Source: a virus. From it: a stretch of DNA of 34,648 nucleotides. A program made the position numbers and the translations under genes. Each line of letters begins with the position of its first letter. Within the stretch, counting starts at the first letter, position 1. Under the pieces are notes generated by a model that saw only the letters and a program-made list of their open reading frames with translations, did not search any database and was not told the DNA's origin. The stretch is taken from the IMG/VR virus record IMGVR_UViG_3300042539_000614, positions 1-34,648 of that record; one strand, written 5' to 3'. Shown here in pieces: positions 1 to 34,648 of the stretch.

Positions 1-186
1 GCGACCTTCGCTGCCGTGCATCATGTGTCCGCTGCGCACGCCACACCCGCAGCGTTGACCCTCGCCGTCCTGCCAAGCATCCGACAGTCTACGACGTGGC
101 CCGTGCTGCTGGATATGCCGCATTGGGCGACGATCGCCGTGGCCGTAGCCCTCGCACAGCTCAACCCTGCACTTGGCTTTGCAGTA
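1..186. repeat. Terminal direct repeat, left copy (matches 34463-34648)
   Basis: The first 186 bases match the last 186 with differences only at positions 123, 160, 171 and 186 (182 of 186 identical). This is what an unmerged circular or circularly permuted assembly leaves. All four differences lie in the last 64 bases and respect the reading frame: three are synonymous third-position changes and one is Leu/Val. Confidence 0.95.
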
Positions 187-633
187 TGCGTCTGGTCGGT
201 CTTCATCACCGAGCGGACGCCGATCTTCGCTGCCCTCGCAGCGGGGCCGTGGCTACCATGGGAGTACATCGTGGCGCCCGTGGCGCTCTCCGTCGTTTGG
301 GTGCTGGCCATGCGCATAGGCAAGGCCTACGTCGATGCCGACATCGACTGGCTACAACACCCCATCCGTACCGCACTGGCAAAGCACCGCACGTCTAAGA
401 TGTGGTCGTGGTGGCTGCCGTGGGGTGGTGCTGTCGTAGCCCTGCCGCACCTGAGCGCGTGGGCGCTCGCTATGGTGGCCGTGGCCTACGGGCAGTGCCT
501 CGTGGCGCAAGACCGTGCGCGGCTCTACACAACGGCGGCTCTGCCCGTCGTGCTATCACTGACATCAATCGACCCCGTGGCACTATACGCCGTGGCGGTC
601 ATCACGTATCTAACACCAATAACAGAGGTCTAA
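1..633 (+). CDS. Polytopic membrane protein, GT-C-like (3' part; starts at 34250 across the join)
   Basis: This is the downstream part of a 281-residue protein whose 5' end lies at 34250-34648. The reading frame is continuous when the terminal repeats are merged, and position 1 is the first base of codon 72. The part here has hydrophobic segments at about residues 112-140, 150-175, 205-230 and 245-275, separated by short basic or tryptophan-rich loops, so it is an inner-membrane protein with several spans. The loop holding the TERTP motif (Glu142) resembles the acidic-residue loops of GT-C glycosyltransferases, but similarity is weak. The next gene starts one base after the stop codon. GT-C function is inference; an unrelated membrane protein is the main alternative. 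Confidence 0.7.
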   Translation, partial: ATFAAVHHVSAAHATPAALTLAVLPSIRQSTTWPVLLDMPHWATIAVAVALAQLNPALGFAVCVWSVFITERTPIFAALAAGPWLPWEYIVAPVALSVVWVLAMRIGKAYVDADIDWLQHPIRTALAKHRTSKMWSWWLPWGGAVVALPHLSAWALAMVAVAYGQCLVAQDRARLYTTAALPVVLSLTSIDPVALYAVAVITYLTPITEV

Positions 634-634
634 G

Positions 635-1237
635 GTGGCAACCTACCTGACACATGCCGGCAAGAAACACAAGATCGACATTCCGTCGGTCACGCTGCGG
701 ACGCACAAGATGATGCTTGAGTGGTCATCAAAACTCGACGCCCACGTCAAGCAGGGCAACCAAGGCGTGCAGCTGGCAGCCGTCCGCAAGATGCTCGACA
801 CGTTCCCCGAAGCGCTGGACTTCATCGATGCCGTCGGCAACGTCAACAGCGACAAGCTGCAGGCGCGTATGGACTACGTCCGTGCTGATGAAGAGCGCAA
901 AGCAGCGGCAGCTGCCGAGGCTGGCAACGATTACACGATCATGTCGGACGACGACATCCGCGACGAAGCATACAGGTGGGTCACCGAGCGTTGGCAGCAG
1001 TGGATAAAGGACAACCCGGCGGCGGCGCTGATGCTCATGTTCCAAGCTACCGACTACCCCACCGACTACGACAGTCTGCTACTGGGCATAGAGTGCATCA
1101 AAGCGACTGTGCTTTGCGATGTTGCTACGAAGGCCCTCATCGACGGCGACCTTGAATCTGACTTCTGGCAGGACGTCGACGCTGCGGAGGTGGCGGACTA
1201 CTGCACACGATTTCTCACAGCGTACAAAGCACGTTGA
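635..1237 (+). CDS. Tail assembly chaperone (lambda gpG-like position)
   Basis: This 200-residue, charged, mainly helical soluble protein sits between the tail tube and tape-measure genes, where long-tailed phages encode the chaperone that coats the tape-measure protein during tail assembly. It starts with GTG directly after the upstream stop, with GAGGT just upstream. I see no catalytic motif; the assignment rests on position, size and the overlapping downstream frame. The next frame (+1) is open from 1092 to 1538 and covers the end of this gene, the arrangement used for frameshifted gpG/gpGT pairs. A good +1 slip site, TTT followed by C, lies at 1211-1214, and shifting there would give a protein of about 300 residues. 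Confidence 0.65.
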   Translation: MATYLTHAGKKHKIDIPSVTLRTHKMMLEWSSKLDAHVKQGNQGVQLAAVRKMLDTFPEALDFIDAVGNVNSDKLQARMDYVRADEERKAAAAAEAGNDYTIMSDDDIRDEAYRWVTERWQQWIKDNPAAALMLMFQATDYPTDYDSLLLGIECIKATVLCDVATKALIDGDLESDFWQDVDAAEVADYCTRFLTAYKAR

Positions 1238-1253
1238 GTTTGAACTATGGCAG

Positions 1254-1538
1254 ATGCAGCAATGGCCGATATGGGAGCGGGAACCTAAGGATGACTATGG
1301 GGACCCGCTACCGCCTACTCGGGATTACGTCGACACCGACGTTCCCGAAGAGTGGCACACGGAAGCGCAGGCAATGAGGTACTGCGAGCCGTGGCATACG
1401 ACCGTCGATGCCGTGCTCGACATGGAGTACCTGACGTTTACACGTCGTGCGCTCCTGTGGAAGGCCGTCAACATGCGCAGACCAACGAAGAACCAACACC
1501 ACAAGATCATGCGTAACACCTTCGGAGGCCGGTACTGA
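1254..1538 (+). CDS. Second tail-chaperone frame (gpT-like), probably made by frameshift
   Basis: This frame encodes about 95 residues from its first useful ATG, rich in Trp, Arg and acidic residues. It ends in TGATG, the tape-measure start. The frame is open upstream to 1092, well inside the previous gene, and lacks a good Shine-Dalgarno site before the ATG. That favours expression as a C-terminal extension of the upstream chaperone rather than as a free protein. In lambda and many siphoviruses the equivalent T segment is reached by -1 slippage; here the geometry needs +1 (or -2). The coding part is well supported by gene packing, while the expression mode is inferred. Confidence 0.55.
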
Positions 1539-4500
1539 TGGCGAACGAACTCAAATACAAAATCGTTGCGGACACGTCTGGCGTTATCAAGAGCGTCGCC
1601 GATGCGGAGAAGGCCATCGACAAAATCGGTGATAAGAAAATCAAGGTCACCGCAGACACGACGACAGCGTCGAAGCAGATAGGGTCGCTGGATAAGGACA
1701 TCAACGCACTAAGTGGCGACGTGAAAATCAACGTCGACACGGCAGGCGCCCAGGCTAGCATCGGCAACTTGACGAAGTCAGTCAAGAACCTAGACGATCA
1801 GGCTGGGTCTACATCGTCGACGTTCTCTGCATTTTCTGCGGGCGTCGGCGGTGCCATCGGTTCGATTGCGTCACAGGCCATCGGCAACATCGCAAGCGGG
1901 CTCAAGGAAGGCGCACTGCGTGCCGACGAGTTTGGCGATTCGTTGTCCGTAGCATTCCGTCAACAGGGAATCACGGACATCGAGGGTGAGATCACACGTG
2001 TGAACGACGCAGCCGTCAACCTTGCAAACTCGCTAGGTCTGCCGGCTGCACGCACCAAAGAACTCGCGGTCAATGTCGCATCATTGGGCGGTGTGACAGG
2101 CAAGCAGGCCGACGACCTGACGAAGCTATCTGCGGGGCTGGAGGTGTTCACCAACGGCGCCGTCAAAGGCGAGGCCGTAGTAAAGGCATTCAGCCGTGGC
2201 ATTGCAGACCCCGAAGGCGCTGCGGCTATCGAGAACCTGACAAAGAAATACCCACAGCTGGCCGACACGCTGAAGTCTAACCTTGACCCTGCGCAGAAGC
2301 TTGCACAGGCAAACCTCGTGCTCGGCAAGTCGTTTGCAGAGGTCGAAGCGCAGCAGGGCGACGTCGGTGGCACACTTAACAAGCTATCGAATCAGGTCAA
2401 CGAAGCATTTGAACAGATCGGTACGCAGCTACTTGAATCCCTCGCACCGCTGGCGCAGTCGATACAGCCGATTACGGAAGGCATCATCTCGGCATTCCAA
2501 GCGTTTGCCCCCGTGCTTACGACCATCGTCGATAACTTCGACATCATCGGGCCGGCAGTGCTTACGGCTGCGCTCGCGTTCGGTGCTTATCAAATCGCGA
2601 TCAACGCAGCAAGCACGGCAACGAAGATAGTAACGGCCGTAACCGCAGCATGGGAGGCAGTTCTTGCGGCTAACCCTGTCGGCCTTATCGCGGCTGCGGT
2701 CGTGGTAGCAACGGCGGCCATTATCGCACTTGCCGACGCCATGAACATCACGGCCGAGGAAGCCCTTGCAAATGCCGAAGCTGAGAAGAAGGTCATCGAG
2801 CAACAGATCGACGCTAACAAACAACGACAGGAATCTGTCAAGTCCACAAAGGGCTTGGTTGACGAATATGACAAACTGTCGAAGAAGTCAAAGCTGACCG
2901 TTGAAGAACAAAAGCGGATGCAGCAGATACAGGGCCAGCTTGACAAGCAGTACCCCAACCTGATCGATCAAACAAAGTCGTTCGCCGACAACCTCAACGG
3001 TGTCCAAGAGGTCGGAAAGCTGGCTACGGCTGAGCTGGAGAAGCTAGGCAAGGAAGGCGACGCCCTCGCAAAGCAGCTGGAGAAGGCCACACGAAGCATA
3101 GCATTCGCGGCACGAAACGCAGCCATTGAAGCGCTGACAGATACCACGGGATTGTCCGTAGGTATCTTCGGCAGCAGAGCGCTTGCCAAAGCTGGCGACG
3201 ATTTCAAAGCGGCGCTGTTCAAAGCCGTAACACCGGACGACGTACAAAAGGCGTTTGCACAGTTCAGCGAAACGATCAACACGCTGGGCGTCGATGCTGA
3301 AGATCTCAACGAAATATACACCAAGGCTGTTGCAGCTCGCGACAAGTCAATTTCGGCATTGGCACGGAGCACTGAAGACGCGGTCGATGCGCAGAACAAA
3401 CTTGCGCCACCGCCGCCTGTACTTGACCCCGACGCTGCGGAGAAAGCAAAGAAGGCAGCGGAACGGCTGGCCGAACTGAACAAGCAACTGGAGGCTACAC
3501 GAACAGAGCGCGCGAAGGCATCTGAGATAGGTTTCATCAAAGACTCTGCGTTGCTCGATGCCGAAGAGCAAGCGCTTGCAATTCTCAAGATCAATGAGAA
3601 GTACGACCGACTTGCAATCCAGCGCCAGCTGGACGCCATCAAGGGACAAGGCAAAGTCGAGGCCGCACAACGTGCCATCTTGAACGAGCAGCTGCTGACC
3701 CTTGACGACAAGTATGGACGCGAGCGTACAAAGCTTATCAACGATCAATTCCGCAAGGCCGAAGAAGCCAACGCCAAAGAGTTCGACGAATCATGGCAGG
3801 GCATCCTTGACAATCTCAAAAAAGAAGCCGAAGACTACGCGGCCCTGTTAAAGTTCGAGCAGGACACGGCAGCAGCGTCGTTCGCTAATTCTTTCGAGGG
3901 CATTTCTACGGATGCAGCTAAGGCGTTTAGTAGTGCCATCAATGAGCTCGACTTCAACGTAGCAACCGCAGGCGCTGCGGACTTCTTAAAGCAGCAAGAA
4001 GAAATCAACAAGGCCCTTGCGGACGGCACGCTATCGTATCAAGATGCCATCGCCAAGCTGGGCGAACTCTCGCAGGAGCAAACGGACGTCATCGGGCAGC
4101 TCGCCGCAAGTCTTGCGCCTGCATTCGATGAGGTCTCCAAGATTTACGAGAAGGCCGCAGCCGATGCAGCCGCAAGCGGAAAGAGCGTCGAAGATATTGG
4201 CGCCCGTCTGGCCGTTGCAACGGCATCGTCGTTTGCTGGGCTGGTCGCTTCTGGTGAGGACGCAAGCAAGGCAGTCGCAAAAGCAGCGCTTGCAAGTCTC
4301 GACGCTCTGGTGCCTATCCTCGTGGCGCAGATCACCGGCTTGTCGCTGGCGTCTGCCGAGTCGGTAGCGACCGCAGGCGCTGCTGGTATTGCCAAGGCGG
4401 CTATCCTTACGGCCATCTTGAAAGGCTTGGTCGCCGCAGCACGGGCATCGGCAGGGTTTGCCGAAGGTGGTTACACGGGCACGGGCGGCAAGTACGAGCC

Positions 4501-4825
4501 GGCAGGCGTCGTACACCGTGGCGAGTTCGTCATGCCGCAGACGATCACCCGCAAGAACCGCGGCCTGCTCGAACACATCTACGCCGACAAGCCATTGGCA
4601 GAGTTCCCCGGCCTGGCTGCGATGTTGGCAACGAACGGCGTATCTTCGCCCGTTGGGCTGCAGCGCGAGAATGACGCCCTGCGATCGGAGCTGCGGGCCA
4701 TCCGTACGCAGCTGCAGACGATGGAGACGCTGCACAAATCGGCACATGAGCTTACCGTCCATGCCGATCACGGCACGACGTTGAAGGCCATGCGCAAAGC
4801 ACAAATCCGCAACCTACGAGGCTAA
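1538..4825 (+). CDS. Tail tape measure protein
   Basis: At 1095 residues this is the longest gene here. It has the usual tape-measure build: Ala-rich helical and coiled-coil stretches, two hydrophobic segments at about residues 340-355 and 380-400, a long charged coiled coil after about 400, and a C-terminal Gly-rich motif with [11 protein letters not shown] near residue 990 that recurs in many tape-measure proteins. The protein fixes tail length and may help DNA cross the host envelope. Using roughly 0.15 nm per residue for the family, the tail would be near 160 nm. The ATG overlaps the preceding stop, so translation is probably coupled to the chaperones. I see no lysozyme or peptidase motif. 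Confidence 0.95.
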
Positions 4826-4827
4826 CG

Positions 4828-5322
4828 ATGGCAGCCAAAACAGACTGGACACTTACCCTCTACGGCGCTACGGTCGACCCTGCGACGACGGCCTACACCA
4901 TGGCGACCGCTTCGACGGTCAACGCCTACACGGGCGCGGCGTCTTACACGGTCTACATCACGCAACCGCAAGCGCAGTGGGCACTAGAGAACGAACTGCT
5001 CACGGACATCAGCGGGTGGCAGGTCGGCAACGTCACGAGGCGCCGACGATTCAGCGTGCAATGCTACCCATTCGACTACGGCACGACGGTGTCCGGCGCT
5101 CCCGCCGCTGGTGTGCAGGACTTGGACAACGTCGATGCACTCGCGGATCTGATCGCAGGAAAGAAGTACCTGTGGGCTGTCATCACGGGCGGCGTTCGTT
5201 CGTGGCCGTCGACGGCAGGACAGGTGCACCCTGTCAACGTCACGGGATTCTCCGAGACCGTCAACGCATCGGCAGGGACGCGAGGCCTGACCATTGACAT
5301 TGAGCTGCGAGGTCGCCAGTAA
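4828..5322 (+). CDS. Tail protein of unknown function (tail-tip region)
   Basis: This 164-residue protein looks beta-rich, with alternating polar and hydrophobic residues and many Thr, Val and Tyr, no membrane segment and no known catalytic motif. It starts two bases after the tape-measure stop, and its own stop overlaps the next start (TAATG). In siphoviruses this slot usually holds a distal tail protein, so a tail-tip structural role is likely, but I do not recognise the family. Confidence 0.7.
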   Translation: MAAKTDWTLTLYGATVDPATTAYTMATASTVNAYTGAASYTVYITQPQAQWALENELLTDISGWQVGNVTRRRRFSVQCYPFDYGTTVSGAPAAGVQDLDNVDALADLIAGKKYLWAVITGGVRSWPSTAGQVHPVNVTGFSETVNASAGTRGLTIDIELRGRQ

Positions 5323-7076
5323 TGGGCACGATATACCGCAAGCAGTGGACGGCTACCAACGGCCACACGTACACGCTCGACATCGTGCCCTACGACACAG
5401 ACACCGACGAGACGACTGTCGTAACGCTGTCGGCAGCAGACGCCAACCTAGTCGAAGTCGGTACGATTACACACGCGTTCGACGAGTTGCCCGTGGGCCT
5501 GATGACGCCGCCGTCGATGACGTGCAAGGTCGTAATCAACAGACTCCCGTCAGCGCTGCAAACCGCCCTACGGGCTAAGTTCATAGAGTTTGCAGGGCCG
5601 GGTGGGTACGTGGCGCGTAACCTGTTCATCCTTAAATCAGACTACGGCGTGGCCGGTGCTGTCAACGTGGTATTCTGCGGTGTGCAAGCGCGTATCAATT
5701 CTCAGAGCTACCAGCGGCAGTCTGGCGAGTACATCGTCGAAATCGAACTGCAGGACGCAATGCAGTGGACAATGTCCAGCATCAAACCATCCAACAGCCT
5801 AGCGTGGACAGGACTGCAGGAATCGACGCGCAAGATACGCCGCATCGCGTGGGAGCTGCGAGCGCCCAACGTCGGCGACGGACTGTATGATGCCGTCTAC
5901 GATACGGGCCTGACGAACCTCGACGAACGTCTGGAGTTTCACACGTGGGAACAGTCGTTCGGTGCGATCATGGACTACATCAGCCAGGAGGCTAAGAAGA
6001 TGTCCATCCGTTCGACGTCGACGTTCAACACGGCGGACTATGGCCTCGACTGGGAGTCTTCGGACGCCCTCGGTATCATGCAGCTGTACAATACGAACGG
6101 CTGGACGGTAGCATCTGGCAGGCCCCGAGGCTCGACGCTGACGAATGCGACGACGTACCTGTGCACGCACATAACTCAGAACGGGCAGACCATCGGCGGG
6201 CTGGCGTCGCCACAAGACAAGTACGGGTGGACACGATACGAGTCGTGGTGGGATTTTTTCAAGGACATCAGCGAAACGATGTTTTTGAAAGTGTCTTACA
6301 AGTACGCCATCGACACGGTCATCGAGCCGGGCGTCGTCAACGTCACGTGGGAGATACGCCCCGTCATCTCTACAAATGTGGCGACTGTCGACATCATGGA
6401 CAGCCTGGACGAGCCGAACATCGAAGAGACGGCATCGGCGATCGGGCGCTGTGAAACCCGCTTCGCTGCTGAGTACGGCGACGCTACGGTTACGCAGCAC
6501 ATCGCCAACGCGGGCGTGGCCCGTGCTGACAGGCAGTACACTGTCGACATGGTCATGCACAACGTGCCGCTGTTCAAGGGCCAACGCGAGGACCTGCGCT
6601 TCGGCATCGACCCGTACATCGCAGAGCCCGGCCTGCAGCACTGCAATCAGTTCTGGTTCTGGGACACGTCCGTAAGCCCGAATGAGATCGTCAAGGTTCA
6701 CGAGAACATGAAGATCAAGTGGGGCGCCGGATCTGGCGACGCCTTCGACTACAACGCCCTCATCGCTGACACGCCACCTTACGACAAGGAAGCGCATAAC
6801 GCGTGGGCTATTGAGGTGCAACGCACTACGGGAATGCCCGCATCGCTGGCAAATGCCTACGTGTCTTTGTTCGGTGACGACAACCTTGCAACCGTCGAGA
6901 TACGGACGCGGCTCATGGACTACCGCATGTTCGTCGGCGACCGCATGACGATCAGCGGGCAGGTGACGTCAGACGTTCCACATCTCGCATGGTCAAACGC
7001 CGTCATCACGTCCGTAGAGACCGACGTAACAGCTGGCACGCAGACCGTGATATTTATGCTCATACCGACGCCCTAA
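5322..7076 (+). CDS. Probable tail-tip or baseplate hub protein
   Basis: This 584-residue protein is rich in Trp, Tyr, Thr and Asp with a beta-sheet-like pattern and no signal peptide or membrane segment. Its place, second after the tape measure, is where siphoviruses encode the baseplate hub or tail-associated (Tal-like) protein that joins the tail tube to the adsorption apparatus. The N-terminal 170 residues read as a separate small beta domain, before a helix-rich stretch and a long mixed region. I cannot see a peptidoglycan-degrading motif. The start overlaps the preceding stop. Role inferred from position. Confidence 0.65.
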   Translation: MGTIYRKQWTATNGHTYTLDIVPYDTDTDETTVVTLSAADANLVEVGTITHAFDELPVGLMTPPSMTCKVVINRLPSALQTALRAKFIEFAGPGGYVARNLFILKSDYGVAGAVNVVFCGVQARINSQSYQRQSGEYIVEIELQDAMQWTMSSIKPSNSLAWTGLQESTRKIRRIAWELRAPNVGDGLYDAVYDTGLTNLDERLEFHTWEQSFGAIMDYISQEAKKMSIRSTSTFNTADYGLDWESSDALGIMQLYNTNGWTVASGRPRGSTLTNATTYLCTHITQNGQTIGGLASPQDKYGWTRYESWWDFFKDISETMFLKVSYKYAIDTVIEPGVVNVTWEIRPVISTNVATVDIMDSLDEPNIEETASAIGRCETRFAAEYGDATVTQHIANAGVARADRQYTVDMVMHNVPLFKGQREDLRFGIDPYIAEPGLQHCNQFWFWDTSVSPNEIVKVHENMKIKWGAGSGDAFDYNALIADTPPYDKEAHNAWAIEVQRTTGMPASLANAYVSLFGDDNLATVEIRTRLMDYRMFVGDRMTISGQVTSDVPHLAWSNAVITSVETDVTAGTQTVIFMLIPTP

Positions 7077-7078
7077 CT

Positions 7079-7828
7079 ATGCCCATCAATGACCCGATCA
7101 GAGACCGCAAGGTAGCGCCTAACTCGCTAGCGTTCCCCATTGCAGGAGCGGCAGGTGGCGCCGTGTCGTCATCGACGTACCAGTCGGCCGTGCAAAACGT
7201 GGTGAACAACACCGTCGTCTATGCTGACTCCGAGGTACAGAACCGCGACCGCCACGCCCTATCGACGGCAGACCGCGAGGCCGAACACCGCAGCAAGGCA
7301 TGGGTGGGCGACTGGCACCGCGTCATCGACTGGGACATCGCCGTAGATCAGGACATCACCAACAACACGTGGGATCCGCTGCGCTTCAGTAACGAGGCTA
7401 TGCGGGCGATGGGGGCTATGTCGACACCGACGTCGTGGTCGTGGAAGGTCGCACCAGGGTGGGAGGGCACGTACTTTTTATACGCTTTCCTCTGCATCAA
7501 CATCACAACGGCGGCAGCCGTCGGGGCCGTGCGCCTCGGTATCATCGTCAACGGGACGCTGCGCACGGTCATAGACCGCGTCGACGCCGAGATCAGCGGT
7601 GACGATGCGGCCTTCGTACGTGACTGCATCGTACGTGGTGGGCGCAACGTGTCGCTTGCCGTCGGTGACGTCGTGCAGATCGCCGTGAACTTCGGCGGCG
7701 CGGTAGGCAACGCCACGTATCTGCATCCCTCATCGGTCGTTGGCTACGTCAGCGGCTTCCGGACTATGTGCGGCTTTGACCATATCATCAACACGCAAGA
7801 CGACATCGACGGCTACGCATTCACCTAA
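7079..7828 (+). CDS. Possible receptor-binding tail protein with C1q/TNF-like beta domain
   Basis: The chosen ATG lies two bases after the upstream stop; the same frame is open further upstream but only inside the previous gene. The 249-residue product has a short N-terminal segment, a charged helical stretch at about residues 45-75 that could form a trimeric coiled coil, and a C-terminal beta domain. The pattern Gly-x-Tyr-phe with later Arg-Leu-Gly-Ile and Val-Asn-Gly strands resembles C1q/TNF-like jelly rolls used as phage receptor-binding domains. Placement at the end of the tail operon fits a host-recognition role. The fold assignment is by eye and tentative. Confidence 0.5.
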   Translation: MPINDPIRDRKVAPNSLAFPIAGAAGGAVSSSTYQSAVQNVVNNTVVYADSEVQNRDRHALSTADREAEHRSKAWVGDWHRVIDWDIAVDQDITNNTWDPLRFSNEAMRAMGAMSTPTSWSWKVAPGWEGTYFLYAFLCINITTAAAVGAVRLGIIVNGTLRTVIDRVDAEISGDDAAFVRDCIVRGGRNVSLAVGDVVQIAVNFGGAVGNATYLHPSSVVGYVSGFRTMCGFDHIINTQDDIDGYAFT

Positions 7829-7837
7829 GGACACATC

Positions 7838-8365
7838 ATGAGCTGCATACCACAGACACCCATCGCATCGCGTTACCTCGACTCCGGCTGGACCTCGTTC
7901 GTTACGCCCATCGACACCACGAACGCCATCGGCATCGGAGAGCCTACACACGCCGAGGTTCTCGTTGTGCCGGGCATGGCGACGACGACGCAAGAGCCGG
8001 GCCGCATCGTACAGATCCAGATCGAGGAGACGGCAGGATCGTCGGCCAACCTCAAAAAGGCCGACCTGCTGCTGCTCTTGTGGACACGTGCAACGTCTGC
8101 ACCGACAACGCCGACGCTAAACACCGTCTACAACCCGTCGACGACGAACTACATCGGCGCGTTCAAGATCGCAGAAGCGGACTATGTGCGTTGGTCGGAC
8201 ACCGTATGGCAAGCGACGATCAAACCGAGTCACGTCTTCACGTCAGGGTCGGATGCTGTTGCATCGGACTTCCACTGCGTCGTCTTGTCCAACGAATCCA
8301 GCGCCATCACCTACGCGGCATCGGCTGCGCTGCGGGTGCGCATCGTTACCGAGCCGGGCGTGTGA
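7838..8365 (+). CDS. Hypothetical tail-associated protein
   Basis: This 175-residue protein is rich in Thr, Ala and Ser and looks beta-structured, with no membrane span or recognised motif. It follows the putative receptor-binding protein after nine bases and overlaps the next small gene in a GTGA junction. By context it is probably a virion component of the tail tip or an accessory to host recognition. I do not recognise the family. Confidence 0.6.
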   Translation: MSCIPQTPIASRYLDSGWTSFVTPIDTTNAIGIGEPTHAEVLVVPGMATTTQEPGRIVQIQIEETAGSSANLKKADLLLLLWTRATSAPTTPTLNTVYNPSTTNYIGAFKIAEADYVRWSDTVWQATIKPSHVFTSGSDAVASDFHCVVLSNESSAITYAASAALRVRIVTEPGV

Positions 8366-8571
8366 CAGCGCAAGAACCGCAGACAGTAGATCAGATGGCC
8401 GGTGTTGTGTGGACATCTGACTACGTGCTGGATGACATGCCTAAGCGCAGCGTGCAGCGTGCTAAGATTCTGGCCCTACGGATGCACTGGTGGCATGAGC
8501 TGCACAAGCTCGGGCATTACGTCCCGTCGTGGTCGATGACTGCGGCATGGGAGGGCGAACGTAGCCACTGA
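8362..8571 (+). CDS. Small hypothetical protein at the end of the tail operon
   Basis: The product is 69 residues. I chose the GTG that forms a GTGA overlap with the preceding stop because this junction recurs across the genome; an ATG 33 bases downstream is the alternative. The C-terminal half is rich in Trp and His around a short helix (residues 30-50). It resembles the small soluble proteins often found after tail genes but has no motif I can name. The terminator 18 bases downstream marks the end of the late transcript. Confidence 0.5.
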   Translation: MTAQEPQTVDQMAGVVWTSDYVLDDMPKRSVQRAKILALRMHWWHELHKLGHYVPSWSMTAAWEGERSH

Positions 8572-8588
8572 CGACGCGAGTATATGAC

Positions 8589-8620
8589 ACCCCGTACGGG
8601 CATACTGTACGGGGTTTTTT
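8589..8620 (+). terminator. Rho-independent terminator after the tail operon
   Basis: CCCCGTAC (8590-8597) pairs with GTACGGGG (8607-8614) around a nine-base loop and is followed directly by six T. An A-T pair can extend the stem by one. This is the clearest terminator in the window and separates the late tail genes from the small early genes. Confidence 0.93.
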
Positions 8621-8632
8621 CGTCTATAACAG

Positions 8633-8668
8633 AAAATAGTTTACACGCAAGTTTTTTTTATCGGACAG
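8633..8668 (+). promoter_or_regulatory. Putative promoter/operator upstream of the small-gene operon
   Basis: This AT-rich leader directly follows the terminator. It holds AAAATAGTTTACA (8633-8645), a run of eight T, and TATCGGACAG (8659-8668). Both short motifs recur, the second inverted, in the only other comparable AT-rich leader, ahead of the portal gene at 22.2 kb. The TTTACA could be a -35 element, but no -10 box lies at standard spacing, so the exact promoter is uncertain. Confidence 0.5.
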
Positions 8669-8729
8669 AGGCCGTATGTTGCAACTGTTCACGATGGACG
8701 TGGACGTAAACAACAACACGGAGACGGAC

Positions 8730-9152
8730 ATGGAAACGATAGCAGTCACACCCACAGCAGTAGCCACAGCCGCGTACATCGTACGCCACATGCCACTAGG
8801 CGACGGACGCACAGTATACGATCTGCTCGTACATGCGGAGTCACGCCACGCACTGGACGTATGCGACGCCTATGGGCGCGGCGAAGCTACCGAGCAGGAT
8901 CTTGAGCGCGAAATAAATGCCATTGGACTGCTCGACGGCGGCGACTATCACATGCAGCGTACCGCGGCTATGGCCGTAGAGTACGCCTTAGCTGGCGAGG
9001 TCGATAGTGCCGCCTGGGTCGCGGCAGGCGCTGTGGCGGTAGCAAAATGGGTAGCCGAGAAGCCAGCCGCACGTCGCGCTGGAATGCTGGTTGCTCTCCC
9101 TCCAGATGCCGACGCACTAGCATGGACGAAGGGATATATCGAATCACTGTAA
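8730..9152 (+). CDS. Hypothetical early protein
   Basis: The product is 140 residues from an ATG preceded by GGAG at 8720-8723. In-frame ATGs at 8676 and 8694 would add 18 or 12 residues but lack such a site; the 8676 start would be close to the putative promoter. The sequence is Ala-rich and helical, with an acidic middle, no clear membrane span and no catalytic motif. It is the first gene of the leftward half of the replication region and could be an early host-takeover protein, but I do not recognise it. Confidence 0.6.
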   Translation: METIAVTPTAVATAAYIVRHMPLGDGRTVYDLLVHAESRHALDVCDAYGRGEATEQDLEREINAIGLLDGGDYHMQRTAAMAVEYALAGEVDSAAWVAAGAVAVAKWVAEKPAARRAGMLVALPPDADALAWTKGYIESL

Positions 9153-9184
9153 TTTTTCACAGAACTTCACACGGGAGTACAGAC

Positions 9185-9403
9185 ATGCCACGCTATATCA
9201 TCCAATCGCTCGAGTACGGCACAAATTGGGTCGACGAGGCTAACGCAGACTTTGACACACTAGCAGGGGCCGAGGCTGGTTTACAGTCACTGGTCGATGT
9301 ATGCTGCTATGACGCCGATTGCCTGCGGATCATCGAGGAAGAGCCGATTCCACCCCAGGCGCGTGAATATCCCAACCTTATGAGCCAGTTTTTTACGCGA
9401 TAA
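9185..9403 (+). CDS. Small acidic hypothetical protein
   Basis: The product is 72 residues, acidic, with a Cys-Cys pair and an upstream GGAG site (CGGGAGTACAGAC before ATG). It looks like a small mixed alpha/beta protein and has no motif I can name. It belongs to the series of very short genes after the first early gene. About 60 bases without an evident gene follow it. Confidence 0.6.
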   Translation: MPRYIIQSLEYGTNWVDEANADFDTLAGAEAGLQSLVDVCCYDADCLRIIEEEPIPPQAREYPNLMSQFFTR

Positions 9404-9466
9404 CACCCGCAGGGGCGCGGCTGCACAACGCGCAAGAACAACGTAACCAACGCACGGAGTGCTCGC

Positions 9467-9598
9467 ATGACCCGCCTACGATTAGTCCCTGTTAAGGCTT
9501 CCAAGCCCGCACCGCTAACCAAACAACAGACACGCAAGATAGCTACCGACGAAACACGTCGGGAGCGGATTACCAAACTCAAAAGAGGTACACTATGA
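9467..9598 (+). CDS. 43-residue basic peptide
   Basis: This short frame starts at an ATG preceded by CGGAG at normal spacing and ends in an ATGA overlap with the next gene, so gene packing supports it. The product is strongly basic (many Arg and Lys, with a Thr-Arg-Arg-Glu-Arg patch) and probably helical at its end. It could bind nucleic acid or a host protein, but nothing in the sequence specifies a function. Confidence 0.55.
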   Translation: MTRLRLVPVKASKPAPLTKQQTRKIATDETRRERITKLKRGTL

Positions 9599-9813
9599 AA
9601 CGCTTTGGCATCCAGTGGGATAAGACCCGCATCAACGGACGTGACTACGTTCACGTCGGCCTGTACGTCGACAGCCCAGACAAGAAGCGCACGGCCGCCC
9701 GCGTCGCGGCCTTCGTTACCGTGCTGGCCTTCATTGTAGCCGTGACGCTGCTAACGCCCGATCCCGTGCATACGCCGACGGTGGACGTCATTACTGGCCA
9801 GATAGTACGATGA
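9595..9813 (+). CDS. Small single-span membrane protein
   Basis: This 72-residue protein has one clear membrane segment at about residues 35-53 following a basic stretch with KKR, so the N-terminus should be cytoplasmic and the short C-terminal tail outside. An AGAGGT site precedes the ATG, and both ends overlap neighbours by four bases. Small early membrane proteins of phages often affect superinfection or host envelope functions, but no family is recognised. Confidence 0.6.
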   Translation: MKRFGIQWDKTRINGRDYVHVGLYVDSPDKKRTAARVAAFVTVLAFIVAVTLLTPDPVHTPTVDVITGQIVR

Positions 9814-10022
9814 GCACAGCCCCACACCTGACAGCGCGCGAGCATGCTATGTTTGTGCGCCTGGCCGAAGGGCAGGGCGTCAACTGCGCAGGCCGCAGCA
9901 TGGGCCTTAACCCCACACAAGCCGCATACACCGCGGTACGCCTGCGCCGTATCTTCGGCATCGTAGACAACAGAGACTTCGGACGGATCTATAACACCCC
10001 TAACGCATGGAGATTTCTATGA
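9810..10022 (+). CDS. Mini LuxR/GerE-type helix-turn-helix protein
   Basis: This 70-residue protein consists almost entirely of a helix-turn-helix of the LuxR/GerE C-terminal type. LTAREHAMFVRLAEG near the start matches the conserved LTxRExxVLxLxAxG helix, followed by a Gly-Leu-Asn-Pro-Thr turn and a recognition-helix-like segment ending in RRIFGI. It lacks a receiver or ligand-binding domain. A role as a transcription regulator of phage or host genes is plausible. It is the only evident small DNA-binding regulator in the early region, so the repeated operator-like motifs at 8.66 and 22.17 kb are possible targets. Confidence 0.6.
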   Translation: MSTAPHLTAREHAMFVRLAEGQGVNCAGRSMGLNPTQAAYTAVRLRRIFGIVDNRDFGRIYNTPNAWRFL

Positions 10023-10153
10023 CGACACCTATCGTATGGCTGGCCTTGTGGCTAGCAAGCTGGTTCACCATCAACACCGAATACAACTGCTACTGCTCAA
10101 TGGAACCGCGCGGCCGTCAGCATTGCTGGTGTGAACTGGAGATGAAGCCATGA
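10019..10153 (+). CDS. 44-residue membrane-anchored Cys-rich peptide
   Basis: This short gene overlaps both neighbours by four bases (ATGA at each end). Residues 5-17 are hydrophobic and Trp-rich and could be a membrane anchor or signal segment. The rest carries CYC and CWC pairs (Cys24, Cys26, Cys36, Cys38) plus His35. Paired CxC motifs could bind a metal or form disulphides if exported. The function is unknown; the coding call rests on overlaps and composition. Confidence 0.5.
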   Translation: MTTPIVWLALWLASWFTINTEYNCYCSMEPRGRQHCWCELEMKP

Positions 10154-10428
10154 GCACAGAAGCATCATATACCAACCTTCGCGTCGTACGCGAAACCGAC
10201 GAGACAAGGCCTTGCAGGGTGTACGTTAGAAGCGGCAGCCGGAACGTTATTGCTTCAGTAAATGACGACCCAGAAACGGTGGCGTTTTTCCAGCTCATCG
10301 CCGCTGCGCCGAAGATGCTCGAGGCGTTGAAGGATTGCCGCGACCTGATCGAGAACATGCCTGTCGAAGAACTGCTGATGCAGGTCGAAGCCGCCATCGC
10401 CAAGGCCGAAGGGAGGGGCGAAGGATGA
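10150..10428 (+). CDS. Small phage protein with AAPxMLEALK helix, copy 1
   Basis: The product is 92 residues. A short beta-rich N-terminal half is followed by a helical C-terminal half containing AAAPKMLEALK and ending AIAKAEGRGEG, a pattern very common in small uncharacterised phage proteins. The next gene carries the same C-terminal design, so the two are tandem paralogues or share a swapped segment. It has ATGA overlaps at both ends. The function of this widespread family is not known to me. Confidence 0.65.
   Translation: MSTEASYTNLRVVRETDETRPCRVYVRSGSRNVIASVNDDPETVAFFQLIAAAPKMLEALKDCRDLIENMPVEELLMQVEAAIAKAEGRGEG
10390..10417 (+). repeat. 28-base direct repeat, copy 1
   Basis: This 28-base segment, coding for the AIAKAEGR end of the upstream paralogue, is identical to 10653-10680 at the end of the next gene; the flanking bases differ. 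It probably records tandem gene duplication or gene conversion. Confidence 0.85.
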
Positions 10429-10691
10429 GACAACTAAAGTACGAGCTCACATCTGGGTACATGGTCGGGCTTCGCGTAGAATACCCTGTCATACGCACGG
10501 TAGAAGGTAAAGTCGTCGGCATGTGTTTGGATGCCGATTCGCCATATCTGCATGCGATGGTAGCCGCGCCGGAGATGCTGGAGGCGCTGAAAATGGTATT
10601 GGATGACCCTGACGCGCTGGATGGACGACCAAGAACCGCCAAAATAGTTTACGCCGCCATCGCCAAGGCCGAAGGGAGGGTGCAGGAATGA
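10425..10691 (+). CDS. Small phage protein with AAPxMLEALK helix, copy 2
   Basis: This 88-residue protein starts at the ATG in an ATGA overlap; the same frame is open upstream but only inside the previous gene. Its second half repeats the design of the gene before it: AAPEMLEALK, a linker and AIAKAEGR, including a perfect 28-base DNA repeat. The N-terminal halves differ, so either they diverged fast or only the C-terminal segment was copied. Function unknown. Confidence 0.65.
   Translation: MRQLKYELTSGYMVGLRVEYPVIRTVEGKVVGMCLDADSPYLHAMVAAPEMLEALKMVLDDPDALDGRPRTAKIVYAAIAKAEGRVQE
10653..10680 (+). repeat. 28-base direct repeat, copy 2
   Basis: Identical to 10390-10417; it encodes the AIAKAEGR end of the second paralogue. 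The repeat spacing is 263 bases. Confidence 0.85.
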
Positions 10692-10996
10692 GTAAATGGA
10701 TAACTGACCGACTGCCGACGGAAGATGATGCAGACGACGTCGGCTGCGTGTGGCACGACTGCAAGGGCAAGGTGTACAGGCTGAGTTATACGGCAGTAAA
10801 AAAAGGCGAACCTTGGCATCCAATCGCATGGCCTGAGCCATACCCGCGATCCGTGCGGTGGGCGGTCAAATGGTACGAGGACTATGCGATCTGGTGTTTG
10901 TTAGACACGGATGTTGTAGTGTTGGTATTAGACAAGAACCTTACGACCGCAGCCGCCCAGCGTATCGCCGACGTCTACAACGAGGAGATGCCATGA
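10688..10996 (+). CDS. Small phage protein with DUF551-like N-terminus
   Basis: The 102-residue product opens with WITDRLPTEDDADD and continues to a PWHPIAWPEPY motif. This matches the spacing of the DUF551-type phage domain (W-I-x-x-x-x-LP near the start and a W-x-P-x-P-x-P segment later). The last 35 residues are helical and acidic. The domain is common in phages and prophages but has no known biochemical role. It has ATGA overlaps at both ends within the small-gene run. Confidence 0.6.
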   Translation: MSKWITDRLPTEDDADDVGCVWHDCKGKVYRLSYTAVKKGEPWHPIAWPEPYPRSVRWAVKWYEDYAIWCLLDTDVVVLVLDKNLTTAAAQRIADVYNEEMP

Positions 10997-11202
10997 AGCG
11001 ATACAACCACCACGGAGCAGTGGTATCACCCGAACATCCTAGGGGGCAATGGTGCCGGTGGGACGACGTCCGCAAGCTGCGACACGTAGCGCAAGGCATG
11101 GCCTACGTGCTGGCAGATGTCGACAAGGCGTTAGCACCAGACACCGAGCTGGCGCAGGACGTAGCCAACGCACTGAGAGCATGGGAGGAGTTCGACCAAT
11201 GA
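10993..11202 (+). CDS. Small hypothetical protein
   Basis: The product is 69 residues: a basic, His- and Arg-rich N-terminal third followed by one long amphipathic helix at about residues 25-67. The start is set by an ATGA overlap with the preceding stop, and another ATGA overlap joins it to the next gene. No recognised motif. Confidence 0.55.
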   Translation: MKRYNHHGAVVSPEHPRGQWCRWDDVRKLRHVAQGMAYVLADVDKALAPDTELAQDVANALRAWEEFDQ

Positions 11203-11357
11203 GCAAAGCCCATGCCTATCACATCCACTACACGCTCGGCAAGACGACACCATACATGGTAACAACAACCGCGTCACGTGGCGAGACGCGGTATTTCACA
11301 ACACGCGCCGAGGCTATCGCCTACGTGTGCAAGATCATTGCAGAGGTAACGCCGTGA
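11199..11357 (+). CDS. 52-residue hypothetical protein
   Basis: A very small gene held by ATGA and GTGA overlaps on its two sides. The product has a strand-like N-terminus rich in His, Tyr and Thr and a short helix (TRAEAIAYVCKIIAEV) at the end, as in small phage proteins with a beta-beta-alpha layout. The function cannot be read from the sequence. Confidence 0.5.
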   Translation: MSKAHAYHIHYTLGKTTPYMVTTTASRGETRYFTTRAEAIAYVCKIIAEVTP

Positions 11358-12223
11358 ACTACATCCGTCCAGAATTGCCCACACCCGAGCCGATCTTCCG
11401 CGAGGATCGCAACGGGACACGCTACTATGCCCACGTCGACGAGACGGGCGCCGTCACGTGGTACCCATCGGTAACAACCGTCATCCGTGACACGTCGCCG
11501 ACGCCGTACGGCCTTCTTGCCTGGTATGCCAAGCACGGCATGCAGGAGGCCAACCGACTTCGTGACGATGCCGCGGAATACGGGACGTCGCTGCACATCG
11601 ACATCGCGCGGATCATGAGCGGCGAAGTCGTTACGCCCGACAGCGAACGCAAGGCCAAAGACCTCATGTCATGGGTCGCATTTTGCAAGGAGCGCAACGT
11701 CGAGCCGGTCGCCGTAGAGATACCCTTGGTCAGCCGTACGCTTAAGATCGCCGGTACGTGTGACCTTGTCTGCTGGCTCGATTTCGGCAAGGGCCGCGAG
11801 CTTGCCATCATCGACATCAAGTCGGGCGGCAGCTACGAAGACCATGCCGTGCAGCTGGATATGTACCGCATCGCCTTCAACGAACAGTACCGCGATGCAC
11901 TAGGGCAAGGCGTAGTGTTCACGTTCAACTGGCACCCTAACGACTGGCAGAAGACGCCGACGTACAAGCTTGTTAACCAGACGGCCTCTTGCAAGCCTAA
12001 CGAGGCCGCGCTGCGGTGCGAGCTTTGGCACGCGATGCACAACGCGTCACCACGCCCATACCTCACTGTCAGCGGCCCCGTCGGTCTGGGTATGGAGATG
12101 CCGACCATCACCATCGAAAACCCCGACGACACCGCACGGGCGAAGTGGCAAGCACTCACCGGCCAGACCATTACCGAAGATGCCGTCGTGCTGCTGGATG
12201 ACGTCGAAGGAGCCGCCGTATGA
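11354..12223 (+). CDS. PD-(D/E)XK nuclease, Cas4/RecB-like exonuclease
   Basis: The 289-residue protein has the RecB/Cas4-type nuclease core: Gly-Thr-Cys-Asp with Asp137, the strand IIDIKSGG with Asp154 and Lys156, and a following helix with Gln167 and Tyr171 (the QxxxY motif). These residues bind metal and cut DNA in the family. I see no set of four cysteines for an iron-sulphur cluster, unlike Cas4 proper. The GTG start is chosen for its GTGA overlap. With the VRR-NUC and SSB-like genes downstream it forms a recombination/repair or DNA-processing set that probably works with the primase-helicase. Confidence 0.85.
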   Translation: MNYIRPELPTPEPIFREDRNGTRYYAHVDETGAVTWYPSVTTVIRDTSPTPYGLLAWYAKHGMQEANRLRDDAAEYGTSLHIDIARIMSGEVVTPDSERKAKDLMSWVAFCKERNVEPVAVEIPLVSRTLKIAGTCDLVCWLDFGKGRELAIIDIKSGGSYEDHAVQLDMYRIAFNEQYRDALGQGVVFTFNWHPNDWQKTPTYKLVNQTASCKPNEAALRCELWHAMHNASPRPYLTVSGPVGLGMEMPTITIENPDDTARAKWQALTGQTITEDAVVLLDDVEGAAV

Positions 12224-12654
12224 TGGTCTCCGTGCATCCACTGCGCTATATCGGTATGGCCCTCAACTGGAGAACAGGGCGCCCGTTCCTTGCTATATCC
12301 TTCAACGTGCAGGGCGTCCAGAAGCGTAACAGCGTCGCCTTTACGCACGACCATAACGATGCCGAAGCGATGCTGACGACACTGTACGCAGCCGTCATAA
12401 GACGCGACGAGATGCTCCAACGTCACGGACACGATGAGGTCATCGAGAGCATTCCGACGATTGATACCGCAGTGCTCTACTGCCAGAAGGCCGCCCGGCT
12501 GTTCATCGAAGACCGTGCGCCGGTGCCGATCGTCCGCGAGATAAAGGTCTACGTTCCGCACGAAGGCGTCGTCCGTGCCCGTGGTGACGTCCGCACGGTG
12601 CTAGATAGATACGGAGTCAAGTACGACCGTGAGGCGCCGTATGGCAGTGCTTGA
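12220..12654 (+). CDS. Hypothetical protein between two nuclease genes
   Basis: The 144-residue product is mixed alpha/beta and slightly basic, with two adjacent ATGs at the start; the first overlaps the nuclease stop (ATGATG) and follows a GAAGGA site. No membrane span or catalytic motif is visible. Its place between a Cas4-like and a VRR-NUC-like nuclease suggests a part in DNA metabolism, but the sequence alone does not say which. Confidence 0.6.
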   Translation: MMVSVHPLRYIGMALNWRTGRPFLAISFNVQGVQKRNSVAFTHDHNDAEAMLTTLYAAVIRRDEMLQRHGHDEVIESIPTIDTAVLYCQKAARLFIEDRAPVPIVREIKVYVPHEGVVRARGDVRTVLDRYGVKYDREAPYGSA

Positions 12655-13093
12655 CATCTTCGACCGTGACGATGAACTGCGGGCAGCGCACCAGGCTAAA
12701 GTCAAGGCCGAACGGGCAGACAAGCGGGCCAAGTACAACCGCTCGGAGTCTAAGCTGCAGAAGGACATCTTCGACGCTATCGTCAAGAACGGTTACCTTG
12801 TCGTCCGCGTCAACTCCTCGGTGCACATGACCGAGCACGGGACGCGGCTGGCATCCTACCGCATCGTTAACACGAACGAAACCGCAGGGTTGTCCGACGG
12901 CATCGTCTTCCACAGCCACGGCGCCGTCTTCGTAGAGATCAAGAAGCCCGGCGGACGGCTCTCGGAGAAGCAGCGTAAGTTCATGGACACCTGCGAGCGC
13001 TACATGATGCCCTACGTGGTCATCGACAGCGTCGACAAAGCAATGCAACTATTTCCAAACCGCCCACCAAAGGCGGGCACAACCACTACCTAA
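12641..13093 (+). CDS. VRR-NUC-like nuclease
   Basis: The 150-residue product carries the compact VRR-NUC/Holliday-resolvase-like core. Glu in SESKLQKDIF opens the first helix, Asp86 lies in GLSDGIVF, Glu99 and Lys101 in VEIKKPGG, and Gln111 in SEKQRKF. These match the E-D-ExK-Q pattern of the fold. Such small phage nucleases resolve branched DNA or act as structure-specific nicking enzymes. I chose the ATG preceded by GAGG at 12631-12634, which overlaps the upstream gene by 14 bases; a GTG two codons later is possible. The next gene is an SSB-like protein. Confidence 0.85.
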   Translation: MAVLDIFDRDDELRAAHQAKVKAERADKRAKYNRSESKLQKDIFDAIVKNGYLVVRVNSSVHMTEHGTRLASYRIVNTNETAGLSDGIVFHSHGAVFVEIKKPGGRLSEKQRKFMDTCERYMMPYVVIDSVDKAMQLFPNRPPKAGTTTT

Positions 13094-13104
13094 GAGGTAA
13101 CACT

Positions 13105-13806
13105 ATGGGATTTCATCACGCAACAGGTCAGAGCGTCGCCACGTGGGCGTCGTTCGCCGACGGCAAAATCGTACTGCGGTCACGAGACCCCCGCGAGGGC
13201 TTCATCGCACGCGTCAACAAGGTCGGCAACACGGTATACGAGCAGCGGCACGAGGCGTTCACCGGACGCCTGCAGAACATCCGCATGACAGACAACGACT
13301 ACGGATCACAGTTCTGCTTCAACTTCGTCGACGGTGACGATACGTACATCATCACCGACCGCATGGACGGCTCGTATGCACGGGCTGTCATCAGCTACCT
13401 AGCGTCCGATGCGTTCGACCCTGTCAAGCCTGTCACGCTCGTACCGTGGAAGATGGCCGACAAGAACGACCCCGACAAGTACTTCGTCGGTTGCAAGGTC
13501 ACGCAAGGCGATAAGGAGCTGCCGCGTCGGTGGGTGTCGCACCGCGTGCCAGAAGACAAGCGCAACGGGGCGCAGCCGTTCCCCGAGATGGCGATGGTCA
13601 AAGTCAATGGCAAGATGACGCCAGACGCTACGCCCATCATCGAGCTCTTGTGTAAGGCCGCCGAAGAGATCGCAGCCAAGTGCGAGAAGTCGGCATTTAT
13701 TCAGGACACGTCAGCATACGCATCGCCGAAGCCCGTGCGTACATCCATCGCCGAAGTACGCGAGGCCGCAACGTCGGCAGACGTACCCGACGGCCTCCCG
13801 TTCTAA
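13105..13806 (+). CDS. Probable single-stranded DNA-binding protein
   Basis: The 233-residue protein has a beta-rich first 140 residues that could form an OB-like fold, then a helix and a flexible tail ending in ADVPDGLPF. That tip matches the acidic-Pro-Phe end with which SSB proteins recruit replication and repair partners. It lies between the VRR-NUC and primase-helicase genes, where phages often encode an ssDNA-binding or annealing protein. An AGAGGT site precedes the ATG. The assignment rests on tail and context; the core does not show an unmistakable SSB motif. Confidence 0.65.
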   Translation: MGFHHATGQSVATWASFADGKIVLRSRDPREGFIARVNKVGNTVYEQRHEAFTGRLQNIRMTDNDYGSQFCFNFVDGDDTYIITDRMDGSYARAVISYLASDAFDPVKPVTLVPWKMADKNDPDKYFVGCKVTQGDKELPRRWVSHRVPEDKRNGAQPFPEMAMVKVNGKMTPDATPIIELLCKAAEEIAAKCEKSAFIQDTSAYASPKPVRTSIAEVREAATSADVPDGLPF

Positions 13807-13818
13807 TTCACAAACGGA

Positions 13819-13852
13819 AAGCCCCGGCACGATAGATCGCGTCGGGGCTTCG
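13819..13852 (+). terminator. Terminator-like hairpin after the SSB-like gene
   Basis: AAGCCCCG (13819-13826) pairs with CGGGGCTT (13843-13850). The 16-base loop can fold further with CGA/TCG pairs. The T-run is only two bases before CGCC, so termination may be partial, lowering expression of the primase-helicase downstream. Confidence 0.65.
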
Positions 13853-13884
13853 CCGTATCATTCACTGTTCACCACAAAGATACT

Positions 13885-15993
13885 ATGCAGATCGGACTAT
13901 CTGTTAACACGACGGTTGTCAACAAGGCGCTTCCTGCCGAGATGGCCGCTCTGAATCATTCCATGCAGCCGGTGTATATGACCCTGGACGAACTGGCGGC
14001 ACACGTCCAGCAGGGACACCCCTTTACACCCGCATGGCTCAAGACCCGCAGCGATGGCAAAGCTGCACGCAACAACGCATCATGGGTGTCGGCGCGGCTC
14101 GTCGCCATCGACATCGATAACACCGTCGACAGCGTAACAGGAAAGCGCAGGCGCAACGATGAGGAAGGATACTTCAGCCTGGACGATATCCTCCGTGATG
14201 AGAACGTGAGGCGGCAGGCGGCCATGATCTACACCACGTCATCGCATACCGACGATCATCATAAGATGCGCGTCGTCTTTGTCCTGCCCGACCTTGTCAC
14301 CGATGCCGACGCATACAAGCGCATCGTCGATGCGTTCATCGACCGCTTCAACGCTGACACGGCAGCCAGTGCGATCGCAAACCTCTTCTACGGATCCAAG
14401 GATTGCACGATGCACGTCCTCGGCAACGTCTGTGACCGCAGCTTCGTCGAGGCGTCCGTCGAGCGCATGAACTGCATACAGCACGAGACCAAGCAGGCGC
14501 GTATGTACATCCCGTCAGGAGTGCCGCCAGTCGAAGAGATACGCAAGATGCTGGCCGTCATCCCTGAAAAGATCGAATACCTGGACTGGATGCGCATCGT
14601 TTCTGCCGTCGGCAATAGCTTTCCCGAAGACGTGGCCTTCGACCTTATCACAAGCAAGTGGCCCGAGATGTCGCAGGGCGACGTGCGTTACAAGCTGCAG
14701 CGGCGCCTGCATCGTGTGGGTATCGGGACGCTGATCTACCACGCCAAGCGCTACGGATGGAACCCGCCCGCAGGGATGTACGACGACCCGCCAAAGCCGA
14801 AAGAGGCCATCAAGGCCGTTGAAAAGTACCTCGCATCGTTCTACCGCTGGCGGTTCAACGTCGTCCGCCACCAGGTCGAATATTGCAGCATCGACGACAC
14901 CGAGGGCGAGTGGCACAACTTCGACGACTACCGCATGCACTCCATCCTTCGCGAGCTGCGCGCTGAGAACATCAACGTGAACAAAGACCGCATCGTCGAG
15001 ATCGTGACGTCAGACTTCAGCCCTAAGCACGACCCCATCGCCGAGTACTTCCGTGACCTGCCGACGTGGGACAACGTCGATCGATTCGAGTCTATCGCCG
15101 AGTGCATCCCCATACCCGAAGACGACACCGACGTCGAAGCTGCACGGTCGTACATCTACACCGTCATCGGGAACTGGATGATGTCCGCCGTGGCGTGCGC
15201 GACGACAGGCAAGGCAAACCACATCTGCCCTATCCTGCAAGGCGACCAGGGCGTTTACAAGACCACCTTTATCCTCGGCCTATGCCCGCCCAAGCTGCGG
15301 CGCTACCTGACCGTCGGTACGATCACCGGCGACAAGGACACGCTGGATGCGATCGCCGGGTCGTTCATGTACGTCGACGATGAGCTGGCGACGATGAACC
15401 GCAAGGAGGCCGAGATCATGAAGCGCATCATCACGCAAGAGGATATACGCTTCCGCCAGACCTACGCACGGTTCCGATCCGAACACCAGCGGAGAGCGTC
15501 ATTCATTGGGTCGGTCAATAAAGTGATGTTCCTCAACGACGAGACCGGCAGCCGGCGCTTTCCCGTGATCCGCGTAGGTGGCAACATCAACATCGAGGCC
15601 TTCCGTAAGATTGACATAGATCAGGTCTGGTCGCAGGCACATCACTACTATCGAACGGGAGAGACCCACTGGTTCGATCGTGACACGATCGAAGAAATCA
15701 ACGTACGCAACAAGGCCCACCAGATGACCAACGAAGCTGAGGAGTTGCTGGCGAAGTACTGCAGCCCCGTCGGCAGGGATCAGCAGAACGCCCATGGTGT
15801 CGAAACGCTGATGACTTCGGAGCTGGCCGCAAAGCTGGCCGAAAGGCACTTCAACGAGCTCAAAGCGGTTGTAAGGTCAGACGACAGGTTACAACTTAAC
15901 CTGGGCAAAGCGCTTCATTCTGGCGGTTTTGTACGCATCGGGAAGAAGAAAAACGGCCTAGTTAGGTACGTTTGGGTCGTCAAGTGGGCTTGA
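13885..15993 (+). CDS. Primase-helicase: AEP-like primase, PriCT-like and VirE domains
   Basis: This 702-residue replication protein appears to have three parts. Residues 40-190 look like an archaeo-eukaryotic primase: Asp76-x-Asp78 in VAIDID, the SSH motif at 119-121 followed by the MRVVFVLP strand, and YGSKD near 170. Residues 213-295 resemble a PriCT-type linker with conserved Trp residues. Residues 400-640 match the VirE-type superfamily 3-like ATPase: Walker A GDQGVYKT (453-460), Walker B MYVDDEL (495-501), and a later FLNDETGSRRFP motif. It should unwind and prime phage DNA for the host polymerase. The iteron region starts right at its stop, and one inverted iteron lies inside its 3' end. 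Confidence 0.88.
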   Translation: MQIGLSVNTTVVNKALPAEMAALNHSMQPVYMTLDELAAHVQQGHPFTPAWLKTRSDGKAARNNASWVSARLVAIDIDNTVDSVTGKRRRNDEEGYFSLDDILRDENVRRQAAMIYTTSSHTDDHHKMRVVFVLPDLVTDADAYKRIVDAFIDRFNADTAASAIANLFYGSKDCTMHVLGNVCDRSFVEASVERMNCIQHETKQARMYIPSGVPPVEEIRKMLAVIPEKIEYLDWMRIVSAVGNSFPEDVAFDLITSKWPEMSQGDVRYKLQRRLHRVGIGTLIYHAKRYGWNPPAGMYDDPPKPKEAIKAVEKYLASFYRWRFNVVRHQVEYCSIDDTEGEWHNFDDYRMHSILRELRAENINVNKDRIVEIVTSDFSPKHDPIAEYFRDLPTWDNVDRFESIAECIPIPEDDTDVEAARSYIYTVIGNWMMSAVACATTGKANHICPILQGDQGVYKTTFILGLCPPKLRRYLTVGTITGDKDTLDAIAGSFMYVDDELATMNRKEAEIMKRIITQEDIRFRQTYARFRSEHQRRASFIGSVNKVMFLNDETGSRRFPVIRVGGNINIEAFRKIDIDQVWSQAHHYYRTGETHWFDRDTIEEINVRNKAHQMTNEAEELLAKYCSPVGRDQQNAHGVETLMTSELAAKLAERHFNELKAVVRSDDRLQLNLGKALHSGGFVRIGKKKNGLVRYVWVVKWA
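15867..15876 (-). repeat. Inverted iteron inside the primase-helicase gene
   Basis: GGTTGTAAGG is the exact reverse complement of the CCTTACAACC repeats that begin at 15994. It is part of codons near the end of the primase-helicase, so the repeat field starts inside the gene. Confidence 0.75.
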
Positions 15994-16023
15994 CCTTACA
16001 ACCCTTACAACCACCTTACAACC
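15994..16023 (+). repeat. Iteron cluster 1, three copies of CCTTACAACC
   Basis: Three exact 10-base copies with start-to-start spacing of 9 and 11 bases, beginning one base after the primase-helicase stop. The spacing, close to a helical turn, suits cooperative protein binding on one face of the DNA. Confidence 0.85.
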
Positions 16024-16058
16024 CGTAAGTCCTTAGAATGCGACGCGGTTACGAAGAA

Positions 16059-16075
16059 GGTTGTAGGTTGTAACC
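16059..16075 (-). repeat. Iteron cluster 2, inverted
   Basis: Two adjacent GGTTGTA units (16059-16065, 16066-16072). The second continues into GGTTGTAACC, which is almost palindromic. They are inverted relative to clusters 1 and 3 and abut the AT-rich tract. Confidence 0.8.
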
Positions 16076-16129
16076 TTATTATCCTATCATAAAAAAAAAG
16101 TGTATATATATAGAGTATAGAGTATAGCG

Positions 16130-16153
16130 TACAACCATACAACCCTACAACCT
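16130..16153 (+). repeat. Iteron cluster 3, three TACAACCN units of 8 bases
   Basis: TACAACCA, TACAACCC and TACAACCT follow each other without gaps on the far side of the AT-rich tract. The 8-base period differs from the 9-11 of cluster 1. Confidence 0.85.
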
Positions 16154-16169
16154 TTGCAAACCCGACCCC

Positions 16170-16601
16170 ATGAAAAAACTAATCCGCAGCCGCTCAATCT
16201 ACATCGACGAAACCCCTAAGGTGGTGCCAACGGCCCCGCCGTCCGCGGCCCGACGGCCGACGGTCCGACCCGTCAGAGCGCATCAGCCGAAACGCTACTT
16301 GCCCGTGAACCCCGGAGACGATCGCTACACCGACGCATACGAGCGCGAGTGCATCCAACTGGAAAGCGCACAGACCCCAGAATTGCCGCCGTGCGTGCCC
16401 GTGGTGGCGTCGGAAGGTTCTGAGGGACCCTTTACGCAGGGTAGGGTCTTAGAAGGCCCTGAGCGGGACGCTGTCATCAGGCGCTACCGAACGCACGACC
16501 GGCGAAGCATGATAGCCCAGATTCCCTTGCAATCGCCTTCGTCGTGGGTTATCTTCGAGCATGCCGACGGGAACCACACATGCGCAAACCTCGACTGGTG
16601 A
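16170..16601 (+). CDS. Hypothetical protein next to the origin-like region
   Basis: The 143-residue product has a basic, Pro- and Arg-rich N-terminal 55 residues that look disordered, then an acidic middle and a short folded C-terminus. It is the first gene after the iterons and has no Shine-Dalgarno site. A disordered basic region beside an origin would suit DNA or protein binding, but no motif is recognised. The gene ends four bases before the next start. Confidence 0.55.
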   Translation: MKKLIRSRSIYIDETPKVVPTAPPSAARRPTVRPVRAHQPKRYLPVNPGDDRYTDAYERECIQLESAQTPELPPCVPVVASEGSEGPFTQGRVLEGPERDAVIRRYRTHDRRSMIAQIPLQSPSSWVIFEHADGNHTCANLDW

Positions 16602-16605
16602 CATC

Positions 16606-16911
16606 ATGACCCTGTCCGATGGTGACGCCGTCGCCGAAATTGTCATTCATGCCGTGTGCCAGGTCTACGGCGTGACGCCACGTGCGCTCGTGTCCGTTCA
16701 CCGATACCGCGAGCTGGCCGACGCACGCCACACCGTTGCGCACCTTCTGCACACGTGCTGTGGATATTCTGGCGCCCAGATCGGGCGCGAGCTGCAGCGG
16801 ACACGGTCGAACGTCTACGACAGCATCAAACGGGCTTCCGTCCTGCTCGACTCCGACCGCGAGTTCGCCGAACGGTATAGAGATTGTCACCAGATAGTCA
16901 CGAGGCGGTGA
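16606..16911 (+). CDS. Stand-alone DnaA domain IV-like DNA-binding protein
   Basis: The 101-residue product matches the C-terminal DNA-binding domain of DnaA along most of its length. It has a helix with CQVYGVTPRAL, then R-x-R-x-x-x-x-ARHTVAHLL, then a helix-turn-helix with SGAQIGRELQRTRSNVYDSI, the counterpart of the DnaA signature S-x-x-x-IG-x-x-F-x-R-x-H-x-TV. No ATPase or domain I region is present. I chose the ATG just after the upstream stop. Lying 450 bases from the iterons, it could recognise them as an initiator or origin-masking protein. The iteron core TACAACC is not a DnaA box (TTATCCACA), so its specificity would differ. Confidence 0.75.
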   Translation: MTLSDGDAVAEIVIHAVCQVYGVTPRALVSVHRYRELADARHTVAHLLHTCCGYSGAQIGRELQRTRSNVYDSIKRASVLLDSDREFAERYRDCHQIVTRR

Positions 16912-16920
16912 CTGGACAAA

Positions 16921-18072
16921 ATGCGTAGTAAATTAGACAAAAGAACCATTGAATACGTCGGCACGTCGTCACTAACGCCGTACGCTCGCAACAGCAGGAC
17001 ACACCTGCCGGAACAGGTTAAGCAGATCGCTGCGTCAATTCGGGAGTTTGGATTTACCAACCCCGTACTGATCGACGACGAAGGCACGATCATTGCAGGG
17101 CATGGCCGAGTGCTGGCCGCGCAACATCTGCAACTCGCCGAAGTCCCGTGCATACGGCTTGGATACCTTACTGAGACACAGCGGAGGGCGTACGTTATCG
17201 CAGATAACAAGCTGGCGTTGAATGCTGGATGGGATGAGGAACTTCTAAAGCTGGAGTTAGAAGACCTGCACTTAGAGAACTTTGACCTTGGCAAGATTGG
17301 ATTCGATGCGAAGGAACTATCCGAAGCAATGGGCCTTGATGACAAGGAAATCGTCGAGGATGAAGTGCCGGAACCTCCTGCCGATCCGATTACAAAGCCG
17401 GGCGATATGTGGATTCTTGGTGACCATCGGTTGCTATGTGGCGATTCGACCAAAGAAACGAATTTCGCAGCGCAGTGCTCGACACTGTTCTTCGATCCGC
17501 CATGGGATGCCGGTGTTAAAATGCTACCCCGCGAGTGCATGCTCGCATTCTGTGACGGACAAAGGATATCCGACGTAGTGCGCGATTATGGTGCACCGAC
17601 TTGGGCCTTTGCTTGGGACTGCATCACAAGCTGGTATACACCGGCTCGCCCGCTACGGCGCATGAAGATTTGCCTTTGGTACGGAGATATAAACCGATAC
17701 GATCAAGACGGCTCACACTATGGCGATGCGGGCGAATCCCGCACGGTCACAAATTCGAGGGGCTCGTACAAATTCACCCCCGACCCCAGAGGCAAGCACC
17801 TTTCAGACGTATATACACAAGCAATCACGGCGTTACATGCAGAGTCCGAGCATTCGCATTCCAAGCCTTTAGACTGGGTCCGAATGCTGATTGCGAACTG
17901 CACACATGGCGACATTTACGACCCGTTCCTCGGCTCCGGCACGACGCTCATCGCCGCCGAACAACTGGGCCGAAAGTGCTACGGCATGGAGATCTCGCCG
18001 GCTTACTGCGACGTGATCGTCAAGCGGTGGGAAACATTCACGGGACGGAAGGCAGAGCTTGTCAATGGCTAA
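16921..18072 (+). CDS. ParB-domain DNA methyltransferase
   Basis: This 383-residue fusion has an N-terminal ParB/Srx-like domain (about residues 10-105, with IIAGHGRVLAAQ and VIADNKLALNAGW) and a C-terminal amino-methyltransferase domain. Motif IV is DPPW at 192-195, and the AdoMet-binding motif DPFLGSGTT lies at 334-342 near the end, the motif order of the beta class. It should methylate adenine N6 or cytosine N4. No restriction enzyme gene is nearby, so protection of phage DNA from host restriction or marking of DNA for replication or packaging is likely. It overlaps the terminase small subunit gene by eight bases. Confidence 0.9.
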   Translation: MRSKLDKRTIEYVGTSSLTPYARNSRTHLPEQVKQIAASIREFGFTNPVLIDDEGTIIAGHGRVLAAQHLQLAEVPCIRLGYLTETQRRAYVIADNKLALNAGWDEELLKLELEDLHLENFDLGKIGFDAKELSEAMGLDDKEIVEDEVPEPPADPITKPGDMWILGDHRLLCGDSTKETNFAAQCSTLFFDPPWDAGVKMLPRECMLAFCDGQRISDVVRDYGAPTWAFAWDCITSWYTPARPLRRMKICLWYGDINRYDQDGSHYGDAGESRTVTNSRGSYKFTPDPRGKHLSDVYTQAITALHAESEHSHSKPLDWVRMLIANCTHGDIYDPFLGSGTTLIAAEQLGRKCYGMEISPAYCDVIVKRWETFTGRKAELVNG

Positions 18073-18364
18073 CATCAAAAAAGACATCAACCCCGAGCAG
18101 GTGCATAAGCTCGCAGCAATCGGCTGCACCGACAAGGAGATCGGCGAAATAGTCGGATGCTCCCACGATACGCTGACACGACGTTTCCGTGACGATCTGG
18201 ACGCAGGCCGTGCCAATGGCCGGGCATCGCTGAGACGCAAGCAATGGGAGATAGCACTCGGCGGCAATGTCACCATGCTCATCTGGTTAGGCAAGCAGTA
18301 TCTTGAGCAGTCCGACAAGATCGAAAGCAAGACGATCGAAGACATTATCGTCAGCCTCGAATGA
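18065..18364 (+). CDS. Terminase small subunit-like HTH protein
   Basis: The 99-residue product has a helix-turn-helix at about residues 14-40 (LAAIGCTDKEIGEIVG, then SHDTLTRRF), followed by a helix with SLRRKQWEIA and MLIWLGKQYL, a combination typical of small terminase subunits that bind the packaging site and recruit the large subunit. I chose the ATG over an in-frame TTG two codons upstream. It overlaps the methyltransferase by eight bases and the large terminase by four (ATGA). Confidence 0.85.
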   Translation: MANIKKDINPEQVHKLAAIGCTDKEIGEIVGCSHDTLTRRFRDDLDAGRANGRASLRRKQWEIALGGNVTMLIWLGKQYLEQSDKIESKTIEDIIVSLE

Positions 18365-19527
18365 AGATGACGTATAGGATGCACGAAGGGCAGAATCATA
18401 TTCTTGCCAATCGCCGCAGATACAACGTCGTAGCATGCGGCCGACGCTTCGGCAAGTCACGTCTTGCGTATGCCGTTGCGATGGAGTGCATCGCCGGCAA
18501 GCTGCCGGTCAGTTACTGGACACCCACGGCCACGGATTACGAGAAACGTTGGGACGAGTTCGTCAAGACGCACCGTGGTGCGATCATCAACCTGCGCACA
18601 AAAGACGGTATCATCGTGTTCCGCAACGGAGCTGAAATGCACTGGTTTGGCTTGCACCGATACGACGGAGGCCGTGGCAACAAGTACGCGCGGGTCATTA
18701 TCGACGAAGCTGCACACTCGGACAACCTTGCAGACGCATGGGCGGAAGTGATACGGCCAACCCTTACCGACTACAAGGGCGACGCCTGGTTGCTGTCGAC
18801 ACCTAACTGGCGGCAGAAAGACCAAGCATTCAAGCGCTTCTGCAATACAGTCCGAGACGATTACGCAGTGTTCCGCATGCCGTCGACGGCAAACCCGTAC
18901 ATTGACCCTGCTGAAATTGAGGATGCACGCAACGACCCCAACATGCCAAGCGTTATATTCCGCCAAGAGTATTTGGCCGAAGACGTGGAGCTGCAGGGCG
19001 CCCTTGTCAACCGCGAGGACATCCGCTACGGCCACCCTGCCGAGGGCGAACGCATCGAGTACAACATGGGCGTCGACCTTGCCATCAGCACGAAAGAGGG
19101 CGCCGACTATACCGCCATCGCCGTCGTTGGCAAGGTAGAAAACCGTTACTACATCGTCGACGTGCTGCGTCGGCAAATGGGTTTCAACGACACGAAGACG
19201 GCGATCAAGAAGATGGCTGCGAAGTGGCAGCCGACGTTCGTCAACATCGAGGCGGTACAGTACCAGGCGGCAATCGTCGAAGACCTGAAGATGGAGATGC
19301 GCGAGTATTACGTCAACGCGATCCATCCCGACCGTGACAAGCGCAGCCGCTTTCTGCCGACGCTAGGCAAGTACGAGCACGGCCTCGTCTACCACAGCGC
19401 GACCCTGCCGCCAGAGTTCGAGGGTGAGCTACTGCAGTTCCCCGAGGGCGACCACGACGACATGGTTGATGCGGTGGTGTATGCAATGAAGGGCTTTGAT
19501 TCAGGAGTGAGGGTATACAATGTTTGA
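18361..19527 (+). CDS. terL: Terminase large subunit
   Basis: The 388-residue packaging motor has an N-terminal ATPase with Walker A GRRFGKS (27-33) and Walker B VIIDEA (112-117), and a C-terminal RNase H-like nuclease with Asp239 in GVDLAIS and the acidic cluster HDDMVDAV (Asp366, Asp367, Asp370). It translocates DNA into the prohead and cuts it. It is shorter than many relatives because the N-terminal extension before Walker A is only about 25 residues. The start overlaps the small subunit stop, and the next methyltransferase starts eight bases before its end. Confidence 0.95.
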   Translation: MKMTYRMHEGQNHILANRRRYNVVACGRRFGKSRLAYAVAMECIAGKLPVSYWTPTATDYEKRWDEFVKTHRGAIINLRTKDGIIVFRNGAEMHWFGLHRYDGGRGNKYARVIIDEAAHSDNLADAWAEVIRPTLTDYKGDAWLLSTPNWRQKDQAFKRFCNTVRDDYAVFRMPSTANPYIDPAEIEDARNDPNMPSVIFRQEYLAEDVELQGALVNREDIRYGHPAEGERIEYNMGVDLAISTKEGADYTAIAVVGKVENRYYIVDVLRRQMGFNDTKTAIKKMAAKWQPTFVNIEAVQYQAAIVEDLKMEMREYYVNAIHPDRDKRSRFLPTLGKYEHGLVYHSATLPPEFEGELLQFPEGDHDDMVDAVVYAMKGFDSGVRVYNV

Positions 19528-21058
19528 ACTGAAGCACGGCGACTGTCTCGATGTCCTCCGCACGATGGCCGATAACAGTATCGACGCGATCGTCACAGAC
19601 CCGCCGTATGGCCTGTCCTTCATGGGCAAGCGATGGGACTACGACGTTCCCGACGAGGCCGTGTGGCGCGAGTGCCTGCGGGTGCTGAAGCCCGGCGGTC
19701 ATCTGCTGGCGTTTGCAGGCACGCGGACACAGCACCGAATGGCGGTGCGGATTGAAGACGCGGGCTTCGAGATCCGCGACATGATCGCGTGGGTCTACGG
19801 GTCGGGATTCCCGAAATCGCTGGACGTGAGCAAGGCGATTGACAGGCAGCGGCACGATACCGAACAGGTGTATCAAGTCACCGCGTGGATACGCTCCGCA
19901 CGGGATGCCGCTGGCAAGAGCAACCGAGATATCGACGATGCGTTCGGCTTTGCGGGCATGGCCGGGCACTGGACAAGTACCAAGAGCCAGCCCGCCGTCC
20001 CAACGCTCGACCAGATCCCGAAGCTGCTGGACGTGTTAGGTCTAAGTCTCGACGACGTCCCCGACGAGATCCGCGAATTGATCTGGACATTGAACGGCAA
20101 CAAAGGCCAACCGGGTGCGGCGTGGTTTGAGCGCGAGGTGGTGGGGCAAAAGGAAATGCTCGACACAACAAAAGCGCGTGCTGGATTTTCTGGGCCTGCA
20201 CACTCGCCAGATTATGATGGCAGCAAACGCATCGTCAACATCACCGCCCCCGCCACTGAAGCCGCCAAGCAATGGCACGGCTGGGGCACGGCATTAAAGC
20301 CCGCCCTTGAGCCTATCACGGTGGCACGCAAGCCGATCGTCGGCACGGTGGCGAACAACGTCCTGACGTGGGGGACGGGTGGGATCAATGTGGATGGCTG
20401 CAGGGTGGGGACGGATGGGGAAACCATTACGGCAACCCGTAACATTGCACTCGGGTCGTCGTCGTCGGGCGTTTATGGCGCGGCAAACGTGCCGGGTGTC
20501 TATCAGCAGAAGGAAGGGGGCCGCTTCCCCGCCAACCTTATCCACGACGGGAGTGATGAGGTGGTGGGGCTGTTTCCCAATGTTAACACTGGCAAAGGCG
20601 GCGGCGCTGGGATGGGGTTTTCCGGTGGCAGCACAGGCCCAGACCCTAATCGCGGCTTTGGCGACTCCGGCTCCGCAGCCCGTTTCTTCTACTGCGCGAA
20701 GGCTTCCAAACGAGACAGAGACGAGGGGTGCGAGGGGATGGACAAAATCAGAACAGGCGCAATGACAGCAACTGCGGATGGCTCAATGCTTACCTCGAGT
20801 GGCAACGAACGCACCACGGCTCGCGCCAACCACCACCCCACCGTCAAGCCTACCGACCTCATGCGATATCTCTGCAGGCTGGTGACCCCACCGAACGGCA
20901 CCGTCTTAGATCCGTTCATGGGCAGCGGCTCGACGGGCAAGGCCGCCATCTTAGAAGGCTTCCGATTCATCGGCATCGAACGCGAGGCCGAATATCTGGA
21001 GATAGCACGGGCACGCATCGATCACGTCACGAAGGAACCCAACTTATGGCAAAGCTGA
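19520..21058 (+). CDS. DNA methyltransferase with inserted HTH-like segment
   Basis: The 512-residue product has DPPY (27-30) in TDPPYGLSFMGKRWD near the N-terminus and DPFMGSGSTG (464-473) near the C-terminus, again the beta-class order for adenine-N6 or cytosine-N4 methylation. Residues 125-200 form an insertion resembling a helix-turn-helix (ARDAAGKSNRDIDDAFG, then a PTLDQIPKLLDVLG helix), seen in other phage methyltransferases. Residues 290-420 are Gly- and Ser-rich and probably hold the target recognition region. It is the second methyltransferase beside the terminase genes and overlaps its neighbours on both sides. Confidence 0.92.
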   Translation: MFELKHGDCLDVLRTMADNSIDAIVTDPPYGLSFMGKRWDYDVPDEAVWRECLRVLKPGGHLLAFAGTRTQHRMAVRIEDAGFEIRDMIAWVYGSGFPKSLDVSKAIDRQRHDTEQVYQVTAWIRSARDAAGKSNRDIDDAFGFAGMAGHWTSTKSQPAVPTLDQIPKLLDVLGLSLDDVPDEIRELIWTLNGNKGQPGAAWFEREVVGQKEMLDTTKARAGFSGPAHSPDYDGSKRIVNITAPATEAAKQWHGWGTALKPALEPITVARKPIVGTVANNVLTWGTGGINVDGCRVGTDGETITATRNIALGSSSSGVYGAANVPGVYQQKEGGRFPANLIHDGSDEVVGLFPNVNTGKGGGAGMGFSGGSTGPDPNRGFGDSGSAARFFYCAKASKRDRDEGCEGMDKIRTGAMTATADGSMLTSSGNERTTARANHHPTVKPTDLMRYLCRLVTPPNGTVLDPFMGSGSTGKAAILEGFRFIGIEREAEYLEIARARIDHVTKEPNLWQS

Positions 21059-22152
21059 CCAGCGCAGGCAACAAGCGGTACCGCATGACTGCCGAAGAGT
21101 TCGAGCTAATACGCGAGGCACGCGACGCCCGTGTCAAGGCCGAACGTGGGGCGAACGGATCTGTCGGTGGGCAGGTCACGAAAGCGCTTGTGCAGCACGA
21201 CGACGGTCTGACAGCACAGCAGCGATATAGACTGCGCAAGAAGGGCGAGCTACCACCTGCTCCGATGAATGGTGCGGAGCAGATGAACGATGACAAAGCG
21301 AAGGCGCTAGGGATGTCGATGATCGCTAACGAGTTCCGACGGCGCGAGCGGTCCGACGGTGTGACGGATCTGATCGCTGGCGACCTGCGGCCCGACTCCA
21401 TCTGTGACGTTACATCGAGTAAGACGGGCGTCATCTCTGACTTGCACTGGCCGTTCCATGCGCTCTACGACGACGGCGGCCACCTGCACGGCCCGTACCT
21501 TACGGCCATCGAGCACCTGCGGGACTACGGTATACAGACGCTTGTCATCAACGGCGACGCGATGGACTGCTATAACATTTCGACGCACGAGCGGATCGAA
21601 GCCAAACGCAACTTCGTTTGGGAGCTGGACGTGGCGCGTGCGATGCTGGCCCACCTGCGGCGGTACTTCGGCGACAAGGTGCGGATCATCTACCGCGAGG
21701 GCAACCACGAAGAACGCTGGTTGCGCTACATTGCCAAGAACGCAGACGCCCTGCAGGGCTTACCGGAGGCGACGCTGCCCGAGCTGTTGAAGCTCCGCAG
21801 TCACGGTATCGAGTGGATCGGCGAACGGTCTAAGCTGACGGTCGGCAAGCTGTGGATCGACCACGGGCACGAATGGTTCGGGAGTGGCGGTGTCAACCCG
21901 GCGCGCAACTACCGCATGAAGGCGCAGGACAACATCCTAGTCGGTCACGTCCACAAAACGACGTTCGACATGCACAAGCGCCCCCTGGACGGCTCTGTCT
22001 TTGCCGGCTGGTCGATGGGCTGCCTGTGCGATCTAAACCCGCATTACGCCCCGCGTAACCACTGGAACCACGGCGTCGTCACGGTCGACCTTGACAAGAC
22101 GGGCGAGTTCACCGTAAGCAACCGCATCATCATCAACGGGCGGGTGCGGTAA
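21046..22152 (+). CDS. Calcineurin-like metallophosphoesterase
   Basis: The 368-residue product has an N-terminal charged and helical 110 residues, possibly DNA-binding, then a complete metallophosphoesterase set: D132-x-H134 (SDLHWP), GD171AMD174, GN220H221EE, H273-x-H275 in DHGHEW, and GH301VH303. These bind two metal ions and hydrolyse phosphodiesters or phosphomonoesters. Such genes are often found between terminase and portal genes; the substrate is unknown. The start I chose overlaps the methyltransferase by 13 bases, and the frame upstream of it is only shadow sequence. Confidence 0.88.
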   Translation: MAKLTSAGNKRYRMTAEEFELIREARDARVKAERGANGSVGGQVTKALVQHDDGLTAQQRYRLRKKGELPPAPMNGAEQMNDDKAKALGMSMIANEFRRRERSDGVTDLIAGDLRPDSICDVTSSKTGVISDLHWPFHALYDDGGHLHGPYLTAIEHLRDYGIQTLVINGDAMDCYNISTHERIEAKRNFVWELDVARAMLAHLRRYFGDKVRIIYREGNHEERWLRYIAKNADALQGLPEATLPELLKLRSHGIEWIGERSKLTVGKLWIDHGHEWFGSGGVNPARNYRMKAQDNILVGHVHKTTFDMHKRPLDGSVFAGWSMGCLCDLNPHYAPRNHWNHGVVTVDLDKTGEFTVSNRIIINGRVR

Positions 22153-22160
22153 CCTGCACT

Positions 22161-22179
22161 TGTCGGACACTGTCCGATA
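22161..22179. promoter_or_regulatory. Operator-like palindrome upstream of the portal gene
   Basis: TGTCGGACA, one base, then TGTCCGATA: two nine-base arms that match in eight positions. The right arm with its flank, CTGTCCGATA, is the exact reverse complement of TATCGGACAG at 8659-8668. It directly overlaps the upstream end of the promoter-like block. It could also fold as a small hairpin at the end of the preceding transcript, but no T-run follows. Confidence 0.55.
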
Positions 22180-22218
22180 AAATAGCTTGCATATTTCGAT
22201 ATTTTTGTTATAGCTTCG
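22179..22218 (+). promoter_or_regulatory. Putative promoter for head genes
   Basis: This AT-rich gap between the phosphoesterase and portal genes holds AAAATAGCTTGCA (22179-22191), shared with 8633-8645 at 11 of 13 positions. TTGCAT (22187-22192) and TATAGC (22209-22214) stand 16 bases apart, a fair sigma-70 match. TAGCTTCG (22211-22218) also resembles the Bacteroidota -7 element TAnnTTTG with one mismatch. Initiation would fall only a few bases before the portal ATG, giving a nearly leaderless mRNA. Confidence 0.55.
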
Positions 22219-22224
22219 CAGCAC

Positions 22225-24393
22225 ATGGCAATACTCGACCGCCTCCGTTCGGTGTTCAAGCAGGCCCCTGCCCCGTTGCAACGCGTAACGGCGGTGGGGT
22301 CTCGGTATGTCCGACCGGACTACAGTGAGTTCCAGAAGCGCGTCGTCGAGGGCTACAAGGCTAACCCCGTCGTTGCCGCTTGTGTCGCCGTCCGTGCGAA
22401 CACGCTGAACGAAGCGCCGCTCGTCGCGCAAAATGCAACAACTGGCGACCTGCTACCGGCACACCCGCTGACACGGCTGTTTGCCAACCCCAACCCGTAC
22501 ATGTCGCAAGCCGAGTTCTGGCAGACGGTAAGCACCTACATCGACATCGGCGGCGGTGCGTACATCGTCAAGGCGCGCAACATCTTAGGTGGCATCACCG
22601 GTCTGTACCCTTACAACTACGGACAGATTGTCCCGCACATCAGCCCGATGGGATGGATAGACGGTTACGTCTACGACGACGGTGCTGGGCAGACTACGAC
22701 CTTCGACGTCCGCGACGTGGTGCACATCAAGTCGTACTACATCGACCCGCTGCAACCGCATCTTGGCCTGTCGCCTATAGTCGTGTCGTCGATCAGCATC
22801 GACGCATACAACGAACTCATGACGACGCTGTACAGCATCGCCAAGAACGGCGGCGTGATCCCTGGCATCCTGTCGAGTCAGGAGATGCTGCCGAGCCCCG
22901 TGGTCGAACAGCTCAAAGAACAGTTTGCCGAGAAGATCGGCGGCATGGGTCCGCAGTCTGGCAAGCCGCTTGTGCTGTCGGGCGGTGTAAGCTACTCCGA
23001 GATGGGGCAATCGATCAACGCCCTAAGCGCACCCGATCAGTTCACGCAGTTCGAGGTCGCCATCTGCGGCGCCTTCCGCGTGGACCCTGCCGTGGCAATG
23101 ACCCGTGCGGGCCTGCTGTCGTCGACGTATGCCAACAAAGAAACGGCCTTCCGCGAGTATACGACATTGACGCGCGTACCAACGTGGAACGCATGGGAGG
23201 AACAGATGGCGCTATCGTTCGCCTCGGAGTTCCCCGGCGTGCGGCTGCAGTTTGACACTTCGACCGTGCAGGCGTTACAGTCTGACCCTGACTCGGTTAT
23301 CTACCCAGTGATTGCGTCGTTCAACGCCAATCTCATCACTGTCGATGAAGCCCGCGTAAAGATGGGTATGCCGACACTAACAGACGAAGATCGCGGCGGC
23401 AAGTACCAGCAGGACATCATCGCACCCGTAGACGGCCCGATGATGCTGGGCGCGGCGTCACCTGTACCGGACGGCGTCAGCTTAGACGCGATCGACCCCG
23501 AAGCACCGGCCCCGATCACGAACCCGAACATCGCGCCGCCCGAACCCGAGCCACCTATCCAGTTCTACCGGCAGACGGAGAAGGAGGCGGCCGACTACTG
23601 GCGTGCTGCTGACAAGATCATGAACGACTACGCAGCCGAGCTGATCCCGTTCGTGGCCGACGGCATGAAGACGATGATGCAACAGCTGACGGGCCAGAAG
23701 GCCGGCGAGCTCGACGTGACCCGCATCAAGATCGACCAGCTTACAGCGCAGTACCTGACGGCATCGGCAAAGGTCCGCTCAGGACTGTTGCGTGAGATAT
23801 TCTATCTGGCGGTGCAAGCTGCCGAGGGCAACCCTTCCGAGTTCCAGTCAATCTTTGACACGATCCAAGAACGCGTAGGAGCGCAGCAGCGCGAGCTGTT
23901 GACGATGGCTTACGGCACGGCACGCGATGAGATCGGGCAGACCATCGAGGACAACCGTGGCATTACCGAAGCTGAGCTGCAGACGGCACTGCGTAGCAAG
24001 GTCGAGACACTGACCGTTTCACGTGCTGCGACGATCGCACGGACTGTCACGCGCGCCTCGGCAACGGAGACGCAGAAGGACACGTGGAAGAAGATGAACG
24101 AAGGCAAGGAAGGCACCGAGGACGAGATCTTGCGGGTGTGGGTAACGCGTCGCGACGACAAGGTGCGCCCATCGCATCGTGAGATGGACGGCCTGTACGT
24201 GAACGTTACGGGCAAGTTCCCCGAACTCAAGGCCGACGCGAACGGCCAGATCAGCCGAACGGGCAAGACGTTAGACGGCCCCGCCGTAGGCACTGGCAGC
24301 CCGTCGTCTATCGTCAACTGCCGGTGCGTCATCCGTCCCGTTCGCAAGCGTAAAATCACATCAGGCTACCAACCTGCAGAGGCTGGACAATGA
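22225..24393 (+). CDS. Portal protein fused to MuF-like head protein
   Basis: Residues 1 to about 420 match the HK97-type portal: an N-terminal stem and wing with VVAACVAVRANTLNEAPL, FANPNPYMSQAEFW, DVVHIK, and the YANKETAFREYT segment near residue 310. After a Pro-rich linker (about 400-450) the C-terminal 270 residues match the MuF/gpF-like minor head domain, ending with a RPSHREMDG motif near 650 and NCRCVIRP near 705. At 722 residues it is roughly the sum of both proteins, with no stop between. The portal ring is the DNA gate; MuF domains are minor head proteins, sometimes injected. No Shine-Dalgarno site precedes the ATG. Confidence 0.92.
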   Translation: MAILDRLRSVFKQAPAPLQRVTAVGSRYVRPDYSEFQKRVVEGYKANPVVAACVAVRANTLNEAPLVAQNATTGDLLPAHPLTRLFANPNPYMSQAEFWQTVSTYIDIGGGAYIVKARNILGGITGLYPYNYGQIVPHISPMGWIDGYVYDDGAGQTTTFDVRDVVHIKSYYIDPLQPHLGLSPIVVSSISIDAYNELMTTLYSIAKNGGVIPGILSSQEMLPSPVVEQLKEQFAEKIGGMGPQSGKPLVLSGGVSYSEMGQSINALSAPDQFTQFEVAICGAFRVDPAVAMTRAGLLSSTYANKETAFREYTTLTRVPTWNAWEEQMALSFASEFPGVRLQFDTSTVQALQSDPDSVIYPVIASFNANLITVDEARVKMGMPTLTDEDRGGKYQQDIIAPVDGPMMLGAASPVPDGVSLDAIDPEAPAPITNPNIAPPEPEPPIQFYRQTEKEAADYWRAADKIMNDYAAELIPFVADGMKTMMQQLTGQKAGELDVTRIKIDQLTAQYLTASAKVRSGLLREIFYLAVQAAEGNPSEFQSIFDTIQERVGAQQRELLTMAYGTARDEIGQTIEDNRGITEAELQTALRSKVETLTVSRAATIARTVTRASATETQKDTWKKMNEGKEGTEDEILRVWVTRRDDKVRPSHREMDGLYVNVTGKFPELKADANGQISRTGKTLDGPAVGTGSPSSIVNCRCVIRPVRKRKITSGYQPAEAGQ

Positions 24394-25172
24394 ACGACAT
24401 AAGATTTAAGGTCATCGGCACGGACCCCGAAGCGCGCACCTTTACGGCGATCGCTTCGACCTTTAACGTCGTGGACAGTTACAACGAACGCATGATGCCC
24501 GGCTGCTACGCCAAGTCGCTAGCTAAGCAGATGCCCGTTGGTGTCAAGGCTCACGACTGGACGCTTCCTGTCTTCCGCACCGAAGCCAAGGAAGTCCTGC
24601 CCGGTGACCCAGAACTCGACGACGCAAACATCGACGAGGTAACGCGCGCCAACGGCGGCCTGTGGTTCCGCGGCACGATGTTTGACACGAAGGACGCAGA
24701 CGAGACGTACACCCTCATAAAGCAGGGCGGCTTCCGCGAGTTCAGCGTGGGATACACAACCATCGTCGACGGCTTCGGCGAAGACGGCACGAAAGAAATC
24801 TACGAAGTCGACCTGCACGAGATCAGCCCCGTGCTGGTCGGTGCCAACCCGAATACGCAAGTGATAGCATTGAAGCGACGCGGCGACTATGACGACCACG
24901 TGGTCGGCCTCGGGAACGAGGTCACCTGGCTTGTGGAGCGTACAAAGCAGCGTCTCGATATGCGCATGAAAGAGGGGCGAATCTTATCGTCCCGCAATGT
25001 GGCTCTGCTCGAGACCCTGGCGGGGATCTTGAAAGAGGCACACGGCGAAATCAAGCGGCTTCTTGCCGCGTCAACACCGCAGCCAAAAGAAGAGACCGAG
25101 GCGAAGCCCGGTCGAAATCGTAAGGCCCTGCGGCAACTCATCAACAGTCAACTCAAGGACCACACCCTATGA
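24390..25172 (+). CDS. HK97-type prohead protease
   Basis: The 260-residue product matches the HK97 prohead protease family: His55 in VKAHDW and Ser119 in REFSVGY are the expected catalytic pair, followed by DLHEISPVLVGANPNT. The family cleaves the scaffold part of the capsid protein and then itself. The C-terminal 90 residues are basic and helical, as expected for a segment removed during maturation. It has ATGA overlaps with the portal-MuF gene and the capsid gene. Confidence 0.93.
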   Translation: MNDIRFKVIGTDPEARTFTAIASTFNVVDSYNERMMPGCYAKSLAKQMPVGVKAHDWTLPVFRTEAKEVLPGDPELDDANIDEVTRANGGLWFRGTMFDTKDADETYTLIKQGGFREFSVGYTTIVDGFGEDGTKEIYEVDLHEISPVLVGANPNTQVIALKRRGDYDDHVVGLGNEVTWLVERTKQRLDMRMKEGRILSSRNVALLETLAGILKEAHGEIKRLLAASTPQPKEETEAKPGRNRKALRQLINSQLKDHTL

Positions 25173-26584
25173 ATCTCGAAGAGATCATTGCGGCGCTGCA
25201 GGCCTTGCTTGAGAACCCCAACGCCACCATCGAAGAGATGGCCGCTGCGGTAGCTCAGGCAGTCGAGGCCTTGACAGCGTTGACGGAATCCCCTGACGTC
25301 GAGGACAGCCCCGAAGTGGCACCCGCCGTCGAAGCGCAGGCGCTGACGCTTGCGTCCCTCATCAACAAGGCGACGGCCCGCATCGAAAAGAAGAAGGCCA
25401 CAGCCGCAGTCATCAAGTCGGCCATCAACACACCGACGGGAGCACAGCCCATGACAACGAAGACATCAGCCCCGACGATCACGTCGAAGGGCCAGAAGAG
25501 CCGCGTCTACAAGGACAGCGCCGAAGCCTACAAGGTGGGCCAGTTTCTGCAAGCCCAGATGGGCAGTGCCGACGCTAAGAAGTGGTGCGACGATCACGGC
25601 GTATCGTTCAAGACGCTGACGTCAGCTAACAACACGTCGGGCGGCATCCTCGTACCGGAGGAGATGGAATCGGCAATCTGGAACCTGAAGGAGGAGTATG
25701 GCGTCTTCCGCGGTGGAGCCAACGTCGTCGGCATGGGTTCCGATACACGCCATATTCTCAAGGAAGTATCAGGCAACGATACATACTTCGTTGGAGAAGG
25801 CGTCGCACCTACGGCATCTGATCTGGCATGGACAAACCTTACGCTCTCAGCTAAGACACTGGCAGTGCTGACGAAGTACAGCAAGCAGCTCGGCGAAGAC
25901 GCAACGGTTTCCATCGCCGACGAGATCACGAACTGGGCAGCCTACAAGCTGGCACAGCGCGAAGACGAATGCGGCTTTGTTGGTGACGGCACGTCGACGT
26001 ACGGCGGCATCATCGGTGCCACGTACAAGTACCGCAAGCTCCTTGAAGACGGTGGCGGCACATGGGCTACCGACGCCGACAAGGCAAAGCTCGGTTCTGC
26101 TGTCGTAGCCACAGGCACGACGTGGTCGGCCATCACGCTTGCAGACATCATCGCAATGATCGGCAAGGTCGCCAACTACCCTGGCACCAACAACGCTTTC
26201 CACTGCACGCCGCAATTCTACTGGAACGTCGTGTATAATCTGGCCATTGCCAAGAACGGCACGACGGGAACAGAAGTCGTCAACGGCGTACCGCAGCAGA
26301 CGCTCATGGGCTACCCCGTTGTGCTCAACAACGTGATGGCGAAGGCTACGGCCATCAACCAGGTTCCGCTGCTGTTCGGTGACGTATCGGCATCGTCGTA
26401 CTTCGGCGACCGTCGCGGCATCACGATCGAAACGTCAGAGCACGCCGACTTCGCTGCACGCCTCGTGTCGGTGCTGGTGACGGAGCGCTTCGACATCATC
26501 AACCACGACTTCGGCAACTACAACGCCACTGCATCATTGCAGAAGGCTGGTGCTATGGTCGGTCTCATCACCCAAAACGACTAA
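25169..26584 (+). CDS. HK97-fold major capsid protein with N-terminal scaffold domain
   Basis: The 471-residue product has an acidic, helical N-terminal 90 residues that look like a built-in scaffold (delta) domain. The HK97-like body follows: GGILVPEEMESAIW near residue 155, an E-loop-like region, the long spine helix around ITNWAAYKLAQREDE, and a C-terminal RRGITIETSEHADFAARLVSVLVTE-type strand region split across the P and A domains. Cleavage is expected near residues 90-105, before the Lys/Thr/Ser-rich arm; the exact site cannot be read. The start overlaps the protease stop. Confidence 0.93.
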   Translation: MNLEEIIAALQALLENPNATIEEMAAAVAQAVEALTALTESPDVEDSPEVAPAVEAQALTLASLINKATARIEKKKATAAVIKSAINTPTGAQPMTTKTSAPTITSKGQKSRVYKDSAEAYKVGQFLQAQMGSADAKKWCDDHGVSFKTLTSANNTSGGILVPEEMESAIWNLKEEYGVFRGGANVVGMGSDTRHILKEVSGNDTYFVGEGVAPTASDLAWTNLTLSAKTLAVLTKYSKQLGEDATVSIADEITNWAAYKLAQREDECGFVGDGTSTYGGIIGATYKYRKLLEDGGGTWATDADKAKLGSAVVATGTTWSAITLADIIAMIGKVANYPGTNNAFHCTPQFYWNVVYNLAIAKNGTTGTEVVNGVPQQTLMGYPVVLNNVMAKATAINQVPLLFGDVSASSYFGDRRGITIETSEHADFAARLVSVLVTERFDIINHDFGNYNATASLQKAGAMVGLITQND

Positions 26585-26597
26585 GGAGTAACGACTA

Positions 26598-27065
26598 ATG
26601 CAACCACTGCAAACCGCTAAGACGCACGTCTTCGTCGCTCCCGGCGCTGTCGTTGACAACGCAACGTACACGTCGACCGTCTGCGACACTGCTGGCGCTG
26701 ACTACCTCGAAGTCAACGTACAGCTCGGCACGACCGACATCGCCCTTGCTACGCTGAAGCTTCAGGAGTCCGACGCCATCACGAACAGCACGACGCTGGA
26801 CAGCGGCGCCGACATCACCGGCTATGTCTTCGGCACGTCGACCAATCCCGACACGGGTGCGGCTTCGACCCTGCCGTCGGCAACGGACGATAACAAGGTG
26901 TTCCAGTTCCGCGTGCCGCTGCAAGGCCGCAAGCGCTACATCAACCTGATCGCCGTCGCCGGCAACGGCACGACGGGCACCTACCTCGCAGCTCACGGTA
27001 AGCTCGGCAAGCTCGAGCAAGATCCCGTGACGGCTACGGACGCAGGCCTCGGAGCATGGCTGTAA
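26598..27065 (+). CDS. Probable capsid decoration or head accessory protein
   Basis: The 155-residue product is Thr-, Asp- and Gly-rich with a beta-strand pattern and no membrane segment. A strong AAGGAGT site precedes its ATG, and it directly follows the capsid gene, the usual arrangement for an abundant decoration protein. A hairpin follows it. I do not recognise a family, so the role is inferred from place, translation signal and composition. A head-fibre base or stabilising protein is equally possible. Confidence 0.6.
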   Translation: MQPLQTAKTHVFVAPGAVVDNATYTSTVCDTAGADYLEVNVQLGTTDIALATLKLQESDAITNSTTLDSGADITGYVFGTSTNPDTGAASTLPSATDDNKVFQFRVPLQGRKRYINLIAVAGNGTTGTYLAAHGKLGKLEQDPVTATDAGLGAWL

Positions 27066-27071
27066 TAGCTC

Positions 27072-27106
27072 ACTACGGGCCTCACGCAGGCCCGTGGTAA
27101 GCTTTT
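27072..27106 (+). terminator. Hairpin after the capsid operon, possible weak terminator
   Basis: ACGGGCCT (27075-27082) pairs with AGGCCCGT (27088-27095) around a five-base loop, and three further pairs (one wobble) extend the stem. Only four T follow, at 27103-27106, so it may give partial termination or protect the 3' end of the abundant capsid message. Confidence 0.6.
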
Positions 27107-27119
27107 ACGGAGGTTAGCT

Positions 27120-27416
27120 ATGGTGAGCACAAGGTGCAAGGCTCTGGGGCCTCTACAGACAATCAGCGCATCGGTCGCCGTGACGGTGACGTGGCCGGAT
27201 CTGACGGACTTCCTGCTGGTGCATCCCGTCGGGCATGACCTGTCGGTGACATACGACGGCACGACACCGACGACGACGATTGGCTTCATCATCAAGAAGG
27301 ATCAAACCAACGAGGTTTACGTCGGCCCCGAAATGCTCATGAAGATGACAGCCAAGTCGGGCGACCCTGTTATCAACATCCAACCCTTCCGCAAACTTGC
27401 AGACGTGAACACGTAA
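27120..27416 (+). CDS. Small beta-rich structural protein
   Basis: The 98-residue product has a strand-rich sequence with Val, Thr and Asp-Gly turns and no recognised motif. It has a strong GGAGGT site and begins the fibre block after the hairpin. Its stop overlaps the next start (TAATG). Proteins of this size and composition after the capsid genes are often head-surface or fibre-attachment components. The role is inferred. Confidence 0.6.
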   Translation: MVSTRCKALGPLQTISASVAVTVTWPDLTDFLLVHPVGHDLSVTYDGTTPTTTIGFIIKKDQTNEVYVGPEMLMKMTAKSGDPVINIQPFRKLADVNT

Positions 27417-27766
27417 TGTACAGCCCCCGACTATCCAATGCTGGCGCCTCGGTACAGCTCGACGTTGTGCGTAACGTGCCGTGGGCGTACACGTTCACGA
27501 TCAAAGAAGCCGGCGCCGTTGTCAACATCAGCGGCCGCACGTACGCTGCACAGATCCGCACGGCAGGCGACGTGCTCGCGGCGACGGCGACGTGCACGAT
27601 CACGGACGCGGCCAACGGAAAGTTCAGCGTGTCGTTTTCGGCGGCCTCGACGGCGGCCCTGACGGCAGGTGCCAACTACGTCTGGTCGTTGGAGCAGACG
27701 GCATCGGGAGTCACTACCGAGCTGGCACGTGGCGAGGTTACCGTCTACGGTGAGATCGCCCAGTGA
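27416..27766 (+). CDS. Small beta-sandwich protein, BppU/Ig-like pattern
   Basis: The 116-residue product opens with a VQLDVVRNVPWAYTFTI stretch, then alternates strands with short Gly/Asn turns and ends in a strand with ELARGEVTVYG. The layout recalls the N-terminal domains of baseplate upper or fibre-attachment proteins, which read as small beta sandwiches. It overlaps both neighbours. It probably joins a fibre to the head or tail; the exact family is uncertain. Confidence 0.55.
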   Translation: MYSPRLSNAGASVQLDVVRNVPWAYTFTIKEAGAVVNISGRTYAAQIRTAGDVLAATATCTITDAANGKFSVSFSAASTAALTAGANYVWSLEQTASGVTTELARGEVTVYGEIAQ

Positions 27767-28236
27767 CACAGACCTTGAACATAGAGCGGCCGAATGTTAC
27801 GCTTGACGTTGGCGAAGCGGCAACGACGATCGCTGTCGATAACAGGCAGATCACATTGACGGTGGACAGCGGCGGCCTCGTGCCGATCAGCTCCGACATC
27901 AGCCTCGTAGCCGCTGCGAACATCAGCGCCCTTCGTGCAGTCACGACCGACGGCAGCGGGCAGGCGGTGTACGCATCCAACGACACGCTGGCAAACGCGC
28001 AGGTCGTCGGCATCACTACGACGTCGGCAACGACGGGTGGCACTGTGCGCGTGGTCATGAACGGCACGATCACCGACAGCTTTTGGACATGGACCAAAGG
28101 CACGGTGTACTTAGGCACGAACGGCAACCTTACACAGACGGCCCCGACTGGCGGTGCTATCGTGGTGCATGTGGGGCGGGCCTTGACAGCAACGACACTA
28201 CAGATCGACATTGACACAATCATCACAACGGTGTAA
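27763..28236 (+). CDS. Fibre protein with repeated phage fibre domain (copy A)
   Basis: The 157-residue product starts with GTG in a GTGA overlap. After an N-terminal strand region of about 45 residues comes a domain with ISALRAV, then QVVGITTTSATTGG, VVMNGTIT and VYLGTNGNLTQTAPTGG. This is the aging-of-substituted-value pattern of small beta domains seen in phage head and tail fibres: ordinary residue, Gly-xxx, yL-G-x-x-G. The next gene has the same domain order, so the two are related. Probably a fibre shaft or attachment piece. Confidence 0.6.
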   Translation: MTQTLNIERPNVTLDVGEAATTIAVDNRQITLTVDSGGLVPISSDISLVAAANISALRAVTTDGSGQAVYASNDTLANAQVVGITTTSATTGGTVRVVMNGTITDSFWTWTKGTVYLGTNGNLTQTAPTGGAIVVHVGRALTATTLQIDIDTIITTV

Positions 28237-28238
28237 AC

Positions 28239-28742
28239 ATGGCAGCGAAATACATCAAGAACGACAGCGGGCAACTTGCCGAAGTCGAAGCGACCACCTC
28301 ATCAGCTGGTGCTGGCGACGCTGGTAAGATCGTCGGCCTAGACTCGTCTGGCAGGATCGACCAAACGATGATGCCCACAGGCATAGGCGTAGAAACCGAG
28401 GCAATGCTAGCCTCGGAGACATTATCCGCTGGCGACCTCGTGAACATCTTCAACGACGCCGGCACGCGCAAGGCGCGGAAAGCCGACAACTCCAACGCAC
28501 GTCGTGCGCACGGCTTCGTGTTGGCGGGCGTGACGTCGGCAGCGACTGCGACGGTGTACATGGAAGGCGCACTTACGGGCCTGACGTCGATCACTTTTGG
28601 AGCGCCGTACTACCTCGGCACGACGGGCGCACACACGGCCACGGCGCCGACCGCTGCGGGCACGCTCTCACAGGAAATTGGCATCGGCGTTTCTACGACG
28701 TCGATCAGCTTCGAGCCGCAGCAACCTATCACGTTGGCCTAA
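28239..28742 (+). CDS. Fibre protein with repeated phage fibre domain (copy B)
   Basis: The 167-residue product has an N-terminal linker with AGDAGKIVGLDSSGRID and MMPTGIG, a widespread phage fibre segment, then the same beta domain as the preceding gene: LSAGDLVNIFND, RAHGFVLAGVTS, VYMEGALTGL and YYLGTTGAHTATAPTAAG. It begins three bases after the previous stop. It should be a trimeric fibre or fibre-base protein. Its place after capsid genes leaves open whether it decorates the head or the tail. Confidence 0.68.
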   Translation: MAAKYIKNDSGQLAEVEATTSSAGAGDAGKIVGLDSSGRIDQTMMPTGIGVETEAMLASETLSAGDLVNIFNDAGTRKARKADNSNARRAHGFVLAGVTSAATATVYMEGALTGLTSITFGAPYYLGTTGAHTATAPTAAGTLSQEIGIGVSTTSISFEPQQPITLA

Positions 28743-28745
28743 TCA

Positions 28746-29831
28746 ATGGCAGTTAAGAAACCATTAGTCCTAGCGTCTGGTCAGGTGCAAGAATTGCAAA
28801 GCGCCGACAATATTAACGTCGCCGCCAGTGATATTACGTCCGGCACGATCGCAACCGCGCGGCTCGGTAGTGGTACAGCTAATAACGCAACCTTTCTCCG
28901 AGGGGACAACACCTGGGCAACACCTGCTGGTGGTGGTGGAGGTGGTGGAACGCCTGTAATAACAGTATTCAACTCATCGGGTACCTACACAAATCCACAG
29001 ACGGGGTACCTGTGGGTCTACCTTTTGGCGGCGGGCGGAGGCGGGGGAAGCGGACGGCGAGGGGCGGCTAGTACAAATCGGTTTGGTGGTGGTTCCGGTC
29101 AGCCTGGGAATAGTTTGCAGGCATGGTACGTTGCATCTATGCTGCCTGCATCTATACCCATATGGGTGGGTGCGGGTGGAGTTGGAGGTGTTGCTCAGAC
29201 GGTCGATAACGCGGACGGGAATACAGGCGGAGCTGGCGGCATAACAATCTTTGGTGGCAATGGGACTAGTAATGACCCGAACTTAATTTTAATCACCGGA
29301 TTCGGAACGCAGGGTGGCATTCGCGGGCAAACAATTGCAGCTGGTGGAGCTTCAGCAAGCACTAACGTACTCATACACCTGTCTGCATCAGGTGGCAGTT
29401 CAAGGCCGCCGAGCTCACCCAACCCCAATGTGCCTGGAACATCCAGTATATCGAACTCACCTGGTACGTGCGGCGGCTTGGGCGGAGGTATCGACAACAT
29501 AAATAACCGATACAACGGAGGTCTCAGCGACTCGCAGGTTGGCCGCATTGGGTCACCACAGTACATCGACCGTACGGCTGGAGGCGTTGGAGCTGGGGCG
29601 TCGGGCGCCAATGGAACTACAATTAATGGTGTCCGCGACTTCTATTCACTGTCCACGGGTGGCGGCGGTGGAGCGTCTGGGGATACAGCCGGCACTATTG
29701 CCGGAGGCAAGGGTGGCAATGCAGGCGTCGGATCGTCAGGTGGTGGCGGCGGTGCCTCCACGAACGGTGCAAACTCAGGTGCAGGCGGCAACGGCGGCAA
29801 CGGATTACTCGTCATTATTCATTGGCAATAA
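28746..29831 (+). CDS. Glycine-rich fibre adhesin
   Basis: The 361-residue product starts with a common phage-fibre segment (SGTIATARLGSGTANN, then FLRGDNTWATPAGG). The rest is dominated by Gly-rich blocks interleaved with variable Asn/Ser/Thr loops, such as AAGGGGGSGRRGAAS, and ends in a hydrophobic strand. Glycine-rich domains of this kind form stacked polyglycine helices in phage adhesins, and the loops bind the receptor. Codons here use GGT/GGA and more A/T than the neighbours, suggesting recent exchange of this host-range gene. The following small gene may be its chaperone. Confidence 0.8.
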   Translation: MAVKKPLVLASGQVQELQSADNINVAASDITSGTIATARLGSGTANNATFLRGDNTWATPAGGGGGGGTPVITVFNSSGTYTNPQTGYLWVYLLAAGGGGGSGRRGAASTNRFGGGSGQPGNSLQAWYVASMLPASIPIWVGAGGVGGVAQTVDNADGNTGGAGGITIFGGNGTSNDPNLILITGFGTQGGIRGQTIAAGGASASTNVLIHLSASGGSSRPPSSPNPNVPGTSSISNSPGTCGGLGGGIDNINNRYNGGLSDSQVGRIGSPQYIDRTAGGVGAGASGANGTTINGVRDFYSLSTGGGGGASGDTAGTIAGGKGGNAGVGSSGGGGGASTNGANSGAGGNGGNGLLVIIHWQ

Positions 29832-29832
29832 T

Positions 29833-30051
29833 ATGCTAGAACGCTACGCAATCGTGGAAAACAACGTGGTCACCAACATCATTTTATGGGATTCAGATCA
29901 CGGCGAACTCCAAACGACAGCACTTGCAATGAAAAACAACTCGACATCAATCGGCGACTGGTGGGAGGAATCCGAGCAGCGTTTCTATCGTCCCCTGCCG
30001 AGGAACGACGAAATGGAATATCCCGAAGAGGTTTCAAGTGATCTCCCCTGA
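29833..30051 (+). CDS. Small tail-fibre chaperone-like protein
   Basis: The 72-residue product begins YAIVENNVVTNIILWD and then has a Trp pair and an acidic end. The opening resembles the V-x-N-x-I-x-W domain found in many small proteins encoded just after phage fibres, some attached to fibre assembly proteins. It starts one base after the adhesin stop and shares the adhesin's lower G+C. It probably assists folding of, or caps, the adhesin. The assignment is from pattern and position. Confidence 0.55.
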   Translation: MLERYAIVENNVVTNIILWDSDHGELQTTALAMKNNSTSIGDWWEESEQRFYRPLPRNDEMEYPEEVSSDLP

Positions 30052-30127
30052 AGAAGGTCTCATCGGCGGCGTGGCCTTGTGCATCATGTGTCTTCTGCCG
30101 CTACTACTCCCGAAGGATAAGCGATGA
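30038..30127 (+). CDS. 29-residue single-span membrane peptide
   Basis: This tiny frame starts at GTG inside the end of the previous gene and stops in an ATGA overlap with the next. Residues 7-25 are strongly hydrophobic (GLIGGVALCIMCLLPLLL), preceded by acidic and followed by basic residues, a single-span topology. It opens the lysis block and could be a holin regulator. The call is supported by the overlap and composition only. Confidence 0.45.
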   Translation: MISPEEGLIGGVALCIMCLLPLLLPKDKR

Positions 30128-30387
30128 ACGAGCAGTTCCCGAAATGGGTCTTAGGCGTGGCCTCGGCTGCGGTCATCAGCATCGGCGCTGGCCTGCTGAC
30201 GACGATGGTCATGCTGCGTGAGGACATGGCCGTTGTCAAGTCACATATCGCCGAGCTCAAGCAGACGAATACGAAGGTCGACGCTGTCGAGCGCATCGTG
30301 ATCGGCCACGAGTACCGCATCACGGCGTTGGAGGCCGACGGCACGGTGTACCGCACGGACACGATACGAGCACGCCGTGGACGGTGA
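30124..30387 (+). CDS. XhlA-like lysis-associated membrane protein
   Basis: The 87-residue product has one membrane span at about residues 8-29, then an amphipathic, coiled-coil-like segment (HIAELKQTNTKVDAVERI and after) and a basic end. This is the shape of XhlA-type proteins but with the span at the N-terminus, a layout common in small lysis-cassette proteins and some spanins. It precedes the holin-like and endolysin genes. A role in lysis timing or membrane disruption is likely. Confidence 0.55.
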   Translation: MNEQFPKWVLGVASAAVISIGAGLLTTMVMLREDMAVVKSHIAELKQTNTKVDAVERIVIGHEYRITALEADGTVYRTDTIRARRGR

Positions 30388-30757
30388 ACCGATCATCACC
30401 AACGTGAAACAGATGCCGTATGAAATACCACGGCCGCGTAATCATGTCGAGGCCAAAGCATACGAGCCGCTGCAAGAGACTCCGTACTTTCGTGAGCCGA
30501 CGCTTGCGGAATCTCTCGCAGCTGCTTGGCAGACAACGAAGGTCATCGCGGTGATCACACCGCACATCGTAAAACTCATCATAGGACTCGCCATGAAATC
30601 GTGGAAGACAACCCTCGGCGCTATCATCGCCGGACTGGCTGGCATTCTGAACGCTCTCGGTATCGTCGTCATCCCTGCCGACGTGCAGGTCGGCGTCCTG
30701 ACGGTCGCCATGTTCATCATCGGCCTGTTCGCAGCCGACGACAAGACGGCTGAGTGA
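30377..30757 (+). CDS. Holin-like protein, possible dual start
   Basis: The 126-residue product (GTG start, 11-base overlap) has a soluble N-terminal part of about 60 residues and two membrane spans at about residues 76-96 and 103-120, with an acidic AADDKTAE end. A second in-frame ATG at 30593 has a TAGGA site six bases upstream and would give a 54-residue protein made only of the two-span part, matching small phage holins. Long and short forms from one gene would recall the holin/antiholin pairs of dual-start systems. It lies directly before the endolysin gene. Confidence 0.6.
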   Translation: MDGEPIITNVKQMPYEIPRPRNHVEAKAYEPLQETPYFREPTLAESLAAAWQTTKVIAVITPHIVKLIIGLAMKSWKTTLGAIIAGLAGILNALGIVVIPADVQVGVLTVAMFIIGLFAADDKTAE

Positions 30758-30782
30758 CATCTAACGACATGGAGGTATCGGG

Positions 30783-31367
30783 ATGGCTGCAAAGAATTCT
30801 GCCGGCAAAGCTGGCAAAGCTGGTACGGTGGTCGATACGGTACGCGAGACTGTTCACGTACCTGAACGACCGACGCTTGCGGTAGGTGAAGCGGTCGCAC
30901 AATGCGATACGTTCAGCTGGATGGACATCGCCAAGGCCGAACTCGGGCAGCGCGAAGTCAAGGGTGCGAAGCACAACCCGCGTATTATCGAGTATCACAA
31001 GACGACGACGTTGAAGGGCACCACGGACGAGATCCCGTGGTGCTCATCGTTTGTTAACTGGGTCATGAAGCAGGCAGGCTATCCGGGCACGAACTCGGCA
31101 GCGGCGCGGTCATGGCTTCAGTACGGGCAGCGGCTGGCGACACCCGTGCCGGGCTGTATCGTCGTCCTGTCACGTGACGGCGGCGGGCACGTTGGCTTCT
31201 ACATTGGGCAGGACTCCTACGGCATCAAGATTCTCGGCGGCAACCAAGGCGACGCGGTGACGGTGGCACAGTACGCACACGGGCGGTGCCTCGCGCTGGT
31301 CGTGCCTCGCAACATGAGAGCCGAAGACAACGAACTTTTCTATCGTGAACTCGCGAGGTTTGCATGA
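30783..31367 (+). CDS. Endolysin, peptidoglycan hydrolase of the TIGR02594/CHAP-like type
   Basis: The 194-residue product has a basic, low-complexity N-terminal 40 residues and then a cysteine peptidase-like hydrolase: AELGQREVKGAKHNPRI, PWCSSFVNWV with Cys87, GGGHVGFY with His136, and LGGNQGD with Asn154. Cys, His and Asn are the expected catalytic triad. It should cut the host peptidoglycan after the holin opens the membrane; no signal peptide is seen. A GGAGGT site precedes the ATG. Placement between the fibre and head-tail joining genes is unusual for siphoviruses. Confidence 0.88.
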   Translation: MAAKNSAGKAGKAGTVVDTVRETVHVPERPTLAVGEAVAQCDTFSWMDIAKAELGQREVKGAKHNPRIIEYHKTTTLKGTTDEIPWCSSFVNWVMKQAGYPGTNSAAARSWLQYGQRLATPVPGCIVVLSRDGGGHVGFYIGQDSYGIKILGGNQGDAVTVAQYAHGRCLALVVPRNMRAEDNELFYRELARFA

Positions 31368-31945
31368 GCCTGACGACACGCCAGATCATCAAGAGCGACT
31401 GGCTCAACATCGCTGCGAGTGACACGACATCCGATGCGATGATCGACCGTCTCATCGCTGCGGTCGATGCCGAGATAGCAAGCATTTGCGACCAACCTGT
31501 CGAGGCGACGGCGAAGACGATCGTCATGATGGGCAACGGCAAGCGGTGGCTTACGCTGCCGTGGACGTCGCCCGTGACGCTGACGACGGTAGAGACGCGC
31601 GTCAACCCTGACAGCGCATGGTCTGTAATCACGTCGCAATGCACCACGGACCAGCTGTCGAGCATGCAACGTCTGTTCCGTTCGCCGTATCCGTGGGATC
31701 TTGCCTCGCACTACCGCATCACGGCGACGGTGGGCTACTCTGTCATCCCTGCCGACATCGTGGTGTGTGCTAACGAGATGGTCGTCGAACTCTACAACGA
31801 AACAGCGTTTGCCCCTAACGGCTCGACGTTGGGCATCGTGTCCGTCAGTGAAGTGCAGGCGGGCCAGACGGTAACGAAGGCGCTGCAGTCGATGCGTCCT
31901 AAGGTCGAACGTCGCCTGCTGCCGTATCGTAGGGTGACGATCTGA
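31364..31945 (+). CDS. Head-tail connector protein (gp6-like)
   Basis: The 193-residue product matches the adaptor/connector pattern of HK97 gp6-like proteins: an N-terminal helical pair (IIKSDWLNIAASDTTSDAM, then LIAAVDAEIASICDQPVE), a strand region, a PADIVVCANEMVVELYNE helix and a SEVQAGQTVTKALQ stretch. Twelve or so copies would form a ring below the portal. It overlaps the endolysin stop in ATGA and leads the head-completion and tail operon. Confidence 0.78.
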   Translation: MSLTTRQIIKSDWLNIAASDTTSDAMIDRLIAAVDAEIASICDQPVEATAKTIVMMGNGKRWLTLPWTSPVTLTTVETRVNPDSAWSVITSQCTTDQLSSMQRLFRSPYPWDLASHYRITATVGYSVIPADIVVCANEMVVELYNETAFAPNGSTLGIVSVSEVQAGQTVTKALQSMRPKVERRLLPYRRVTI

Positions 31946-32409
31946 AGACGATAGCCGACGATATTGTCGCCATCGTGAAAGACGAGCTGCAGCGCATCCC
32001 GGATGAGCTGTTCGTATACGTTAACGAATACTTCGGCGATGACATCGGCTCGGCAGTGTTCCGAGGCGGTGGCGCCGTCCGTGGGCGCAAGTTCCCTCGC
32101 AACACGAGGACCGGCCCCGGCACGTTGCGCATCGTAAGTGGCGACCTGCTGCGTGCTACCGAGCGCGGCGGCAAGGGCAACATCTACAATCTGACAATCC
32201 AAGGCGGTATGGTCAGCATCGACTACGGCGTCGATACGGGCATCATCCCGTACGCTGCCATCCACGAATACGGCGGCAACGCTGGCCGTGGACTGAAGAC
32301 CCGCATCCCTGCACGGCCATACTTGCGTCCAGCATTCGACGCATTCGAGCGCGAGGAGTGGCCGCAGGTTATAAGGCGCATTGACAACCGCATTCGGAGT
32401 CTGTTCTAA
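31942..32409 (+). CDS. Head closure or tail completion protein (HK97 gp10/Mu gpG-like)
   Basis: The product carries the pattern IPYAAIHEYGG followed by RIPARPYLRPAF, typical of HK97 gp10 and Mu gpG-type head-tail completion proteins. The coding frame extends in frame upstream of the first GTG (31975) to a CTG at 31942, which overlaps the preceding stop as CTGA. Since neighbours join by ATGA or GTGA, I take the CTG as the start (155 residues). A GTG start would give 144 residues and a 29-base gap. Confidence 0.75.
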   Translation: MKTIADDIVAIVKDELQRIPDELFVYVNEYFGDDIGSAVFRGGGAVRGRKFPRNTRTGPGTLRIVSGDLLRATERGGKGNIYNLTIQGGMVSIDYGVDTGIIPYAAIHEYGGNAGRGLKTRIPARPYLRPAFDAFEREEWPQVIRRIDNRIRSLF

Positions 32410-32867
32410 TGGCCGCCAACAGAAACGCATACATCATCGGGACGATACGCGAGGCCCTCGCTGAGGTGCCGATGTTCACGGTAACAAAGGTCTTCCGTGA
32501 CAGCTTTACCGATCAGCGCGCCGTCGTGTATCCTTTCATCAGTTCGAGCGGTGTCACCGACTACATGGAAGACTTCTCGACATGGTCGGGAAAGACGATG
32601 GTTACGGTGTACGTCAACGCTAAGGTCGAACAGGACCCGAGCGGGACGACGGGCAAAGCGACGGCGGTGTGGGACGACATCACCGACCGCATCGAGAACG
32701 CCATCTGGGAGATCAACACTCCCAGGTGGGAGACGCACGGCAACGGTCAAGAAACGACACTACGTAACATCGTCGTTGTGGCACAGGGCGGATTCCTGGA
32801 CGACGGCAAGCAACAGATCAAAGTCGAATATTCCATTGAGGTAACGTGGGACTTCACGAGAGACTGA
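32409..32867 (+). CDS. Tail terminator-like protein
   Basis: The 152-residue product has the alpha/beta pattern of tail-terminator or tail-completion proteins: an N-terminal helix with IIGTIREALAEVPM, central strands with VVYPFISSSG and VTVYVNAKV, and a final strand. Its place between the gp10-like gene and the tail tube matches lambda gpU-like proteins, which cap the tail. The start overlaps the upstream stop (TAATG). Sequence similarity by eye is weak, so this rests on gene order. Confidence 0.6.
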   Translation: MAANRNAYIIGTIREALAEVPMFTVTKVFRDSFTDQRAVVYPFISSSGVTDYMEDFSTWSGKTMVTVYVNAKVEQDPSGTTGKATAVWDDITDRIENAIWEINTPRWETHGNGQETTLRNIVVVAQGGFLDDGKQQIKVEYSIEVTWDFTRD

Positions 32868-33697
32868 CAGGCGCTGCAAAGCGTCTGACATCACAGGCCA
32901 TACCCAACGTCGCCGATGCACCCTCCGAGGCCACCACGGCCACGGATGACGGCAATTCGGGCAACGTGACGCAGTGGCATGACCTGACGTTCTACATCAT
33001 CACGCGCAAGGAAGACTTTAAGCTCCTGCCCGAGATGATCGCCAGCCTGCCGACGGGCGTAAATGTCAACATCGTTGAGACCATCCACGACCCAAAGGCC
33101 GACATCGAGGCTGCTGCGACAAGTACAAACGGCGCGATTCAGGACGGCCGCGACGTCAGGACGTGGGAGTGGCGATACCCGCGGTGGGACTTTGCATCGG
33201 CACGCAACGCGGCGCTAGCAACGTGCGATACGACGTGGGCGATGTGGATGGACTCCGACGATCGCATTCCTGCGATCTACCACAACGACATCATCGAGCT
33301 TGTCAAGGCCGACAACCCGGGCGTCGGTGGGTACATGATGGGGTGCGCTGGGTATCAGCCGCCATATGAAGCCGGTGCGCGTGGATCATACTACGCCGTA
33401 CCGCACTGCCGCCTGCATCGCGTCGACACGCGCATCACGTGGCGTGGATATGCACACGAACAGATCGACACGGCAATTCAAGACAGCGGGTACGCCATCG
33501 CTGAGTCTGCCGTCGTCGTCATGCACGTAGGCTATGTAACAGACACCAAAGCCCTCGCCGCCAAGATGGGCCGTAACGTCATGCTGCTATGCCGTCAGAT
33601 CTCTGAGGACAAAGAGTACATCCCCGCCTACTACCTCAATGCCCTCAAGGATAACCTCACTACTTATCTCCACATGAAGGAAAACATCAATGGCTAA
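32846..33697 (+). CDS. GT2-family glycosyltransferase (GT-A fold)
   Basis: The 283-residue product has the GT-A core of family 2. DFASARNAAL (115-124) is followed by MWMDSDDR with the metal- and nucleotide-sugar-binding Asp136-Ser-Asp138-Asp139, and later RLHRVDTRITWRG and AHEQ (203-206), the usual acceptor-site end. No membrane span is present, so it should act in the cytoplasm on a soluble acceptor with a nucleotide sugar. The GTG start overlaps the tail terminator by 22 bases, and the stop overlaps the tail-tube ATG by eight, so it is probably co-translated with the tube protein. Glycosylation of tube or capsid is the likely role. Confidence 0.85.
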   Translation: MGLHERLTGAAKRLTSQAIPNVADAPSEATTATDDGNSGNVTQWHDLTFYIITRKEDFKLLPEMIASLPTGVNVNIVETIHDPKADIEAAATSTNGAIQDGRDVRTWEWRYPRWDFASARNAALATCDTTWAMWMDSDDRIPAIYHNDIIELVKADNPGVGGYMMGCAGYQPPYEAGARGSYYAVPHCRLHRVDTRITWRGYAHEQIDTAIQDSGYAIAESAVVVMHVGYVTDTKALAAKMGRNVMLLCRQISEDKEYIPAYYLNALKDNLTTYLHMKENING

Positions 33698-34253
33698 GAT
33701 AGTCGGCGGTGGTAGGCTTGTAAAGTTCTACACCGTAACCAACACAAGCGGCGGATGGGCCATCGGCGCAACGGCCGTGTTCGAGTGCAACGAACAGATC
33801 AACACGGACGTCGCATTCGACGACCAAGGCGTCGCCACCATCACGATCGAGCAGATTCAAGACGACGCCACATTCAACACGTTCATCGAGACCTACGGCC
33901 GCCCGACGGCTGGCAGCTCGGGAACGCCTGAAGACGTGACGTACGAGAACGGAGACCAGCTCCTCGGTGCTGCCAACACGGGAACGCCCCTGCTGGCCAT
34001 CATCAAGGGCGGCACGCAGACCGGTGGATCTACCAAGATCTTCGCATCGGTTGTCACCGTTGGCCGTTCGTCTGGCTCGTGGTCGCAGTCGGGCAACACG
34101 TACAACCGCCCGACGCTGACGGCCGTGTCGCAGCCCATCGAAGCGACGGTTGCAACGGTGGCATCGACGTACTTCTCGTCGTTCGCCGTCACGCCTGCCC
34201 AGCTGCTGCTGAACAACGCCGCACGCAAGTACGGAGCCGTGACCTACCAGTGA
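33690..34253 (+). CDS. Major tail (tube) protein
   Basis: The 187-residue product is Thr-, Gly- and Ala-rich with a beta-strand pattern, as in major tail proteins. It sits between tail-completion genes and the tail chaperones, where the tube gene is almost always found. It begins inside the end of the glycosyltransferase gene and ends in a GTGA overlap with the membrane protein gene. Many surface-type Ser/Thr/Asn loops (GGTQTGGSTK, RSSGSWSQSGNTYN) could carry sugars. Confidence 0.8.
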   Translation: MAKIVGGGRLVKFYTVTNTSGGWAIGATAVFECNEQINTDVAFDDQGVATITIEQIQDDATFNTFIETYGRPTAGSSGTPEDVTYENGDQLLGAANTGTPLLAIIKGGTQTGGSTKIFASVVTVGRSSGSWSQSGNTYNRPTLTAVSQPIEATVATVASTYFSSFAVTPAQLLLNNAARKYGAVTYQ

Positions 34254-34648
34254 TCGTCACGCTCACCATCGCAATCGCGATTTATGCGCTCAACGTCTGG
34301 CGTGGTGGTTCTGCCATCACGCCCGACGGGGCGTTTTACCTGGCATCGGGCAGGGGCGAAGCAACGCCCATGCCGTATGCCCTTCGTTACCTGCCGCAAG
34401 CTATTCGGAGTTTGGCAGGATGGCGAGCGATGCACGTAGGGTCTTACCTCGCCCTGATAGCAGCGACCTTCGCTGCCGTGCATCATGTGTCCGCTGCGCA
34501 CGCCACACCCGCAGCGTTGACCCTCGCCGTCCTGCCAAGCATCCGACAGTCTACGACGTGGCCCGTGCTGCTGGATATGCCGCACTGGGCGACGATCGCC
34601 GTGGCCGTAGCCCTCGCACAGGTCAACCCTGCGCTTGGCTTTGCAGTG
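34250..34648 (+). CDS. Polytopic membrane protein, GT-C-like (5' part; continues at 1-633)
   Basis: This frame starts at a GTG in a GTGA overlap with the tail-tube stop and runs off the end of the window; with the terminal repeat merged it continues to 633, giving 281 residues. The N-terminus has a membrane segment (residues 1-16), then a loop with TPDGAFYL (Asp26) followed by Arg-rich residues, then further spans. A membrane helix followed by an acidic residue and aromatic loop is the opening of GT-C transferases, which take sugar from a lipid carrier outside the membrane. At 281 residues it is short for that superfamily, so the assignment is tentative. Confidence 0.68.
   Translation, partial: MIVTLTIAIAIYALNVWRGGSAITPDGAFYLASGRGEATPMPYALRYLPQAIRSLAGWRAMHVGSYLALIAATFAAVHHVSAAHATPAALTLAVLPSIRQSTTWPVLLDMPHWATIAVAVALAQVNPALGFAV
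34463..34648. repeat. Terminal direct repeat, right copy (matches 1-186)
   Basis: Matches 1-186 except at four positions; see the left copy. Merging the two gives a circle of about 34,462 bases. Confidence 0.95.

Follow-up and report, generated by a model that had tools for sequence, protein, structure and literature searches.

Introduction

Most of what is known of glycosylated phage tails comes from mycobacteriophages; among the described relatives of the glycosyltransferase examined here, SunS is an S-glycosyltransferase that attaches its sugar to a peptide cysteine, and the substrate of GmaR is flagellin. GmaR is described as a bifunctional glycosyltransferase/antirepressor and O-GlcNAc transferase (PMC3150276, by way of its reference 38), and the mycobacteriophages Che8, Corndog and Myrna are cited as glycosylating capsid and tail tube with enzymes of their own (Freeman et al. 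2023, as cited in PMC12619734 and PMC12363180). GT-CA enzymes possess a seven-helix module and two juxtamembrane helices in loop 1, the first of which bears an essential Asp at its tip (PMC12041299); this residue is D55 in ArnT (5ezm; PMC7801869) and D62 in AftB of M. chubuense (PMC12041299).

Here we analyze an IMG/VR virus record of 34,648 bases (hereafter, the window) in which genes for a soluble GT2 glycosyltransferase, a likely tail-tube protein and a GT-C-like membrane protein follow one another within the tail operon. This system is probably a variant of phage protein glycosylation with an orphan, GT-C-like membrane partner. A peptide/protein-type glycosyltransferase fixed beside a likely tube gene across distant lineages names a testable target, and its membrane neighbor represents an unannotated, possibly minimal GT-C family of less than 290 aa, an opening to learn the lower size limit of an active GT-C enzyme and the reason for a phage to translate such an enzyme alongside its tail.

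Results

Upstream of the gene row (Table 1) lie genes for a head-tail adaptor (PHROG 442, 1.9e-16) and a tail-completion/Neck1 protein (PHROG 222, 3e-8), and downstream of it a chaperone-type ORF pair is followed by the tape measure (PHROG, 1.2e-12). On the strength of this order, with head-tail and tail-completion genes on one side and chaperones plus tape measure on the other, the 187-aa product is likely the tail tube; the name given to it in an earlier note on this DNA thus agrees with gene position, but no Pfam, PHROG or NCBIfam family and no PDB profile or sequence recognizes the protein. No RNA families or tRNAs were found in the window.

Table 1. Coordinates of the gene row and its neighbors in the window
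Feature	Coordinates	Strand	Basis
Gene preceding the cassette, in the tail-terminator position	32409..32867	+	Gene order alone; unmatched by any profile
Soluble GT2 (GT-A fold) glycosyltransferase of the SunS/GmaR type, 283 aa, GTG start	32846..33697	+	PDB profile search, fold search, hhalign
WMDSDDRI codons, the DxD-type nucleotide-sugar/metal motif of the GT2	33245..33268	+	W134, D136, D138, D139 and R140 invariant in 7 homologues
Likely major tail-tube protein, 187 aa	33690..34253	+	Gene position; homologues of 49-55% identity in the matching place; no profile match
Membrane protein, N-terminal part, GTG start in the tube stop	34250..34648	+	Joined reading frame
First-loop motif codons TPDGAFYLASGRGEATPMPYALR with the invariant Asp26	34319..34387	+	Alignment of membrane-protein homologues
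Membrane protein, remainder; GT-C-like orphan family	1..633	+	Joined frame; complete homologues in L002, L006, L014, L015 and L017; model alignment to PIG-U, ArnT and AftB
Chaperone-type ORF pair of tail assembly (635-1237 and 1119-1538), downstream of the membrane gene	635..1538	+	Location ahead of the tape measure; +1 overlap conserved
Tape-measure protein, anchoring the tail module	1538..4825	+	PHROG tape-measure matches to 1.2e-12

The genes overlap at each junction of the row in the window. The GT2 start lies 22 nt inside the preceding gene, the GT2 ends eight bases inside the tube gene (33690-33697), exactly as the earlier note had read it, and the tube stop shares 4 nt (GTGA) with the GTG of the membrane gene at 34250. 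From there the membrane-protein frame runs on without interruption across the contig join (34250 to 34648, then to 633; 281 aa in all). Since the same gene is read through without a break in a relative of 97% identity on a contig of 35.6 kb, the join is natural and the reading of one protein spanning it holds. Bases 1-186 and 34463-34648 form an end repeat, and the mismatches at 4 of its 186 positions suggest a strain mixture in the assembly.

Conservation of the row in related phages

Scans of viral contigs recovered the row at 97% identity in L002 and L003 and, in the same order, in the diverged uncultured phages L006, L014, L015/L016 and L017 (L014 and L015 being close to each other), with L007 carrying the GT2 and tube genes and no membrane gene; the comparison of gene order that had been proposed earlier therefore yields a recurrent arrangement. 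Identities across the cassette proteins of the diverged relatives are 28-55%, namely 51-55% for the tube and 28-48% for the GT2 relative to the window, and 29-37% for the membrane protein with L002 as the reference. A profile search did not find the membrane gene anywhere in the 31,982 bases of L007, a result to be read with the proviso that such records may be incomplete. Directly after the tube stop of L007, in the place of the missing gene, lies a strong RNA hairpin (4856-4925; dG -22.8 kcal/mol, z -5.5).

The overlaps at both junctions of the tube gene are present in the window and, for the tube/membrane-gene junction, in every relative having the membrane gene; the GT/tube junction, however, varies, with a 1-nt overlap in L006 and gaps of 2-3 nt in L007, L014, L015 and L017. 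What does not vary is the position of the GT2 gene, which directly precedes the tube in all contigs found. The dN/dS values of close pairs (GT2, 0.13 and 0.20; tube, 0.13 and 0.15; membrane protein, 0.25 and 0.07) fall within 0.07-0.25 and show purifying selection on the cassette genes. Because the cassette is common to distantly related viruses, it is probably a real working unit; a chance overlap or assembly artefact was ruled out by its recurrence in separate contigs and by the reading through the join in L003/L004.

A viral scan with the 7-member tube alignment added no lineages, and tblastn against a collection of phage isolates (50,697 records) gave no match to the GT2, tube or membrane protein of the window, nor to the membrane protein of L006. 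The L006 GT2 matched, in that same collection, only SPbeta-group SunS (yolJ) and Listeria fragments whose records carry no annotation and which we take to be GmaR-like. Scans of GTDB genome contigs with the membrane-protein and GT2 alignments returned no confirmed relative and no prophage copy.

The GT2 resembles enzymes that glycosylate proteins and peptides

That the first gene encodes a clear GT2 was borne out by its motifs, ARN (119-121), DSDD (136-139; DTDD in some) and HEQ (204-206), all of which are invariant or nearly so in seven homologues. All seven members match PF00535 (best 4e-6), although its gathering score of 23.3 divides them, the window copy lying below it (19.5) and that of L007 above (27.3). 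A PDB search with the 7-member profile placed SunS (2.6e-13), GmaR (5.2e-11) and ThuS (1e-9) ahead of everything else, the top matches being protein or peptide glycosyltransferases only, and hhalign paired the family with SunS at E 1.2e-10 over 200 columns, as against 0.53 for ArnC and 0.38 for another bacterial GT2. The predicted model, whose mean pLDDT of 66.5 is exceeded in the catalytic core, tells a similar story: Foldseek was led by SunS and ThuS and the fold search confirmed a GT-A fold, while ThuS headed the VIA alignment (Z 15.9 over 159 residues at 3.4 A), other GT-A enzymes coming close behind.

The likeness to SunS and ThuS (PDB 7msp, 7msk) extends to the GT-A domain motifs DF..ARN, W..(W/Y)(M/I)D(S/A)D, R..R, G..HE, H.GY and K..RN, which align over those same columns. 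The phage enzymes are nonetheless shorter (254-283 versus 422 aa), are encoded in a tail operon, and have no small glycocin precursor gene that we could see between or adjacent to the cassette genes. TIGR04195, the SunS family, was the best partial NCBIfam match for all four members tested (up to 2.2e-11), yet the best member scored 43.3 bits against an equivalog cut-off of 350; the GT2 thus belongs to the SunS superfamily but not to the TIGR04195 family. GmaR, the Listeria flagellin O-GlcNAc transferase/antirepressor (PDB 22ao), matches most of the GT2 length with its glycosyltransferase domain (E 5e-11), and the parallel may extend to cytoplasmic transfer onto the protein of a tubular structure, such a substrate being putative for the phage enzyme, which lacks the TPR and antirepressor regions of GmaR. 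Judged by these profiles, the GT2 is of the peptide/protein-glycosyltransferase type and not a Gtr/ArnC-type lipid-sugar enzyme. Its sequence contains no hydrophobic or membrane span, and this together with its relatives SunS, GmaR and ThuS upholds the earlier view of a soluble enzyme suited to protein glycosylation in the cytoplasm.

The acceptor is a separate matter. The constant position of the GT2 gene immediately upstream of the tube and its kinship to peptide/protein glycosyltransferases argue for the neighboring product, yet gene location need not mark the target, and known phage virion glycosylation, in the publications as cited in PMC12619734 and PMC12363180, reaches capsids as well; a target other than the tube, be it capsid, fiber, a host protein or phage DNA, is therefore an appreciable if less favored possibility. 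Kinship to SunS would itself count against the tube, SunS being an S-glycosyltransferase and the tube homologues having no conserved cysteine. Ten of their columns are always Ser or Thr, and because no cysteine is shared we read an O-linkage if the tube is the target. As a functional analogy the mycobacteriophage systems seem apt, in that a phage-encoded glycosyltransferase is thought, in the sources as cited above, to modify proteins of the virion, the tail tube among them; the present case differs in that the GT2 gene abuts the likely tube gene, and the two are likened by description and not by sequence.

A single lipid-linked pathway is not favored

Since GT2 and GT-C genes are common neighbors in bacteria, as in the GT39 loci examined, and both genes of the cassette flank one and the same gene, they might be supposed to act in a single pathway like those of ArnC/ArnT or Gtr, whereby the GT2 would load polyprenyl phosphate and the GT-C-like protein would transfer the sugar to a host surface glycan (serotype conversion). 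Gtr cassettes (GtrA, GtrB, GtrC) do share with ours a GT2 and a polytopic membrane protein, but differ from it by their GtrA, membrane-anchored GT2 and integrase, and by the location of our cassette in a tail operon. Against the proposal, the GT2 has no membrane spans, has no ArnC match and matches SunS strongly. The GtrA/DPMS-TM flippase domain (PF04138) was found in none of the eight records, the control genomes being positive, and neither an integrase nor a GtrB-type membrane-anchored polyprenyl-phosphate GT2 was found in them, each of the eight holding one GT2 only. Finally, L007 carries the GT2 but not the membrane gene, thereby indicating that the two proteins need not work as one pathway. 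The Gtr-like serotype-conversion pair that the earlier note had raised is not supported, given the absence of GtrA and integrase from the eight records, the type of the GT2 and the case of L007, and we regard a shared pathway of either kind, ArnC/ArnT or Gtr, as improbable.

The membrane protein, a possible small GT-C enzyme

Profile searching, which identified the GT2, gave nothing above noise for its membrane neighbor: the family libraries (Pfam, PHROG, NCBIfam) and the PDB sequences contained no match, and DUF7146, DUF4212, ZT_dimer and other weak Pfam matches were dismissed. BFVD gave one strong match, A0A6J5M3A1 (34% identity), a homologue with no assigned function from an uncultured Caudovirales phage. 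Conservation of the membrane protein is highest in its first loop, where, after TM1, five homologues have TPDGxxYLAxGRGxxxPxPYxxR in common (TPDGAFYL in the window), with T24, P25, D26, G27, Y30, L31, A32, G34, R35, G36, P40, P42, Y43 and R46 invariant. This motif, combined with 13 charged or His residues invariant across five homologues of 29-37% identity, makes the protein enzyme-like.

Its predicted model is poor (pLDDT 45), and Foldseek of this model against the PDB found no significant match. In the VIA list, the only long alignments at the top were those to PIG-U (Z 9.1, 233 residues), which to our knowledge has a GT-C fold without a known transferase activity, ArnT (Z 6.5, 232) and AftB (Z 5.5, 220), Z values that, lying under about 13, may for helical bundles reflect a common arrangement only. 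In the low-confidence model, loop 1 holds two short helices (27-32 and 43-51), and Asp26 stands at the tip of the first, where all GT-CA enzymes have their Asp (PMC12041299, PMC7801869). Residue 1 of the membrane protein is aligned to the start of the ranges at ArnT 31 and AftB 39, which would bring Asp26 near ArnT 55 and AftB 62 as estimated from the ranges rather than residue by residue. By sequence, hhalign of the family against seven GT39/ArnT-like proteins from plasmid records scored 19.3, a value matched by 9 of 60 block-shuffled controls and hence not significant; the best local alignment to ArnT/GT39, likewise within the range of the shuffled controls, sets Asp26 on the PDE..Y motif of ArnT.

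The invariant first loop and the low-confidence alignment thus sustain the GT-C-like description of the earlier note. With ArnT, AftB and the GT-C-fold subunit PIG-U the phage protein would share TM1, a loop 1 with two short helices, an Asp at the tip of the first, and 220-233 aligned residues; it differs from them in its length of only 281 aa, in having no periplasmic domain and in the lack of significant sequence similarity. On the model we consider a GT-C fold rather probable, and the protein may be a second sugar-transferring enzyme. The absence of a family match, the low-confidence model, the lack of significant similarity to GT39 and the accessory nature of a gene missing from L007 would also suit a non-transferase, such as a superinfection-exclusion or other envelope-acting protein whose first loop is simply GT-C-like; the many invariant charged residues and the long structural alignments to GT-C proteins only make this rather unlikely.

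Discussion

Bringing these observations together, we propose that the cassette is a glycosylation unit inserted into the tail operon and expressed along with the virion genes, its GT2 acting on a virion protein and its membrane protein being a GT-C-type envelope enzyme; we hold this reading as a whole to be evenly poised between right and wrong. The GT2 would take a host-made nucleotide-activated sugar and attach it, in the cytoplasm and at Ser/Thr, to a freshly made virion protein, the likeliest acceptor being the tube protein encoded next door. The membrane protein, a compact GT-C-type enzyme or a derivative of one residing in the inner membrane, would use a host polyprenyl-phosphate sugar with Asp26 as the catalytic residue and act on the outer side, probably on a host envelope glycan; the resulting change might, for instance, deny binding to released or competing particles. 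What the two proteins would have in common is expression, not a pathway.

A more specific version, which we put forward as doubtful, is a two-sided cassette whereby a SunS/GmaR-type enzyme coats the tube with sugar in the cytoplasm and a minimal GT-C enzyme made by translational coupling modifies the host envelope, both being dosed by translation of the tail operon. We know of no described phage with such a two-sided sugar strategy.

Other features of the window

Several observations concern other parts of the genome. The chaperone ORFs overlap in the +1 frame (635-1538) in the window and at the matching place in L006, L007, L014, L015 and L017, and a TTT-Y site (TTTCTC, TTTTGC, TTTTGT or TTTCGC) lies shortly before the stop of the first chaperone ORF in every relative; by sequence, this is a candidate conserved +1 programmed frameshift, at which tRNA-Phe could slip +1. 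Positions 28746-31367, which separate the capsid gene from the head-tail adaptor, encode a Gly-rich fiber-like protein, small holin-like membrane proteins and a lysin-type protein (TIGR02594, 4e-44); fiber and lysis genes are unusual at such a location. Two different DNA-methyltransferase-like genes (16921-18072 and 19520-21058) flank the terminase genes, the first of them having a ParB-like N-terminus on reading its sequence. For the terminase large subunit (18361-19527), isolate matches are longest with haloarchaeal tailed viruses (28.5% over 97%), and the best of the short ones is to a Manatee Spring phage (42%).
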